From: Endozoicomonas sp. G2_2
Lineage (GTDB): Bacteria; Pseudomonadota; Gammaproteobacteria; Nevskiales; Salinisphaeraceae
NCBI RefSeq assembly: GCF_017744135.1
Contig: NZ_JAGHQU010000017.1
Coordinates: 1-64,000, forward strand
Reading direction: 5' to 3'
DNA: 64,000 nt
A model generated the notes under the pieces. The model was not told the origin of the DNA and did no database searches. It worked only from the letters and a program-made list of their open reading frames with translations. Below are positions 1 to 64,000 of the stretch, in pieces. Every line of letters starts with the position of its first letter. Position 1 is the first letter of the stretch. Made by a program: the position numbers and the translations under genes.

Positions 1-150
1 GGAAAGCAGATTAGCCTCGGGCATGGCGGTGGCCTTTCTTGGTTGCCTGGAATGCGTGGTAGCAATCCAAGCTTAAGCCATGCGGTCACCGCCGCCTTTC
101 ACGCTTATCTGCGAAGAACCTTTTTTTCTGTCTACGCGCCGTGCGCGACC

Positions 151-645
151 TCAGTCGAGGCGCGTGCGTATCTCCTCTAGGAGCCCCGCTGATGCGTCCT
201 CGATCATGTCCAGCACGCGTTCGAAACCCTGCTCGCCGCCGAAATACGGGTCGGGTACGGCTTCGCCGCGGTATCGCGCGCTAAATGTGCTGAACAGGGC
301 GATACGCGCGCGCACCTTGCCCCGGGTGTTCGCCATCTGTTCGAGGTCTGCCAGGTTGTCGGCATCCATGGCCAGCACATAGTCGAATCGTTCGAAGTCC
401 GTCGCTTGTACCTGCTGTGCCCGCAGATCGCTGAGATCGATGCCCCGGGCTGCCGCGGCAGCCGTCGCACGACGGTCCGGTGGCTTGCCGATATGCCAGT
501 CGCCCGTACCCGCGGACTCGATATGGACGCGATCCGCCCAGCCTGCCCGCGCCACCGCTTCCCGAAACACGCCGTGCGCACTCGGTGAACGACAGATATT
601 GCCCAGACAGACGAAGAGAACGGCGATTGGTGTGTGGCCCGTCAT
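151..645 (-). CDS. Low-molecular-weight protein tyrosine phosphatase
   Basis: A 164-residue cytoplasmic phosphatase that removes phosphate from tyrosine residues through a cysteinyl-phosphate intermediate. The N-terminal P-loop CLGNICRS fits the C-X5-R signature (Cys13, Arg19), and the acid Asp lies in the DPYFGG motif near residue 132. The length is typical of the family. The ATG at 645 was chosen because the family fold begins just before VLFVCLGN and because ATG overlaps the kdsB stop (ATGA), which suggests translational coupling. It is the last gene of the leftward kdsB-lpxK-msbA block. Its target cannot be read from sequence; relatives act in exopolysaccharide control or on arginine phosphate. 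No gene is seen in the first 150 bases. Confidence 0.93.
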   Translation of the reverse strand: MTGHTPIAVLFVCLGNICRSPSAHGVFREAVARAGWADRVHIESAGTGDWHIGKPPDRRATAAAAARGIDLSDLRAQQVQATDFERFDYVLAMDADNLADLEQMANTRGKVRARIALFSTFSARYRGEAVPDPYFGGEQGFERVLDMIEDASAGLLEEIRTRLD

Positions 646-1397
646 CGTTCTGCACCCGCTTTGGACATCAACTGCTCGACCCGTGCCAGATCGGCCGGCG
701 TGTCCACGCCCGGGCCCGGCGTAGCGACCGCCTCGACCAGGGCAATCGGTATATCGAGATCGAAGGCGCGAAGCTGCTCCAGCGATTCGGCGCGCTCCAG
801 CACGCCGGGCGCGGCCGCGGAAAACCGCTTCAGCGCCCCGACACGGTATGCGTATATGCCGAGATGTCGGAACGCGCCCGAAAACTCGCGATTGTCGCTG
901 TCTCGATGAAACGGGATCGGCGCGCGACTGAAATAGACTGCCCGGCCTCGCGCGCCGGCGACGACCTTGACCACGCTGGGGTTTGCGAACTCCTCGCCAC
1001 TCAGGATCGGCGTGCAGGCGGTAGCGATGCCCGCCGACGGGTCGTTGTCCAGAGCCGCGCCGACCTGATCGATCAGACGCGACGGCATCAGCGGTTCGTC
1101 CGCCTGAACGTTGACCACGATCGCGTCGTCGGACCACCCGCGCTGTTCGACCACCTCGGCGATTCGATCACTGCCGCATTGGTGATCGGCGCGCGTCATG
1201 CAGGCCGTCGCGCCGGCATGTTCGGCCGCGGACGCGATCGTCTCGGCATCCGTGGCCACGCATACGTCGGTTGCCCCGCTCGCCCGCGCTGCGCGACAGA
1301 CGTGGGCGATCATGGGCTCACCCGCAATATGCCGCAGAACCTTGTCCGGCAGCCGCGTACTGGCCAGGCGTGCAGGAATGACGACAACGAAACTCAT
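642..1397 (-). CDS. kdsB: 3-deoxy-manno-octulosonate cytidylyltransferase
   Basis: CMP-KDO synthetase activates KDO with CTP for lipopolysaccharide inner-core synthesis in the cytosol. The protein starts MSFVVVIPARLASTRLPDK, the nucleotide-binding signature of the family, followed by the conserved QADEPL-type motif (VNVQADEPLMP). At 251 residues it has the normal length. An in-frame extension upstream to 1436 exists, but it overlaps lpxK and lies before the conserved start. The start ATG overlaps the lpxK stop by four bases and the stop overlaps the phosphatase start in the same way, so the three genes are probably co-translated. Confidence 0.96.
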   Translation of the reverse strand: MSFVVVIPARLASTRLPDKVLRHIAGEPMIAHVCRAARASGATDVCVATDAETIASAAEHAGATACMTRADHQCGSDRIAEVVEQRGWSDDAIVVNVQADEPLMPSRLIDQVGAALDNDPSAGIATACTPILSGEEFANPSVVKVVAGARGRAVYFSRAPIPFHRDSDNREFSGAFRHLGIYAYRVGALKRFSAAAPGVLERAESLEQLRAFDLDIPIALVEAVATPGPGVDTPADLARVEQLMSKAGAER

Positions 1398-2416
1398 TGA
1401 GATACGGCCTCCTTTGCGCCTCGCGCATGACGACACAGCCGATCAAGCAAAGTATCCACACGCCGCGCGGCCCGGTCTGAAAACACCAGCGTTGTGCCGA
1501 CGCGCCAGTGTCGCGCGTCCGCCAGCGCGGCGCACTTCACGGCGTCCTTGTCGGTCATGAGCACGGGATAGTCTTCGGCAAAGCGTATGTGCGTGCCCGC
1601 GTATTCGTGATGGTCGGGCATGGGATGTTCGATCACGTCGAGTCCGGCCTCGCGCAGCATGGCAAAAAAACGTGCGGGATCGCCGATACCGGCCACGGCG
1701 TGTACCGGGGTCTCGAGAAAGTCGACGAGCTCGCGCTGCGTGCCGGAGACGATCCCGTGCACCGTGCCCGGTACGAGCCAGAAGTCCCCGTCGGCACCGT
1801 GTGTGAGCGACAGGTCCACCTCGTCGAGACGGCTTGCCGGCTCGCGCAACGGTCCGGCCGGCAGCATCCAGCCGTTGCCGAGGCCGCGCCGTGCGTCGGT
1901 CACCGCGATCTCGCCGTCGCGTGCCAGCGCGTAGTGTTGCAGCCCGTCGTCGGCGAGCACGATGTCGACGCCATTGTGCTCGACCAGCCGACGCGCGCCG
2001 CGCGGCCGGCGCGGGTCAACCACCACCGGCACGCCACTCGCCCGCGCGATCATCAGCGGCTCATCGCCGCAGCGCGCGGGCGACACGTCAGGCGTCACCT
2101 CGAGCGGATAAGTCGCTGCCTTGCCGCCGTAGCCGCGCGAGACCACGCCCACCTGCAATCCGCGGCCCTTGAGTCGCTCGATGAGTGCGAGCGTCAGCGG
2201 CGTCTTGCCGCTGCCCCCCACCGTGATGTTGCCGACCACGAGAACCGGCGCACCGACTTCCACGGCGTCGAGCCAGCCGCGGCCGTAGGCATTACGGCGC
2301 ACGGCCACGACGGCGCGAAAAAGCCAGGCTAGCGGGCGCAACGGCCACCAGGCGCCGCCCGCGCTATACCAGCTGCGCTCGAGCGCCGCGCGCAGCGACG
2401 AGCCGAGCGCGCTCAT
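1394..2416 (-). CDS. lpxK: Tetraacyldisaccharide 4'-kinase
   Basis: LpxK phosphorylates the 4' position of the tetraacyldisaccharide-1-phosphate lipid A precursor at the inner membrane, using ATP. The 340-residue protein has an amphipathic or membrane-associated N-terminus and the Walker A stretch GNITVGGSGKTP around residues 62-73, followed by VVSRGYGG, a family hallmark. DDGLQH near residue 155 is another. It lies directly downstream of msbA, with 49 bases between them, which is the classical gammaproteobacterial order msbA-lpxK-kdsB. Its end overlaps the kdsB start. Confidence 0.96.
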   Translation of the reverse strand: MSALGSSLRAALERSWYSAGGAWWPLRPLAWLFRAVVAVRRNAYGRGWLDAVEVGAPVLVVGNITVGGSGKTPLTLALIERLKGRGLQVGVVSRGYGGKAATYPLEVTPDVSPARCGDEPLMIARASGVPVVVDPRRPRGARRLVEHNGVDIVLADDGLQHYALARDGEIAVTDARRGLGNGWMLPAGPLREPASRLDEVDLSLTHGADGDFWLVPGTVHGIVSGTQRELVDFLETPVHAVAGIGDPARFFAMLREAGLDVIEHPMPDHHEYAGTHIRFAEDYPVLMTDKDAVKCAALADARHWRVGTTLVFSDRAARRVDTLLDRLCRHARGAKEAVSQ

Positions 2417-2465
2417 CGGGTCATGGTGTTTGTGGCGTGCACGCGCAGACGGGCCCGCAAGCGGC

Positions 2466-4229
2466 CTAGTCCGGCCGCGCGAACTGGATATCGTGCAGGC
2501 TGCGATAATGCCCGCCGATGCGCATCAGCTCGTCGTGCGTGCCCTGCTCGACCAGCTCACCGTCATGCAGCACCACGATACGGTCGGCGTCCTGAATCGT
2601 GGACAGCCGGTGCGCGATCACGAGCGTGGTGCGATCCTGCATGAGTACATCGAGCCCCTTCTGAATCGCTTTCTCGGACTCGGTGTCGAGCGCCGAGGTC
2701 GCCTCGTCGAGGATGAGAATCGGCGAATCCTTCAACAACGCCCGCGCAATCGCGATGCGCTGACGCTGGCCGCCGGACAGCATGATCCCGTTCTGCCCCA
2801 CGAGCGTGTCGTAGCCGTTGGGCAGCGACTGGATGAACTCGTCGGCATAGGCCCGCCGCGCCGCGTCCATGATCGTCTCGCGATCCGCGCCGCCCAGCGC
2901 CCCGTAGGCGATATTGCCGGCGACCGTATCGTTGAACAGCACGACGTTCTGGTCGACGAGGCTGATCTGCTGGCGCAGGTCCGCGAGCCTGTATTCCATC
3001 AGTTCGTGACCGTCGAGCTGGATGCTGCCGTCGCTGTAATCGTAGAAGCGCGGCAACAGCGACAGCAGCGTCGACTTGCCGCTGCCGGAGCGGCCCACGA
3101 ATGCAACGGTCTGCCCCGGCTTGATCTCGAAATTGATATCGCGCAGCACCGCGTGCTCGGTAAGCGGATACCGGAACGACAGCTCACGCACGACGATATC
3201 GCCTTTCGCGCGTTCGATCGCACGCGTGCCGTGGTCATTTTCGGTGGGCTCGTCGATCAGCTCGAATATCGCGCCTGCCGCCGCCATGCCTGCCTGGATG
3301 GTCGCGTTCACGCTCGTCAGGCGCTTGATCGGCCCCATCATAGCCATCATTGCGCCAAAGAACGTGGCCAGATCACCCGGCGACATGATCCCGCCGCCGG
3401 TGTCGCGCACGGCCACGGACACCACGAACGCGACCGCGAAGGCCGCGATCAGCTGGATCACGGGCACGCTCGCCGCGCTCGTCGTGGCCTTGCGCATCGA
3501 CATGCGCCGATTGCGCTCGTTGATGCGATCGAAACTGTGGCGTTCGTGCGCCTGCCCGCCGAACACCTTAACCACACGCTGGCCGGTAAGCACTTCCTCG
3601 CTGACGTGCGTGATGTCACTCATCGACTGCTGAATGCTCATGCTGTAGCGACGGAAACGCTTCGAGACATGACTGACGATCACCGCGATGATCGGACCCA
3701 CGACGAGCGTGATCAGCGCGAGCGACCAGTTCACCCAGAACATCAGGAAGGTGAAACCCACGATGCGCAGCGAGTCCTGAATCATGATCGTGATGGCGCT
3801 GGTCGCGGCACCCGAGATCTGGCCCGTGTAGTAGGTGAGCTTTGCCGTCGTCTTGCCGGTCGAGTTCGCATCGAAGAAACTGGCTGGCAGCCGCAGAAAC
3901 TGCGCGAATATGTCGCGGCGCACGTTGTAGATCACCCGATTGGCAACCCAGGACATGCCGTAGCTCGAGCAGAAGCCGAACGCGCCACGCAGCAGAAACA
4001 GGCCGAGCATGAACACCGGAATCCAGCGGATCATCCAGGGATCGCGGTCGACGATACTGCCGTCCAGCAGCGGCTTGAGAATATAGATGAGGCCCGTATC
4101 GGCCGCCGCGTAGCCGGCCATGCCCAACATCGCGATACCCAGCCACTTCTTGTGCACCCAGGTGTAGCGCAACAGGCGAGGATATATCTCGCCGATCGGC
4201 ATGTGGGTCTCGATTTTCTTCTTCGCCAA
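2466..4229 (-). CDS. msbA: Lipid A export ATP-binding/permease protein MsbA
   Basis: A half-size ABC exporter of 587 residues that flips core-lipid A across the inner membrane as a homodimer. The first 320 residues hold six hydrophobic segments. The nucleotide-binding half has Walker A (GRSGSGKST), the Q-loop, the signature LSGGQRQR, Walker B (ILILDEATSALD) and a switch histidine (IAHRLST). Immediate linkage with lpxK and kdsB supports the lipid A role over a drug-exporter role. The long open frame on the opposite strand is a high-GC shadow. Confidence 0.96.
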   Translation of the reverse strand: MAKKKIETHMPIGEIYPRLLRYTWVHKKWLGIAMLGMAGYAAADTGLIYILKPLLDGSIVDRDPWMIRWIPVFMLGLFLLRGAFGFCSSYGMSWVANRVIYNVRRDIFAQFLRLPASFFDANSTGKTTAKLTYYTGQISGAATSAITIMIQDSLRIVGFTFLMFWVNWSLALITLVVGPIIAVIVSHVSKRFRRYSMSIQQSMSDITHVSEEVLTGQRVVKVFGGQAHERHSFDRINERNRRMSMRKATTSAASVPVIQLIAAFAVAFVVSVAVRDTGGGIMSPGDLATFFGAMMAMMGPIKRLTSVNATIQAGMAAAGAIFELIDEPTENDHGTRAIERAKGDIVVRELSFRYPLTEHAVLRDINFEIKPGQTVAFVGRSGSGKSTLLSLLPRFYDYSDGSIQLDGHELMEYRLADLRQQISLVDQNVVLFNDTVAGNIAYGALGGADRETIMDAARRAYADEFIQSLPNGYDTLVGQNGIMLSGGQRQRIAIARALLKDSPILILDEATSALDTESEKAIQKGLDVLMQDRTTLVIAHRLSTIQDADRIVVLHDGELVEQGTHDELMRIGGHYRSLHDIQFARPD

Positions 4230-4294
4230 AATCCGAAGCCTGTTCCGTAGGGAGAGTCAGTGTCGCGATAACGGGCATGGCCCGCTCTGGGGGA

Positions 4295-4702
4295 TCAATT
4301 GCCGCTGCCTGTCGCGATCTCGACGTGCGCAAAGCCGGCCTGCGATGCCGAATCCAGCGCATGCACGACCGCGGCATGGGTCGCGCGGCCATCGGCGCGC
4401 ACCCGCAAGGCGCGATTCGGGTATTGTGCCCGCAGCGCCTGCAGCGATGCGACCAGCGCATCCGTTTCCGCCGGTTTGCCGTCCACGCGGTAGACACCCT
4501 CGCCGGTGACGTCGACCACGAGCGCGTCCGCAGCCGTGCTGGGCTGAGCGGTGACGGCAGCCGGCAGTTCCAACGGCAGGTCGCGCTCGTCGATGAAACG
4601 GCTCGACACCATGAAAAAGATCAACAGCAGAAAGACGATGTCGATCAGCGGCGTGAGGTTGACGGACGGCTCCTGATCGACCGTTCGTCGCACGAACTTC
4701 AT
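4295..4702 (-). CDS. exbD: Biopolymer transport protein ExbD/TolR family
   Basis: A 135-residue inner-membrane protein that, with the ExbB partner encoded just upstream, uses proton-motive force to energise TonB- or Tol-dependent work in the envelope. It has one N-terminal transmembrane helix (residues about 15-35) with the conserved membrane aspartate in [14 protein letters not shown], then a periplasmic domain. The ATG at 4702 overlaps the exbB stop (ATGA). ExbD rather than TolR is preferred because no tol-pal genes are nearby and this exbB-exbD-msbA order is common in gammaproteobacteria. Confidence 0.9.
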
Positions 4703-5310
4703 GTGGTGCGCTCGGCACGCTGCAGTTCGATCAGCCGCACCGCCCATTGTTCGAGCAACAGCCCGCGTTTTTCTACCAGACCGTTGAAAAAGCGATAGGC
4801 CACGAGCGCGGGAATCGCCACGCAAAGCCCGGTCGCTGTGGTGACCAGCGCCTGCCCGATACCGCCGGCCAGCGCCTGGGCGTCGCCAAGGCCCGATTCC
4901 GTCATGGTCGCGAAGATGCGAATCATGCCGGCCACGGTCCCGAGCAGACCCAGTAGCGGGGTGATCGCGGCGATCGTGCCCAGCGTGTTCAGGTAGCGCG
5001 ACATGTCGTGGGCGGCCTGGCGCCCGGCCTCCTCGATACGCTCACGGCGAATATCTGCCGCCTCGGTTCGCGTGGCGAGTACCGCAGCCCAGACACGTCC
5101 GAGCGGGCTGTGCGCTTCCAGAGCTTCTCGATCGGGCGCATCGAGTGCGGGCGATCGTGCCAGCTGGTCGCGCTGCGCGACGAGATTCGGCGGTGCAATG
5201 CGCAGCGTGCGCAGTGCCCAGGCGCGCTCGATCACGATTGCGAGTCCCAGTACCGAACAGATCGCGATCGGCAGCATCAGCCATCCGCCGGCCGCCAGCA
5301 TTTCCGCCAT
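4699..5310 (-). CDS. exbB: MotA/TolQ/ExbB proton channel family protein
   Basis: A 203-residue inner-membrane proton channel subunit with three hydrophobic segments: residues about 7-27, and two near the C-terminus around the [14 protein letters not shown] motif typical of ExbB/TolQ. The chosen ATG at 5310 is preceded by AAGGAGAGG at good spacing; the frame stays open further upstream, but that part shows no family features. It is coupled to exbD by a four-base overlap and both are read toward msbA. The partner receptor system is not in the window. Confidence 0.92.
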
Positions 5311-5380
5311 GCCTCTCCTTTGCGCTGTCGGGCGAGACGGCATGATAATCGCGCGCGCCGATGCCGGCCACCCGGCGCGC

Positions 5381-7714
5381 TCAGGGCACGTGCCAGACGC
5401 GCGGCACCACATGACGCCAGCGCCGGATCTCTATCGCGTCGGGCACCGCCGGCACGCGCACCTCGACGGCGCCGGCACTGGCCGTGTTCGAAACCTCGGC
5501 GCCGATATCACCCAGGCGCTCTATCACCTCCGGCGCCGGAAACCCCCAGCGGTTCTGCCACCCGGCCGAAATCAGCGCATGGCCCGGCGATACCGCGTCG
5601 AGGAAATCTTTCGACGTCGAACTGCCGCTGCCGTGGTGGGCCACCACGAGTACGTCGGCGCCGAGCCGCACGGGAGCGCGCTCGACCAGCAGCGCTTCGG
5701 TCGCGGCTTCGATATCGCCGGTCAACAAGGTGCGCCCGCCGGGGCCATCGACAAGAACCACGCAGGAGCGCATGTTGCGCGGCGTCTCGGGACCGATATC
5801 GCGTGCCGCCGGGTAGAGGACGAAAAATCTCACGCCGTCCCATTGCCAGCGCTGCCCTGCCCGGCAGGGGCGCGCGCCGCCGGCACCGATACGCTGCTTC
5901 ACCGTCAGATCGCGCTCCACCGCCGCGGCACCGCCGGCATGGTCGATATCGGCGTGGCTGATGATCATGCGATCGATCTCGGAACGGCCCACGTGGCGCA
6001 GATAAGGCACAACGAACGTGGCCCCGGCATCGAAACCGGTGCGATACGCGGGGCCGGCGTCATAGAGCAGCGTGTGGTGGCGCGTGCGCAGCGCCACGGC
6101 CAAGCCCTGACCGACGTCGAGTACCGTCATTCGATAGGCGCCGGGCGGGATCTCTTGAAATAGTGGCCGCCACCCCAGCAGTGCCGGCAAAAGGAAGATC
6201 GGCGCAAGCCAACGCCCGGGCAAGCCCCGAGGCAAGAACGCAACCACCACGCCCACGACGGCGAGCAACAACGCAATCATGCCCGGCATGGCGATGGCGA
6301 CGGACGCGGGCGGCCAAGCGGCAATGCCGGCGAGCACGGGCCAGCCATGCGCCAAACCGGCTGCGACCGCGACCAGCAGCGGCGCGCCCAACGGCGGCCA
6401 TACCAACGCTACCAGCACCGCGATCAGGATCACCGGCACCGCAAACGCCGCCAGGGGCACAAGAACGGCGTTGACCAGTGGCGCGACGAGCGACGCCTCA
6501 CCGAAAAACCAGGCCGTGACCGGCGCGAGACCTGCAACCAGTCCGAGTTGCAGAACGCCGAAACCGATAACCCGGCGTGCCGCGGCCAAACGCGCGAGAT
6601 AGATGAGCCAGGCCACCGCGCCAAACGAAAGCCAGAAACCGGGCGCGTTCACGGAGGCCGGCGACCACACCACCACCGCGATCGCGGCCATGGCGAGCAC
6701 GCGCGACGCCGCCATACGCCGCATCGACAGCAGCGCCGCCAGCCCCGCGGCGACCATGATCAATGCGCGCTGCGTGGGTAACGCAAACCCTGCCAGCAGG
6801 GCATAGACCAGCGCGCCGAACAAGGCGATGGGCGCGGCGACCAAGAGCGCCGATACACCCGGGGTTAGCCGCAGTGCCAGCCATCGCGCAGCGAAAAACA
6901 GCCAACCCGCGATCAAACCGATATGCAGTCCGGATATGGCCACGAGATGACTCGTGCCGGTCGCGCGCAGCACATCCCACTGAACATCGGTGATGTCGTC
7001 TCGTGCACCGAGCGCCAACGCCGCGATGATCCCGCGCATCGGCGCGTCGCCCAGCGTCGTGTTCAGCCTATCGAGAGCGGCCGCCCGCCAGCGATCCATG
7101 GACTCGACCGCAGGTCGATCGCAGCGGCCCATTTGCCTGACATAGCCGGTTGCATCGATGCGCTCGCGCCAGAGCCAGGCTTCGTAGTCGAATGTGCCCG
7201 GGTTGGCGGAACCGTGCGGCGTATCGAGTTTGATCGCCGCGCTCACACAATCGCCCGGGCGCAGCGTGTGCGCCGGGTCGTACCAGGAGATTCGAGACCG
7301 ATACGGCGGGCTGTCACGCGCAAGGACAAAGCGGCTGCGAAACGCGTCGTTCGAGACCAGGCCTGCCACTCGCCCCGTCAGCGAAACGGTGTCGCCGCTA
7401 CGCGCCACGGGCCAGCGCGAATCGATACGCTGGCCCATGTCGATACTCGTCCACGCGCTTGCGAGCAGCAACGCTGCGACGATCGTTCGCCCCGGCCAGC
7501 GCCGCAGACAAAACACAAGGCCCACGAGCAGCCAGACGAGAGAGACCGGCTCGGGTCGCAGATAGGTCGCAAGCGTGCTCGCGATCACGGCTACCGCGAG
7601 TACACGCGGATCCGACTCGAGCGCACGTAACAGAGGCGCCACGTTCGTTCGGGGCCGTCCCGAAATACTGCCTGTAACCCCATCGCCGACCATGACCGCT
7701 CCGGCACGCGACAT
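5381..7714 (-). CDS. comEC: DNA internalization competence protein ComEC/Rec2
   Basis: A 777-residue inner-membrane protein that forms the channel for single-stranded DNA entry during natural transformation. It has N-terminal hydrophobic segments, an OB-like soluble region (around residues 85-180), a central competence domain with many membrane helices (residues about 215-510) including [15 protein letters not shown], and a C-terminal metallo-beta-lactamase-like domain with [10 protein letters not shown] and VAHHGSGSS metal motifs. The start at 7714 has an AAGG upstream. It is full-length and suggests competence capacity, though no other com or pil genes are present here. It sits alone between lolD and exbB. 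Confidence 0.93.
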
Positions 7715-7864
7715 CGGCGTGCCTTATCGTTATGCGGTTACTGTATCGGCCACGATTGCCGCAAGCGCACGCCGCACACCTGTCGCACCGCGAAGGTGGC
7801 GCGTAGATGACCTACGGGTGTGCTCACCGCGGCGCGAAACTCGACGACGCAACCGCGCCGCGGA

Positions 7865-8572
7865 TCAGACCAGGGCGGCGTCCTCTGCCGGCGCGAGATG
7901 CCCGTCCTCAAGTGTCCAGACCTGGTCCATGCGCTGGGCCAGTTCCCGGTCGTGGGTCACCATGACCAGACTGGTGTTCAACGACTCGTTGAGCTCGAGC
8001 ATCATGTCGAACACGCTCGACGCGGTGCGATGATCCAGGTTGCCGGTCGGCTCGTCCGCGAGAATACAGGCCGGACGCGTGACGAGCGCGCGTGCGACGG
8101 CGGCCCGTTGACGCTCGCCACCGGACAGTTCGGTCGGCTTGTGCTCGAGGCGATCCCCCAGGCCCACCTTGCGCAGCAGATCGCGGGCCGCGTCGAGCGC
8201 TGGCGCGGGCGAACCGCGCCGGATCAGCAGCGGCATGGCCACGTTTTCGACCGTGGTGAACTCCGGCAGCAGATGGTGAAACTGGTAGATGAAACCCAGC
8301 TTTTCGTTGCGTAGCTTGCCGCGCGCAGCGTTCGAGAGGGTGGTCATGTCCCGCCCGCCGATCCGCACTTCACCGGTGGTGGGCACATCCAGCCCGCCGA
8401 GCAGATGCAGCAACGTGGACTTGCCCGAGCCGGACGCTCCGATGACCGCGATCTTGGCGCCCGGCGCCACGTCGAGGTTGATATCGTCGAGCACCGTGAC
8501 CGGCTCGCGCACCTCGGTGAATGTCTTAGACAGCTGCGTGCAGCCCAGCACGCTGGTGGCTTGATCACTCAT
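7865..8572 (-). CDS. lolD: Lipoprotein-releasing system ATP-binding protein LolD
   Basis: A 235-residue cytoplasmic ATPase of the LolCDE complex, which extracts outer-membrane lipoproteins from the inner membrane and passes them to LolA. It has Walker A (GASGSGKST), the signature LSGGERQR, Walker B ([12 protein letters not shown]) and a switch histidine (VTHDREL). The sequence [16 protein letters not shown] around the Q-loop is typical of LolD. The start at 8572 lies inside the 3' end of lolC (eight-base overlap), so the pair is co-translated. The 150 bases downstream to comEC contain no gene. Confidence 0.94.
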
Positions 8573-9815
8573 AGCGCAACGCCTCCGCCGGCTGCACCCG
8601 GGCGGCGCGCCAGGCCGGGTAAAGCGTGGAAAGGAAAGACAGCACGAGCGACAGCAGTGCAATCCGCACCACGTCGGTTTCATGCAGCTCGGCCTTGAGC
8701 TGGCTGATGTAGTACACGTCCGCCGACAGCAGATCCGTATTCAGCAGGCTTTCGAGCATGGGCACGATATGTTCGATGTTGATCGACAGCAGGATGCCCA
8801 GCGCCACGCCGACCACCGTGCCGATTACGCCGATCAGCGACCCCTGCACCATGAAGATCGCCATTACCGACTTCGGCGACATGCCCAGCGTACGCAGAAT
8901 CGCGATATCGCCCTGCTTGTCGGTGACCACCATCACCAGCATCGACACGATATTGAACGCCGCCACCGCGATGATCAGGCTCAGGATGATGAACATCACC
9001 GTCTTCTCGGTCGCGATCGCGTGGAAGAAGTTCGCATGCTGACGGGTCCAGTCCGATACCCGCTTGCCCGGGTCGAGAACCACCTGTAGCTGGCGGCTGA
9101 CGTCCGGTGCATCGAACATGTCCTTGAGGTGCAGACGCAGGCCGCTGACGCCGTCCTTCATGTTGTAGAGCGTGGCCGCGTCGCCCATGTGCACCATCAC
9201 CATGCCGCGGTCGTACTCGTACATGCCCACCTTGAAGACGCCGCCCACGGTGAACCGCCGGAAACGCGGCACGATGCCGGCCGGCGTGATGTTCGCCTCC
9301 GGAATCATCAGGTCGATCTTGTCGCCCACGCCCACGCCGAGCAGCGTCGCGAGTTCGGCACCGATGACAATGCGGTACTTGCCTTTCTCGAGTGCGCCGA
9401 ACTCGCCGGCGACCATGTGATCGGCCACGTCCGAGACGTTGCGCTCCTGCGCGGGGACCACACCACGAATCATGGTGCCGGCCATGTTGCGCCCCGAGCG
9501 CACCATGCCCTCGCCACTGATATATGGCGCGGCACCTTCGACGTCCTTGATGCGTCGGTCGACCTGCGTCTCCAGATCCTGCCAGCCCTGCAGCGCGCCG
9601 CGCCCGCTGGAAATTTCCACATGGGACGCCATGCCGAGAATACGATCGCGCAGCTCCGCCTCGAAGCCGTTCATGACCGACAGCACCGTGATGAGCAGCA
9701 TCACCGCCAGCGCGATTCCCCCCATCGAGATGGAGGAAATGAAGGAGATGAAATGGTTGCGCCGCTTGGCCCGTGTGTATTTCAGGCCGGCGTAGAGTTC
9801 TAGGGGTCTAAACAT
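8565..9815 (-). CDS. lolC: Lipoprotein-releasing ABC transporter permease (LolC/E family)
   Basis: A 416-residue inner-membrane permease of the lipoprotein release system. The N-terminus [22 protein letters not shown] with a following transmembrane helix, a large periplasmic domain (residues about 50-265) and three C-terminal helices containing the FtsX-like segment match LolC/LolE. Only one permease gene is present in this locus, so the complex may use a single LolF-like homodimeric permease, or the second gene lies elsewhere. It overlaps lolD by eight bases. Confidence 0.92.
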
Positions 9816-9892
9816 TGGCGCGCATTAAAGCATAATGGCGTTCATCGGCGCAGGGGGTCTGCTGCCGACGAGCACACCGGGGGAAATCGGTC

Positions 9893-10330
9893 ATGCGCAT
9901 GAGAACGTCTGTGTTTCTATTAGTTCAGGTCACGGGGCTGATTTTTCCGGCCGCCGGCGCGTTCGCTGCGAGTGCGCAAGGCTACGGCAGCGGCGAGCAC
10001 AGCGCGCCGCAATCGCAAAGTCATACGGCGCAAACCACTACGCGGGGCACGGTGCTGGAGATGCCCGCCGCGAGCGATGCCGCGGGACAGGCATCTTCGC
10101 CGCCCTCGGCCCGCCCGGACACGCCCCCACGCGGGATGACCAAATCCCGGGTGCTGGCACGCTACGGCAAGCCCGTCAGCCAGAGCGGGCCCGTCGGTCA
10201 GCCGCCGATCTCGCGCTGGGACTATCCCGACTACCGGCTTTACTTCGAGTACGACCACGTACTGCATGCCGTAATCCCGGATCACCCCGAGCCGATTGCG
10301 CATACCGAAGAACTTCAGACCGGCAACTAG
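9893..10330 (+). CDS. Small exported protein of unknown function
   Basis: A 145-residue protein with a probable Sec signal peptide (basic start, hydrophobic residues 6-20, likely cleavage near AFAASA), a low-complexity Ser/Gln/Thr/Pro linker to residue about 80, and a compact C-terminal segment containing GMTKSRVLARYGKPVS then WDYPDYRLYFEYDHVLHAVI. That layout resembles SmpA/BamE-like small envelope domains (GMTKxxVxxxxGxP), but this is a resemblance only. The stop is directly followed by the aguA ATG (TAGATG), so it is probably co-transcribed with aguA. Its function is unknown. Confidence 0.75.
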   Translation: MRMRTSVFLLVQVTGLIFPAAGAFAASAQGYGSGEHSAPQSQSHTAQTTTRGTVLEMPAASDAAGQASSPPSARPDTPPRGMTKSRVLARYGKPVSQSGPVGQPPISRWDYPDYRLYFEYDHVLHAVIPDHPEPIAHTEELQTGN

Positions 10331-11368
10331 ATGGCAGAACGAACCCCGGCGCCCGAATGGGCGTCGCAACAGGCCACCCTACTCGTCTGGCCGCGCGCCG
10401 GCGGCGACTGGGGCGACGGCCTGGCGGCGGCACGCGATGCCATTGCCGAGCTTGCCGCCGTGCTTTGCGCCTACCAGCCGGTAATACTCGCGGCCACCGA
10501 CGCCGAATGCCGGGACGGTATCGCGGCCCATGCGACGCTCGCCGAACTCGACCGCCTGACGGTCGTCGACGTGCCCAACGACGATATCTGGGCGCGCGAT
10601 ACCGGGCCGATCACGGTATTCGACGACGGCGAACGCCGCTTTCTGGATTTTCGCTTCGATGGCTGGGGCGGCCAGTTCGCCGCCAGCCGAGACGACGCCT
10701 TCACCGCCGCCATCCACGCAACCGGCTGTCTCGGCGCCGGCACACTGGAACGCCACGAGCTCACGCTCGAAGGGGGCAGTATCGAGGCCAACGGCGCCGG
10801 CGCGCTGCTGACCACCGAACGCTGCCTGATCAAGGGCCGGCGCAATGATCATATCGATATCGATCGCGATCACGCGGCCGCCCTGCTGAGAGAGGCACTC
10901 GGCGTCAAGACCGTGCACTGGCTCACCGAGGGCGACCTGATCGGCGACGACACCGACGGTCATATCGACACCCTCGCCCGCTTCGTGGCCGCCGATACGA
11001 TCGTCTATCAAGGCTGTCGGGATCGAAACGACGATCACTACGCGCCGCTTGCGGCGATGGCCGAGGAACTCGCCGCCCTGCGCGATGCAAACGGCCAGGC
11101 TTATCGACTCGTCGAACTGCCGCTGCCCCGGCCAATTCACGACCCGGACGACGGCCACCGCCTGCCGGCCGGCTATGCGAACTTTCTGATCGCCAACGGC
11201 TGTATCGTCATGCCTGCTTTCGACGACCCGGCCGACGACGCCGCGCGCAAGATCATCGCCGAACTGTTCCCGGACCGCGATATCCACACTGTCGACAGCC
11301 GCGCCTTGATTCGCCAGCACGGCGGCCTACATTGTGCCGCCATGCAGATTCCGGCCGAGCCGAACTAG
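10331..11368 (+). CDS. aguA: Agmatine deiminase
   Basis: Hydrolyses agmatine to N-carbamoylputrescine and ammonia. The 345-residue protein has the family motifs DDIWARDTGP and the substrate-binding segment containing LEGGSIEANG, GDLIGDDTDGHID with a catalytic histidine, and a nucleophilic cysteine in GGLHCA (Cys335). Its ATG follows the stop of the preceding small exported protein with no gap, and its own stop is followed immediately by the aguB ATG. Together the two genes convert arginine-derived agmatine to putrescine. Confidence 0.96.
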   Translation: MAERTPAPEWASQQATLLVWPRAGGDWGDGLAAARDAIAELAAVLCAYQPVILAATDAECRDGIAAHATLAELDRLTVVDVPNDDIWARDTGPITVFDDGERRFLDFRFDGWGGQFAASRDDAFTAAIHATGCLGAGTLERHELTLEGGSIEANGAGALLTTERCLIKGRRNDHIDIDRDHAAALLREALGVKTVHWLTEGDLIGDDTDGHIDTLARFVAADTIVYQGCRDRNDDHYAPLAAMAEELAALRDANGQAYRLVELPLPRPIHDPDDGHRLPAGYANFLIANGCIVMPAFDDPADDAARKIIAELFPDRDIHTVDSRALIRQHGGLHCAAMQIPAEPN

Positions 11369-12253
11369 ATGAACCGATCCGATCCCCTGCGCGTCGCCAT
11401 CGCGCAATACGCCTGTACGCCCGATCCGGCCACCAACCTGGATACGGCCGTGACCTACATCGAGCAGGCCGGTGCGGCCGGCGCGAAGCTGGTGCTGCTG
11501 CCCGAACTGCACAACACGCCCTATTTCTGCCAACGCGAAGACCCGGCGCTGTTCGATCTCGCCGAGCCGATCCCCGGCCCGTCGACAGAGCGCCTTGCCC
11601 GCGCCGCGGAGGACGCCGGCGTCGTAGTCGTGGCCTCGCTGTTCGAGCGCCGTGCCGCCGGGCTCTATCACAACACCGCCGTAGTGCTGGACAGCGACGG
11701 CACGCTCGCCGGGCGCTATCGCAAGATGCATATTCCGGACGATCCCGAGTACTACGAAAAGTACTACTTCACCCCGGGCGATCTCGGCTTCACCCCGATC
11801 GACACCTCGATCGGCCGGCTCGGCGTGCTCGTCTGCTGGGACCAGTGGTATCCGGAAGCTGCCCGCCTGATGGCACTGGCCGACGCCGAACTGCTGATCT
11901 ATCCGTCGGCGATCGGCTGGGACGACGTGACCGACGACAACGCGGAACAGACCCGCCAACTCGGCGCTTGGCAGGGCGTGCAGCGCGGCCATGCGATCGC
12001 CAACAGCCTCGCCGTGGTGACCTCCAACCGCGTCGGCATCGAAGGCGACAACGGCACCGAGATTCGTTTCTGGGGCCACAGCTTCGTGTTCGGCCCGCAG
12101 GGCGAAACCCTGGCCGAAGCCGGCGAGAATCCAGAACTGCTCGTCGCCAACGTCGAGCTGCAACGCACCGAACAGTTGCGACGTATCTGGCCGTTCCTTC
12201 GCGACCGGCGTATCGACGCCTTCGGCGACATCACTCGCCGTTTTCGCGACTAG
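11369..12253 (+). CDS. aguB: N-carbamoylputrescine amidase
   Basis: A nitrilase-superfamily amidase that splits N-carbamoylputrescine into putrescine, CO2 and ammonia, completing the route begun by AguA. The 294-residue protein shows the Glu-Lys-Cys triad: Glu46 in LLPELHNTPYF, Lys119 in RYRKMHIPDD, and Cys156 in LVCWDQWYPEAAR. It is directly coupled to aguA (TAGATG junction). Seventy-one bases separate it from mfd. Confidence 0.95.
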   Translation: MNRSDPLRVAIAQYACTPDPATNLDTAVTYIEQAGAAGAKLVLLPELHNTPYFCQREDPALFDLAEPIPGPSTERLARAAEDAGVVVVASLFERRAAGLYHNTAVVLDSDGTLAGRYRKMHIPDDPEYYEKYYFTPGDLGFTPIDTSIGRLGVLVCWDQWYPEAARLMALADAELLIYPSAIGWDDVTDDNAEQTRQLGAWQGVQRGHAIANSLAVVTSNRVGIEGDNGTEIRFWGHSFVFGPQGETLAEAGENPELLVANVELQRTEQLRRIWPFLRDRRIDAFGDITRRFRD

Positions 12254-12324
12254 AACGCCGTTTTCCACCTCAGGCGCTGGGCTCGTTGCGGTCCGGCGGT
12301 TGTGCAATAATCCGCGCCCTTGCG

Positions 12325-15819
<3,495 letters not shown>

Positions 15820-15970
15820 CTGCCCAGTCACGATCGGCCCCGTCATACGGATGGTCGTGCCCATCCGCTAGCCGATCCGTGCAAACCGGTCGCCATACCG
15901 TTCTTGTAGGCGTATTGCCGCCGGATAGCCGGATAATAACGGCTGGGAATGCGCCGACACGCCGTACGAG

Positions 15971-16552
15971 TCACGCACGGTGGGCGGGTAATAACCGCTC
16001 GGCCATCTCACGCGCATGGTCCAGGGGCGCGGCCTGGCGGCGTAGCGCCGCGGTGAGCATCGCGCCTTCGAGCAGGAAGAACCACTGCTCGGCGACGCCG
16101 GCAGGATCAGGGCACTGCGCCGCCCCGGCAAGGGCCTCGAGGCGTGAACGCATAGCCTGCTTGTGCGCGTACACGATCGCCTGCGCAGGATGCGAGGCAT
16201 CAGCGATCTCAGCAGCGGCGTTGACGAAACCGCAACCGCGAAATTCATCCGCGACAGCCCACGCGCGATACGCCGCAAAGATCGCGTCGAGCTGGCCTGC
16301 AGGGTGAGGCTGTGTACCAAGCGAATTCGCCAGCTCTGTCTCCCAACGCCGATCCCGCGCACGCAGATGCTCAGTGATCAGACCGTCCTTGGAGCTGAAA
16401 TGAGCATAAAGCGTCGCTTTGGTGACACCGGCCTCTGACGCGATTGCATTCACCCCCACGGCGTGAATGCCGTGTTGATAGAACAGTCGAGAGGCAGCAG
16501 CCAGGACGCGCTCACGGGCGCCGGGCTTCGCCGAAGTAGTGCGCGGACACAT
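15971..16552 (-). CDS. TetR/AcrR family transcriptional regulator
   Basis: A 193-residue repressor. The N-terminal helix-turn-helix (residues about 12-55) reads RERVLAAASRLFYQHGI then VNAIASEAGVTKATLYAHFSSKDGLI, the canonical TetR DNA-binding domain. The C-terminal ligand domain is not assignable. The ATG at 16552 (MCPRTTSAKPGAR) was chosen over in-frame codons further upstream because those lie within the palindrome and promoter region. It is divergent from the HAD hydrolase gene, with a 16-bp imperfect palindrome between them, suggesting control of both genes. Confidence 0.9.
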   Translation of the reverse strand: MCPRTTSAKPGARERVLAAASRLFYQHGIHAVGVNAIASEAGVTKATLYAHFSSKDGLITEHLRARDRRWETELANSLGTQPHPAGQLDAIFAAYRAWAVADEFRGCGFVNAAAEIADASHPAQAIVYAHKQAMRSRLEALAGAAQCPDPAGVAEQWFFLLEGAMLTAALRRQAAPLDHAREMAERLLPAHRA

Positions 16553-16561
16553 CGGGAATCT

Positions 16562-16591
16562 TTGACCTTTTACCATACCGACCGGTATGTT
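16562..16591 (+). promoter_or_regulatory. Promoter of the HAD gene with TetR-type operator in the spacer
   Basis: TTGACC at 16562-16567 and TATGTT at 16586-16591 are separated by 18 bases. The imperfect palindrome CATACCGACCGGTATG (16574-16589, 14 of 16 positions symmetric) lies almost entirely in the spacer and resembles CCGGT-centred TetR operators. Occupancy would block the rightward promoter and probably the leftward regulator promoter. Confidence 0.55.
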
Positions 16592-16642
16592 TAACACTAG
16601 CACTAGCGAAGTGCTGATGCATTTCAAAAGCCCGGAGCGTAT

Positions 16643-17308
16643 ATGACCGACCGCATCCAAGCGGTAACTTTCGACGTGCTTGAAACACTGCTCGATATCA
16701 ACCCGATCAGTCGCCGTCTCGAAGAAGTCGGTCAGCCTGGGACAGTCCTGGATCCGTTCTTTATGCGCTTTCAGCGGGATGCGATGGCGCTGACGCTTGC
16801 CGGCGAGAACGCGGACTTTACCGCCACCGCCCGGCAGGCGCTGCGTACCGAGACACGCCAGTCAATGTCGGAAGATGCCATGGCGTACGTACTCGAGGGG
16901 TTTGCGACCGTACCCGCGTATGCCGATGCGTTTCCGGCGTTAAGCAGGCTTTCCGACGCGGGGGTCTCCATCGGCTGCCTGACCGTCGGCGATCCGAGCA
17001 ACACCCGCACGTTTCTTGCCGGTGCAGGCCTGGAGCGCCACGTCGATCAGGTCATAACTTCGGACGCGGTGGGCGTGTGGAAGCCCGCACCTGCGGTTTA
17101 CCATCACACCGCCGAGGCGCTGAATTGCCAGCTCGACCGGATGGCGATGGTCGCGGTGCATGCATGGGACTGCCATGGCGCCAAGCGTGCCGGCGCGGCG
17201 TCAGGCTGGTGCTCGCGGTTGGAAGGCGAACCCGGCGATGTCTTCCTGCCGCCGGACGTGCGCGGCGATGACCTTGTCGAAGTTGTCGAGGGGCTGCTGG
17301 CGCTATAG
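16643..17308 (+). CDS. HAD-superfamily hydrolase, haloacid dehalogenase type II-like
   Basis: A 221-residue cytoplasmic hydrolase. Motif I is TFDVLETLLDI (nucleophile Asp11), the sugar or acid-binding cap follows, motif III is KPAPAVYHHTAEAL, and the C-terminal motif reads VAVHAWDCHGAKRAG, similar to 2-haloacid dehalogenases (HPWDxxGA). Motif I has Glu where dehalogenases usually have Gly (D-x-Y-G-T), so dechlorination is not certain. GGAG precedes the ATG at six bases. The gene is divergent from a TetR regulator and likely induced by its substrate or a xenobiotic. Confidence 0.85.
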   Translation: MTDRIQAVTFDVLETLLDINPISRRLEEVGQPGTVLDPFFMRFQRDAMALTLAGENADFTATARQALRTETRQSMSEDAMAYVLEGFATVPAYADAFPALSRLSDAGVSIGCLTVGDPSNTRTFLAGAGLERHVDQVITSDAVGVWKPAPAVYHHTAEALNCQLDRMAMVAVHAWDCHGAKRAGAASGWCSRLEGEPGDVFLPPDVRGDDLVEVVEGLLAL

Positions 17309-17455
17309 GAGCGACCGTCTCGCTGTCGCGCGCTGCATTAATCTGTTGACGGGACACGCGGGCTTAGTCGCCCGCATGGCCGCGCATATTGGCGGCGCTC
17401 AAACCGACGACGGCGCAGCCGGCCGCGCCGTCAGCGCGAGAACACGGTAGGTGCG

Positions 17456-18229
17456 CTAGGCGAGCCGGGGCGTCAGAGCGACCAGCAAACGCTCGATATC
17501 GGCCATACCCTGCGCGAGCGTGGCCTCGATCTCGGCGTGGATCGCCGCCCCGCCGCTACGCCCGGCGGCCTTGTTGACCACGACCGCACAGCAGGCATAG
17601 TCCAGCCCCGCTTCGCGGGCGAGCGCGGCTTCGGGCATGCCGGTCATGCCGATGATGTCGCAACCGTCGCGGGCCATGCGATCGATCTCGGCGGCGGTTT
17701 CCAGGCGCGGGCCCTGCGTGACACCGTGCACGCCGCCCGCGGCGGGGTCGAGGTTGAGTTCGCTTGCGGCCTCGACAAGCGCTTTCGACAGCGTAGCGGC
17801 GTAGGGCTCGGTGAAGTCGATATGGTCGAGCAGCCCGCCCTTCTCGTCGTCGTAGAAGCTGTGCGCGCGGCCCCAGCTGTAGTCGATGATCTGATCCGGA
17901 ATCACGATACGCCCGGCATGCATGGCGTCGGTGATGCCACCGACGGCCGCGATGGCGATCACCTGGCGACAGCCCGCATCGGCCAGCGCCTGGATGTTGG
18001 CGCGATAGTTGATGCGATGCGGGGCGAGCTTGTGGCCCGGCCCGTGACGCATGACGAAGCAGATGGCGCGACCAGCCAGATGACCGCGCACCAGCGGCCC
18101 GGAGGGCGCGCCCCAGGCTGTCTCGATATCGGTATGTGTCTCGACGGCTTCCAGCGCCGCCAGATCGGCGAGCGCGGTGCCGCCGATGATGCCGATGGGC
18201 GCGTGATCACGGCGGGTCGATTCAGTCAT
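17456..18229 (-). CDS. mtiP: S-methyl-5'-thioinosine phosphorylase (MTAP/PNP family)
   Basis: A 257-residue purine phosphorylase that splits methylthioinosine (or methylthioadenosine) with phosphate in the methionine/polyamine salvage route. It starts with IGIIGGTALADL (phosphate-binding region), has VMRHGPGHKLAPHRINYRAN around residues 57-76, and the GMTGMPEAALAREAGLDYACCAVVVN motif of the MTAP group. In Pseudomonas-type organisms the gene next to hpt encodes the inosine-specific enzyme, so MtiP is favoured over MtnP; sequence alone does not separate them with certainty. It lies 89 bases downstream of hpt. Confidence 0.88.
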   Translation of the reverse strand: MTESTRRDHAPIGIIGGTALADLAALEAVETHTDIETAWGAPSGPLVRGHLAGRAICFVMRHGPGHKLAPHRINYRANIQALADAGCRQVIAIAAVGGITDAMHAGRIVIPDQIIDYSWGRAHSFYDDEKGGLLDHIDFTEPYAATLSKALVEAASELNLDPAAGGVHGVTQGPRLETAAEIDRMARDGCDIIGMTGMPEAALAREAGLDYACCAVVVNKAAGRSGGAAIHAEIEATLAQGMADIERLLVALTPRLA

Positions 18230-18318
18230 GCGGACTTCAAGCGTTGGTCAGTCGTATCGGCGACAGGCGCAATGGCAACCGGCGCGATCATGCGCGCGCC
18301 GATGCGATACGCGACCTG

Positions 18319-18903
18319 CTAGGCGTGCTTGGGATGCTGGTCGCCGTCGACCGCGTAGACGGCCGGCAGCTGGCGGAAATAGCCCTTATAGTCCATGCCG
18401 GCACCGAACACGTAACGGTCCTCGATATCGGCGCCGACGATGTCGGCGTGCACGCCCGGCGCACAACGATCGTGGTCTTTCTTGAGCAGCATGGCCGTGG
18501 TGACCGATTCCGCGCCCTGGGCTTCGATGGCGTTGATGATTGCCTCCAGAGTGTGGCCTTCATCGAGAATGTCGTCGATGATCAACACGTGACGGCCATC
18601 CAGACGCAGGCCGGGGCTGACTTTCCAGACCAGTTCGCCGCCACTGGTCTCGCCGCGGTAGCGGGTGGCATGGAGGTAGTCGAGTTCGAAACCGAAGTCG
18701 AGGCGCTTTGTGATCTCGGCGGTCGGATGCAGGCCACCGAACATGACACACATGATGATCGGCGCCTTGTCCGACAGCTGCTCGGTGATCTTCTGCGCCA
18801 TGCGGTCGTAGCAGGCGCTCAGGCCGGCCTCGTCGATGAGGCAGTCCGCGCTGGCGCGGATCGCGCAGGCTTCGTCGTATCGTGCTTGGTCAAAACCGCT
18901 CAT
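18319..18903 (-). CDS. hpt: Hypoxanthine-guanine phosphoribosyltransferase
   Basis: Transfers the phosphoribosyl group of PRPP to hypoxanthine or guanine in purine salvage. The 194-residue protein has the PRPP-binding motif VLIIDDILDEGHTL (residues about 102-115) and a hood region typical of proteobacterial Hpt. Its ATG overlaps the stop of the MscS gene (ATGA). Hypoxanthine released by the neighbouring phosphorylase is its natural substrate, so the two genes form a short salvage route. Confidence 0.92.
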   Translation of the reverse strand: MSGFDQARYDEACAIRASADCLIDEAGLSACYDRMAQKITEQLSDKAPIIMCVMFGGLHPTAEITKRLDFGFELDYLHATRYRGETSGGELVWKVSPGLRLDGRHVLIIDDILDEGHTLEAIINAIEAQGAESVTTAMLLKKDHDRCAPGVHADIVGADIEDRYVFGAGMDYKGYFRQLPAVYAVDGDQHPKHA

Positions 18904-20147
18904 GCTTCGCCTTCTTCGGTGGGACTATCCGGGCCCCGGGTTGATTGCGCGCGCGTGCGTTCGCGCGCCATGGCCTTGTTGCGCTCGGATTGTACCTTCT
19001 CGGTGTCAATCTCTTCCTGTTCGTCGTCGCCCCCGCGCCTGGCCTGGGCGACGACCAGATCGTCCGGCACGTGCATGGTGCGCGTGGGGAATGCGATCGC
19101 GGCGCCGTGATCACGCACCACGTCCTGCACGCGCTGGAGCACGCTCTGCTTGACCGCCAGGTATTCCGCCCAGTCGGTGGTGTGGGTATAGCAGTACACC
19201 AGCAGGTTAATCGCGCTTTCACCGAGGCTGTCGAGATAGGTGAGGATCACCTGATCGCTGTCGATCGCCTCGTCCGCGTCGAGCATCCGCCGCACCTCGT
19301 CGACGATGTCCGGAATCGCCGCGGCGTCGTCGTAGCGCAGCGCCACCGTTTCCATGATTCGCCGGTGCGTCATGCGCGAGGGGTTCTCCAGCGACACGTT
19401 GGAAAACACCGCGTTGGGCACATACAACGGGCGCATGTCGAAACGCCGTACCGTCGTCGCACGCCAGCCGATGGCTTCGACCACCCCTTCGATCTCGCGG
19501 TCGGGCGAGCGTATCCAGTCACCGACTGAAAACGGCCGGTTGAGATAGATCGTCAAGCCGCCGAAGATGTTGGCGAGCACGTCCTTGGCGGCAAAACCCA
19601 GGGCGATGCCGCCCACACCGGAGAACGCGACCAGTGCCGACAGCGATACGCCGAACACCTGCATGATCATCAGCCCGGCCGTGATCAGCGCGGATATGCG
19701 CAGCAGCTTGCCGATGGCGTCGGCGGTCGTCGGGTCGATGGCATTGTCGCGCCCGGCCGCGCGCGCGAGCATGTTCGCCCCTGCGGAACGGATCAGCCGA
19801 AACAGAAACCACGTAAACAGCGCGACGAGGATCACGCCGCGCACCTTGGGCAGGTAGCTCAGCCATTCCAGGCCTTCGTCGGGCCGTGCCAGGCGAATGG
19901 CCACCGACAGGCCGACGACCCAGATCACCCCTTGCAGCGGGCCGTTGACGCTGTAGTAGAGCGCGTCGTCCCAGATATTTTGGCTCTTGCGCACCCGCCG
20001 CCCGAGCCAGGCCAGCAGGCCGCGCGTTATCAGGTCGAGCAACCCGGTCGCGAACACGACACAGAAGATATCCACGGCCAGGCCCCACTGGTCGCGCAGC
20101 CCCTGGTACGCCGCGATCAGCTCCTGCAGCCACCCCCAATCGGTCAT
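18900..20147 (-). CDS. MscS-family mechanosensitive ion channel
   Basis: A 415-residue inner-membrane channel that opens under membrane tension and releases solutes on hypo-osmotic shock. Hydrophobic segments lie at residues about 22-45, 70-90, 105-122, 150-170 and 172-200; the pore helix region reads FSGVGGIALGFAAKDVLANIFGG, matching MscS TM3. The beta and alpha/beta cytoplasmic vestibule follows (FSVGDWIRSPDREIEGVVEAIGWRAT begins it). The last 45 or so residues form a charged, low-complexity tail. The number of helices is closer to YnaI/YbdG than to the three-helix MscS. Confidence 0.9.
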   Translation of the reverse strand: MTDWGWLQELIAAYQGLRDQWGLAVDIFCVVFATGLLDLITRGLLAWLGRRVRKSQNIWDDALYYSVNGPLQGVIWVVGLSVAIRLARPDEGLEWLSYLPKVRGVILVALFTWFLFRLIRSAGANMLARAAGRDNAIDPTTADAIGKLLRISALITAGLMIMQVFGVSLSALVAFSGVGGIALGFAAKDVLANIFGGLTIYLNRPFSVGDWIRSPDREIEGVVEAIGWRATTVRRFDMRPLYVPNAVFSNVSLENPSRMTHRRIMETVALRYDDAAAIPDIVDEVRRMLDADEAIDSDQVILTYLDSLGESAINLLVYCYTHTTDWAEYLAVKQSVLQRVQDVVRDHGAAIAFPTRTMHVPDDLVVAQARRGGDDEQEEIDTEKVQSERNKAMARERTRAQSTRGPDSPTEEGEA

Positions 20148-20150
20148 CGT

Positions 20151-21212
20151 CTACAACCCGTTCTCGTATTCCTGCGCGAGCTGCGCGTTGAGTGCGCAAG
20201 CTGCCTGCCAGCGCGCGTTGTCTTCCAGCGTGTGTGTGGCGTCGATGCCGTCGGCCGGGCCGCACCGCCCGTGCAGCGCCTCGCGGCGCGTGCAGGCCGC
20301 GTCGTCGCCATAGCGCACGTCTTCGAGGATTTCGAGCACGCCGTTGCGGTCGTTGCACACGGGCAGATAATCGCAGCCGGCCTCCTGGGCAAGCTGCGCA
20401 CGCTCGCGATAGCTGCCGATCACGGCCGCGCCGCCCATGCTCAGGTCGTCGCAGAACACGCAGCCGTCGAACCCGTATTCACCGCGCAAAATCTCGGCGA
20501 TCCAGCGCTGCGACAGGCTGGCGGGCAGGTCGTCGACTTCCGGATAACGCACGTGCGCCATCATCAGCGAATCCAGCCCCGTTTCGATGAGCGCGCCGTA
20601 CGGCGCCATGTCGTCGGCCAGGCCCTCACGATCGCGTGTATCGACCGGCAATTCGGCGTGCGAATCCGCCACCACATAACCATGGCCGGGAAAATGCTTT
20701 GCCGTCACCGCACTGCCGCCGGCGTGCAAGCCCTCGCCAAACGCCTGCGCCAGAATGCCCACCTGCGACGGCTGCGCGGCAAACGCGCGGTCGCCGATCA
20801 CGGTGGAGGCGCCATAATCCAGGTCGACAACCGGCGCGAGCGGCATGTCCACGCCAGCACGACCGAGCTCGACAGCCAGCAGCCAGCCGATCTCGCGTGC
20901 CGCGTGCAGCCCCGCGTCGCGGTCACGCGCGGCGAGCGCGCCGATGGCGCGCATGGGCACCACGCGGGTGAAGCCGTCACGAAAGCGCTGCACACGCCCG
21001 CCTTCCTGATCCGCGGTAATCAGCAGGTTCGGGCGTACCGTGCGCATGGCCGCCGTCAGCTCGGCGAGCTGCACCGGATCACGATAGTTGCGCGTGAATA
21101 TTATCGCACCGCCCACTGCAGGGTGGGCGAGAATCCGCTCGTCCTCGTCGGTCAGCGTGGTACCCGCGATGTCGACAATCAACGGCCCGGGGCGCGGCGT
21201 GCGCTCACTCAT
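20151..21212 (-). CDS. nagZ: Beta-N-acetylhexosaminidase (peptidoglycan recycling)
   Basis: A glycoside hydrolase family 3 enzyme of 353 residues that removes N-acetylglucosamine from anhydromuropeptides in the cytoplasm. Motifs include ADQEGGRVQRFRDGF near residue 67, the catalytic KHFPGHG (His acid/base loop) near residue 165, and the nucleophile aspartate in VFCDDLSMGGA. The overlap with the upstream L,D-transpeptidase gene (eight bases) puts two cell-wall functions in one transcription unit. Confidence 0.95.
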   Translation of the reverse strand: MSERTPRPGPLIVDIAGTTLTDEDERILAHPAVGGAIIFTRNYRDPVQLAELTAAMRTVRPNLLITADQEGGRVQRFRDGFTRVVPMRAIGALAARDRDAGLHAAREIGWLLAVELGRAGVDMPLAPVVDLDYGASTVIGDRAFAAQPSQVGILAQAFGEGLHAGGSAVTAKHFPGHGYVVADSHAELPVDTRDREGLADDMAPYGALIETGLDSLMMAHVRYPEVDDLPASLSQRWIAEILRGEYGFDGCVFCDDLSMGGAAVIGSYRERAQLAQEAGCDYLPVCNDRNGVLEILEDVRYGDDAACTRREALHGRCGPADGIDATHTLEDNARWQAACALNAQLAQEYENGL

Positions 21213-21696
21213 GTATCTCTACCTTGGTTCCGACATCCACGCGCTCGAACAGGTCGATCACGTCGCTGTTGGTCATGCGCACACAGCCAATGGATCCCGG
21301 CTTGCCCATGACCGCGGTGTCGGCCGCGCCGTGGATATAGATGAAACGGCGCATGGTATCGACTGCGCCCAAACGGTTGCGACCGACCTCTTCACCACAG
21401 AGCCAGAGGATGCGCGACAGAATCCAGTCGCGACGCGGCGCGGCCTGCGCGAGCTCCACGGAATAGACTTCGCCGGTGGGCCGCCGGCCCTTGAAGACCG
21501 TGCCCGGCGGCGCGCCCGCGCCGATCTTCGCGCGAATCCTGTGTTTGCCGCGCGGCGTCTGGTGGCTGCCCTCGAACTCACCGCCGCCCTTGGCCGCGGT
21601 CGATACCAGGTACTGTTTGACCTCGTGATCGTCGCCGTCGAACAGCGTCAGCGTCTGCGCGGTGAGGTCGATCTCGATGCGTTGCGGGTTCGCCAT
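21205..21696 (-). CDS. L,D-transpeptidase (YkuD) family protein
   Basis: A 163-residue protein made almost entirely of a YkuD domain, whose members form 3-3 peptidoglycan crosslinks or attach proteins. The catalytic motif is IHGAADTAVMGKPGSIGCVRM (His and Cys visible near residues 121 and 138, with SIGCVRM). No signal peptide or membrane segment precedes the domain, so export is unexplained; a cytoplasmic role or unusual export are both possible. It begins one base inside the stop of the CYTH gene and overlaps nagZ at its end. Confidence 0.88.
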   Translation of the reverse strand: MANPQRIEIDLTAQTLTLFDGDDHEVKQYLVSTAAKGGGEFEGSHQTPRGKHRIRAKIGAGAPPGTVFKGRRPTGEVYSVELAQAAPRRDWILSRILWLCGEEVGRNRLGAVDTMRRFIYIHGAADTAVMGKPGSIGCVRMTNSDVIDLFERVDVGTKVEIHE

Positions 21697-22169
21697 CAGC
21701 AGCTCCAGCCGGCGTAGGGCGTGAAGGCCAGCGCATGATTGTAGTAGCGCGCGTCGTCCGTGACGTCCTCGCCCAGCCAGGGCGGTCGCTGGAACGGCTC
21801 ATCAACGCTGTCCAGCTCGATTTCGGCGATCACCAGCGGCGCATTGTCGCCCGCGAACTCGTCGATTTCCCAGGTATGCTCGCCGTACGCCACCCAGTAG
21901 CGCGTCTTGATGACCGGCGGCGCCACGCACAGGCTCGCCAGCATCTCGCGTGCATCCTCGATCGGAATCGGATACTCGTATTCGGCGCGCACACTGCCGA
22001 CCACGGCGGCTTTCACGTTCATGTTTGCGCGGCTGCCCTCGACCCGGACCCGCACCGACGCGGGGCCGTCGCCGCAGAGATAGCCTTGTTCGAAATCCTG
22101 GCTGGCGTGCGCATCCACGCGCCAGCTGTCGCCCGTCACAAGAAACTTGTGCTCGATCTCGGTGGCCAT
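21696..22169 (-). CDS. CYTH domain protein (inorganic triphosphatase-like)
   Basis: A 157-residue single-domain CYTH protein; the ExExK signature is EIEHKFLV at residues 4-11, and later acidic and basic strands of the tunnel fold (VRVRVEG, NMNVKAA, EYEYPIP, EIDEFAGDNAPLVIAEIEL) follow in order. Family members hydrolyse tripolyphosphate or related triphosphates with a metal ion. The ATG at 22169 is preferred over a GTG two codons upstream because AAGGAGG lies at the right distance only for the ATG. It sits between rlmD and the L,D-transpeptidase gene. Confidence 0.88.
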   Translation of the reverse strand: MATEIEHKFLVTGDSWRVDAHASQDFEQGYLCGDGPASVRVRVEGSRANMNVKAAVVGSVRAEYEYPIPIEDAREMLASLCVAPPVIKTRYWVAYGEHTWEIDEFAGDNAPLVIAEIELDSVDEPFQRPPWLGEDVTDDARYYNHALAFTPYAGWSC

Positions 22170-22171
22170 CG

Positions 22172-23503
22172 TCACCCCTCCTTAACGAATACCGCCATCG
22201 ACTCGACGTGTGCCGTATGCGGGAACATGTCCATCACGCCGGCGTGGGTCAATCGGTAGCCGTACTGACCCACCAGTTCGCCGGCGTCGCGCGCGAGCGT
22301 GGCCGGGTGGCAGGAACAGTAGACAATGCGCTCGGCCCCGGTCGCGGCAATGGCGCCGAGCATCTCGGCTGCACCGGAACGTGGCGGATCGATCAGCACG
22401 CGATCGACCTTTTCATGCATCCACGGCGCGTCGGCAGGCGGCTCGAACAGGTTGGCCACATGCGCCTCGATGTTGTCGGCGCCGTTGCGGCGCGCATTGT
22501 CTCGCGCGCGCTCGACGAGCCCGTTCTCGCCCTCGACCGTCACCACTCGCTGCGCCTTGCGTGCCAGCGGCACCGAGAAATTGCCCAGCCCCGAGAACAA
22601 CTCGAGCACGCGGTGGTGGCCCTGCACGTCGAGCAGCTCGATCGCCTGATCGATCATCCGGGCATTGATGCCGGCATGGATCTGGACGAAGTCGTTGGGC
22701 TTGAAATACAGCCGCGCATTCCAGGCCGGCAGATCGTAGTAGAGCGCCGGCGCGTCGTCGTCGAGCGGCGCAATCGTGTCTTCGTTGCCCGGCTGCAGGT
22801 AGATCGAGAAATCGAAACGCGCGCCGAAAGCATGCAGGCGTTCGCGATCGGCGGCCGTGGGTTCGTCCAGCACGCGAAAGACGAGCGCGACGGCGTTGTC
22901 GGCTGCCGCGACCTCGATTTGCGGCAGCCGCTCGCGAATGGACAGGCCGTCGATGAGTTCCGCGAGATCGGCGAGCCTCGTGCCGACCGATTCGACCAGC
23001 ACCTCGCAGCGATCGAGCAAGGCGATGAACGGCGCGCCGCGTTCGCGAAAACCCACCAGCGTACCGCCCTTCTTGGGCACATACTTCACGCCCAGGCGCG
23101 CGCGCCGGCGATAGCCCCAGCGCGCATCCACCAGCGGCGCCAGAACCGTGTCCGGTGTGACCTTGCCGACGCGTTCGAGCGCGTCCAGCAACTGCTGCTG
23201 CTTGAACTCGAGCTGGGCGTGCTCGCCCGCATGCTGCAGCGCGCAGCCGCCACACACACCGAAATGCGCGCAGCGCGGGGTCACGCGCTTGTCGGAAGCG
23301 GAAAACAGCGTCTCGAGGCTGGCTTCCTCGTAACTCTTCTTGCGCTTGGTCGGCCGGTAAAGGGCACGCTCACCGGGCAGCGTATCGGCCACGAAAACCG
23401 CCTTGCCGTCGACATGCCCCACGCCACGCGCATTGCTCGCGAGGTCGGCGATGTCGACTACCCCTCGTTCGGCCGGCTTGCGCCGGCGCTGGCGACGACT
23501 CAT
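22172..23503 (-). CDS. rlmD: 23S rRNA (uracil-1939-C5)-methyltransferase
   Basis: A 443-residue SAM-dependent methyltransferase. It has an N-terminal TRAM domain (residues about 12-65), an iron-sulfur cluster motif CAHFGVCGGCALQH (residues about 77-90), and the catalytic domain with LELFSGLGNFSVPLA for SAM binding, DPPRSG, and the catalytic cysteine in IVYCSCHPATLARD. The length and cluster match RlmD rather than RlmC. It is at the head of the CYTH-L,D-transpeptidase-nagZ run. Confidence 0.94.
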   Translation of the reverse strand: MSRRQRRRKPAERGVVDIADLASNARGVGHVDGKAVFVADTLPGERALYRPTKRKKSYEEASLETLFSASDKRVTPRCAHFGVCGGCALQHAGEHAQLEFKQQQLLDALERVGKVTPDTVLAPLVDARWGYRRRARLGVKYVPKKGGTLVGFRERGAPFIALLDRCEVLVESVGTRLADLAELIDGLSIRERLPQIEVAAADNAVALVFRVLDEPTAADRERLHAFGARFDFSIYLQPGNEDTIAPLDDDAPALYYDLPAWNARLYFKPNDFVQIHAGINARMIDQAIELLDVQGHHRVLELFSGLGNFSVPLARKAQRVVTVEGENGLVERARDNARRNGADNIEAHVANLFEPPADAPWMHEKVDRVLIDPPRSGAAEMLGAIAATGAERIVYCSCHPATLARDAGELVGQYGYRLTHAGVMDMFPHTAHVESMAVFVKEG

Positions 23504-23549
23504 GCGCGTCGGTTCCGCCGCGCGTGCGCTGAATGCATCGAAAAACGGC

Positions 23550-24470
23550 TCACGGCTTGTCGTACACCCCGGTCGACAGATAGCGATCGCCGCGATCGCA
23601 GATGATCATGGCGATGGTCGCATTCTCGACTTCCTGGCCGAGCGTGAGCGCGGAGAACACGCTGCCGCCCGACGACGGGCCCGCGAAGATGCCTTCTTCT
23701 CGCGCGAGGCGCTTCATCGCCGTCTCCGCGTCGTGCTGTTCGACGTCGATCACGCGGTCGACACGCTCCGGTTCGAAGATTTTCGGCAGATATTCCTCGG
23801 GCCAGCGACGGATGCCCGGAATCTTGGATTCACCCGCCGGCTGTACGCCGATGATCTGAATATCCGGATTCATTTCCTTGAGATAGCGCGAGCAGCCCAT
23901 GATCGTGCCCGTCGTACCCATGGTGGCCACGAAATGGGTGATCTCGCCGTTCGTCGCGTTCCAGATTTCCGGGCCGGTGGTTTCGTAATGGGCCCGCGGA
24001 TTGTCCGGATTGGCGAACTGATCGAGCACCACGCCCTTGCCGTCGCGGTGCATCTCGGCGGCTAGATCGCGCGCGCCTTCCATGCCTTCGGCCTCGGACA
24101 CCGAAATGATCTCGGCGCCGTAGGCCCGCATCGAGGCGCGGCGCTCCTCGCTCATGTTCTCGGGCATGATCAACACCATGCGATAGCCCTGCATGGCCGC
24201 CACCATGGCCAGCGCGATACCGGTGTTGCCCGAGGTGGCTTCGATGAGCGTATCGCCCGGCTTGATCTCGCCGCGCTCGGCGGCGCGCCGGATCATGCTG
24301 TAGGCGGGTCGATCCTTGACTGAACCGGCCGGATTGTCGCCCTCGAGCTTGGCGAGCAGCGTATTCGAGGCATGCACCGAATAGCTGTCCGGCAGACGTT
24401 GCAGGCGCGTGAGCGCGCTGTTGCCGACAAAATGGTCGAGGGTGGGATACGCGTTGTGCTTGCTGTTCAT
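23550..24470 (-). CDS. cysM: Cysteine synthase B (O-acetylserine/S-sulfocysteine synthase)
   Basis: A PLP enzyme of 306 residues that makes cysteine from O-acetylserine and sulfide or thiosulfate. The PLP lysine lies in NPAGSVKDRPAYSM (near residue 51), the substrate loop is EATSGNTGIALA, and the phosphate-binding loop is ATMGTTGTIMGCSRYLKE. The shorter length and KDRPAYSMI context match CysM rather than CysK. It is transcribed leftward and stands alone between rlmD and pdxJ. Confidence 0.92.
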   Translation of the reverse strand: MNSKHNAYPTLDHFVGNSALTRLQRLPDSYSVHASNTLLAKLEGDNPAGSVKDRPAYSMIRRAAERGEIKPGDTLIEATSGNTGIALAMVAAMQGYRMVLIMPENMSEERRASMRAYGAEIISVSEAEGMEGARDLAAEMHRDGKGVVLDQFANPDNPRAHYETTGPEIWNATNGEITHFVATMGTTGTIMGCSRYLKEMNPDIQIIGVQPAGESKIPGIRRWPEEYLPKIFEPERVDRVIDVEQHDAETAMKRLAREEGIFAGPSSGGSVFSALTLGQEVENATIAMIICDRGDRYLSTGVYDKP

Positions 24471-24548
24471 TGGCGAAGTCTAGCAGTGCAGGCCTTGGCA
24501 GGTTAATGCCGTATAGCAGGTATGCGCCGGGCCGAAACCACGGGCCTT

Positions 24549-25313
24549 TCAGCGCAGGGCGCGGCGCCCGGCGTCCATCGCGGAACGCATCTCGCGCACC
24601 GCCTCGGCGAGACCGACAAACACTGCATCCGCGATCAGCGCGTGGCCGATGTTGAGCTCGACGATGGGCTCGATGGCGGCGATGGCGCCGACGTTATCGG
24701 TGGTCAGCCCGTGGCCGGCATGAACCTCGATACCCAGATCGCGTGCCTGCAGCGCGGCATCCGCGATTCGCTTGCGCTGGGTTTCGCGTTCGGCGTCGTC
24801 TGCCGCGTCCGCGTAGGCCCCCGTGTGCAGTTCGATCACGCGCGCGCCGGCTTCGGCCGCCGCGTCGATCTGGCGGGCATCGGGATCGATGAACAGCGCG
24901 GCATGAATCCCCGCCCCGTGGAGACGTGTCAGCGCATCGCGCACGGCCTCGATCTGGCCGACGATATCGAGCCCGCCTTCAGTGGTCAGCTCTTCCCGGC
25001 GTTCGGGCACCAGGCAGGCATCGCGCGGCTTGAGGCGGTCCGCGATGTCCAGCATCTCGGGGGTGAGTGCCATCTCGAGATTGACGGGCACGTCACCGGC
25101 GCCCGTCAGCGTTTCGACATCGGCGTCCTGAATATGGCGACGGTCCTCGCGCAGGTGCACGGTGATGCTGTCTGCCCCTGCGGCCATCGCCGCACGCGCG
25201 GCCTCTGCCACGTCGGGATAGCGCGTGCCACGGGCTTCGCGCAGCGTGGCGACGTGGTCCACGTTCACCCCGAGACGCAGCGGCGCGTGGCCCGTGTTGT
25301 TGTCGTTCGTCAT
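24549..25313 (-). CDS. pdxJ: Pyridoxine 5'-phosphate synthase
   Basis: Condenses 1-deoxyxylulose 5-phosphate with 3-amino-2-oxopropyl phosphate to give pyridoxine 5'-phosphate. The 254-residue TIM-barrel protein opens with [17 protein letters not shown] and has [11 protein letters not shown], both diagnostic, and [12 protein letters not shown] near the end. Its ATG overlaps the recO stop (ATGA), the usual recO-pdxJ arrangement in gammaproteobacteria. Confidence 0.96.
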
Positions 25314-26071
25314 CGTTGATCTCCGGAAGAAGCGGTATCGGCACGCGTCGCGTGCGACGCCTTGAATGCCTGCATTGCTTTGAGCGTTTCCACCGATTTC
25401 AAGGGCCGACCACCCAGATGGGGCGCAATCGCAGCCTGCATGAGCGCGCGTGCATCGTGCACCGCCGCGCGGTTCGGAAAACGCCCTTCGAGCAGGCCCA
25501 CGAGCGCGGCGCCGGATACCTGAAGCGCATCGCCCTCGCGAACGCTGTGGCCGCGCCGCAGGCCGCGCTCCGTGTCGTAGATATAGTCGCCATCGGCGCG
25601 TACCGTCTCGCCGCTGTCGCTGGTCGCGTCCAGCGGCACGCCGTAACCCAGCTCGTCGAGCAGGTCGCGTTCGAAGAAGCGCAGTGCCACGACGGCCGGC
25701 GCACCCTCGGCCAGCGCGGCGAGCAATGCCGCAAGACTGTCGTGGATCGCGGGGTGGGGATCATCGCGTGCAGTGAGGCGCAGAACCAGCTCGCACGCGT
25801 AGAAGCCGGCCATGAGCGCATTGCCCGTCAGCGCGTGGGCGCGGATCGTGTCCACGTCGGTCAGCGTGTAGAGTTCACCCCGGCCCGACCAGGACAGCTG
25901 CAGTGCTGCCAGCGGTTCGAGCACTCCGCGCCAGCGCGATTTCGGCCGCCGCGCGCCCTTGGCAACGAGCCCGATACGGCCATGCTCGCGCGAGAATGCC
26001 TCGATGAGAAAGCTCGTATCGCGCCAGGCGCGTCGATGCAGGATGATCGTCGGCGACAGTTCGACCCGCAT
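25310..26071 (-). CDS. recO: DNA repair protein RecO
   Basis: A 253-residue recombination mediator that helps load RecA on SSB-coated gaps. The N-terminal OB fold (residues about 1-80) includes [24 protein letters not shown] and [10 protein letters not shown]; a helical C-terminal domain follows with YGVPLD and [17 protein letters not shown]. It lies between era (26 bases upstream) and pdxJ (overlap of four bases), which is the standard context. Confidence 0.93.
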
Positions 26072-26097
26072 AGCCCTGTCCTGCGCTCAGCCCGGGT

Positions 26098-26991
26098 CTA
26101 GTGACCGAGATCGCGCACGCTGGCTTCGCTGTCGATCCAGTTCTCGCGCACCTTCACCCACAGCCGAAGATCGACGCGGTGCTCCAGGCGGTCGACGAGA
26201 TCCAGACGCGCGGCGCGGCCAATCTTCTTGAGCATCGCCCCGCCCTTGCCGATCACCATCGCCTTGTGGTTTTCGCGCGACACCCAGATACAGGCATGGA
26301 TCTCGATCTGTTCCGCGCCCTGCTCGAAACGCTCGATCTCGACAGCCGCCGAGTACGGCAGCTCCTGCTGCATGTGCATCGTCAACTTCTCGCGCACCGT
26401 TTCGGCGGCAATGAAACGCAGATTCCGATCCGTATACTCGTCTTCGGGGAACAGATACGGCCCTTCGGGCATGCGCGACGCGCATTCGGCCACGATGGCG
26501 TCCAGATTCTTCTGTTTCTGCGCAGACACCGGCGCGACAAAAGCGAACTCACGGCGCGCGTTCATCTGCTCGATGAACGGCAGCAGCTCGGTCTTGTCCG
26601 GCACGCGATCGACCTTGTTGATGACGAGCCCCACGGGCGTGCGCAGCGACGCGAGGCGCGCCAGTGCAGCGGCATCTTCGGCGCGCCACTGGCCGGCTTC
26701 GACCACGAACAGCACCACATCGATACCCGCCAGGCTGGATATCGCGGTTTCGTTGAGCACGCGGTTGAGCGCGCTGCGCTGTCCCGTATGCAGGCCCGGC
26801 GTATCCACGAGCGCGATCTGCAGGCCGGGCTGTGTCAGCACGCCGACGATCCGATGCCGCGTGGTCTGCGGTTTCGGCGTGACAATGCTGACCTTCTCGC
26901 CCACGAGCGCATTCACCAGCGTGGACTTGCCGACATTCGGCCGGCCCACGAGGGCAACCATGCCGCTTCGGGTTGTCGGTTCGTCGCTCAT
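26098..26991 (-). CDS. era: GTPase Era
   Basis: An essential 297-residue GTPase that binds the 3' end of 16S rRNA and assists 30S assembly. G1 is GRPNVGKST, G3 is DTPG, G4 is NKVD, and the C-terminal KH domain contains VIGKGGAMLKKIG. The frame extends upstream inside rnc, but the ATG at 26991 (MSDEPTTRSGMVALVGRPN) is the proper start and overlaps the rnc stop by four bases. Confidence 0.96.
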   Translation of the reverse strand: MSDEPTTRSGMVALVGRPNVGKSTLVNALVGEKVSIVTPKPQTTRHRIVGVLTQPGLQIALVDTPGLHTGQRSALNRVLNETAISSLAGIDVVLFVVEAGQWRAEDAAALARLASLRTPVGLVINKVDRVPDKTELLPFIEQMNARREFAFVAPVSAQKQKNLDAIVAECASRMPEGPYLFPEDEYTDRNLRFIAAETVREKLTMHMQQELPYSAAVEIERFEQGAEQIEIHACIWVSRENHKAMVIGKGGAMLKKIGRAARLDLVDRLEHRVDLRLWVKVRENWIDSEASVRDLGH

Positions 26992-27728
26992 TGCGGGGCG
27001 TCCTTGATAACTGCGGTGTCCGTGTCTGTGGCGTCGTCGTCGAGCATCTCGAGCATGCGCCGCGCGGCATCCTGTTCGGCCTTGCGACGTCCGCCGCCCT
27101 CGCCTTCCACGGCCAAGCCCGTGTCGGCGAGTACGCAACGCGACACGAAATGCTGGCAGTGGTCCGCGCCGGTCACGCGCACCAGTTCGTATTCGGGGCG
27201 ATTGCGTGCGCGTGCCTGCAGCCATTCCTGCAGTCGCGTTTTGGCGTCTTTGAGGCTCGCCGCGCTCGGCAGGTTGGCCAGACGCTCGGCGTAGAGATGG
27301 GCGATCACACCACGCGCCGCGTCGAAGCCACCCTCCTGAAATATCGCGCCCAGCAGCGCCTCGACGCCGTCGGCAAGTATCGAAGCGCGTCTGCGGCTGC
27401 CGTTGCGCAGCTCTCCGGGGCCCAGCACGATCGCCTGGCCGAGTTCGATCTCGTCGGCGATTTGCGCAAGCGTGCGCTCACGCACGAGTGCCGCGCGCAG
27501 CCGGGAGAGATCGCCCTCGGGCGCCTCCGGGCATTGCGCGAACAGCGCTGCCGCCACGACGAAGTTCAGTACCCCGTCGCCGAGAAATTCGAGACGCTCG
27601 TTGTGATCGGCCGCCGCGCTGCGATGGGTGAGTGCGCGATCGAGCAGCGACCGATCCTCGAAGACATAACCGAGCCGCGCTTCCAGCGTCGCGCGGGCGT
27701 GACTGCGGTTTTCGGCACTATCCGCCAT
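26988..27728 (-). CDS. rnc: Ribonuclease III
   Basis: A double-strand-specific endoribonuclease of 246 residues for rRNA and mRNA processing. The signature region is HNERLEFLGDGVLNF (residues about 41-55), with Gly where most enzymes have Ser (GDSVL). The metal-ligand helix LADGVEALLGAIFQEGG follows, and the C-terminal double-stranded RNA-binding domain starts near residue 155 with the A-GEGGGRRKAEQDAARRML motif. The ATG overlaps the end of the upstream DUF4845 gene, and the stop overlaps era. Confidence 0.95.
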   Translation of the reverse strand: MADSAENRSHARATLEARLGYVFEDRSLLDRALTHRSAAADHNERLEFLGDGVLNFVVAAALFAQCPEAPEGDLSRLRAALVRERTLAQIADEIELGQAIVLGPGELRNGSRRRASILADGVEALLGAIFQEGGFDAARGVIAHLYAERLANLPSAASLKDAKTRLQEWLQARARNRPEYELVRVTGADHCQHFVSRCVLADTGLAVEGEGGGRRKAEQDAARRMLEMLDDDATDTDTAVIKDAPQ

Positions 27729-28152
27729 CGGTCCCCGTCAGCGGTGCGCTCTCTTCGAAAGCATAGACCAGCGATACACCGAACATCAGCGGCCGACGCA
27801 CCTCGTAGGCGATGGACAGCTCGCGCCCGCCGCCGGCCACCCGGCTGACGGCCACATCACGCCCCTTGACGTTATCCACGTAGCCGGCATCGAAACGGCG
27901 CTGGATGGCGCTCTGGATCTGCGCGGCCGGCGCGGTCATGAGGTCCGGCTGCTCGCTCGCCCAGTCGATGGTCTCGCGAATATCGTAGGCGTTGAGATAG
28001 ACCGGCACGCTCTTGATGCCCACCAGCAGGAGCAGCCCGGCCGTGAACAGCACGTAGATGATTGACCACAGGGTCATGCCGCGCTGATAACGCATGGCGA
28101 TGACGGAACGCGGGTTGCCTCGGCTTTCGGACATGGTCGTACTCGTGCTCAT
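27718..28152 (-). CDS. DUF4845 family membrane protein
   Basis: A protein of about 144 residues with a single transmembrane helix (LWSIIYVLFTAGLLLLVGI) following a short charged N-terminus and a small soluble domain. Proteins of this family are regularly encoded between lepB and rnc in gammaproteobacteria, as here, and the pilin-like start (RYQRGMTLWSI) is typical. The function is unknown. The start is uncertain: ATG codons at 28152 and 28134 both lack a clear ribosome-binding site. The end overlaps rnc by 11 bases. Confidence 0.8.
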   Translation of the reverse strand: MSTSTTMSESRGNPRSVIAMRYQRGMTLWSIIYVLFTAGLLLLVGIKSVPVYLNAYDIRETIDWASEQPDLMTAPAAQIQSAIQRRFDAGYVDNVKGRDVAVSRVAGGGRELSIAYEVRRPLMFGVSLVYAFEESAPLTGTDGG

Positions 28153-28156
28153 GTGA

Positions 28157-28936
28157 CTAGTGCAGGATATTGCCGATCCGGTCGAATCGCACGTCAAACT
28201 CGCCGAAATCGACGCTCATCCAGATCATGAAGGCCTTGCCGACCAGATTCTTCTCGGGCACAAAGCCCCAGACCCGCGAATCCGCGCTATTGTCGCGATT
28301 GTCGCCCATAACGAAGTAATGGTCCTGCGGCACCGTCACGCTCACGTCGGGACCACGCCGGCCCTCGACCTGCAGGACCGGATGCTCGACACCGTCGGGC
28401 AGCGATTCCACGAACTCGCGCATGGTCGCGAACGTATCGGCGTCCGGGCCGTCGTAGACACCCAGATCCTCGAGTGCGACCGGGTCGCCATTGATGAACA
28501 GATGCTCGTCCGCGTAAGTGATCTGATCGCCCGGCATGCCGATCACGCGCTTGATGTAGTCCTTGGTCGGGTCCGGCGGATAGCGAAACACGACCACGTC
28601 GCCGCGCTCGGGTTCACCAAGATCGAGAAACTTGCTATGAAACACCGGCGCGCGCAGGCCGTAGCTGAACTTGTTGACCAGCACGAAATCACCGACCAGC
28701 AGCGTCGGCACCATCGATTTCGACGGAATCCGGAACGGCTCGAACACAAAGGCACGCAGCAACAGCACGGCGATAAGAACCGGGAAAAACGAACGCGCGA
28801 ATTCGATCACCGCGTTGGGCTGCGTGTCCGCGCCACGGCTGCGGCGCAGCACCAGCCGATCGACGAGCCAGACGAGACCCGTAACGAGCGTGGCGATGGC
28901 CAGCCATGCCTCGAAATCCATGTGGACGTTGTTCAT
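28157..28936 (-). CDS. lepB: Signal peptidase I
   Basis: Removes signal peptides from exported proteins at the periplasmic face of the inner membrane. The 259-residue protein has two N-terminal membrane segments (residues about 8-28 and 50-65), the catalytic serine in RIPSKSMVPTL, the catalytic lysine in YIKRVIGMPGD, and the C-terminal box GDNRDNSADSRVWGFV. It lies 20 bases downstream of lepA, the conserved lepA-lepB pair. Confidence 0.96.
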   Translation of the reverse strand: MNNVHMDFEAWLAIATLVTGLVWLVDRLVLRRSRGADTQPNAVIEFARSFFPVLIAVLLLRAFVFEPFRIPSKSMVPTLLVGDFVLVNKFSYGLRAPVFHSKFLDLGEPERGDVVVFRYPPDPTKDYIKRVIGMPGDQITYADEHLFINGDPVALEDLGVYDGPDADTFATMREFVESLPDGVEHPVLQVEGRRGPDVSVTVPQDHYFVMGDNRDNSADSRVWGFVPEKNLVGKAFMIWMSVDFGEFDVRFDRIGNILH

Positions 28937-28956
28937 CGCCTACGCACTCCCGCGCG

Positions 28957-30756
28957 CTAATCGGAATCGTCGGTGGACAGCACCGCGAGAAAGGCTTCCT
29001 GGGGGATTTCCACGCTGCCGACCTGCTTCATGCGCTTCTTGCCTTCCTTCTGTTTTTCCAACAGTTTGCGCTTGCGCGAGACGTCGCCGCCGTAGCATTT
29101 CGCGGTGACGTTCTTGCGCATCGCCTTCACCGTGGAGCGCGCGATGATGCGCGTGCCGATGGTCGCCTGGATGGCGACGTCGAACATCTGGCGCGGCACG
29201 ATCTTCTTGAGCTTCTCCACCAGCGCCTTGCCGCGCTCGTAGGACTTGTCGCGGTGCACGATATGCGCGAGCGCATCGACGGGGTCGCCGTTGATGAGCA
29301 CATCCAGGCGCACCAGCTGTGCGGCCTGGAAACGCGCGAAGTCGTACTCGAAGGACGCGAAGCCGCGCGAGACCGATTTCAGCCGATCGAAGAAATCCAG
29401 CACCACTTCCGACAGCGGCAACTCGAAGTTCATGGACACGGAATTGCCCATGTACTGCATGTCCTTCTGGACGCCGCGCTTTTCCATGCACAGCTGCAGA
29501 ACCGGGCCGACGAACTCCTGCGGCATCAGGATGCTGGCGTGGATGATCGGCTCGCGGATTTCCTCGATCTCGCCCACGCTGGGCAGCGACTGCGGGTTGC
29601 TGATCGCATGCACCTCGCCGGAGGTGGTCAGTACTTCGTAGACCACGGTGGGCGCGGTTGTGATCAGGTCCAGGCCGTACTCGCGCTCGAGACGTTCCTG
29701 CACGATCTCCATGTGCAGCATGCCGAGAAAGCCGATCCGGAACCCGAAACCGAGCGCGGCAGAGGTTTCCGGCTCGTAGTTGAGCGAGGAATCGTTCAGA
29801 CGCAGCTTGGATAGCGCGTCGCGAAAATCCTCGTACTGATCGGAATCCACGGTGAACACGCCGGCGAAAACGCGTGGCTGGACCTGCTTGAAGCCGGGCA
29901 CGCGTTCGGCACAGGGCGCGTGGGCATGGGTGAGCGTGTCGCCCACGGGGGCGCCGTCGATATCCTTGATGCCGGCGATCACGTAGCCGACCTCGCCCAC
30001 CTCGAGCGCGTCGAGCGGCTTCTTCTTGGGCGTAAAGATGCCGACATCATCGACCTGATATTCGCGCGCGGTGGACATCACCTTCATGCGATCGCCCTTG
30101 GCAAGCCGGCCGTTGCGAATACGCACGAGCGACACCACGCCCAGGTAGTTGTCGAACCACGAATCCACGATAAGCGCCTGCAGCGGCGCCTGCGGATCGC
30201 CCTCGGGTGGCGGAATCCGGCGAATGATGGCTTCCAGCACGTCGGTAATACCGTCGCCGGACTTGGCCGAACACAGCAGCCGGTCGGTGGCGTCGATACC
30301 GATGACGTCCTCGATCTGCTGCGCGACCCGGTCCGGATCGGCCGCCGGCAGATCGATCTTGTTCAATACCGGCAGGACTTCGAGATCCTGCTCGATGGCG
30401 GTATAGGTGTTGGCGACACTCTGCGCCTCGACACCCTGGGAGGCATCGACGACCAACAGCGCGCCTTCGCAGGCGAACAGCGACCGGGAGACTTCATAGG
30501 AAAAGTCGACATGCCCTGGCGTGTCAATGAAATTCAGGTGATAGGTCTCGCCGTCCGCAGCCTGGTAATCGAGGGTGACCGCCTGCGCCTTGATTGTGAT
30601 GCCGCGCTCACGTTCGAGATCCATCGAGTCGAGCACCTGCTCGGCCATTTCGCGTTCGGTCAGGCCCCGGCAAGCCTGGATGAAGCGATCCGCGAGCGTC
30701 GACTTGCCGTGGTCGATATGCGCGATGATGGAGAAATTGCGTATGCGTGATTGCAT
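28957..30756 (-). CDS. lepA: Elongation factor 4 (LepA)
   Basis: A 599-residue ribosome-bound GTPase related to EF-G, thought to act in translation initiation or back-translocation. G motifs are [17 protein letters not shown] and [10 protein letters not shown]; the LepA-specific C-terminal domain ends with [21 protein letters not shown]. The ATG at 30756 ([11 protein letters not shown]) was chosen over an in-frame codon 13 residues upstream because the family begins there. Only 38 bases separate the start from the mucD terminator, so its promoter must be very close or transcription reads through. Confidence 0.96.
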
Positions 30757-30794
30757 CAGGACTTCGTTGCAGCGCGCGGTGGCGACATAAAACA

Positions 30795-30819
30795 ATCGCC
30801 CCGGCCGAACCGGGGCGAT
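30795..30819 (-). terminator. Rho-independent terminator of the rpoE-rseA-rseB-mucD operon
   Basis: A perfect 10-bp stem, ATCGCCCCGG at 30795-30804 and CCGGGGCGAT at 30810-30819, with a five-base loop. On the minus strand it is followed by TGTTTTATG. It lies 61 bases after the mucD stop and before lepA. Confidence 0.8.
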
Positions 30820-30880
30820 GCGATCGTTGCAGAGTATACGCCGTCGCGGCCCGGCGTTTCAGCCGCTGGCGACGCCGCGG

Positions 30881-32356
30881 TCAATCGCTGCCGGGGCGCA
30901 TGGCCAGATAAAGACGATTGCCCTCGCGCAAAACCAGCAGCGCGACCGGGCCCTTGGCGGCCTCGAGGGCGGCGCGTAGTGCCGCGGCATCCTCGACGTT
31001 CTTCGAGCCCACGGCAAGCACGACATCGCCGGGCTGCAATCCGGCCTGCGCGCCTGCGCCCTCGCCGACTTCGGTCACACGCACCCCGCCCTGCTCCAGT
31101 TCGAGTTCGCGGCGCTGCGCCGTATTCAGCGATTCGAGCGTCAGACCGTAGGGCTGGCGGGTCTTTTCCGCCGGCTGCTCGCCGGCGCCGCCGCGGGCAA
31201 GCAGATCCTTGGGCAGCTTTTCGATCTCCACATCGATCTGCTCGCGTTCGCCCTCGCGCAGAACGGTCACGGTCGCGCTACGGCCCGGCTCGACCGTGCC
31301 GACCAGCGGCGGCAGCGCGGCGGCCGAGTCGACCGGATGATCGTTGAACGACAGGATGACATCGCCCGCCTGCAAGCCGGCCGCCTGCGCCGGGCTGTCG
31401 GGCATGACCCGCGCGACCAGCGCGCCTTCCGGGCGCTTGAGCTTGAACGACTCCGCCAGTTCGCGATCCACGTCCTGAATCTGCACGCCGAGCCAGCCCC
31501 GGGTCACGCTGCCGTTGTCGCGCAGCTGGTTCGCCACATCCATGGCGATATCGATCGGAATCGCGAACGACACCCCCTGATAACCGCCCGTCTGGCTGTA
31601 AATCTGCGAGTTGATGCCGACCACTTCGCCCTTGAGGTTGAACAGCGGCCCGCCAGAGTTGCCCGGGTTGATCGCAACGTCGGTCTGCAGGAACGGCACG
31701 TACTGATCGCTGGCGAGACTGCGCTGCTTCGCCGATACGATGCCCGCGGTCACCGACGTCTCGAACCCGAACGGAGAACCGATGGCGACCACCCAGGAGC
31801 CGACCGGCAGCTTGTCCGGATCGCCGATACGGACGGTCGGCAGATCCTCGGCGTCCACCTTCAGCACCGCGAGATCGCTGTAGCTGTCCTGACCGACGAA
31901 CTCGGCAAGCAGCTGACGCCTGTCGTTGAGTTTGACCACGATCTGACCCGAATTCGTCACCACGTGACGATTGGTGAGAATGTAGCCGTCGGACGAAATG
32001 ATGAAGCCCGAACCCAGCGATGGATGCGGCGAACCACCCGGCCCACGCGGCATGGGCATCGGTGAACGCTCGTCGCCCGGCGCCTGGCCCTGGCCGTCCT
32101 CGAAGAAGCGCCGCAGCCACCCTTCGAGCGGGTTGTCGCTACCCGGGCCGGACTTGGACTCGTTTTCCTCGTCTTCCGCCGGCACCGCGCTGATATTCAC
32201 GACCGCGGGTGACGCCTGCTTCACGAGCCCCGTGAAATCGGGTAGCTGCCCGGCGCTGCTAACCGGCGCGGGTTCGTCGCCGCCGCAGCCGGCCAGCAGC
32301 AACAGCATGGCGAAAAGCAGGACGGTGAATTGCGCGGGACGGAAACAGGTATTCAT
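30881..32356 (-). CDS. mucD: DegP/MucD-type periplasmic serine protease, predicted lipoprotein
   Basis: An envelope protease and chaperone of 491 residues. The N-terminus has a signal with a lipobox, LLLLAGCGG, so the mature protein would be lipid-anchored; most MucD/DegP proteins are soluble. The trypsin-like domain shows the triad in NRHVV (His), YSDLAVL (Asp) and GNSGGP (Ser), followed by two PDZ domains (residues about 280-370 and 400-490). As last gene of the sigma-E operon it probably degrades misfolded envelope proteins and tempers the stress response. The start at 32356 is chosen because the signal peptide begins there. Confidence 0.94.
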   Translation of the reverse strand: MNTCFRPAQFTVLLFAMLLLLAGCGGDEPAPVSSAGQLPDFTGLVKQASPAVVNISAVPAEDEENESKSGPGSDNPLEGWLRRFFEDGQGQAPGDERSPMPMPRGPGGSPHPSLGSGFIISSDGYILTNRHVVTNSGQIVVKLNDRRQLLAEFVGQDSYSDLAVLKVDAEDLPTVRIGDPDKLPVGSWVVAIGSPFGFETSVTAGIVSAKQRSLASDQYVPFLQTDVAINPGNSGGPLFNLKGEVVGINSQIYSQTGGYQGVSFAIPIDIAMDVANQLRDNGSVTRGWLGVQIQDVDRELAESFKLKRPEGALVARVMPDSPAQAAGLQAGDVILSFNDHPVDSAAALPPLVGTVEPGRSATVTVLREGEREQIDVEIEKLPKDLLARGGAGEQPAEKTRQPYGLTLESLNTAQRRELELEQGGVRVTEVGEGAGAQAGLQPGDVVLAVGSKNVEDAAALRAALEAAKGPVALLVLREGNRLYLAMRPGSD

Positions 32357-32465
32357 GGCGACTCGCTCTTCGCTGGCGTGGCAAAACACGTCTTTTTGAT
32401 ATTCAAGGCCGGGCCGTCTGGCCGACATCGCCGCAACCCCGTACGCCGCTTTCGGCCGAGCGCGG

Positions 32466-33467
32466 TCAGTGCGCGGTTTCCGCGGCCTTGGTTTCACGCA
32501 CGAGATTACGGGCGATCTGCTCGACGGTTACGGCCGGCACCTCGCCCACCACGGTGATCTGGGTATCCTCGACCACATGACCGAAGGCGTTGACCGCACC
32601 CATGGTGGTCGCGCCTTCCAGGGGTTTGCGCAGGCCGGCCGGCGCAATGAACGCCGAGACCGTGGCCACGCCGTCGGTGAACAGCATCTGACGCACGAAA
32701 CCGGACTCGGTCACGCGACGCACGCCGTCCTCGGCCAGTTCGAACCCGGGCGGCAGATCCGTGGGTTTCCACGCATCTTCGGAGACCGGCTTGTCTTCGA
32801 CCTGGACCGCTTGGTGCTTGACCACACGAAAGCCTTCGATGTCGTAGCCCGGCTCGAACTCGCTGTCGGCAATGGCATCGGGAAAGTCGATCTGCGTGAA
32901 CATGAGCTGCTCGAGCACCTCGTTGTCGCGCATGAGATCGAGCTTGAGCGGCAAGCGGGTCTGCTCATCGATGAGCATGCGATAGCCGTAGCGAAACGCG
33001 TCACGCGGCTCGATTCGCACGAGGCGCCCGATACGGTCCGCGAGCCGGCGCTGACCCATGTCGCTCACGGTGTAGTGTTCGCGCATCCGCTCGGCCGAAA
33101 ACTGGGCGACGCTGCCGAGCAGGCTTTCGCGCTTGTGGCGGGAGATCAACACCACTTCACTGTTCGGCAGAATGGAGGTCACCACACCGCCGCGACGAAT
33201 GACTTCGCGCGGCTGGCCGGTCAGCGAGACGAGTCGTTCCTGCTCCAGCCCGTCGCTGTAGCGGTGGATCACCCGAAGTGTGTCGAGCTGACCTTCGCGC
33301 AGATAAACCAGAATCCCGCGATAGTTTTCGCTGCGTACGGCCTGCGAGGCATTACCCAACAGGTCGTTGAGCGAACTCTTGGACGGTGCGTCGTCGGCGG
33401 CGTGGGCAGTGCCGGCAAGCGCGGTGAAGACGAACAACCATAGGAACGCTGAAAGCGCTCGTGTCAC
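32466..33467 (-). CDS. rseB: Sigma-E regulatory periplasmic protein RseB/MucB
   Basis: A 333-residue periplasmic protein with a signal peptide (cleavage near AHAADD) and the two-domain MucB/RseB fold related to LolA. It binds the periplasmic part of RseA/MucA and shields it from proteolysis until misfolded proteins or lipopolysaccharide displace it. Typical segments include NYRGILVYLREGQLDTLRVIHRYSDG and VVLISR. The start overlaps rseA by four bases. Confidence 0.93.
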   Translation of the reverse strand: MTRALSAFLWLFVFTALAGTAHAADDAPSKSSLNDLLGNASQAVRSENYRGILVYLREGQLDTLRVIHRYSDGLEQERLVSLTGQPREVIRRGGVVTSILPNSEVVLISRHKRESLLGSVAQFSAERMREHYTVSDMGQRRLADRIGRLVRIEPRDAFRYGYRMLIDEQTRLPLKLDLMRDNEVLEQLMFTQIDFPDAIADSEFEPGYDIEGFRVVKHQAVQVEDKPVSEDAWKPTDLPPGFELAEDGVRRVTESGFVRQMLFTDGVATVSAFIAPAGLRKPLEGATTMGAVNAFGHVVEDTQITVVGEVPAVTVEQIARNLVRETKAAETAH

Positions 33468-34144
33468 TGCGTCGTTTCCTGCCCATAAGTGGCCACGCGA
33501 ACAAAACCGGGTGTGGTTCCGGACATGCCGTAGCCCCGTGCCAGCCCGTTGTGCTCGACCAGATAGCCGTTGAGTTCATCCTGGAGGTCCGGGTCCGACA
33601 CCGACCAATGGTCCGCGGGCCCTTGCTGAATCGCCGCGCTGCTCGGCCCGGCCTTGCGCAGCATATCGCTCGACAATTCATTGGAGGCGACCATTTCGCC
33701 GGCACCGCCGGCCGACGCGGCCGCCACCGGCGACGCGGCGCTGCTCGCCGTGGAGGCGACAGTCGCCCCCGGGGCCGTACCGCCAGCGCCATCGCGCTGG
33801 AGCGGGTTACTGACCAGCAACACGATGCCCGCCGCGGAAGCCACTGCGGCGAGCCCGGCCATGCTGCGCCAGCGGCGGCGTGCAGCCACCCGCATGGGAA
33901 CGACACGGCGCGCGGCCATCGACTCGGGCTTGTCGTCGGCAATGGCGGCCATCACGCGCGAGGAGAAGTCCTGATCGAGCGGCACCGCGATCTCGCCGCT
34001 GTGCGCCCGCAGCGTGGTGCGAAGCCAGTGCTGGCGGCCCCAGCTGTCGCGCAGCTGGTTATCGCGCAGCAACGCGCTGATCACCGAGTCGGCTTCGTCG
34101 CGTGTCGCCTCGCCATCCAGGAATGCGGAAAACTGCTCGTTCAT
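33464..34144 (-). CDS. rseA: Anti-sigma-E factor RseA/MucA
   Basis: A 226-residue inner-membrane anti-sigma factor. The cytoplasmic N-terminus (MNEQFSAFLDGEATRDEADSVI) matches the RseA sigma-binding domain, a single membrane helix lies near residues 104-122 (SMAGLAAVASAAGIVLLVS), and the remainder is periplasmic, with an Ala/Ser-rich stretch. Regulated intramembrane proteolysis of such proteins frees the sigma factor. The start at 34144 is seven bases after the rpoE stop. Confidence 0.92.
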   Translation of the reverse strand: MNEQFSAFLDGEATRDEADSVISALLRDNQLRDSWGRQHWLRTTLRAHSGEIAVPLDQDFSSRVMAAIADDKPESMAARRVVPMRVAARRRWRSMAGLAAVASAAGIVLLVSNPLQRDGAGGTAPGATVASTASSAASPVAAASAGGAGEMVASNELSSDMLRKAGPSSAAIQQGPADHWSVSDPDLQDELNGYLVEHNGLARGYGMSGTTPGFVRVATYGQETTQ

Positions 34145-34151
34145 GCTGACC

Positions 34152-34727
34152 TCACTTGTCCGAAAGGGACACCAGTTTCTGCTCGATCGCCGCGCGTGCA
34201 CGAAATATACGCGATCGTACCGTACCTACCGGGCAATCCATTGATTGTGCGATCTCTTCGTAGCTCATGCCATCCAGTTCGCGGAGCATGATCGCGGTGC
34301 GCAGGTCCTCCGGCAGTTCGCCGATGGCCGCGACCACCGCATCCCGGATTTCCTCGCTTTCCAGCAACGCCTCGGGCGTGTCCTGCTCGGAAAAACGGTC
34401 GGCATGACCAAAGGCCTCGGCGTCCGCGACGTCGATGTCCTGACTTGCCGGCCGGCGCGAGCGCGCTACCAGGAAGTTCTTGGCCGTGTTGATCGATATT
34501 CGGTAGAGCCATGTATAGAAAGCGCTATTGCCCTTGAATCCACCCAGTGCCCGGTAGGCCTTGATGAATGCTTCCTGTGCCACGTCCGGCGCATCCGCCG
34601 GATTGACGTAGCGTGCGACCAGCTTTACGACCTTGTGTTGATACTTGCGTATGAGCAAGTCGAACGCGCGGTCGTCGCCGGTCTGGGCACGTGCTACCAG
34701 TTGCTCGTCACTGACGTCTTCAGTCAT
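34152..34727 (-). CDS. rpoE: RNA polymerase sigma-E factor (RpoE/AlgU)
   Basis: A 191-residue group 4 (ECF) sigma factor for envelope stress. Region 2 contains KYQHKVVKLVARYVNPADAPDVAQEAFIKAYRAL and FYTWLYRISINTAKNFL; region 4 contains MLRELDGMSYEEIAQSMDCPVGTVRSRIFRAR. It heads the rpoE-rseA-rseB-mucD operon and a sigma-E-type promoter lies 91 bases upstream of its start, indicating autoregulation. Confidence 0.96.
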   Translation of the reverse strand: MTEDVSDEQLVARAQTGDDRAFDLLIRKYQHKVVKLVARYVNPADAPDVAQEAFIKAYRALGGFKGNSAFYTWLYRISINTAKNFLVARSRRPASQDIDVADAEAFGHADRFSEQDTPEALLESEEIRDAVVAAIGELPEDLRTAIMLRELDGMSYEEIAQSMDCPVGTVRSRIFRARAAIEQKLVSLSDK

Positions 34728-34817
34728 CTAGATGCAGCGCCGAGCAACCGTGAAGCAGGAGCAATCGATGCGCGAATTCACCTCGTGTTTGTGGCGCGTC
34801 AAATCGCCGTCACACAC

Positions 34818-34844
34818 GTAGACCGCGGATTCAACAATAAGTTC
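34818..34844 (-). promoter_or_regulatory. Sigma-E-type promoter of the rpoE operon
   Basis: On the minus strand GAACTT (34839-34844) is followed after 16 bases by TCTAC (34818-34822). This matches the sigma-E consensus of GAACTT and TCTGA or TCTAA with a 16-17 base spacer. It points at rpoE and lies in the rpoE-nadB divergent gap. Confidence 0.75.
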
Positions 34845-34949
34845 GCTATGAATTTGCGCTATGCTGCCAGCGGTCATCTGCCTGCCACACATTCGAATGG
34901 GACGCCTCGCGTCGAGGCGCTCAGTCTATCGACGCAATCACGTTTCGTC

Positions 34950-36614
34950 ATGCCAGACACCGATTCACAGCCTTACCCGCGGTTCGATGTCGTCGTCGTT
35001 GGCAGCGGCGCGGCCGGTCTTACCCTGGCCCTGCGGCTGGCGCACAGCGGACAGCGAATCGCGGTTATTTCCAAGGGCGCGCTTGCCGAAGGCAGCACGC
35101 TCTACGCCCAGGGCGGCATCTCGGCCGTGCTCGATGCCGACGACAGCGTGGAAGCCCATGTGGCCGATACCCTCGCCGCCGGTGCCGGCCTGTGCGACGA
35201 AGCCGCGGTGCGTCATACCGTGTCGCACTCGCGCGAGGCGATCGAGTGGCTGATCGATCGAGGCGTGCCCTTTACCCGTGCCGACGGCAATGAGGGCGAT
35301 GCCGGCTATGCGTATCACCTGAACCGTGAAGGCGGCCACAGCCATCGCCGCATCATTCACGCCGAGGACGCCACTGGCCGCGCAGTGGAAACCACGCTGG
35401 AAGGCCTGACCCGCAAGACGCCCGAGATCACGGTGTTCGAACACCACATGGCGGTCGAGCTGATCATGATGGCCGACGACGACGAGCCGCGCGGACGTTG
35501 TCGGGGCGTGTATGTGCTGGATATCAAAGCCGACGTCGTCCGCACCTTCGCCGCCGACCGCGTGGTGCTCGCGACCGGCGGCGCGAATCTGGTCTATCTC
35601 TACAGCAGCAATCCGCATGCCGCGAGCGGCGATGGCATCGCGATGGCCTGGCGGGCCGGCGCGCGGGTCGCGAACATGGAATTCATGCAGTTTCACCCGA
35701 CCTGCCTGTTCCATCCGCAGGCACGGTCGTTCCTGATCAGCGAAGCGCTGCGCGGCGAAGGTGCGGTTCTGCGCCTGGCCGACGGCAGCCGCTTCATGCC
35801 CCGCCACGATGCCCGCGCCGAACTCGCGCCGCGTGACGTCGTCGCCCGCGCGATCGACGCGGAAATGAAACGTACCGGCCAGCCGCATGTCTGGCTGGAT
35901 ATCACGCATCACGACAAGGCCTTCATCGAGAAACACTTTCCCGGCATCAATCAGCGCTGCCTGGAACTCGGCCTCGACATGAGCCGCGACCCGCTGCCCG
36001 TGGTTCCCGCGGCACACTACACCTGCGGCGGTGTGATCACGGACCTCGCCGGCCGCACGGACATTGCCGGTGTCTACGCGGTGGGCGAATGCGCATTTAC
36101 CGGCCTTCACGGCGCGAATCGCATGGCCAGCAACTCGTTGCTGGAATGCATCGTCTACGCCAGCGCGGCCGCGGCGGATATCGCTACACGCGACGAAACA
36201 CTCGAGCCACTGGCGCTACCGAGCTGGGACGAATCCCGCGTTACGGATTCGGACGAGGAAGTGATCGTCGCGCACAACTGGCAGGAGCTGCGACGCTTCA
36301 TGTGGGACTATGTCGGCATCGTCCGCACCACCAAGCGGCTGGAACGCGCGCTGCACCGCATCGAACTGCTGCGACGCGAAATTCACGATTATTACGGTAG
36401 CTTCCGCGTCACCCCTGGCCTGCTGGAACTGCGCAACCTCGCCCAGCTGGCGGAGTTGATCATTCGCAGCGCGCTGGATCGGCGTGAAAGCCGTGGTCTT
36501 CATTTCATCCGCGACTACCCGCACACCCTGCCACGCGCCATGCATACGGTGCTCTCGCCCGAGCCGAAGCGAACCGCGAACGGCGGATTCGGGGTGAGCT
36601 ATCGTCCGCTCTGA
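34950..36614 (+). CDS. nadB: L-aspartate oxidase
   Basis: Oxidises L-aspartate to iminoaspartate in NAD synthesis. The 554-residue flavoprotein has the FAD dinucleotide motif VVVGSGAAGLTLAL near the N-terminus, YAQGGISAV, HDARAELAPRDVVARAI, and GEVA-type GECAFTGLHGANRMASNSLLE. It resembles SdhA but ends with the NadB helical domain. The ATG at 34950 (MPDTDSQPYPRFD) lies just before the FAD motif; the frame is open far upstream through the divergent rpoE region and that part is not coding. Its 3' end overlaps the opposing hydrolase gene by 16 bases. Confidence 0.95.
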   Translation: MPDTDSQPYPRFDVVVVGSGAAGLTLALRLAHSGQRIAVISKGALAEGSTLYAQGGISAVLDADDSVEAHVADTLAAGAGLCDEAAVRHTVSHSREAIEWLIDRGVPFTRADGNEGDAGYAYHLNREGGHSHRRIIHAEDATGRAVETTLEGLTRKTPEITVFEHHMAVELIMMADDDEPRGRCRGVYVLDIKADVVRTFAADRVVLATGGANLVYLYSSNPHAASGDGIAMAWRAGARVANMEFMQFHPTCLFHPQARSFLISEALRGEGAVLRLADGSRFMPRHDARAELAPRDVVARAIDAEMKRTGQPHVWLDITHHDKAFIEKHFPGINQRCLELGLDMSRDPLPVVPAAHYTCGGVITDLAGRTDIAGVYAVGECAFTGLHGANRMASNSLLECIVYASAAAADIATRDETLEPLALPSWDESRVTDSDEEVIVAHNWQELRRFMWDYVGIVRTTKRLERALHRIELLRREIHDYYGSFRVTPGLLELRNLAQLAELIIRSALDRRESRGLHFIRDYPHTLPRAMHTVLSPEPKRTANGGFGVSYRPL

Positions 36615-38068
36615 CCCGCCCTTTCGCTCAGGCATTCGGGCGATGGGTTGATATTGGGCGCGCGCAGGAACGCGGCGACGACACGTTGGGCGCAGCGGTC
36701 GTATAGCGTGGGTACATGGGCGGCGCCCGGAATATCGGTTCTCACGGCGTTTGCGCGCCGCGCCATATAGGCATCGCTCCAGGCCGGAGGCGTTGCCCTG
36801 TCCGCTTGCCCTGTCACCACTAACACGGGCGACGATCGCTTTGTGTCCCTATCGGGCGGCGCCAGGGATGGCACCTGCCAATGCCGGCACGGCACCGTGC
36901 GCCGCGCGGCGTCCAAATAAGGCGCGACATCCGGCGCCTGGGCGATTGCGGCTTGCCATACGGATTCATCGAGCCGTGGCTGCAGCGCACACCGCACGCT
37001 CCAGAACACGGCCTCGCTGCGTTCGGCATCGTTCGCCTGCGCGTCGAGCCGTTCCGCCAGGGGACGAAGCGCGGTCGGGTCACCACGCACCGCGCGCTCG
37101 AGCCGCTGGACGGTGTCGACGACGTGCCCGGGTTCATATGTCGACAGAAGCACCATCACCAGCAGACGGTAAGGCGTGATCCTGAACCGACGCTGCGCCG
37201 ACGGCCTGAGCCCCAGAGTAATAATCGGCGGCGTCGTATAGTAGCGCGCGAGCAGCGTGGCCACGGCGAGGCGCGGATTCGTCGACGCACAGCCACGCTC
37301 GCTGCAGACGCGCACCAGCTCATCGACCGCCCCCTGGAGTTGTAGCGGCAGGGCGGTCGTTTCGTTTTCAGTAAAGGGCACCATGGAATCGAGGATGAGC
37401 GACGCCACGCGCTGTGGATGTCGCTGTTCGAAAAGGCGCGCGATTCTCGTTCCGTAGGAAATTGCCCAGAGATGAGCCTGCTCGATATCGAGCGCGGCCA
37501 TGAGTCCGTACAGATCGCGCAGCTGCGCGCGCGGCCCGAGTGCTTCGGCCGTCGCCCTGCCGAGGCGCCACCGGCACTGAATCGCCTCGCGCGATTCTGT
37601 CGCTACTGGCGCATCCGTCGCGAGTGCCTCGGGTAGCCGCCGCGGTATGACCGCGCCGTCCCCACAGGCGGGCCGGGGCCGGCTCTGGCCGGTACCACGC
37701 GGATCGTAGAGGACGATATCGTGCGGCCAGCCCGCATGCTGTTGCCAGTTGCGCCACCGCGCGAGCGCCTCCGGGCCCAGGCCCGCGCTGTCTCCCGGCC
37801 CGCCGGGAAGATGGATCACCGGGGTCGGGTCGATACGCCCCGGCCTGGCACGAAGAACGACGAACCGCAGACGAACCGGCGCCTGGGCCAACGTTTCTCC
37901 GGGATAAAACCATCCACAGGTCATGGCAGCGGCGCTGGCCTGTAGCGCCTGCTGCGGGCAAGCGTCCTCTTCGATATACGGCGCTGCCATGAGCGCGGGC
38001 GCCGAACAGAAGATCAGCGCTACCGCGAGCAGCACCCGCGAGACCGCTCTTGGTCTAGGGCCGCGCAC
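36599..38068 (-). CDS. Secreted alpha/beta hydrolase with TAP-like C-terminus
   Basis: A 489-residue hydrolase with a signal peptide (hydrophobic residues 9-27, cleavage near LMAAP). The oxyanion segment is LPGGPGDSAG, the nucleophile elbow is WAISYGTRIA, and the C-terminal part has PVLVVTGQADRATPP (Asp) and PGAAHVPTL (His), as in proline iminopeptidase and tripeptidyl aminopeptidase relatives. The elbow lacks the first Gly of GxSxG. It probably acts on peptides or esters in the periplasm; the substrate is unknown. It overlaps ygfX at its start and nadB at its end. Confidence 0.85.
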   Translation of the reverse strand: MRGPRPRAVSRVLLAVALIFCSAPALMAAPYIEEDACPQQALQASAAAMTCGWFYPGETLAQAPVRLRFVVLRARPGRIDPTPVIHLPGGPGDSAGLGPEALARWRNWQQHAGWPHDIVLYDPRGTGQSRPRPACGDGAVIPRRLPEALATDAPVATESREAIQCRWRLGRATAEALGPRAQLRDLYGLMAALDIEQAHLWAISYGTRIARLFEQRHPQRVASLILDSMVPFTENETTALPLQLQGAVDELVRVCSERGCASTNPRLAVATLLARYYTTPPIITLGLRPSAQRRFRITPYRLLVMVLLSTYEPGHVVDTVQRLERAVRGDPTALRPLAERLDAQANDAERSEAVFWSVRCALQPRLDESVWQAAIAQAPDVAPYLDAARRTVPCRHWQVPSLAPPDRDTKRSSPVLVVTGQADRATPPAWSDAYMARRANAVRTDIPGAAHVPTLYDRCAQRVVAAFLRAPNINPSPECLSERAGQSGR

Positions 38069-38525
38069 GCAGACTCGTGCGCTCGCGCGATTGCGTAATC
38101 GTCAGCCGTGCACGCAGATGGCGATGCCCGTCTTCGCTTAGCGCATCGCGAAAAAGCGCGCATGAATACACGCGCAGACGCGCCTGTGCAGGACGTAACC
38201 CAAGACAGACGAGATGATGGCCGACACACACGGCGCTCGTGACCTGGCCCTCATGCCAGTTGCCGGATGCGGTCTGCCAGTGCCACACCCCATCGCCGCC
38301 GCAGCGCAGGCGAACGATGGCCCCGGACGTGCGCAGGCCGGCGCGCCGCCATGCATACGTGCCTGCTATAGCGATACCGGGCAGGAGCAAGGCTATCGGC
38401 GGCCGGTAGACCGCAATTGTGGCGATGATTACCGCCGCGCTGGCATGAAGCAGCAACGCAAGATATTGCAGGGTCGCCGATGGCCGCACGCGCAGGTGCA
38501 GCGTATCCGCGAACGGGTTGGTCAC
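38055..38525 (-). CDS. ygfX: YgfX (CptA) family membrane protein
   Basis: A 156-residue inner-membrane protein with two adjacent hydrophobic segments (residues about 20-40 and 42-60) and a cytoplasmic C-terminal region. YgfX is usually encoded directly after sdhE, as here with three bases between, and in E. coli was described as the toxin partner of YgfY/SdhE acting on the cytoskeleton; that toxin role is debated since SdhE was shown to be a flavinylation factor. Sequence conservation is low in this family, so the call leans on position and topology. Confidence 0.8.
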   Translation of the reverse strand: MTNPFADTLHLRVRPSATLQYLALLLHASAAVIIATIAVYRPPIALLLPGIAIAGTYAWRRAGLRTSGAIVRLRCGGDGVWHWQTASGNWHEGQVTSAVCVGHHLVCLGLRPAQARLRVYSCALFRDALSEDGHRHLRARLTITQSRERTSLRARP

Positions 38526-38528
38526 GAC

Positions 38529-38786
38529 CTAGCGGCTCACGCCCTGCGGCCGTTGGAACTGGCGGATCCGCGAGAGCAGATCGGCCTGAAGCGCATGGGA
38601 CGGCTCTGCCCGCCCCATGACCAGCATGTAGAGATCCGGGTCTTCCATTTCGACGAGTTCGAGCAGGCCTGCGCGTTCGCGTTCGTCAAGGTCATCGTAT
38701 TCACCCGCGATGAAGCGTTCGAGCAATACGTCGAGTTCTTTCATGCCGCGACGGCAAAGCCAGCGTATACGAGATTTTTCGCTCAT
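38529..38786 (-). CDS. sdhE: FAD assembly factor SdhE
   Basis: An 85-residue helical protein that promotes covalent attachment of FAD to succinate dehydrogenase SdhA. The conserved motif RRGMKELDVLLERF (residues about 13-26, with the essential RGxxE) is present. It lies just downstream of sdhB, separated by a hairpin terminator, and is followed by ygfX. A second flavinylation-type factor (SdhAF4 homologue) is encoded at the other end of the sdh cluster. Confidence 0.95.
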   Translation of the reverse strand: MSEKSRIRWLCRRGMKELDVLLERFIAGEYDDLDERERAGLLELVEMEDPDLYMLVMGRAEPSHALQADLLSRIRQFQRPQGVSR

Positions 38787-38817
38787 GGATTACCTGTAGC
38801 CGGGCGCGCGACCCGAT

Positions 38818-38845
38818 GAAAACGGCCCGCGTCGAGGCGGGCCGT
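38818..38845 (-). terminator. Terminator-like hairpin after sdhB
   Basis: ACGGCCCGC (38822-38830) pairs with GCGGGCCGT (38837-38845) across a six-base loop, and the minus strand continues with a run of four T. It lies between sdhB and sdhE and would end or attenuate sdh transcription before sdhE-ygfX. Confidence 0.65.
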
Positions 38846-38857
38846 ATGCGATCGAAC

Positions 38858-39637
38858 CTAGCCGCGGCGTTCGAGCAGCAGCTTCTTGGTTTCCTGGATG
38901 GCCTTTGCCGGGTTCAAGCCCTTTGGGCAGGTATTGGTGCAGTTCATGATCGTATGGCACCGATACAGCTTGAACGGGTCTTCCAGATCGTCGAGCCGAT
39001 CGCCCGTGGCCTCGTCGCGCGAATCCACGATCCAGCGATAGGCCTGCAACAGCACCGCCGGGCCGAGATAGCGCTCGGGGTTCCACCAGTAGCTCGGGCA
39101 CGCGGTGGAGCAGCAGGCGCAGAGAATGCACTCGTACAGGCCATCGAGCTTGGCGCGATCTTCCGGCGTCTGCAGACGCTCACGGGTCGGGGCCGGGGTG
39201 TCGGTCTTGATCCACGGCTCGATGGATTCGAGCTGCGCGTAGAAATGGGTCAGGTCCGGCACCAGGTCCTTTACCACCGGCATGTGTGGCAACGGGTAGA
39301 TGCGTACGTCGCCTTCGATGTCGGTAATGCGCTGCGTGCACGCCAGCGTGTTCTTGCCGTCGATGTTGAACGCGCAGGAGCCACAAATGCCTTCGCGGCA
39401 CGAGCGCCGGAACGTCAAGGTCGGATCGATCTCGTTCTTGATCTTGATGACGGCATCGAGAACCATCGGCCCGCACTTGTCGAGGTCGATGGTGAAACTG
39501 TCCACGCGCGGGTTCTCGCCGGACTCCGGTTCCCAGCGATAGATGCGGAACGTCTTGGTATTCGTCGCCCCCTGGGGCGCGTCGAACTTCTTGCCCTTGG
39601 CAACCCGCGAGTTTTTCGGCAGTCGAAATTCAGCCAT
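38858..39637 (-). CDS. sdhB: Succinate dehydrogenase iron-sulfur subunit
   Basis: Carries electrons from SdhA to the membrane anchor through three clusters. The 259-residue protein shows ligands for [2Fe-2S] ([21 protein letters not shown]), [4Fe-4S] ([17 protein letters not shown]) and [3Fe-4S] ([17 protein letters not shown]). Cytoplasmic face of the inner membrane. It follows sdhA after 61 bases that hold a strong hairpin. Confidence 0.97.
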
Positions 39638-39662
39638 GACAGGCCTCCATTACTCAAAGACG

Positions 39663-39687
39663 AGCCGCCGGCACACACTGCCGGCGG
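39663..39687 (-). repeat. Hairpin in the sdhA-sdhB gap
   Basis: GCCGCCGGCA (39663-39672) and TGCCGGCGGC (39678-39687) form a perfect 10-bp stem with a five-base loop. There is no T-run on the minus strand, so an mRNA-stabilising or processing structure is more likely than a terminator. Confidence 0.6.
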
Positions 39688-39698
39688 CCATAATATTG

Positions 39699-41489
39699 TC
39701 AGTAGGTACGCTTTTTCGGCGGAATGTGCTGCATGTCGTCCGACATGGGCTGCATGTGCACGGGCCGATAGTCGATGCGCGTATCCGGGCCGCCGTCATG
39801 CCAGATGAGCGTGTGCTTCATCCAGTTCTCGTCGTCGCGCTCGGTGTACTCTTCGTGGGCGTGCGCACCCCGGCTCTCCTTGCGGTTGGCCGCCGCGTGC
39901 ATCGTCGTGATCGCACAGCCAAGCAGGTTCTCGAGTTCCAGGGTCTCGACCAGGTCGCTGTTCCAGGTCATGGAGCGATCGGTCACGCCCACGTTGGCAA
40001 ACGCTTCGACCTCCTTGCTGATCTGCTCGGCGCCGGTATCCAGGCTTTCCGTATTACGGAACACCGCCGCATATTTCTGCATGGAATTCTGCAGGCTTGC
40101 GCGAAGCTCCGCAGTCGGCGTGTCGCCCTTGGCGTGCCGCAGGCGATCGAAGCGGCCCAGGGCCTTTTCTTCCGAGGCCTGAGTATCGCCGCGCGGCGGC
40201 GCGCCCTTCTTGACCACTTCCGTGCAGCGGTGCGCGGCGGCGCGGCCGAACACGACCAGATCCAGCAACGAGTTCGATCCCAGGCGGTTGGCGCCGTGAA
40301 CCGACACACAGCCCGCTTCGCCGACGGCCATCAGGCCCGGCACCACGGAATCCGGGTCGCCGTCCTTGAGCGTGACCACTTCGCCAAACGCGTTGGTCGG
40401 CACACCGCCCATGTTGTAGTGCACCGTCGGCAGCACCGGGATCGGCTCCTTGGTGGCGTCAACGCCGGAAAAAATCATCGCGGTTTCGGTGATACCCGGA
40501 AGGCGCTCATGCAGCACTTCCGGGCCGAGATGCTCGAGGTGCAGCAGCGTATGGTCCTTGTTTTCGCCCACGCCACGGCCTTCGTTGATCTCCACCGTTT
40601 CGGCACGGCTGACCACGTCGCGCGACGCTAGATCCTTGGCGTTCGGCGCGTAGCGCTCCATGAAGCGCTCGCCTTCGGAGTTGGTGAGATAACCGCCCTC
40701 ACCGCGCGCGCCTTCGGTAATCAGGCAACCTGCGCCGTAGATGCCGGTCGGGTGGAATTGCACGAACTCCGGATCCTGCAGCGGCAGGCCGGCGCGCAGC
40801 GCCATGCCCATGCCGTCGCCGGTGCACGTATGCGCCGATGTACAGGAGAAGTAGGCACGACCGTAGCCACCGGTCGCCAGAATCACCTGCTGGGCGCGAA
40901 AACGATGCAGCTGGCCGCCCTGCAGATCCCACGCCAGCACGCCGCGGCATTCGCCGTCCTCGGTCATCAGCAGATCGATGGCGAAGTATTCGATGAAGAA
41001 CTCGGCCCGCGCCTTGAGCGACTGCTGGTAGAGCGTATGCAGCAGCGCATGCCCGGTGCGATCCGCCGCAGCGCAGGTGCGCTGCGCGGTGCCTTCGCCG
41101 AAATGCGTGGTCATGCCGCCGAACGGACGCTGATAGATACGCCCGTCTTCCGTGCGCGAGAACGGCACGCCGTCGTGCTCGAGCTCGATGATTGCCGGAA
41201 TGGCTTCCTTGGTCAGGTACTCGATCGCGTCCTGATCGCCGAGCCAGTCGCCGCCCTTGATGGTGTCGTAGGCGTGCCAGCGCCAGTCATCCTCGCCCAT
41301 GTTGCCCAGTGCGGACGCGATACCGCCCTGTGCCGCCACCGTATGGCTGCGGGTGGGGAAGACTTTCGTGATGCAGGCGGTGGAAAGCCCTGCGTCGGCC
41401 AGCCCGCGCGTGGCGCGCAGACCGGAACCACCGGCGCCCACCACCACGACGTCGTGCTGGTGGTCGATGATGTCGTAGCTCTCGCTCAT
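39699..41489 (-). CDS. sdhA: Succinate dehydrogenase flavoprotein subunit
   Basis: Oxidises succinate to fumarate in the TCA cycle and respiratory complex II. The 596-residue protein has the FAD motif [17 protein letters not shown], the covalent-FAD histidine in [11 protein letters not shown], and the active-site region [21 protein letters not shown]. The C-terminus ends in the conserved pattern with KKRTY. The start at 41489 ([13 protein letters not shown]) shares one base with the sdhD stop; the open frame further upstream overlaps sdhD and is not coding. Confidence 0.97.
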
Positions 41490-41875
41490 CAGGCGGCTCC
41501 TACTAGAATCATGATGACGGAAAAGATGGATGCCACGGCGAGCAGGATGTTGACGAGCTGAAACGTGATCAGCAGCGCCATTTTCATGCCTTCGTGGTGA
41601 ATATAGTCTTCCACCACGACCTGCAGGCCGAGCTGCGAGTGGTAGAAGATCGCCGCGAGATAGATCGCCAGCAGCGAGGCCTGGATCGGCGAGGACAGCC
41701 AGTCGGTGACGCTCGAGTAGTCGGCGCCGAGCTGCGAGGCCAGGCAAGCGACGAACCACAGGGTCAGCGGCACCAGTGCGACCGCGCTCACGCGCTGGAC
41801 CCACCAGTGGGTAACCCCCGTCTTGGAACTGCCCAACCCGCGCGCACTCGCGAGTGATGAACGAATACTGCTCAT
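41489..41875 (-). CDS. sdhD: Succinate dehydrogenase membrane anchor subunit D
   Basis: A 128-residue anchor with three membrane helices (residues about 27-47, 62-82 and 97-125). The motif [15 protein letters not shown] and the haem/quinone-side stretch [19 protein letters not shown] are typical of SdhD of the alphaproteobacterial and mitochondrial type. It lies between sdhC and sdhA with one base shared with sdhA. Confidence 0.93.
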
Positions 41876-41920
41876 TTCAAAGTCTCCCGGAACACGAAAT
41901 CGATGGGGATCGGGCCCTGC

Positions 41921-42307
41921 TCAGGCAATGAACGCCCAGATCCACACAAACAGGGTCAGCGCGGCGGCGACGCCGATCGCGGCATAGCCGGTCAGGCGCG
42001 CGGTCTCGAGGTCCAGGCCGATGCCGACATCCCAGACGAGATGACGGATGCCGTTGCACAGGTGATAGAACAGTGCGAAGGACCAACCGAACATCAGCAG
42101 TTGACCGAACCAGGACGCCGCAAAGCCGTTCACGCTGGCGAACGCATCCGGGCCGCTGCCCGCGGCGATAAGCCAGATCGCGAGGAAAACGCTGCCGATC
42201 GAGAGCACGATGCCCGAGGCACGGTGCGCGATCGAAGTCAGCATGGAAATCTGCCAGCGATAGATTTGCAGATGCGGCGATAGCGGACGGTTGGCCTGTT
42301 GACTCAT
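41921..42307 (-). CDS. sdhC: Succinate dehydrogenase cytochrome b556 subunit C
   Basis: A 128-residue anchor subunit with three membrane helices. RPLSPHLQIYRWQISMLTSIAHRASGI is the SdhC signature for quinone and haem binding, and HLCNGIRHLVWDVG carries the haem-ligand histidine region. The sequence style (RPLSPHLQIYR) is closer to the alphaproteobacterial/mitochondrial type than to the E. coli enzyme. Confidence 0.94.
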   Translation of the reverse strand: MSQQANRPLSPHLQIYRWQISMLTSIAHRASGIVLSIGSVFLAIWLIAAGSGPDAFASVNGFAASWFGQLLMFGWSFALFYHLCNGIRHLVWDVGIGLDLETARLTGYAAIGVAAALTLFVWIWAFIA

Positions 42308-42351
42308 GAAGGTCCCCGAATGGCGGTGGAAAACAATTCTTATTAGGGGTG

Positions 42352-42564
42352 TCAGAAGTCGATGCAGCGCCCGTTCTTCTCCCAGTCGCCATAGCGCACG
42401 GGATCAGGGCCTTTGCGGCCACCGTATTCACGCGGGAGATCATCCGACTGGGGCGCGGGCGAGGCCGTGGAATCGGAAACGCCGGGCGCGCGATCTTGCT
42501 CGGCCGAGCTGGCGGGCGTGGGCGCCTGGGGCTCGTCCGAGGCCGGCAAACGTTCGTCTGACAT
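42352..42564 (-). CDS. SdhAF4-like succinate dehydrogenase assembly factor (DUF1674)
   Basis: A 70-residue protein with an acidic, proline-rich N-terminus and the conserved C-terminus GRKGPDPVRYGDWEKNGRCIDF-like pattern (the invariant RYGDWE and G-R-C-x-D-F end). The eukaryotic homologue SDHAF4 stabilises flavinylated SdhA. It heads the sdhCDAB cluster, 44 bases before sdhC, and is divergent from ygfZ. Its presence together with sdhE in one locus is notable. Confidence 0.88.
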   Translation of the reverse strand: MSDERLPASDEPQAPTPASSAEQDRAPGVSDSTASPAPQSDDLPREYGGRKGPDPVRYGDWEKNGRCIDF

Positions 42565-42694
42565 GGCAATACTCTAAACGGGTGACATGTTTCTGGCAAT
42601 GTGAACGATCGCTGAATCGGCCGCATCTCGCAGGGCCGAACAGGCGCTTTACGCACAGGCTAGAATACGCCCGAATAGTGACTTGGATGCAGCC

Positions 42695-43576
42695 ATGACC
42701 GATGCGGAATCGCACAGCGGCGCGGCGCTCGGCGCCATCGCCGTCGACGGCGCGGACGCCGCGGAATTTCTGCGCGCGCAGCTGACAAACGACGTGATGC
42801 GCCTCGGCCCGGACCGCCACTTTCTCAGCGGCTGGTGCGACGCCAAGGGCCGCACGTTGATGGTCGGTCGCATCTGCGAGCGCAATGGCGCCTATCTGCT
42901 GATCGTGCCGCGCGAAATCATCCCCGCCCTGCTCAAGCGGCTGCGCATGTTCGTGCTTCGATCGAAGGTCGATATCGCGGACTGCAGCGACGAACTGCAT
43001 ATTGTCGGAGTAAGCGCAGAGAACCCGCCGCCAGCCAATCGGTGCGAAAATCGTGGCGCACACCAGTGGCTGGGTTTGCCGGAAGATGTCGACGGCCGGG
43101 CGCGCGCGCTCGTGATCTCGCCCGCCACAGACCACGCAACACCTCCCGACGGGATGGCGACGGATAGCGAGGCCTGGGAGCGCCACGAGATCGACAGCGG
43201 CTTACCCTCGATCCGAAGCGCGACCGCCGGCCTGTTCGTACCGCAGATGCTCAATCTGCACTGGCTCATGGCGATCGACTTCGACAAGGGATGCTACCCC
43301 GGCCAAGAGGTCGTCGCCCGGCTGCACTATCGCGGCACCTTGACGCGCCGCATGTTTCGCCTGCGCTGGCGCGGAACCCAACCTGCGGTCGGCGACGACG
43401 TGACCGACGAGTCCGGCGACCGTCAGGGCACGATCCTGCGTTCGGCGCCCGCGACCGACAGTCGCGCTGAGGGCACCGCGCTCGCCGTGCTTAAGGTGCG
43501 CGCCGTGAACGACGCCCTAACCACCGCGAGCGCGCATCTCGAACTCCTGGCCCTGCCCTACGCAACGCCCGACTGA
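42695..43576 (+). CDS. ygfZ: tRNA-modifying protein YgfZ (iron-sulfur protein maturation)
   Basis: A folate-binding GcvT-like protein of 293 residues needed for activity of some Fe-S enzymes such as MiaB. The signature with the conserved cysteine is DKGCYPGQEVVARLHYRG (near residue 205). The N-terminal HFLSGWCDAKGRTL and VPREIIPALLKRLRMFVLRSKVDI segments match the family. A TTG four codons upstream is an alternative start; neither has a clear ribosome-binding site. It is divergent from the sdh cluster, whose products are Fe-S enzymes, and convergent with lysS. Confidence 0.92.
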   Translation: MTDAESHSGAALGAIAVDGADAAEFLRAQLTNDVMRLGPDRHFLSGWCDAKGRTLMVGRICERNGAYLLIVPREIIPALLKRLRMFVLRSKVDIADCSDELHIVGVSAENPPPANRCENRGAHQWLGLPEDVDGRARALVISPATDHATPPDGMATDSEAWERHEIDSGLPSIRSATAGLFVPQMLNLHWLMAIDFDKGCYPGQEVVARLHYRGTLTRRMFRLRWRGTQPAVGDDVTDESGDRQGTILRSAPATDSRAEGTALAVLKVRAVNDALTTASAHLELLALPYATPD

Positions 43577-43598
43577 CGCCGCAGCCGTTACGCCCTCG

Positions 43599-45113
43599 TC
43601 AGGCTTTAGGCACGCCCTGAGGGCGCAGCTGCGGAAAGAGCAGCACGTCGCGAATCGCCGAGCGGCCGGTCAACAACATCACGAGCCGGTCGATGCCGAT
43701 ACCCGCACCGGCGGTTGGCGGCAACCCGTATTCCAGGGCATTCACATAATCGGCGTCGTAATACATGGCTTCGTCATCGCCGGCGGCCTTGGCCTCGGAC
43801 TGCGCGCGGAACCGTTCGGCCTGGTCTTCGGCGTCGTTGAGCTCGGAAAATCCGTTCGCGATCTCCCGGCCGGCCACGAATAGCTCGAAACGCTCGGTCA
43901 CGTCCGGGTTGTCATCGCGCCGGCGTGCCAGCGGCGACACTTCGGCCGGATAGTCGATCACGAACGTCGGTTGATCGAGTTGATGTTCCACGGTCTCCTC
44001 GAACAGCGCCGTGAGCCACTTGCCGTGGCCCCAGGATGCCTCTCCGCGCACGCCGGCGGCTTCGCAAGCCGCAATCAAACGATCTTTCGAATCAATATCC
44101 TCTACGCCGAACTTCGTGTTGTACTTGAGTATGGCGTCATGCATCGAAAGACGCTCGAACGGTGCATCGAAGCACACAGCATCTTCATTGCAGGCGTCGG
44201 GATGGCGCTCGGCGACCATTGCGGACAGCGTGCGCAGCAGCGCTTCGATTTCGTCCATGAGGACGTGGTAGTCCGCATACGCCTCATAGAACTCGAGCAT
44301 CGTGAACTCGGGATTGTGCCGCGTGGACACACCCTCGTTGCGGAAATTGCGGTTGAGTTCGAACACTTTTTCCAGCCCGCCGACCACGAGCCGCTTGAGG
44401 TACAACTCGGGCGCCACCCGCAGATAGAAGTCGTGATCGAGCGCGTTGTAATGCGTGACGAACGGCTTTGCCGTTGCGCCGCCCGGAATGGCTTGGAGCA
44501 TGGGTGTCTCGACCTCGAGAAACCCCCGGCTCTCAAAGAAGTCGCGCACGCCGCGCACGATCGCGCTGCGCGCCTGAAACACGGCGCGCGAATCCGGATG
44601 CATGATCAGATCGACGTAGCGCTGCCGGTAACGCGCTTCCGTGTCTGACAGGCCATGCCATTTTTCCGGCAACGGCCGCAGCGACTTCGTGAGCAAGCGC
44701 CATTCGCTGGCCCGCACCGACAGCTCACCTTTATTGGTGCGCGAAAGCTTGCCGCGCACGCCGACGATATCGCCGATGTCGAGCTGCTTGAATGCCTTGT
44801 AGGCCTCTTCACCAAGCAGATCGCGCTGCATGAAAAGCTGTATCCGGCCGCTGCGATCCTGGAGCGTGGCAAAGCTGAGTTTGCCCATCACACGCTTGGC
44901 GAGCAGGCGCCCCGCGACGGCCACTTCATGCCCGGCCGCGTCGAGCGCATCCGCCTCGTCTTCCGCATGTTCTTGCTGCAGGTCCCCGGCAAGCGCATCC
45001 GGGCGAAAGTCGTTGGGGAACGGGTCACCGCCGGCGCGCCAGGCCTGCAGCTTTTCCTTGCGCTGTGCGACCAGGCGATGAGTGTCGGTATCGTTCGAAA
45101 TCGAATCGGTCAT
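43599..45113 (-). CDS. lysS: Lysyl-tRNA synthetase, class II
   Basis: Charges tRNA-Lys. The 504-residue enzyme has an N-terminal anticodon-binding OB domain (residues about 65-150) and a class II catalytic core with motif 1 near [23 protein letters not shown], motif 2 ([24 protein letters not shown]) and motif 3 ([15 protein letters not shown]). It lies 31 bases downstream of prfB; prfB-lysS is a widely conserved pair. Confidence 0.96.
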
Positions 45114-45144
45114 TGAAACGGGTCCTTGTCGCGAGTCCTGCGGG

Positions 45145-46243
45145 CTAGAGCCCCTGCTTGAGACTTTCCTCGACGAACACGTCGAGTTCGCCGTCGAGCA
45201 CGGCCTGTGTGTTGCCGACTTCCACGCCGGTGCGCAAATCCTTGATACGTGACTGGTCCAGCACGTATGAGCGGATCTGGCTGCCCCAGCCGATATCCGA
45301 CTTGCCGGCTTCCGTGGCCTCTGCCTGCTCTCGACGGGCGGCGAGTTCGCGCTCGTAAAGCTTGGACTGAAGCTGCTTCATCGCCGTCGCGCGGTTCTTG
45401 TGCTGTGACCGGTCATTCTGACACTGCACGACGATGCCGGTGGGTTCGTGCGTAATTCGCACCGCCGACTCGGTACGGTTGACGTGCTGACCACCCGCGC
45501 CGCTGGCGCGATAGACATCCACACGCAGATCGGATGGGTCGATATCGATGGATATATCGTCGTCGATCTCGGGCGCGACGAACACGGCCGCAAAAGAGGT
45601 GTGCCGGCGCGCGCCTGAATCGAAAGGCGACTTGCGCACCAGCCGATGCACGCCGGTTTCGGTCCGCAGCCAGCCGTAGGCATAGCTGCCGGTCACCGCG
45701 ATTGTCGCGCTCTTGATACCGGCCACGTCGCCCGGCGACAGCTCGGTGACTTCAGTCTCGAAACCGCGCCGCTCGAACCAGCGCAGATACATGCGCAACA
45801 ACATATCCGCCCAGTCCTGGGCTTCGGTACCGCCCGAGCCCGACTGGATATCGACGAACGCGTTGCTTTCGTCGGCCTCGCCCGAGAACATGCGGCGGAA
45901 TTCGAGACGCTTCAGGTGGGATTCCACCGTGCCCAGCTCCGCTTCGATGTCGGCGAGCACGTCGCTGTCGTCCTCGGCCGCGGCCAACTCGACCAGCTCT
46001 GCGCTCTCGTCAAGTATGGCCAGCGACTTGTCCATCGGACCCACGACCTCTTCAAGCCGGGCCTTTTCCTGGCCGAACGCCTGCGCCTTGTCGGGGTCGT
46101 TCGCCCAGATGTCGCCCTGCGCCAGTTCCGCGTCTATCTCGTCCAGCCGATCCTTCTTTTCAGCGTAGTCAAAGATACCCCCTGAGGTCGCCGAGTCGCT
46201 CGCGCAGATCCTGCATTCGGGTGTTCACAGCGTTGGTATCCAT
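45145..46243 (-). CDS. prfB: Peptide chain release factor 2, programmed +1 frameshift
   Basis: RF2 recognises UAA and UGA stop codons. The gene is read as 24 codons from the ATG at 46243 to CTT at 46172-46174, then a +1 shift past the in-frame TGA (46169-46171), continuing from 46170 to the stop at 45145. The joined product is 365 residues, the same as the E. coli protein. The catalytic GGQ lies in [18 protein letters not shown], and the stop-codon recognition region follows the usual order. An unshifted reading would give only a 24-residue peptide. Confidence 0.95.
46168..46183 (-). promoter_or_regulatory. prfB programmed +1 frameshift site
   Basis: The minus strand reads AGGGGGTATCTTTGAC: an internal Shine-Dalgarno-like AGGGGG three bases before CTT TGA C. 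This is the classical RF2 autoregulatory site; low RF2 slows termination at TGA and favours the shift. Confidence 0.93.
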
Positions 46244-46323
46244 GGGCTTTCCAAAGGTCTGGGTGTGCGTTGCGGGCGCGGATCATTGCAGCTAAATATT
46301 TACAGCACAAGCCACCCGATTAA

Positions 46324-46352
46324 TTGCTAAATCCAGTGATAGGCCCCATAAT
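46324..46352 (+). promoter_or_regulatory. Candidate sigma-70 promoter of ompA
   Basis: TTGCTA (46324-46329) and CATAAT (46347-46352) are separated by 17 bases, about 95 bases before the ompA ATG. That leaves a long 5' leader, as in many ompA mRNAs. It is a consensus match only. Confidence 0.45.
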
Positions 46353-46447
46353 CCGGTTGCACGTCACCGGTTTGGGAACGCTTGTTCGCCAGGTTGGTGA
46401 ATGGGACCGCACAACAAACCTAAACCCGTTCAAGGGAGTTTTGAACT

Positions 46448-47623
46448 ATGAAATTTAAGCAACCACTCACCGCAGGTGTTGCTGGCGCGCTGGGGCTCGC
46501 CTTCGCGACTGGCGCCATGGCGCAGACCGATACGCCGCAGGACAAGCGCTTCTATGTGGCGCCGATGATCAGCTACGGCTTCTTCGATAACGATGCTGTG
46601 GGCAGCTCCACGAGTAGCTTCGGCGAAGTGAACACGGACAACGACGACAGCATCGGCGGCACGCTGGCGATCGGTAAGCCGATCAACAGCTGGTTGAACC
46701 TCGAGCTGTTCGGGTTCTATTTCAACCCGGATCAGCGCCTCAGCAACTCCGCAGGCAGCGACAGCGGTGGCGACGCCGATCTGTACGGTTTCGGCCTCGA
46801 CGCGCTGTTCTTCCCGGCCCGTGACACCCTGCCGGTCTACGGTATCCTGGGTGCGGCCTTTGGCAAGACCGATCCGGGCTTCGGCACTATCGACGTCGAA
46901 GGTGATGGTCAAGGTCCGATCGGCGTTGGCGACGATGCCGATACCGACTTCCTGGATGCCGGTCTGGGTTACATGTACCAGCTGAACGACTACGGTCTGG
47001 CCGTTCGCGCCGAGTACCGCTATCGTTACACCACCGTCGATACCGCCGACGTGCTGGGCGCCGGTTATGAAGACCAGCGCTATGACGACCACATCGTCTC
47101 GCTGGGTCTCCAGATCCCGCTGGGCGCGCCTCCGACGGCTCCCGAGCCGGCTCCGGCCCCCGCTCCGGCACAGCCGATGGATAGCGACGGCGACGGCGTC
47201 ATCGATGCCAACGACCAGTGCCCCGGCACCCCGCGCGGCACCGAGGTCGACGCACGTGGTTGCCCGATCGAGAAGAAGGCTCCGATCGTCCTCAAGGGCG
47301 TGACCTTCGAGTTCGATTCCGCCAAGCTCACGATGCAGGCCGAGAACCGCCTCAACAACGTTGTTGATGCGCTGCAGGCCAGCTCGGAAGTCAAGTTCCG
47401 CATGGACGGCTACACCGACAGCATCGGCACCGAGCAGTACAACCAGGGTCTCTCGCAGCGTCGTGTGGATTCGGTCAAGCAGTACCTGATCCAGCACGGC
47501 ATCTCTTCGAGCCGTATCACCGGCACGCAGGGTCATGGCGAGTCCAACCCGGTTGCGACCAACGAGACGGCCGCCGGCCGCGCTCAGAACCGTCGCGTCG
47601 AGCTGAACGTTACCGAGCAGTAA
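46448..47623 (+). CDS. ompA: OmpA family outer-membrane protein
   Basis: A 391-residue outer-membrane protein with a Sec signal peptide (cleavage after GAMA), a beta-barrel of about 190 residues, a proline/alanine hinge, one thrombospondin type 3-like calcium motif (DSDGDGVIDANDQCPGTP) and a C-terminal OmpA peptidoglycan-binding domain (GYTDSIGTEQYNQGLSQRR and GESNPVATNETAAGRAQNRR). AAGGGAG precedes the ATG. A strong terminator follows, and codon choice looks highly expressed. The long antisense frame is a shadow. Confidence 0.95.
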   Translation: MKFKQPLTAGVAGALGLAFATGAMAQTDTPQDKRFYVAPMISYGFFDNDAVGSSTSSFGEVNTDNDDSIGGTLAIGKPINSWLNLELFGFYFNPDQRLSNSAGSDSGGDADLYGFGLDALFFPARDTLPVYGILGAAFGKTDPGFGTIDVEGDGQGPIGVGDDADTDFLDAGLGYMYQLNDYGLAVRAEYRYRYTTVDTADVLGAGYEDQRYDDHIVSLGLQIPLGAPPTAPEPAPAPAPAQPMDSDGDGVIDANDQCPGTPRGTEVDARGCPIEKKAPIVLKGVTFEFDSAKLTMQAENRLNNVVDALQASSEVKFRMDGYTDSIGTEQYNQGLSQRRVDSVKQYLIQHGISSSRITGTQGHGESNPVATNETAAGRAQNRRVELNVTEQ

Positions 47624-47654
47624 CAATCAGATAGACTGACTGTTCTAAAGTCGG

Positions 47655-47686
47655 GCCCGGCCTCTTCGGAGGCCGGGCTTTTTTTT
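47655..47686 (+). terminator. Rho-independent terminator of ompA
   Basis: A perfect 10-bp stem GCCCGGCCTC / GAGGCCGGGC (47655-47678) closed by a TTCG tetraloop and followed by eight T residues. Confidence 0.95.
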
Positions 47687-47787
47687 GCGCGTTTCAAACA
47701 CCAAGGCCCGCATCACGGCCCGTCAAGTTATGGTTATGCCGAGACGTGCGCGGTAAACGCTCGAATACAGACTAGGCTGAGCGAACC

Positions 47788-48300
47788 ATGAAAACGCCCG
47801 AATCGATACAGACATTGCTCGGCTCGGTGGTCGCAGAACGCGAGCCGGGCCGGCTTCTGCTCATCGGCGCCACGGATGCGGACGCATCCCGAATCACGGC
47901 GTGTGCTCCCGATGAGTGCAACGTCGTGCGGCTTTCCGCCGATGACAGCGCGACTTCAGCGCTCGCAAACGACGTGCGCTTCGATCTCGCGGTCGTGATT
48001 CATACGCTGGAGAGGTTGTCGCCCGAAGCCGGCAAACGGCTTCTCGGACGGCTGCGCAACGTGCTCGCGCAATCCATTGTTGCGGGCGTGCGCGCGCGCT
48101 CCGACGATACGGACGATCACACGACGTGGTGCATTTCCGACTTTATCGCCATGGGATTTCGCCAATGCAGGACAAGTGCGCAGCTCGCCGGGGGCTGGTC
48201 GGTTTATCGCTACGACATTCATGACTACAAGACAACGCCCGACTGGCTCAGCTCACGCTATTGGGCCAATCCGAAGCGCTGGGACAAGGAGCGCTGGTGA
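47788..48300 (+). CDS. Conserved protein of unknown function (DUF6231-like)
   Basis: A 170-residue cytoplasmic protein without signal peptide or membrane segment. The middle part (RFDLAVVIHTLERLSPEAGKRLLGRLRNVLAQSIVAGV) looks like a Rossmann-type methyltransferase remnant without a clear SAM motif, and the C-terminus WSVYRYDIHDYKTTPDWLSSRYWANPKRWDKERW is strongly conserved in related gammaproteobacterial proteins. It ends three bases from the gluQ stop, tail to tail. Function unknown; the DUF number is recalled, not searched. Confidence 0.75.
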   Translation: MKTPESIQTLLGSVVAEREPGRLLLIGATDADASRITACAPDECNVVRLSADDSATSALANDVRFDLAVVIHTLERLSPEAGKRLLGRLRNVLAQSIVAGVRARSDDTDDHTTWCISDFIAMGFRQCRTSAQLAGGWSVYRYDIHDYKTTPDWLSSRYWANPKRWDKERW

Positions 48301-48303
48301 CGT

Positions 48304-49191
48304 CTATAGGGTCATTTGCGCCGTCGCCGGTACGCGCTCAAGCGACCAGTTGTCCGTCGCCCAGGCCAGAACACGAGCAACCGATGCCGTTTGGAAAGCG
48401 GGGGGCGGATCTTGACCGAGCAGAACGAGACACCGATACAACTGTGCCCCGGGCGCATGACTCTCGAGCGCGAGCGCGCCGGTGCTCTTGCCGAGCTTTT
48501 CACCCCCGGCATCGACGAGGATAGGCAGATGCCCATATGCCGGCGGCGCCCAATCAAACGCGTCATATAACGCGATCTGGCGCGGCGTCGACGAGAGCAG
48601 ATCCGCGCCGCGGATTACCTCCGATACGCCCTGCTCGTGATCGTCGAGAATGGTTGCCAGCTGGTACGCGGTGATGCCGTCCGCGCGACGTATGACGAAA
48701 TCGCCAATGTCTCGATCGAGACGCTGCGTATATACCCCCTGCACGTGATCGTTCACGGCTCGGACCCGGCTGTCGACAATGAACCGTACGGACCGGGGCT
48801 CACGGCCATCAGGCAAGCCACCTCGACAGGTCCCGGGGTATACAGGCCCTTCAATACCGTGCGTACCATCCTGCGCTTCTCGCCGCGTACAACCGCAGTC
48901 GAATGCGTGGCCGTGTCGCTTCAGCCAGCGGATCGCGCGCCGATAGGCTTCGCGGCGACTGCTCTGGCGCAGGACAGGACCATCCCAGACGAGCCCGAAA
49001 TGGACGAGCGCATCGAGAATGGCGCGCTCTGCGCCGGGCTGTACACGCGGGGTGTCGAGATCGTCGATTCGCAGATACCACTGCGCGCCCTGCGCGCGGG
49101 CCTGCAAATAGCTACCGAGCGCCGCGAGCAGTGATCCAAGATGTAGAGGGCCGCTCGGGGACGGCGCGAAACGACCGGCTAGTGCGACCAT
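48304..49191 (-). CDS. gluQ: Glutamyl-Q tRNA(Asp) synthetase
   Basis: A truncated GluRS paralogue of 295 residues that attaches glutamate to the queuosine of tRNA-Asp. It has the HIGH-type motif FAPSPSGPLHLGSL and the KMSKS-type motif GEKLGKSTGA, and lacks the anticodon-binding domain, as the family does. CGCTRRE and GTCRGG supply zinc-ligand cysteines. The ATG at 49191 is the start just before the family core; the open frame further upstream runs into the tRNA fragment and is not coding. It is the last core gene before the island. Confidence 0.94.
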   Translation of the reverse strand: MVALAGRFAPSPSGPLHLGSLLAALGSYLQARAQGAQWYLRIDDLDTPRVQPGAERAILDALVHFGLVWDGPVLRQSSRREAYRRAIRWLKRHGHAFDCGCTRREAQDGTHGIEGPVYPGTCRGGLPDGREPRSVRFIVDSRVRAVNDHVQGVYTQRLDRDIGDFVIRRADGITAYQLATILDDHEQGVSEVIRGADLLSSTPRQIALYDAFDWAPPAYGHLPILVDAGGEKLGKSTGALALESHAPGAQLYRCLVLLGQDPPPAFQTASVARVLAWATDNWSLERVPATAQMTL

Positions 49192-49363
49192 GGCCGGGCC
49201 GGCAAGCCGAAGACGGTCGATCGCTTGTGTCTCGAATGTCCGCTCGCGCCGGAGCAGCAGGCGAACGCCGCTGCGAATCCTTTCCGACCGGGCAAAGGTC
49301 GTGACATTCGACGTACCTTGGGCCGTACGACCTCGTATTAGAGAAACGACCGAGGAAGGAATT

Positions 49364-49408
49364 TGGTCGGGGTAGCAGGATTTGAACCTGCGACCTTCTG
49401 CACCCCAT
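49364..49408 (-). other. 3' half of a tRNA-Pro(GGG) gene, probable integration site (att)
   Basis: The minus strand carries the anticodon loop ATGGGGT, the 3' side of the anticodon stem, a variable loop, a complete T arm (GCAGG and CCTGC around TTCAAAT) and the acceptor 3' strand ending ACCCCGACCA. This matches the 3' half of bacterial tRNA-Pro with anticodon GGG. The 5' half is missing: the bases upstream of the loop (GCTAG) do not pair with the stem, and no D arm follows. The 3' end faces gluQ, so the foreign DNA lies to the right. The orientation predicts an intact tRNA-Pro on the minus strand beyond the window. Confidence 0.82.
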
Positions 49409-49530
49409 CTAGCTTTAATGTCGGCCCTATTCCTTTGTTCTTCAAGCATAATAGCGGTTTATGATGGCGGACAATTCGGACATACGCGCCCTATCTAATC
49501 AGATAGTTACAGAGCGGTTTCGGTAGTTTG

Positions 49531-50217
49531 TCAGCCGATATTTACCTTGTCGAGGATCGACGGATCATCGTTCTTGGGGCTGCCAACGCGCTGGCCGATC
49601 GGCCAATATTCGTAGCTCGAGTACCGCTGTTCCCGGAGAATCTCGTACCCCTGGTCCACGTCTATATCTGGATCGATCCACGAGCGCGCACCAGCGCCGG
49701 TAAGCGCCTGTGGCTGCCGGTTATGGATATGCGCGATGTCTTCGCTCGGCTCTCCTGTGAGGATCGCGAACGTCACCTCGCCCGAAGCTGAATGATCTGC
49801 CGGCAAGCGAGAGGCCTTCGACCAGATGCCGGCGAAGAAAAACGGTTGGGCATCGGCGGGTCGGATCGCATATGGCTGCTTTTGTTCGCCGCCGCGTTTC
49901 CACTCAATCCAATAGTCAGCGGCCACAACGCACCGCTGGTGCTCGAAGGACTTGGCGAAGAGCTTTTTCTCAGAGGCTGTTTCAGATCGCGCGTTGATCG
50001 GTGCGAGCTTCGTGTCGCCCGCCCAGCCGGGAATGAATCCCCACCATGCGGGGCCTAGATTGATCACTCCAGTCTCGGGATCAACCAGAGTAATTAACTG
50101 AAACGTCCCTGGCGGTCGGTTATAACTGACGTTATCCGAAAGCCGGGCCGAGATCTTGCCGCTGACGATGCGCGCAAATTGCTCGGCGGGGCTGTGCCTA
50201 CCGTATCTTCCACACAT
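49531..50217 (-). CDS. SRAP domain protein (HMCES/YedK family)
   Basis: A 228-residue protein of the SOS response-associated peptidase family, which self-cleaves its initiator Met and uses Cys2 to form a stable crosslink with abasic sites in single-stranded DNA. Conserved features are MCGRYG (Cys2), INARSE (Asn and Glu), DYWIEW (active-site Glu) and IHNRQP in place of the usual HxRMP. It is the first gene inside the predicted island, 122 bases from the tRNA fragment. SRAP genes are frequent on phages and mobile elements, where single-stranded intermediates occur. Confidence 0.9.
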   Translation of the reverse strand: MCGRYGRHSPAEQFARIVSGKISARLSDNVSYNRPPGTFQLITLVDPETGVINLGPAWWGFIPGWAGDTKLAPINARSETASEKKLFAKSFEHQRCVVAADYWIEWKRGGEQKQPYAIRPADAQPFFFAGIWSKASRLPADHSASGEVTFAILTGEPSEDIAHIHNRQPQALTGAGARSWIDPDIDVDQGYEILREQRYSSYEYWPIGQRVGSPKNDDPSILDKVNIG

Positions 50218-50245
50218 AAATTCGCGCGATGTCGGACATCTCTTA

Positions 50246-50563
50246 TCAAAACCAAGCTACCGGCATATGCGCTGGGTGCACTGAAGAACGCGCGCTACCT
50301 TGCCGCGCAGCCTTTTTTAGGATATCGCGCTCCTCTTCGGTGCGGCGCAGCCGTGCGCGCAGCTTGAGGATCTCGCTTTTCGCCTCGACCAGCTCGTTGG
50401 CCTGCTGCTCGGTGTTATCCGGCTTAACCGCCTTCACCCATTTGTACAGGCTGTGAGCCGACACGCCGAGGCGCTCGGCGACATCAGCTACCGGATAACC
50501 GCGATCCAGTACTTGCCGAACCGCTTCATCCTTGAATTCCGGGGTATATCTTTGATTGCTCAT
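50246..50563 (-). pseudogene. IS3-family transposase OrfA, element truncated
   Basis: The product is about 105 residues, beginning MSNQRYTPEFKDEAVRQVL, with the helix-turn-helix VADVAERLGVSAHSLYKWVKAV and the leucine-zipper-like segment ILKLRARLRRTEEERDILKKAA. The last 20 or so residues after KKAA are not IS-like and come from flanking DNA. Without OrfB it cannot transpose. Confidence 0.85.
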
Positions 50564-50624
50564 TACACTTCCTCCTATGCTCAAATCATAGGCCAGAAGT
50601 GTCTAATGGACCCGGGCAAGTCCA
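50311..50624 (-). mobile_element. Remnant of an IS3-family insertion sequence
   Basis: The presumed left terminal repeat begins at 50624 on the minus strand (TGGACTTGCCCGGGTCCATT), followed by orfA. IS3 similarity ends just after an A6G slippery run (CTAAAAAAGG, 50311-50320), where orfA would normally shift into orfB. The rest of the element, including the DDE transposase and the right end, is missing. Confidence 0.75.
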
Positions 50625-50790
50625 CTGGTCGCAGTGAGCCAAGCACATCTTACGTAAGACTTTAGGCGTCGATCATCCCCCTGTTTTAGTGGCATATTGA
50701 TCCAAAGTTCCAGAGTTTAAGTGGCCGCTTCTGCGGCGGGTTAAATCCTTGGACTAGAACCAAGCGCTAATTAATACGAAAGATAGTCGG

Positions 50791-51846
50791 TCACGCTATA
50801 GCCTCACATGCGAATTCCCGCAGGATCGCAGGAGTGCAAATGCTCTCTTGATCAATTCCGCGCTCTCCACATCGCACGGCGAGTGGATGTTCATCGTGAA
50901 GATTTTGACCTTGCTTGCCGGTTGCCTTAGCTAGCGGGTGCCCACCCGTAGCCTCAAGCAGATCCAACATCGGCTGGTACAGCGCTGAAAGCCGAAGATG
51001 GGGCAAACGATGCTGTAGCCTTTGAAAAATACGAAAGCCTTCGGGGTCGAGGTCGCCCCAGAAGGTCAGGCGTTCGCATGCAAACGCCGCTGCCGGTGTA
51101 GGCGGCTGCCCGGCGCGCACCAGGCGAGCGTAGTCCCGGGCCTCCACCGCACCTGCCAGTCCCCGGCCGTAGTCCTCGCCAGCCATCGACAGGCCGTAAC
51201 CGTAAGTCACCATCCAGGCCAGTGGCAGATCAGCGGTCGCGGCAACTGCCGCTTCGAAAGCCACCGGGTTCTCCACCAGCACCACGGTTTTAGGCTTCGG
51301 GGGGCCGGCCATCATGAGATGCCAGGTACGCCCGGTGGACAGATGACCGGCCAGCCCGAAGCGGCGCAGAGCGAGGCTGGGTAGTGTGTCCAGGAGCTTC
51401 GAGGATCCGAGTAGGTAGCGGGCGCTGATTACGAAGCGGGGTACGCCCTCCAGACTGTCCTGCTCAGCCCGCAACCGCTGGAGCCCGTTAATCAACCGGC
51501 CCATGTCCTGCGGCGACCAATCGGCCAGCTTAGAGTACAACGGCGCCAGCGCTTCCTGATCTATGTCCGATAGGCTCTCGTCGGCCATAGCGGCCTGCCA
51601 TGCCCTTTCGTCGGCCGTCACAGTTTTCGCCTGGAGGCGAAGCTCGATGAGCGTCAGGGGCTGGCCTTGAGAGTTAAACGAGCCGTGCAGCTCATTAAGC
51701 TCTTTAAGCTCCAACAGGCCAGCCCGCACCTCAGGCTCGGTCAACTTACTGACCCGAGCCACTCGGGCCACCAGCGGGGTTGGCCGCATGGTCCCCGATG
51801 CCGGTTGCAGCTTACGCAGCGCCTCGCGGACCTTCGTGGTGCTCAA
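50791..51846 (-). CDS. jetD: Wadjet system nuclease subunit JetD (TOPRIM-like)
   Basis: A 351-residue protein. Members of the JetD family cut circular DNA extruded by JetABC. The TOPRIM-type catalytic residues are visible: Glu192 in VVLVENPVAF, and the DxD pair Asp265 and Asp267 in TFWGDLDPEGFRIF. The N-terminal half (residues about 1-170) matches the arm domain that contacts the SMC complex. The start is TTG at 51846, overlapping the jetC stop (TTGA), with GGGAG seven bases upstream. It is the last gene of the jetA-B-C-D unit. Confidence 0.9.
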   Translation of the reverse strand: MSTTKVREALRKLQPASGTMRPTPLVARVARVSKLTEPEVRAGLLELKELNELHGSFNSQGQPLTLIELRLQAKTVTADERAWQAAMADESLSDIDQEALAPLYSKLADWSPQDMGRLINGLQRLRAEQDSLEGVPRFVISARYLLGSSKLLDTLPSLALRRFGLAGHLSTGRTWHLMMAGPPKPKTVVLVENPVAFEAAVAATADLPLAWMVTYGYGLSMAGEDYGRGLAGAVEARDYARLVRAGQPPTPAAAFACERLTFWGDLDPEGFRIFQRLQHRLPHLRLSALYQPMLDLLEATGGHPLAKATGKQGQNLHDEHPLAVRCGERGIDQESICTPAILREFACEAIA

Positions 51847-54800
51847 TGTACGTCTCCCGGCCCGGGCGTCTGTTCCAGCCGCAGCTTGCCGATGACCACG
51901 CCTTCGTGGAGCTGCTGTTCCTCGATGTTGGTCCAGCCGCCCTCGGTGCTGGAGTGGGAAGTGCCGAACAGAAATACCGGAAAGTAGTCAAAATTGTTGA
52001 CGTATTCCGGCGGGTGAATGAAGCCGATCACCTGAAGGCGGCCGCGAGTGTTCTGGATCTCAGCCATGCCGGCGTCGATCAGCTTCTTCTTCGACAGGTC
52101 CGAGAACAGGCCGTCGATCAGCATGATGGTTTGCTGATTTTCGCGCGCCTTCCGCCGAGCTGCGGCGGTCGGCAGCCGGCGAGAATCCCTCTCGGTAGAG
52201 AACTCGGTCAAGCGAATGAGCCAGGCCAGCGTCATGGCAGTCTTCTGTCCGGTGCTCAGATGCTGGGTCAGCTCGTGAAACTTGCCATCGCCCCGGATCT
52301 CCGGTGATGAGAACCGGATGCTGGGATCCTTGAACAGCCGCCGGTAGCACATCTCGCGGATACGAGCGCGAATCTGATCCTCGGCCCGCTGATCCTCGCT
52401 GGAGTGATGTCGCGCCTGGTTCATGTCGTCCTGCAACACCGACACCTGCCCGTGAATAGTGGTCCGAATGTCACGCACCAACTCCTGAGCCGACTCCCGA
52501 TCAAGGGCCGTGGCCTTGATCTCGAACCGCAAAGCATCCGGGTCCTGCGTATCCTTGGCCACGCGCTGGAGGATTCTGAGGTGTTGGCCCGCGCTGGTGA
52601 TCAGGTTGCCCATGCGATTGATCGCCTCGTCCATGCTGACCTGGGCCGCGGTGCTCACCGCCTCCAGCTTCTCCTTCGCTGCCTCACGCAGCCCGAGGTA
52701 GCTCTCAGCCAACCGGTGAACACGATCGGCTTGGTCGAGCCCTTCGACAGGCCGCAAATGCTCGCGCTCCGAGGGTCCCAGATCACTATCTTCGGCTCTC
52801 AGGCTATTGATCAGTTCCAGCATGCGGCCAACCTGGCGGTTACGGTCGGCACGGTGGTCGCGCAGGCTGCGTCGCTTGTGCTCCAGGTCGAGCTCTCTCA
52901 GCTTCACGGCCAGTTCGCCGGCGGTCTCCTCGATGTCGTGGAGGTCCATGACGCGCAGCGCGTGTCGCAGGTTGCCGGACGCGATGCAGATCTCGTGCTC
53001 GGCGAGCTGGCCCCCGTCGATCGCCCCGGGCTTGAGCTCCGCGCTGAACGAGCGGGTCAGGCGGTCCTGTTGCAGCAGTTCGGCCAGCGCGTGGTCCACG
53101 GCGTCCCGCGCCTTCACGTAGCGCGGGCGATCCCCGCGCGCCTGCTCGAGTTGCTGTTGTGCCTCCCGGAGAAGGCGGGTTTTCTGTTCTCGCGCCCTCT
53201 GAGCATCCGCCCTTTCTTGTTCCGGCGTCTGGCCATCGGCCCGTCGTTGCCTAATGTCTACGTACTTGGCGGCGCGCTTGAGGGTCTGCTGGAAACTTAC
53301 CCGGTTCTGCGCCCGATCCAACGTTGCCTCGATTCGCTGGCCCTGTTCTTCGCGGGTGACCTGCCAGGCCGGGCCCTTCAGCTTCACGAACGTCTGCGCC
53401 TGATCCACGCGCCGGCGTTGCTCAGGCGGGTAGGCCTGGCCCCGCGCCTCATCAGCCTCCAACTGGGACGTCTCGGCCATGTTTAGGCGGCCCTCGGCGG
53501 TTTCTACGCGCTCCCTTGCACGCCGGGTGGCATTTGCGGCCCGCTCCACCGCCAACTTTGCATCAACCACCGCTTGATTCCCGCCGGCTTGCTCGAAGGC
53601 CGCGGCGCCACGGATCATTGCCAAGCTGTTGCCCGTGAGCCGTTCGTTGATCGCGATTGCTGTCGCCTCGTTGTCTCCGTGCTCGGTACGCGCTTCGGGC
53701 AGACGCGTCTCCACGTTGGCTGTCAGCGCGTCGCGCGCTTCGCGGGCATTACTCACGGCCTTCCCCTCGGGCGCCAGCCGTCGACGTTCCGCTTCGAGCC
53801 GCTCGATGGCTTGATCGGCGGCGGCAATCTGCGCTCTCAGGTCCTCTTTGCGCTCTTCGATCTTGGCTGGATCCAGCAGACACTCCACATCCAGCGTGCG
53901 TAGGCCGGCCAGCAGCCCGGTGGCCCGGTTATCCTGAACATCGAGCCGACCCTCGCGGGCGTATTGCACCAACTCACGGCCCACGAAACAGGGCAAGCGC
54001 ATCTCTGCGGCTTCCAGCGAGGCAGCCGCGCGCTCCGCACCCGCCGCATCCGAGCCCACCGGCGCGAACAGCAGCGCTGAGAAATGGGTCAGCACTTCAG
54101 CGCGACGCGGCCCCGGTAGGGAGAGGCCATCGATGAACTCATGCAGCGGTTCGGCCGGAATATCGGTCTCCGACAGATGCTGCAAGGCCGCCCGGTAACG
54201 GGCATCGGGGGCTGCCAGCTCATCGGCCTCCAGCGCCTCCAGTTGAGCTTTTAACTCCTTACCCTCAGCCTTTTTCTCATGCCGCTCAATGCCGGCCTGT
54301 TCACGCCTAGCATCCGCTTGCTGCAACCAGGCAGCCGGGTCGGCGTCCTGCCCCTGCTGAGTCCGGAAAGCCAGCAGAGCGTGCTCCAGGTCCTGGAGGC
54401 GTTCGATTTCGCGCTTGAGGTCGGCGCGCTTGTCGGAACAGGCTTGCAGTGTTTTTCGCTGATCTTCCTCGAATCCGGAAGCCCGGGTCTCAGGGAAGGC
54501 TTCGGCAAATCGTTGATGCACCGCCTGCTGCTCGACCAGGTGCTCGTGCCGAGCCTCGGCTTCATCCTGCTCCCGTTTGGTCGCGTCACGCGCTTGTTTG
54601 GTGGTGTCCAACCCGTCTCGCGCTTCTTGGGTCTGGCGCCTGGCCGTTCGGTATCGCTCCTCGGCCGAATCATGCTCGGCCTGAAGCTGTTGATGCACGA
54701 GCGCGGGGTCAGCCTCAGACCCAAACTCAGCAACGAACTGGGCCCAATCCGGCAGCAGGGGCTCGAGGCGTGCCGAGCGCGCGGTGAAGGCGTTCATTTC

Positions 54801-56405
54801 TTTCTGGGCTTCTTGACGCTCCTCGTCCACGAGATACACCAACTTATCGGCGTGCTCGGCTTCCTCGGGCTCAAAGAACGGGCTCGAACGCACATCCAGG
54901 TAGGCCTGACGGCCTTCCTCGAATTCCGTGTGCTCATTATCAAGTTCGCTGATGCGCTCACTCAGCCTGGTTATTTCATCGCCAAGGCGCCGAACCTGAT
55001 CGTCGGCGGCGTTCATCGTCTCCTCAATCTCGTCGAGCTCCACACGCACGGGGTTAGTGGAAGTAGCCCGCGTCATCCACTCGTAGGCGATTTCTAGGGC
55101 TTCGCTCAGGTCATTACGCACGTGCGGGCGCAGATTCGGCACCAGCGGCAGGAGCCGCTGAGCGTCGTCGATCGAGTAGTAGACGCTGCGGTGGCCCTTG
55201 TCATCTGCGCTGACGGGCCTGAGATCGCAAGTTGGCTCAATGACTTGCGTAATTCGTGTGCCTTTCAACTGGTTGCGACTGGCGATCTCATTGAGTCGCC
55301 TGACCTTTAGCCCAGATGCCGCAGCCAACCCCACGTCTCTCACCAGCACCCCTTTCCCCGCCCCAATCACGGTGTGACGGGCAAGCTGGCCAGTCAGATC
55401 ATCGTCAGGAAAGCTCACCGTGGGCAGCCCTGGCAGCGGGTCGTTGCTGATCTGCTCACGCAGTGCGGCCAGTGTCAGGGCGATCGACTGGTACTGGCCG
55501 TCGTAGCGCTTCTGTGCCGCCTCGGCCTCACCGGCGGCGGCATCCGCGGCATGGGTGCTTTCCTGCACCCTCTTGCAGCGGTCGAATTCTTTTTTCGCCG
55601 TCTCAATATCGCGCTCGTTTTGAATCGAGCGATACAGGCTCTTAAAGATCGTGTCCTCAAGGTAGTGCTCGTCCTTTTCGGCCACGTCCCCCATGATTCC
55701 CGACATGATCTCCGGGGCCAGCACGTCGTAAAAGAAAGTCTGGTCGAAACGCTCAGCATCGCGCTTCTTGAGGTCGAAGAACTGGGCGGCCTGATCACCG
55801 CTGCCGGCCTTCTGGTATTCAGCCAGTTTCTTGGCATTGCCGCTGGCGATAAATAGATCCATCTGCCGGCGCCAGTCCGACTCAGTCACACCCCAGCTGG
55901 CGCGATCGCCCCCCCGGACGCTTTTCTGGAACACCCCGTTGGGCAGTAGGCCCGTTACACCGTCGAGCGTGCCGATGGTCGGTGCGTCCTCGAAGGTGCC
56001 CCGATAGAAGTAGTAATTACGGTCTCGGCCTCGGCCCCGGAACCCGCAAAGTCCAAACACCCACGTCTCTGCAGTAAAGGTCGACTGGCCGGTCGGGCGC
56101 GCTTGCAGCGCGTCTTCGGTCAGATCAATTAGCTCAATTCGGACATGCCCCCAATGGCCGCTTTTATCGGTATGCGGAGGCAGGCAGGCATATACGCGGC
56201 TCATGAGGGCCCGGTCCCGCGAGATCAGCCCTACGATGGCATTGGCCAACGAAGTTTTGCCGCCGCCGTTATCCAGGCGAAGCGCGGTGGACAGGCCGTA
56301 GAACGGCAGGATGGTGCCGCAGAAACGGGGCATCCACGGCAACTTGGGATCGTCGCCGCGGCCGTTAACGTAGTTGGTCGCCTCGAAGCGGTTAATTCCG
56401 AACAT
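51843..56405 (-). CDS. jetC: Wadjet system SMC-type ATPase JetC
   Basis: A MukB-sized SMC-like ATPase of 1520 residues, expected to extrude DNA loops with JetA and JetB. The N-terminal P-loop is RLDNGGGKTSL (residues 44-53). Long alternating charged, coiled-coil stretches (roughly residues 480-800 and 860-1330) surround a central hinge-like region. The C-terminal ABC signature LSTGQKT starts near residue 1383, and Walker B is TIMLIDGLFSDLS (Asp1431), with Gly where SMC proteins have the catalytic Glu. The ATG at 56405 follows the jetB TAG after one base. Long open frames on the other strand are shadows. Confidence 0.9.
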   Translation of the reverse strand: MFGINRFEATNYVNGRGDDPKLPWMPRFCGTILPFYGLSTALRLDNGGGKTSLANAIVGLISRDRALMSRVYACLPPHTDKSGHWGHVRIELIDLTEDALQARPTGQSTFTAETWVFGLCGFRGRGRDRNYYFYRGTFEDAPTIGTLDGVTGLLPNGVFQKSVRGGDRASWGVTESDWRRQMDLFIASGNAKKLAEYQKAGSGDQAAQFFDLKKRDAERFDQTFFYDVLAPEIMSGIMGDVAEKDEHYLEDTIFKSLYRSIQNERDIETAKKEFDRCKRVQESTHAADAAAGEAEAAQKRYDGQYQSIALTLAALREQISNDPLPGLPTVSFPDDDLTGQLARHTVIGAGKGVLVRDVGLAAASGLKVRRLNEIASRNQLKGTRITQVIEPTCDLRPVSADDKGHRSVYYSIDDAQRLLPLVPNLRPHVRNDLSEALEIAYEWMTRATSTNPVRVELDEIEETMNAADDQVRRLGDEITRLSERISELDNEHTEFEEGRQAYLDVRSSPFFEPEEAEHADKLVYLVDEERQEAQKEMNAFTARSARLEPLLPDWAQFVAEFGSEADPALVHQQLQAEHDSAEERYRTARRQTQEARDGLDTTKQARDATKREQDEAEARHEHLVEQQAVHQRFAEAFPETRASGFEEDQRKTLQACSDKRADLKREIERLQDLEHALLAFRTQQGQDADPAAWLQQADARREQAGIERHEKKAEGKELKAQLEALEADELAAPDARYRAALQHLSETDIPAEPLHEFIDGLSLPGPRRAEVLTHFSALLFAPVGSDAAGAERAAASLEAAEMRLPCFVGRELVQYAREGRLDVQDNRATGLLAGLRTLDVECLLDPAKIEERKEDLRAQIAAADQAIERLEAERRRLAPEGKAVSNAREARDALTANVETRLPEARTEHGDNEATAIAINERLTGNSLAMIRGAAAFEQAGGNQAVVDAKLAVERAANATRRARERVETAEGRLNMAETSQLEADEARGQAYPPEQRRRVDQAQTFVKLKGPAWQVTREEQGQRIEATLDRAQNRVSFQQTLKRAAKYVDIRQRRADGQTPEQERADAQRAREQKTRLLREAQQQLEQARGDRPRYVKARDAVDHALAELLQQDRLTRSFSAELKPGAIDGGQLAEHEICIASGNLRHALRVMDLHDIEETAGELAVKLRELDLEHKRRSLRDHRADRNRQVGRMLELINSLRAEDSDLGPSEREHLRPVEGLDQADRVHRLAESYLGLREAAKEKLEAVSTAAQVSMDEAINRMGNLITSAGQHLRILQRVAKDTQDPDALRFEIKATALDRESAQELVRDIRTTIHGQVSVLQDDMNQARHHSSEDQRAEDQIRARIREMCYRRLFKDPSIRFSSPEIRGDGKFHELTQHLSTGQKTAMTLAWLIRLTEFSTERDSRRLPTAAARRKARENQQTIMLIDGLFSDLSKKKLIDAGMAEIQNTRGRLQVIGFIHPPEYVNNFDYFPVFLFGTSHSSTEGGWTNIEEQQLHEGVVIGKLRLEQTPGPGDVH

Positions 56406-56406
56406 G

Positions 56407-57198
56407 CTAATCGTCCTCGTCTTCGCCGTTGCCGCGACGGGTGGCCAGATTGGTGATCTGCGCCAGGGCGTCCTCGCCGGGATCGAGCAGAGCCAGACCA
56501 CGGTCGTAGTTGCGTTGGATTTCGACGGCGCCCAGCAGTGTCTGTTGGTACACCGGTTCTTCTGCCGTGCTGGGCACAATCGTCAGCAAGCCGGCCTCGA
56601 CCATGACCTCGCAGAAGGCAGCCACGCGCCGCTTGAAGTCCATTCCGTCGGCACTGGTTAGGATGGTGAGTACCTGCGTGGCATCGTCGGTCTCGCCAGC
56701 AGAGCCACGGAGCCCATCGCAGTGCTCGCGCAGGGCAGTCTCCAGGCGCGAAGCGGGAAATCTGGCGTCTTGATAGCGGCTGGCAGCAGTCATTCCGCGG
56801 TTGATGTAGGTATAAGTCACCGCCAAGTACATCAGCCAAGTGTGCAGAAACCAGACGCCGGCGCTGGCGCGCGTGTCCCCCTGCTTGATCTGCATGCGTT
56901 CGAGTACACGATCACGCGAGAAATACTGGGGTGGTTGGGCGTCGGCCTGGCGGGCCAGCATCCACAGCTGACTATCCACCTCGATGCCCGGCATCTCGCC
57001 GCCTTCGTAGCGCAGCAACTCCAACCCCTGACCGGCAAGCAGCTCCCGAAACTGCTGCATCACATCGGTGTCCTCGGCTGCGGCCAGCAGGCTAGCGATG
57101 TGATCCTCACCGGTGTGGCGGCGCCGACGGGGCTTGGTCTCCACATAGCGGTGGCGCAGCAAATAAGCGTGCACCTCTCCAACCTCAGACCACTGCAT
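56407..57198 (-). CDS. jetB: Wadjet system subunit JetB (MukE-like)
   Basis: A 263-residue soluble protein in the position of the MukE/KITE-like subunit that bridges the kleisin and SMC heads. It has winged-helix-like helical segments (MQWSEVGEVHAYLLRHRYVE; FKRRVAAFCEVMVEAGLLTIVP) and an acidic tail (NGEDEDD). Sequence similarity to known JetB proteins is hard to see by eye, so the call rests on the gene order. The start at 57198 lies inside the end of jetA (14-base overlap), and its stop is one base from the jetC ATG. Confidence 0.82.
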   Translation of the reverse strand: MQWSEVGEVHAYLLRHRYVETKPRRRRHTGEDHIASLLAAAEDTDVMQQFRELLAGQGLELLRYEGGEMPGIEVDSQLWMLARQADAQPPQYFSRDRVLERMQIKQGDTRASAGVWFLHTWLMYLAVTYTYINRGMTAASRYQDARFPASRLETALREHCDGLRGSAGETDDATQVLTILTSADGMDFKRRVAAFCEVMVEAGLLTIVPSTAEEPVYQQTLLGAVEIQRNYDRGLALLDPGEDALAQITNLATRRGNGEDEDD

Positions 57199-58594
57199 AG
57201 TTGTCTCCGTCAGGCGGTGGGCCAGCGGCGGCGTGATCCTCACCGCGTAGCCGTAACTCCAAGTCATCCCCGGTTAGCGCACGGTGGCCATCGATCGGGA
57301 TTCGCATCGCATCAGCCACCAGGCGCATTTCAATGGCCTCGTCCTCGACCAGCCGCCGCGGTGCGGTGAAAACGCCCACGAGCTGGTCCACCATCGATTG
57401 ACCGTGTGCGGACAGCCACCCCTGTGTGCGCGCCTCGGACAGCCGAATCGGCCGCTCGAACAGGAGCTGGCGAATGTGTTCTCGATGAGCCTCCAGAAAC
57501 AGGTCCATCGGCGTTATCCGGTCATCGCCTTCCTCGGGTCGCGCCACCGGCGCGACCGCTACCTCGGTTTCGGTGGAAATCGCCGGCAGGATGCCGTCAA
57601 AGTCGGCGAGCGCCGCATGGGGCCAACAGACCGCCAGAGGGCCGGACTGTGCATGGCAAGCGGCAACCAAGGCTTCGTCGGGAGGACACAGCGCCAGGTA
57701 CGCCGCAAGCCCCGGCAGGTCACGCACTCCGACCGGCTTTTCCCCAGCGCTGGTGATGTGATGGATAAAGTCGGCATACATGCGGCCGAGCCGCTCCAGC
57801 AGCCGCAGCGCGTTGTAGAGTTCGAGGCTGAATTGCTCGGCATCGGCGCCGCCGTGCTGCCCGGCATGACGATCCATCGCTTCGGTGATCTCTGACGTTC
57901 CCAGCAGCTCTTGGGCATCGACAACTGCCGCGTTGGTCTCGCTCAGCGCGTTGTTGTAGGCCTCGGACTGGCTACGGAACATCTCGACGCGATCGCCCCG
58001 GCCAGGCTGCTCACGTGTGTTACGGATGTCCTCTGCGAGCTCAGCGATTTTCTGCAATACCGTCTTGAGCGCATCCTGGGCCTCGACGAAAAGCCCGTCC
58101 CGCAGCGCGCCGGCAATTTCCAACGCCCGAAAGCGAGTCAACAGGAAGCTGCTGGCCGATGAGGCCAAACGGATGGCCTGGCGGCCGGTTCGGGTCAAGC
58201 GAGCCCGATCTGCACTTTCATAGGCCGGGCGTTCCAGCAGCGCAGCGGCTTCTCTCGTCGCGTCGATCTGCTCGGGCGCTTCGGGCACCCGCATCCATGA
58301 CTGGCTCGGCGTAGCGAGGAGGATGACGACGTGCTCGAGATCCTCGTTCGAAAGCTCCGGGTAGTGCCCTTGGATTTCTTCGAAGCAGGGTCCGAGCGCC
58401 ACGTAGTCATGGCTAAATATGGTTTCCTGGGAGTGGAGATAGCCGAGAAGACGGGCACCAACGTCCAACCAAATACCTTCACCCCAGCCTGGCCGGTCCT
58501 CCGTAACACGGTAGGTGCCTACGCCCGGATGGCGTGCTAAGTCATGTAGGTCTACTAAACGCAACACTGACCGGAGAAGAGGTCGCAAGTCCAC
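57185..58594 (-). CDS. jetA: Wadjet system kleisin subunit JetA (MukF-like)
   Basis: A 469-residue, mostly helical protein in the kleisin position of the operon. A winged-helix-like N-terminus and a coiled-coil middle (residues about 165-260, e.g. ALKTVLQKIAELAEDIRNTREQ) fit MukF/JetA; the C-terminal 90 residues form another winged-helix-like block. The start is GTG at 58594, with only a weak ribosome-binding site (AAAGAA). It leads the jetABCD unit, and all four genes are coupled by overlap or one-base spacing. Confidence 0.82.
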   Translation of the reverse strand: MDLRPLLRSVLRLVDLHDLARHPGVGTYRVTEDRPGWGEGIWLDVGARLLGYLHSQETIFSHDYVALGPCFEEIQGHYPELSNEDLEHVVILLATPSQSWMRVPEAPEQIDATREAAALLERPAYESADRARLTRTGRQAIRLASSASSFLLTRFRALEIAGALRDGLFVEAQDALKTVLQKIAELAEDIRNTREQPGRGDRVEMFRSQSEAYNNALSETNAAVVDAQELLGTSEITEAMDRHAGQHGGADAEQFSLELYNALRLLERLGRMYADFIHHITSAGEKPVGVRDLPGLAAYLALCPPDEALVAACHAQSGPLAVCWPHAALADFDGILPAISTETEVAVAPVARPEEGDDRITPMDLFLEAHREHIRQLLFERPIRLSEARTQGWLSAHGQSMVDQLVGVFTAPRRLVEDEAIEMRLVADAMRIPIDGHRALTGDDLELRLRGEDHAAAGPPPDGDNYAVV

Positions 58595-58636
58595 TGTTCT
58601 TTAGTTTTTTTCTTTCACGCAAGCATACCGAAGCGG

Positions 58637-58655
58637 TGGGTCATTTAACGACCCA
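58637..58655. repeat. Inverted repeat upstream of jetA
   Basis: TGGGTC (58637-58642) and GACCCA (58650-58655) flank a seven-base AT-rich centre, 43 bases before the jetA start. It may be an operator for the jet operon; no clear promoter hexamers are seen. The rest of 58595-58840 shows no gene. Confidence 0.35.
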
Positions 58656-58840
58656 TATCGATCATTGAGGAACTGGTTATTGCCCCCCCTTTTACATCCC
58701 ACGGGGTACCACGGAAACGACAGGTTAGCTACGGCGACTCTTCGCGGCCCCAGAATCCAACCTCAGAACTAAGTGCACAGTTACCGACACAGCCGATGCG
58801 TGAGTTGACTGCGCCCTGTTCGGCCCGAACGGCAGACGCT

Positions 58841-59082
58841 CTATCGTGGGCGTGTCTCGACCTCGGCATGGGACAGGCCGAGCTGGTGAACGACGCGGAT
58901 GACGGCATCGATCGTCTTGAAGGCCGGTAGGCGCCGGCGCCCGTTTCCACAACCGCCCATTCTTCGCTGCCGAAACGGACCACGATGATGTATTCGTCGG
59001 CGTAGATCGGATCGCGATTGACCTAGGCGCGAATCTTGCCGCGATAGAACGCGATCGCAGTGCGCAGATCGAAGAGTTTCAT
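58841..59082 (-). pseudogene. Broken small gene (in-frame stop and frameshift)
   Basis: From the ATG at 59082 the frame reads MKLFDLRTAIAFYRGKIRA, then a TAG at 59023-59025, then continues in frame as VNRDPIYADEYIIVVRFG and on to about 58928. There a one-base shift restores FKTIDAVIRVVHQLGLSHAEVE and ends at a TAG at 58841-58843. Joined, it would be a protein of about 80 residues. I do not recognise the family. The two lesions show it is decayed. Confidence 0.65.
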
Positions 59083-59198
59083 CGGCTATCCGTGGTCGAA
59101 ATTCCCGCGTGGAACTCGCGCGCGCGATCGGCGCAAAGCCTTATATGGCGGGCGTTTCAGGCGGTCGCATTTTTGATCAAAAATGCCTAAGAATTTTC

Positions 59199-59612
59199 TC
59201 AGATCAGCTCGCGTTGGGGCTTCGCGGCGTTGCCGTGACCGCCGTAGAGGCGCAGATGCTGGGCGGCCTGGCGCAGATAGTCCGCCGCGGTGGCCATGGC
59301 GCACAGATCAGCGAAGGCCATGGGCTCGAGCGCGGCGCGAACACGCGCCGGGTCGTTGCCGGCCGCGTTCTTGAGGGCCTGCTTGAGCAGTGCCTCGGGC
59401 ACGGGCTCGTAAGCCTCGGGTGATTTCCACGACATCAGGGCCGCGACATCGCGGGCGCGCAGATCTGTGGCGATATCGCGCAGCATTGTTGCACCGGTCT
59501 CGAGGGTCTGCTGATCCTCGCGCGTCTGGCGGCGCACGAACTCGTAGCAGGCGGCGTGTTCGGCCCGGGCCATGCCGGCGATGACCTCGGCCATGGGCGT
59601 GTCGTGGTTCAT
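59199..59612 (-). CDS. Hypothetical protein
   Basis: A 137-residue soluble, mostly helical and acidic protein (MNHDTPMAEVIAGMARAEHAACYEF near the start, DLCAMATAADYLRQAAQHLRLYGGHG near the end). No signal peptide, membrane segment or recognised motif. A TTG five codons upstream is an alternative start, and neither start has a clear ribosome-binding site. Codon use is like that of the host. It lies between the broken gene and the MobI-like gene, all on the same strand. Confidence 0.6.
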   Translation of the reverse strand: MNHDTPMAEVIAGMARAEHAACYEFVRRQTREDQQTLETGATMLRDIATDLRARDVAALMSWKSPEAYEPVPEALLKQALKNAAGNDPARVRAALEPMAFADLCAMATAADYLRQAAQHLRLYGGHGNAAKPQRELI

Positions 59613-59676
59613 GAGGACGGCGTACAAGAAGAATCGATGCGTATTGTGAGCCAGACCGGGTGCTGGCTGCGAGCCG

Positions 59677-59802
59677 TCATGCGGGCGCTTTGGCCTGCTC
59701 GATCATGCGATCGATCCGCTTGGCCGTGACAACAGTGCGATGGTTAGCTTGCCAGAGCCATCGCACCCATACGGATATGCGCTTACGCGATCTCAATCGC
59801 AA
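59677..59802 (-). CDS. Possible 41-residue basic protein
   Basis: A short frame overlapping the end of the MobI-like gene by 10 bases. It encodes a very basic, Trp-rich peptide containing KRISVWVRWLWQANHRT and ending RIDRMIEQAKAPA. The start (TTG at 59802, or GTG at 59766) is uncertain and no clear ribosome-binding site is seen. The protein-like composition and the overlap are the only support. Confidence 0.3.
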   Translation of the reverse strand: MRLRSRKRISVWVRWLWQANHRTVVTAKRIDRMIEQAKAPA

Positions 59803-60308
59803 ATAGGGGATAGCGCATCGTCGCTTGCTGGCAACGCGCGCTCGGCAGCGGCTGCCTTTCGCGTCTCAATAATGTACCGACGTACCTTACCGAGCATTTG
59901 GCTCTGTCGACGAATCGCCTCGAACTCATTTTCGAATAGCATCGCCAAGTCGATTTCCCACTCTTTGGCTCGAACACGGCGAAACGCAGCGGCAGAGTAA
60001 CGCATGGACTTGCCCCGCGGCAGGTATTGCAAGGCGGGCTGTCGCCTAGTGTGGTTGCCAGAACGGTAGCGCGGTTGCCAATACTTCGCGCGAAACCATT
60101 CGATCTGTACTGAGCCGTTGCGTAGGCGCACTCTCACGCCGATAAAGCCCCATTCGTGTTTCGGCCGTAGTTTATGGTTCCGGTGATGTGCCTCCCAGAA
60201 CGCTTCGGCCGCCGCGAATGCGCGCTCGTAGAGAAACTGAGCGCCTGCGAGCGCCCCTTCGTAGGCTTGGTCGAGCCCCTGTCCTAGCTTGTCTTCTGTG
60301 TCGTTCAC
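59793..60308 (-). CDS. MobI-like conjugative mobilization protein (tentative)
   Basis: A soluble protein of 171 residues from a GTG at 60308 that has GAGG at good spacing; an earlier GTG at 60389 is less likely. Segments such as WGFIGVRVRLRNGSVQIEWFRAKYW, a basic middle (YLPRGKSMRYSAAAFRRV) and the helix AKEWEIDLAMLFENEFEAIRRQSQMLGKV resemble MobI of SXT/IncA-C elements as I remember it. MobI genes lie next to the oriT, and here the gene is followed upstream by 1 kb of repeat-rich non-coding DNA. The family call is from memory, not a search. Confidence 0.45.
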   Translation of the reverse strand: MNDTEDKLGQGLDQAYEGALAGAQFLYERAFAAAEAFWEAHHRNHKLRPKHEWGFIGVRVRLRNGSVQIEWFRAKYWQPRYRSGNHTRRQPALQYLPRGKSMRYSAAAFRRVRAKEWEIDLAMLFENEFEAIRRQSQMLGKVRRYIIETRKAAAAERALPASDDALSPICD

Positions 60309-60401
60309 TATATCGCCTCGATCGTGTAGCGGTGCCCTGCCCACTTCACTATCAAGTGGGGCGTTGGGCCAGATATCCTTCCTGCGCACGCGCGCGCGGA
60401 A

Positions 60402-60600
60402 GTAAAGGGTGTTTGGAGTAAGAACCCCTTTATGAAGGAGATATTTCGGGTGCCTGCCAGACTCCGGTTCTGACTCCGTTTTTACTGCCTATTGAAATGG
60501 CACCCAATTACGTAAAGGGTGAGAGGTTCAGTTAACCATTTACGAATAAGGGGTTATTGCTTTCTTTGACCTCCTTCATAATGGATTAGCCATTTCAGAT
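60402..60600. repeat. Cluster of nested inverted and direct repeats
   Basis: Inverted pairs: TATGAAGGAG (60431-60440) with CTCCTTCATA (60571-60580), extending to 14 bp with one mismatch; TGAAATGGC (60493-60501) with GCCATTTCA (60589-60597); CGTAAA (60511-60516) with TTTACG (60539-60544); AATGG and CCATT around 60580-60594. Direct repeat GTAAAGGGTG at 60402-60411 and 60512-60521. The long-range pairs would fold the whole 200 bp into one structure. Confidence 0.65.
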
Positions 60601-60965
60601 ATCTTGCCGTCCGGGCAAATAGTTGCGAGGGCGCAAAGTTCCGATTTTCGTAACTTTTCGACTTTTCAAGGCGGCAACGTTCCGCTCGCGCAGCGAATAC
60701 CGCTATGTACATTGGGTGTAACGGTTCGCAGACCTCGCGTATGCGCGAGTGCGAAATAGAGGGCGCTGGGGATGTAGCCCCCCTTACGTAACGGGCGCTC
60801 TTAAGCGCGTACTTATAAGTTCGTTGGAACGGGCTGGTTACAGAGGCAGACCCGTTACGCCGTTCGACAAGCGTTCGAGGTTAAGACGCGAACGCGTAAA
60901 TCCGGCAACGGCCTGCCCAAAACGTATCTTGCTTCGGCACAGAACTAGACGCGTGAACCCACGAG

Positions 60966-61003
60966 GGCCCCAATCGGGCCCCGGCCGGGGCCCGATTGGG
61001 GCC
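60966..61003. repeat. 38-bp perfect palindrome
   Basis: Nineteen bases (GGCCCCAATCGGGCCCCGG, 60966-60984) are followed directly by their exact reverse complement (60985-61003), then TTTT on the plus strand. It could act as a terminator, or a cruciform or protein-binding site. Confidence 0.9.
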
Positions 61004-61042
61004 TTTTGCGTTTAGCGTGGTTCGAATCGGCCGTCTTAGGGC

Positions 61043-61074
61043 CCCGACTGGGCCCCTGCCGGGGCCCAGTCGGG
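61043..61074. repeat. GC-rich 14-bp stem hairpin related to the palindrome
   Basis: CCCGACTGGGCCCC (61043-61056) pairs perfectly with GGGGCCCAGTCGGG (61061-61074) across TGCC. It shares the GGGCCCC core with the 38-bp palindrome 39 bases to the left. No T-run on either side. Confidence 0.85.
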
Positions 61075-61305
61075 CACTACCGGCGCTCATTCGATATGAG
61101 GAACAGCCCACGAGCTATGGCGAGGGTTAGAAGAGTAGTCACTTACTAATCGGTGGACTCGAAACGTTTGCGACTGATGCGTGCCGAGGCGCTGTAAGGA
61201 CTGCGCGCGAGATAAAAGTAACGCTATCAGGGATTGGACGCGCCGCTACTAAGTTTGCTGGCCCGAAAAACCCGAGACACACCAGTGCGCCGGATCGATC
61301 TTCTG

Positions 61306-61476
61306 CTAGCGTCCAGGTCGGGACTTACAATCGACGAAGTGTGAATGCTTCGAAGACTGATCTTTGCGCAAACGTTCCTGCTGTTCCTCGCGCTTGGAAA
61401 TCACTGAGATATACAGAACTCCAAGGCCCAGAAGAACGGCAAGGAGCTGGATCGCCAGGATCACATAGGTCGCCAT
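61306..61476 (-). CDS. Small single-pass membrane protein
   Basis: A 56-residue protein with an N-terminal membrane helix (YVILAIQLLAVLLGLGVLYISV) and a charged, basic C-terminal tail (SKREEQQERLRKDQ). GGAGA precedes the ATG at 61476 at good spacing; the upstream in-frame extension lacks such a site. No family recognised. Located beside the hairpin region. Confidence 0.5.
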   Translation of the reverse strand: MATYVILAIQLLAVLLGLGVLYISVISKREEQQERLRKDQSSKHSHFVDCKSRPGR

Positions 61477-61883
61477 AGCAGGTCTCCGCGACGTACTTCG
61501 ATAGTTAAGAGTAGCAAACCCGCGAGCGATAGACGGGGCCTGCCCCTTCCTCATCGAGTATTACTACCGCCCTCGGTCAACTATATGGCTCTTTATGCCT
61601 TGGGTACCGTCAGCGCAGGCTGTTAGGGCGCTGGAAGCCCAGAAATACGCAGATGCAGAATCGCCTTTTCGGCGTCATCCCCCCACGTTTCTAGCAACGG
61701 TTCAACGAATGGCTCTTGGATCGCTTACGGCTGAGTCTGACAAACTGGAAATTTTGTAGAAGGGTCATAGTGAGGCTGGGTCCTTTTTAAACCGCGTACC
61801 GGTTGCTGAGCGCACTACAACTATTTACCCCGACCGACCCACCGAGTTGCCCCGACCGTGTAGCCGACCGCCACAGTTCTTCT
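61477..61883. other. Intergenic region without recognised features
   Basis: About 400 bases between a leftward and a rightward small gene. No gene-like frame, RNA gene or strong hairpin is seen; promoters of both neighbours must lie here. Confidence 0.5.
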
Positions 61884-62249
61884 ATGCTTCGCCGGGTCTC
61901 CAACGCCCTGGTAACGACCGTACTCGCCTTTATCCTGGCTGTACTCGGCTTCTTCGTGCTCGTAGCCTGCGTCCTGCCCGTGGCCGCACATATCGATGCG
62001 GGATTGCGGGGTCAATTCGATGTGGAGTGTCGCGACATGACTAAGGCGGCACTGCGATCGCATATCGTGCGCCACCTCAAGCAGCATGACCGTAGCGCCG
62101 AGGTCGCTTCGCTAGAGCTCGCTGGTGAGCCGCGCTACGACCAATCAGACAAGACGGTCGATTTCCTCGCTGTAGCGTTCGATACAAACCGGGCTCAGCA
62201 GACCGCGATGGTCGGATGCTTTGGGAATGTCGAAATCAGCGTACGGTGA
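61884..62249 (+). CDS. Small membrane-anchored protein of unknown function
   Basis: A 121-residue protein with an N-terminal membrane helix (residues about 9-31, VTTVLAFILAVLGFFVLVACVLPV) and a small extracytoplasmic domain with two cysteines (DVECRDM and VGCFGN) that could form a disulfide. An in-frame start 27 codons upstream exists but adds no conserved-looking sequence. Function unknown. Its 3' end overlaps the possible read-through part of the opposing zinc-ribbon gene. Confidence 0.5.
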   Translation: MLRRVSNALVTTVLAFILAVLGFFVLVACVLPVAAHIDAGLRGQFDVECRDMTKAALRSHIVRHLKQHDRSAEVASLELAGEPRYDQSDKTVDFLAVAFDTNRAQQTAMVGCFGNVEISVR

Positions 62250-62398
62250 TTTGCCGGCAGTCGACGACATAGGCTCGAAAACAACTCGCCGATAGAGGGC
62301 TTGAATGTGCCCTGCCGCTCGGCGTCACCTTCATCGAAAGCGCGACGCCGTGCTTCCGTGATCGCGGCGCGATAGATGCGCCCGTTTCGCCACTGACT

Positions 62399-62566
62399 TC
62401 AGTATCCCTCGGAGTGTTGCTCGCTGCGTGCCATCACGCGTGCGCCCTTGCAGAAAGGCTCACGATAGCGCCAGTAATAGTAGTCGCCCGATGCATCCTC
62501 GAGCACCAGCGGTTCTTGGCACTCCGCGCACGCCGGTTTGGGATCAGCGGGGGCTGAGCTGCACAT
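62399..62566 (-). CDS. Small cysteine-rich (zinc-ribbon-like) protein, possibly interrupted
   Basis: From ATG at 62566 a 55-residue protein: MCSSAPADPKPACAECQEPL carries CAEC, and WRYREPFCKGARV a further Cys, a pattern like a small metal-binding ribbon. It ends at TGA (62399-62401), but the same frame continues with SQWRNGRIYRAAITEARR and 50 more residues to a stop at 62195, and that part also looks protein-like. So the gene may be a longer one with a nonsense mutation. Confidence 0.4.
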   Translation of the reverse strand: MCSSAPADPKPACAECQEPLVLEDASGDYYYWRYREPFCKGARVMARSEQHSEGY

Positions 62567-62612
62567 GGGTATCACTCGTGGCGGTCATGGCCTTCATACG
62601 CCGAACGCCGCC

Positions 62613-63031
62613 CTACTCGGCCCACGGATTGATAACGGGCACCCCGGCAGCCTCGAACGGCTCGATGTCGCGCGTGGCCACGCTGAAACGTGCGTCGCGG
62701 CAATCGCGGCGATCTGACCATCAGCCATAGGCAATACACGGCCGCTGGCCCTGACCGTTGCGCTCATCTGAGCGAACACCTCGGCCTCCCGCTGGTCGAA
62801 CGGCAAAATGCGCTGGTCGAACAACGCCCGTAACAAACGGGTCAGGCCATGCCACAGATCATTCTGGCGTTGGCCTACCGACATCTGCTCTACCCCCGCC
62901 AACAGTTCAGCCAGGTTGACGGCCGTAAGGTAGAGCGTCTCGGGGTCCTGGCGGTCCAGCCACTGCTTTACCAGCGGGTTCGCCTGGGGCTTCATGGGTT
63001 CTGAGACGACGTTGGTATCGAGAATGATCAC
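62613..63031 (-). pseudogene. PIN-domain toxin (FitB/VapC-like), frameshifted near the C-terminus
   Basis: The product begins MIILDTNVVSEPMKPQANP, typical of FitB/VapC ribonucleases, with acidic active-site residues Asp5, Glu42 (NLAELLAG) and Asp104 (PMADGQIAAIA). Near 62690 the frame is lost: after AATH the normal ending FSVATRDIEPFEAAGVPVIN continues one base out of phase to a TAG at 62613-62615. A single base seems to be deleted. The unshifted frame runs to 62594 with an unrelated tail. The start overlaps the antitoxin stop by four bases. Confidence 0.8.
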
Positions 63032-63261
63032 TCGAACGTCGCTGGCTCGAGGGGTGAATCGTCGCGGTTCGTTGGCAACTCCACGCCGCCCATTTCCCGG
63101 CCGAACTCGGCGAGCGCTGTGCCGAGGCGCGTCTTCGGGCGCACGGCATTTTCGAGAATGGCGCGCAGTTCAGCTTCCATGCTGCGGCCGTGCTTTGCAG
63201 CCCGCACCTTGAGCGCACGGTGGGTTTCTTCGGAAAGGTTGCGAATGGTGACGGCTGACAC
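63028..63261 (-). CDS. FitA/VapB-like ribbon-helix-helix antitoxin
   Basis: A 77-residue protein beginning at GTG (63261) with AGGAG eight bases upstream. VSAVTIRNLSEETHRALKVRAAKHGRSMEAELRAIL is the FitA-type ribbon-helix-helix domain, which binds the operon promoter; the C-terminal part would wrap the PIN toxin encoded next. An open extension to 63408 is not supported. Coupled to the toxin by ATGA. Confidence 0.85.
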   Translation of the reverse strand: MSAVTIRNLSEETHRALKVRAAKHGRSMEAELRAILENAVRPKTRLGTALAEFGREMGGVELPTNRDDSPLEPATFE

Positions 63262-63377
63262 TGCTAGCACTCCTGCGCATTGCTCGCAGTGCCAGCGTAA
63301 TCCATCAATCGCTAGCGCGCACGGGAAAGCCGAAGCGGAACGGCAATCGCCGAACCGCCTCGGTCTGCCTTGTCCTG

Positions 63378-63510
63378 TTAGATGGTGGGCTCTTTTCCGG
63401 CCAGCCAATCCGAGGAGCCGATCGCGGACGCCTTCGCCGTATAGCGCACGGTGGCGTTACGGGTATCGATGGTCGCCTGAACGATCGCCAGCAGACAGCC
63501 GGCACCAGCG
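63378..63510 (-). pseudogene. C-terminal fragment of an unidentified gene
   Basis: A frame reading LLAIVQATIDTRNATVRYT and ending WLAGKEPTI with a TAA at 63378-63380. The region looks coding in composition but has no start; it is joined at about 63500 to the jetC-like fragment in a different frame. I do not recognise the protein. Confidence 0.35.
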
Positions 63511-63622
63511 GCAGCAGCCGCTGAGCATCGTCGATCGAGTAGTAGACGCTGCGGTGGCCTTTTTCATCTGCGCTGACGGGCCTGAGATCGCAGGTTGGCT
63601 CAATGACTTGCGTGATTCGCGT
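63500..63622 (-). repeat. 123-bp fragment of a second jetC
   Basis: This stretch aligns without gaps to jetC positions 55137-55259 (JetC residues about 383-423), in the same orientation, with seven mismatches counted by eye (about 94% identity). The encoded peptide is TRITQVIEPTCDLRPVSAD and onward to YSIDDAQRLLPLVP. The sequence on both sides is unrelated or heavily diverged (VDRLSE replaces VRRLNE, with a deletion). It is not part of an intact gene. Confidence 0.88.
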
Positions 63623-63688
63623 CGATTCACTCAAGCGATCGACCTCCGCGCCGCCCGGCCCCATCTGAGCCACTGCACTGGATGACGA

Positions 63689-64000
63689 TCAAGCACTGAA
63701 AAGCCTGCGATCCCACCAGATCGGCGCGGGCAATGTGTGCTCGATCTGCGCGCACTCGGAATGCGCCGGGTTGATCAGGATGTTCGACTCGATCCGGGCC
63801 ACGAACGACGGCGCGATGAGTATTGCGCTTCGACGCCCCTTTACCCAGTCGTGGCCGAACTCGCGGGCGACCGTGGGCAATGCCGTGTCCCAACCGGGCA
63901 GCGCATCCTTGGTCACGATCTCGTAGGACAAGCCGCCCGGCAGCGTGATCTCGATGTAGTGCTGGTTCGGTGGCATGAGCCCGTTCGCATGAACGAGCTT
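63689..64000 (-). CDS. RES-domain toxin, C-terminal part (runs off the window)
   Basis: The frame is open to the window end; about 103 residues are visible. LVHANGLMPPNQHYIEITLP, PGWDTALP, a GHDWVKGRRSAILIAPSFVA stretch, NILINPAHSE and a final WWDRRLF are the order of motifs in RES-family toxins, which deplete NAD+ by phosphorolysis or ADP-ribosylate targets. The partner Xre/DUF2384 antitoxin is usually encoded just upstream, here outside the window. The start is not visible; the internal ATG at 63976 is unlikely to be the start. Confidence 0.82.
   Translation of the reverse strand, partial: KLVHANGLMPPNQHYIEITLPGGLSYEIVTKDALPGWDTALPTVAREFGHDWVKGRRSAILIAPSFVARIESNILINPAHSECAQIEHTLPAPIWWDRRLFSA

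What the first reader, a model, noticed from the sequence alone, without database searches (positions are those of the whole stretch)
50791..58594. Complete Wadjet (jetABCD) anti-plasmid locus with translationally coupled genes
A JetD TOPRIM nuclease with Glu192 and DxD, a 1520-residue SMC ATPase and two upstream kleisin/KITE-position genes occur in one tight unit. Junctions are a 14-base overlap, a one-base gap and a TTGA overlap with a rare TTG start. JetC has the size of MukB, larger than many described JetC proteins as I recall them, so the subtype is worth placing.
Basis: partly seen in the sequence, partly recalled or inferred. Interest (0 to 1): 0.7.

Follow-up and report, generated by a model that had tools for sequence, protein, structure and literature searches.

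The report
Divergent Wadjet-like SMC plasmid-defence operon
Four overlapping bacterial genes look like a distant, unclassified version of the Wadjet machine that reels in and cuts plasmids, and its relatives in salt-loving bacteria have repeatedly lost the cutting enzyme while keeping the motor.

Summary
The operon is Wadjet-like but fits no subtype that I could test. JetD has E192, D265 and D267; JetA's model most resembles MukF and JetB's resembles solved JetB. The window's JetA, JetB and JetC have only sub-threshold hits in PADLOC, Pfam and NCBIfam, and by profile comparison JetC lies further from type I, type II and MukB than type I lies from those two. MukB-like size is not special: PADLOC JetC2/JetC3 models run to 1,355-1,473 positions.

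Two features go beyond the finding. (1) The Walker B catalytic glutamate is glycine in 63 of 63 family rows, but glutamate in 24 of 24 type I/II JetCs examined. (2) The family occurs in 69 of 201 Halomonadaceae genomes; there 40 of 58 tree rows have jetABC without jetD, with at least 11 changes forced by supported branches. No JetD lies elsewhere in 38 of 39 such genomes, and jetC stays under similar purifying selection.

Best reading: a loop-extruding plasmid cutter whose JetABC probably has a second, nuclease-independent role. A new variant of a known kind; activity is inferred, not shown.

The parts
57185..58594 (-). jetA-like gene, GTG start, 469 aa: MukF-type kleisin
   Evidence: ORF; AF2 model of modest quality (mean pLDDT 66.8, pTM 0.38); Foldseek best hit a MukBEF chain of 9gm7 (E 5.2e-4, the only hit under 0.001); VIA-align 1t98_A MukF Z 12.4, rmsd 13.3, 208 aligned
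56407..57198 (-). jetB-like gene, ATG start, 263 aa: KITE-type subunit
   Evidence: ORF; AF2 model (mean pLDDT 76.3, pTM 0.71); Foldseek best hit 8dk1_E, JetABC (E 0.013, none under 0.001); VIA-align 8dk1_F and 8as8_C Z 9.7, rmsd 4.6, 176 and 177 aligned
51843..56405 (-). jetC-like gene, ATG start, 1,520 aa: SMC ATPase with long coiled-coil-like arms
   Evidence: ORF; alignments A1 and A5; motifs in 63 family rows
50791..51846 (-). jetD-like gene, TTG start, 351 aa: TOPRIM nuclease
   Evidence: PADLOC JetD1 4.8e-16, Pfam JetD_C 1e-7, family profile against PDB: MksG 8b7f 0.0034 and JetD 8q72 0.09
56253..56270 (-). JetC Walker A core NGGGKT, residues 46-51
   Evidence: N46, G47, G49, K50, T51 identical in the 62 rows with letters there (1 gap); position 48 varies
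52245..52259 (-). JetC ABC signature LSTGQ, residues 1383-1387
   Evidence: S1384, G1386, Q1387 identical in 63 of 63
52110..52124 (-). JetC Walker B MLIDG, residues 1428-1432: glycine in place of the catalytic glutamate
   Evidence: D1431 and G1432 in 63 of 63; DE in 24 of 24 type I/II JetC ORFs examined
51271..51273 (-). JetD catalytic E192
   Evidence: 22 of 22
51046..51054 (-). JetD DxD, D265-L-D267
   Evidence: both D in 22 of 22
57185..57198 (-). 14-base jetA/jetB overlap
   Evidence: same overlap length in L019
51843..51846 (-). TTGA jetC/jetD overlap
63500..63622 (-). stray 123-base jetC fragment, 94% identical to 55137-55259
   Evidence: also in same-genus genome G007
59793..60389 (-). 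MobI-family gene upstream of the operon (mobile context)
   Evidence: Pfam PF19456, E 4.7e-24
50246..50584 (-). small transposase ORF downstream of the operon (context)
   Evidence: Pfam HTH_Tnp_1 PF01527, E 1.1e-20

Best explanation
The operon encodes a Wadjet-like complex. JetC is the SMC motor, JetA the kleisin and JetB the KITE subunit; together they load on DNA and extrude loops. On a small closed circle they converge and activate the JetD TOPRIM dimer, which cuts the circle and clears incoming plasmids. Architecture and catalytic motifs are shown here by sequence and predicted structure; extrusion and cutting are inferred from type I Wadjet. The family is a branch outside the type I and II models, its motor lacks the usual Walker B glutamate, and in Halomonadaceae the nuclease is dispensable, so JetABC probably also has a nuclease-independent function there, most likely chromosome organisation like MksBEF. 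The window's copy lies with a mobilisation gene and was probably acquired recently.
For: JetD: PADLOC JetD1 and Pfam JetD_C, profile match to one type I JetD group at 98.8% probability, E192/D265/D267 in 22 of 22. JetA/JetB model matches to MukF and JetABC chains. JetC Walker A, signature, Walker B aspartate and H-loop histidine conserved in every row with letters there (62 or 63). Operon order conserved in relatives with 26-30% JetC identity. In relatives all four genes are under purifying selection. Acquisition: full-length JetC in 1 of 41 own/relative genomes; 7 kb including jetA and part of jetB 100% identical in same-genus G007 up to that contig's end; MobI next door.
Against: No activity was measured. 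Glycine at the catalytic-glutamate position in 63 of 63 may mean very slow or altered ATP hydrolysis. JetA, JetB and JetC have no model match, JetD none in NCBIfam and only 2.7% profile probability to the single type II JetD tried. The JetA model is weak (pTM 0.38), its Z of 12.4 lies within the range the tool warns about for helical bundles; JetB's best Foldseek E is 0.013. 40 of 58 Halomonadaceae tree rows lack JetD, so plasmid cutting cannot be the only function of the family.
Confidence: 0.7

Rival explanations
1. JetABC of this family is mainly a chromosome-organising SMC complex (MksBEF-like). JetD is an accessory nuclease that some lineages carry and others shed, and plasmid restriction is a side function of the copies that kept it.
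For: JetD absent beside jetC in 40 of 62 tree rows (all 40 among the 58 Halomonadaceae-type rows), 13 changes at least on the tree, 11 forced by starred branches, 22 losses if only loss is allowed. No JetD of this family elsewhere in 38 of 39 JetD-less genomes, 4 of 4 positive controls found. jetC dN/dS 0.066-0.143 in 11 hand-picked JetD-less pairs versus 0.077-0.124 in 6 JetD-bearing pairs. PMC10586767 (passages) says that P. [quoted passage not shown]
Against: All 53 genomes tested have ScpA, so no SMC vacancy exists. 132 of 201 Halomonadaceae genomes show no match, so it is dispensable. The four outgroup rows all have JetD. No chromosome data exist.
Confidence: 0.45
2. In JetD-less genomes another nuclease works in trans, so JetABC remains a defence device throughout.
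For: jetABC retained under purifying selection.
Against: By eye no one gene follows jetC in all JetD-less loci. No JetD of this family elsewhere in 38 of 39. JetDs of other subtypes in those genomes were not searched.
Confidence: 0.15
3. The window's operon is decayed or inactive.
For: TTG start for jetD; Walker B glutamate missing; stray jetC fragment nearby.
Against: All four frames are open; JetD catalytic residues intact; the glycine is family-wide, 63 of 63, hence not decay.
Confidence: 0.08

Closest known systems
Wadjet type I (JetABCD / MksBEFG; E. coli GF4-3, P. aeruginosa PA14, C. glutamicum)
   Same: Gene order A-B-C-D; TOPRIM JetD with E and DxD; JetB fold (8as8_C and 8dk1_F); nearest JetD model JetD1
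   Different: The window's JetA, JetB and JetC match no type I model; JetC is longer; Walker B is DG, not DE
Wadjet type II
   Same: Four-gene logic (recalled) and a longer JetC (1,377-1,380 aa ORFs here)
   Different: JetC profile match only 1.2% (two sequences) and JetD 2.7% (one sequence); type II Walker B is DE in both
Wadjet type III
   Same: JetC models of similar length (1,471-1,473 positions); weak JetD3 match (4.5e-6)
   Different: No type III model matches JetA, JetB or JetC of the window; no type III sequence was obtained, so its Walker B and profiles were not compared
MukBEF / MksBEF
   Same: JetA model closest to MukF; SMC of MukB-like length; JetD-less jetABC in many Halomonadaceae
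   Different: No Pfam MukB match over the cut-off in any of 53 genomes, 4 of them with sub-threshold hits; profile probability to E. coli MukB 20%; the window has JetD
Lamassu (LmuB)
   Same: SMC-like defence ATPase with a changed Walker B glutamate (generally Q in LmuB, per PMC10586767, passages); PADLOC LmuB hits in 6 of 16 family JetCs, best 1.7e-9
   Different: Glycine here; kleisin- and KITE-like partners; the LmuB hits shown lie in middle, arm-like stretches in most cases and also occur with type I JetC, so probably reflect coiled coil

Membership tests
Wadjet (general) | JetD-type TOPRIM nuclease with catalytic E and DxD | tested here: met
   By motif and profile; no structure model of JetD was made
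Wadjet (general) | MukF-type kleisin JetA | tested here: met
   Fold only, on a weak model: the first 8 rows are MukF or MukBEF/MukEF entries (best Z 12.4); Foldseek E 5.2e-4. A Wadjet-II JetABC chain, 9qe0_E, follows at Z 10.2, tied with unrelated CorA
Wadjet (general) | KITE subunit JetB | tested here: met
   Chains of solved JetABC rank first, Z 9.7; chain identity as JetB inferred from its length
Wadjet (general) | SMC ATPase with Walker A, signature and Walker B aspartate | tested here: met
Wadjet (type I and II, as seen here) | Walker B catalytic glutamate | tested here: not met
   Glycine in 63 of 63 against glutamate in 24 of 24 comparators
Wadjet (general) | Operon order jetA-jetB-jetC-jetD | tested here: met
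Wadjet type I | Match of JetA, JetB and JetC to type I models or profiles | tested here: not met
   Models. Profiles: (JetC against four type I groups, best 66%; JetA/JetB against three)
Wadjet type II | Match of JetA, JetB and JetC to type II models or profiles | tested here: not met
   Models. Profile for JetC only, two type II sequences
Wadjet type III | Match to type III models or profiles | tested here: inconclusive
   No model match of JetA/B/C in the window; relative L009 hits JetC3 at E 0.0054 over the Walker A stretch; no type III sequence obtained
Wadjet (general) | ATP-dependent cleavage of small circular DNA; lower plasmid uptake | not testable with these tools
   needs bench work
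MukBEF | Match to Pfam MukB (PF04310) | tested here: not met
   0 of 53 genomes over the cut-off, own genome no match
MksBEF (no nuclease) | No JetD/MksG gene | tested here: not met
   The window has jetD; 40 of 62 tree rows of the family lack it

The most novel reading that the evidence does not exclude
This is a further Wadjet lineage whose SMC motor works without the canonical Walker B glutamate. In Halomonadaceae it has turned many times independently from a plasmid-cutting machine into a nuclease-free, chromosome-acting SMC complex by clean loss of jetD: a natural replay of the proposed Wadjet-to-MksBEF/MukBEF transition, with a before-and-after pair inside one species (Salinicola salarius L058 and L066).
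Probability: 0.4. Interest if true: 0.8.

Novelty: new variant of a known kind. Interest (0 to 1): 0.6.

Why it matters
PADLOC-DB 2.0.0, Pfam and NCBIfam models miss three of the window's four proteins, so such loci are likely to go uncounted. A review (PMC10586767, passages read) calls the origin of Wadjet and its relation to other SMC complexes unresolved and suggests that MksBEF arose by loss of JetD. This family offers a set of independent jetD changes, some between closely similar jetABC copies, on which that idea can be tested. The family-wide glycine asks how an SMC motor can cycle without the residue whose replacement drastically slows other ABC ATPases (same review).

Tried and rejected
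Type III placement: PDLC00583 in 303 class genomes gave matches in 18, all partial (best 2.4e-7) and none a clear JetC3. Five look-ups for Bacillus plasmid accessions found no record. So type III stays open.

Profile alignment of JetA and JetB to type I or Muk subunits gave nothing; only the fold comparison did. Comparator alignments were small (1-8 sequences), so these misses are weak evidence. JetC against the Protein Data Bank: nothing for the single sequence at E up to 1, chance matches for the profile; the same for JetA and JetB profiles. The first hhalign run used a wrong option and was repeated.

Columns conserved with JetD but variable without it gave scattered positions in A, B and C that I could not tell from the effect of relatedness.

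JetD as a freely moving cassette: the JetD and JetC trees agree broadly. One exchange is likely: L024 JetD groups with Billgrantia (100/100) while its JetC groups with L060 (100).

Viral contigs (single-protein query, six patterns): no relative. Phage records: none. Plasmids: matches on two P. aeruginosa records only; JetA none.

Rows and regions dropped: L046 (jetC in three ORFs) left out of the tree; L017, L018, L008 dropped as duplicates of L032, L062, L019; L004 and L010 hold fragments. L076 kept although its JetC N-terminus lies in other ORFs. L044/L045 (one assembly) and L068/L072 have identical JetC and were both counted. Of 26 regions fetched around JetD_C hits (45 hits), 22 gave a JetC-sized ORF and were used; L137-L140 did not.
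Full report
WHAT IS THERE. The minus strand holds jetA (58594-57185), jetB (57198-56407), jetC (56405-51843) and jetD (51846-50791), with a 14-base overlap, a one-base gap and a TTGA overlap.

IDENTITY OF THE PARTS. JetD matches PADLOC JetD1 PDLC00527 (4.8e-16) and Pfam JetD_C (1e-7, over its cut-off), no NCBIfam model. Its family profile reaches MksG (8b7f, 0.0034) and JetD (8q72, 0.09) through the WGDLD stretch. E192, D265 and D267 are identical in 22 of 22 family JetDs. In MksG, E236A and D279A drastically impair cutting (PMC10123090, passages); that these are the counterparts of E192 and the DxD is my inference. JetA and JetB were modelled from family alignments. JetB is best matched by chains of solved JetABC, 8dk1_F and 8as8_C, Z 9.7 over 176 and 177 residues, ahead of Nse1-Nse3-Nse4 at 8.7 and single winged helices at 8.3 and below; its best Foldseek E is 0.013. 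JetA is best matched by MukF: the first eight rows are MukF, MukEF or MukBEF entries, Z 12.4 to 11.1, then CorA and a Wadjet-II chain at 10.2 (Foldseek E 5.2e-4). The JetA model is weak (pLDDT 66.8, pTM 0.38), so this is support, not proof. JetC carries Walker A, signature, Walker B aspartate and an H-loop histidine.

NOT A SUBTYPE I COULD TEST. The window's JetA and JetB have no PADLOC hit at E up to 1; JetC has Csx1 0.017 and LmuB 0.038. Pfam gives DUF433 0.16 for JetA and DUF7667 0.0055 for JetC, both under the cut-off; NCBIfam one hit at 0.32. In PADLOC, of 16 family JetCs 6 hit LmuB (best 1.7e-9), one JetC3 (0.0054) and one PglZ (0.0093); of 22 JetAs one hits PDC-M07A (0.0047); of 21 JetBs none. 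Pfam on the 16 JetCs gives four single weak hits. As yardsticks I used 22 JetC ORFs beside Pfam JetD_C hits (26 regions fetched); the four representatives scanned match JetC1, PADLOC's type I label. Two type II loci were added. Five of the six pairs of type I groups were compared and find each other by profile at E 2e-12 to 7e-120. Type I groups reach 68-94% probability with type II and 86-90% with E. coli MukB. This family's JetC reaches 66%, 44%, 21% and 10% with the four type I groups (the 66% stretch lies, by position, in the second arm), 1.2% with type II and 20% with MukB; its N-terminal head alone reaches 81% with one type I group and 41% with MukB, its C-terminal head and hinge under 2%. 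An unrelated SMC-like control gives 0.4%. Only JetD links firmly to type I: 98.8%, 95%, 95% and 73%. Alignments were small, and type III could not be compared beyond its models.

AN ODD MOTOR. At the catalytic-glutamate position of Walker B the family has glycine in 63 of 63 rows (window included), and LFS-x-LS behind it is invariant. All 22 type I and both type II JetCs have DEAF. Lamassu LmuB generally has Gln there, and such substitutions slow ABC ATPases drastically (PMC10586767, passages). Either another base serves (E1401 is invariant in 63 of 63; a guess) or the cycle is slow. This is unexplained.

WHERE THE FAMILY LIVES. JetC relatives are rare in an even draw of the class (3 of 369 genomes, own included) and of the phylum (3 of 398, own included); only two first-look candidates per genome were scored there. 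A scan of 84,980 species genomes, limited to two short peptide patterns, gave 61 loci: 57 with Halomonadaceae genus names, two from one unplaced assembly that groups with Salinicola, one Candidatus Thiodiazotropha and one Cellvibrionales. In a family-wide search 69 of 201 Halomonadaceae genomes, in 13 of 24 genera, match.

THE NUCLEASE COMES AND GOES. Of the 61 loci, 61 hold JetB and 60 JetA beside JetC (truncated L045 lacks JetA). In the tree (61 loci without L046, plus the window and L009) JetD is present in 22 of 62 rows; all 40 without it are among the 58 Halomonadaceae-type rows. The JetC tree (quick method) needs at least 13 changes, 11 forced by starred branches; allowing only losses gives 22. 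Of 39 JetD-less genomes searched whole (L043 and L045 not searched), 38 have no JetD of this family and one (L078) has a 43-residue remnant beside jetC; 4 of 4 positive controls were found. In seven sister pairs homology stops between 25 bases before and 83 after the jetC stop. It resumes 80, 9 and 6 bases after jetD in L058/L066, L072/L074 and L020/L021; 6 bases before its end in L062/L053 (with other DNA in L053 in between); 433 and 1,192 bases after it in L070/L059 and L050/L052; L060/L078 share only an 81-base remnant inside jetD. By eye no one gene takes jetD's place in all loci. Purifying selection on jetC is alike without JetD (dN/dS 0.066-0.143, 11 hand-picked pairs) and with it (0.077-0.124, 6 pairs); jetA gives 0.069-0.163 and jetB 0.080-0.237 without JetD; jetD itself 0.197-0.249. 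Some JetD-less pairs may have diverged partly before the loss; the five Salinicola pairs inside the 13-row JetD-less group (its deepest fork is not well supported) are the cleanest. All 53 genomes tested have ScpA and none has MukB over the cut-off, so JetABC is an additional SMC.

THE WINDOW'S COPY. Full-length JetC is in 1 of 41 own/relative genomes. Backbone up to the tRNA-synt_1c gene, about 49.2 kb, is shared with several genomes of the genus. The stretch 56.9-63.9 kb, with jetA and part of jetB, is 100% identical in G007, whose contig ends there; G004 has only pieces of the right-hand part at 76-94% (capped list). MobI lies upstream and a transposase ORF downstream. This points to recent horizontal arrival on a mobile element.

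MECHANISM. Shown: gene content, order, motifs, folds of JetA/JetB as far as the models go, selection in relatives, absence of JetD in many. Inferred from type I work: loop extrusion, size sensing of circles, JetD activation. Most likely the window's complete operon restricts plasmids, while JetABC of the family also serves a nuclease-free role in Halomonadaceae.

LITERATURE. Searches for Wadjet with JetD and type IV (20 of 61 listed), MksB with MukBEF and Halomonas (0), Wadjet with subtype or Walker B terms (14 each), loss of JetD (6), Wadjet with Halomonadaceae genera (8 of 332 listed, none of the 8 holding the word Wadjet) and new Wadjet types (1) showed no description of this family (listings only). 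Preprints and most subscription papers are not held, so this is weak evidence of absence. PMC12647877 (passages) added nothing on Walker B.

Noticed in passing
window 63500-63622: A 123-base piece of jetC (94% identical, ungapped) lies apart from the operon beside a PIN-domain gene and a RES-like ORF (the latter by eye); the same piece and surroundings are in same-genus G007. It looks like a remnant of a second jetC.
   Followed up: partly
L004 8175-10942 (P. aeruginosa plasmid pPUV-6): A jetC tail and jetD of this family remain next to a Tn3-family transposase and mercury-resistance genes: a broken copy on a plasmid typed as conjugative.
   Followed up: partly
L008 12204-16965 (same locus as L019): An SbcC/YhaN-like ATPase and an Mre11-like nuclease ORF (named by eye, no family search) lie directly upstream of jetA on the same strand.
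   Followed up: no
L044 and L045: One Salinicola-like assembly (MFB021) carries jetC with identical protein sequence on two contigs: a duplication or an assembly artefact.
   Followed up: no
L058 and L066: Two Salinicola salarius strains differ by presence and absence of jetD behind closely similar jetC, an ideal experimental pair.
   Followed up: partly
L046: Salinicola tamaricis jetC is split over three ORFs: decay or sequencing error.
   Followed up: no
contig G000:C8 66.7-69.3 kb (L010 8726-11335): A large P-type ATPase-like ORF and other metal-resistance-like ORFs (by eye) follow to the right of the window, consistent with a cargo island.
   Followed up: no
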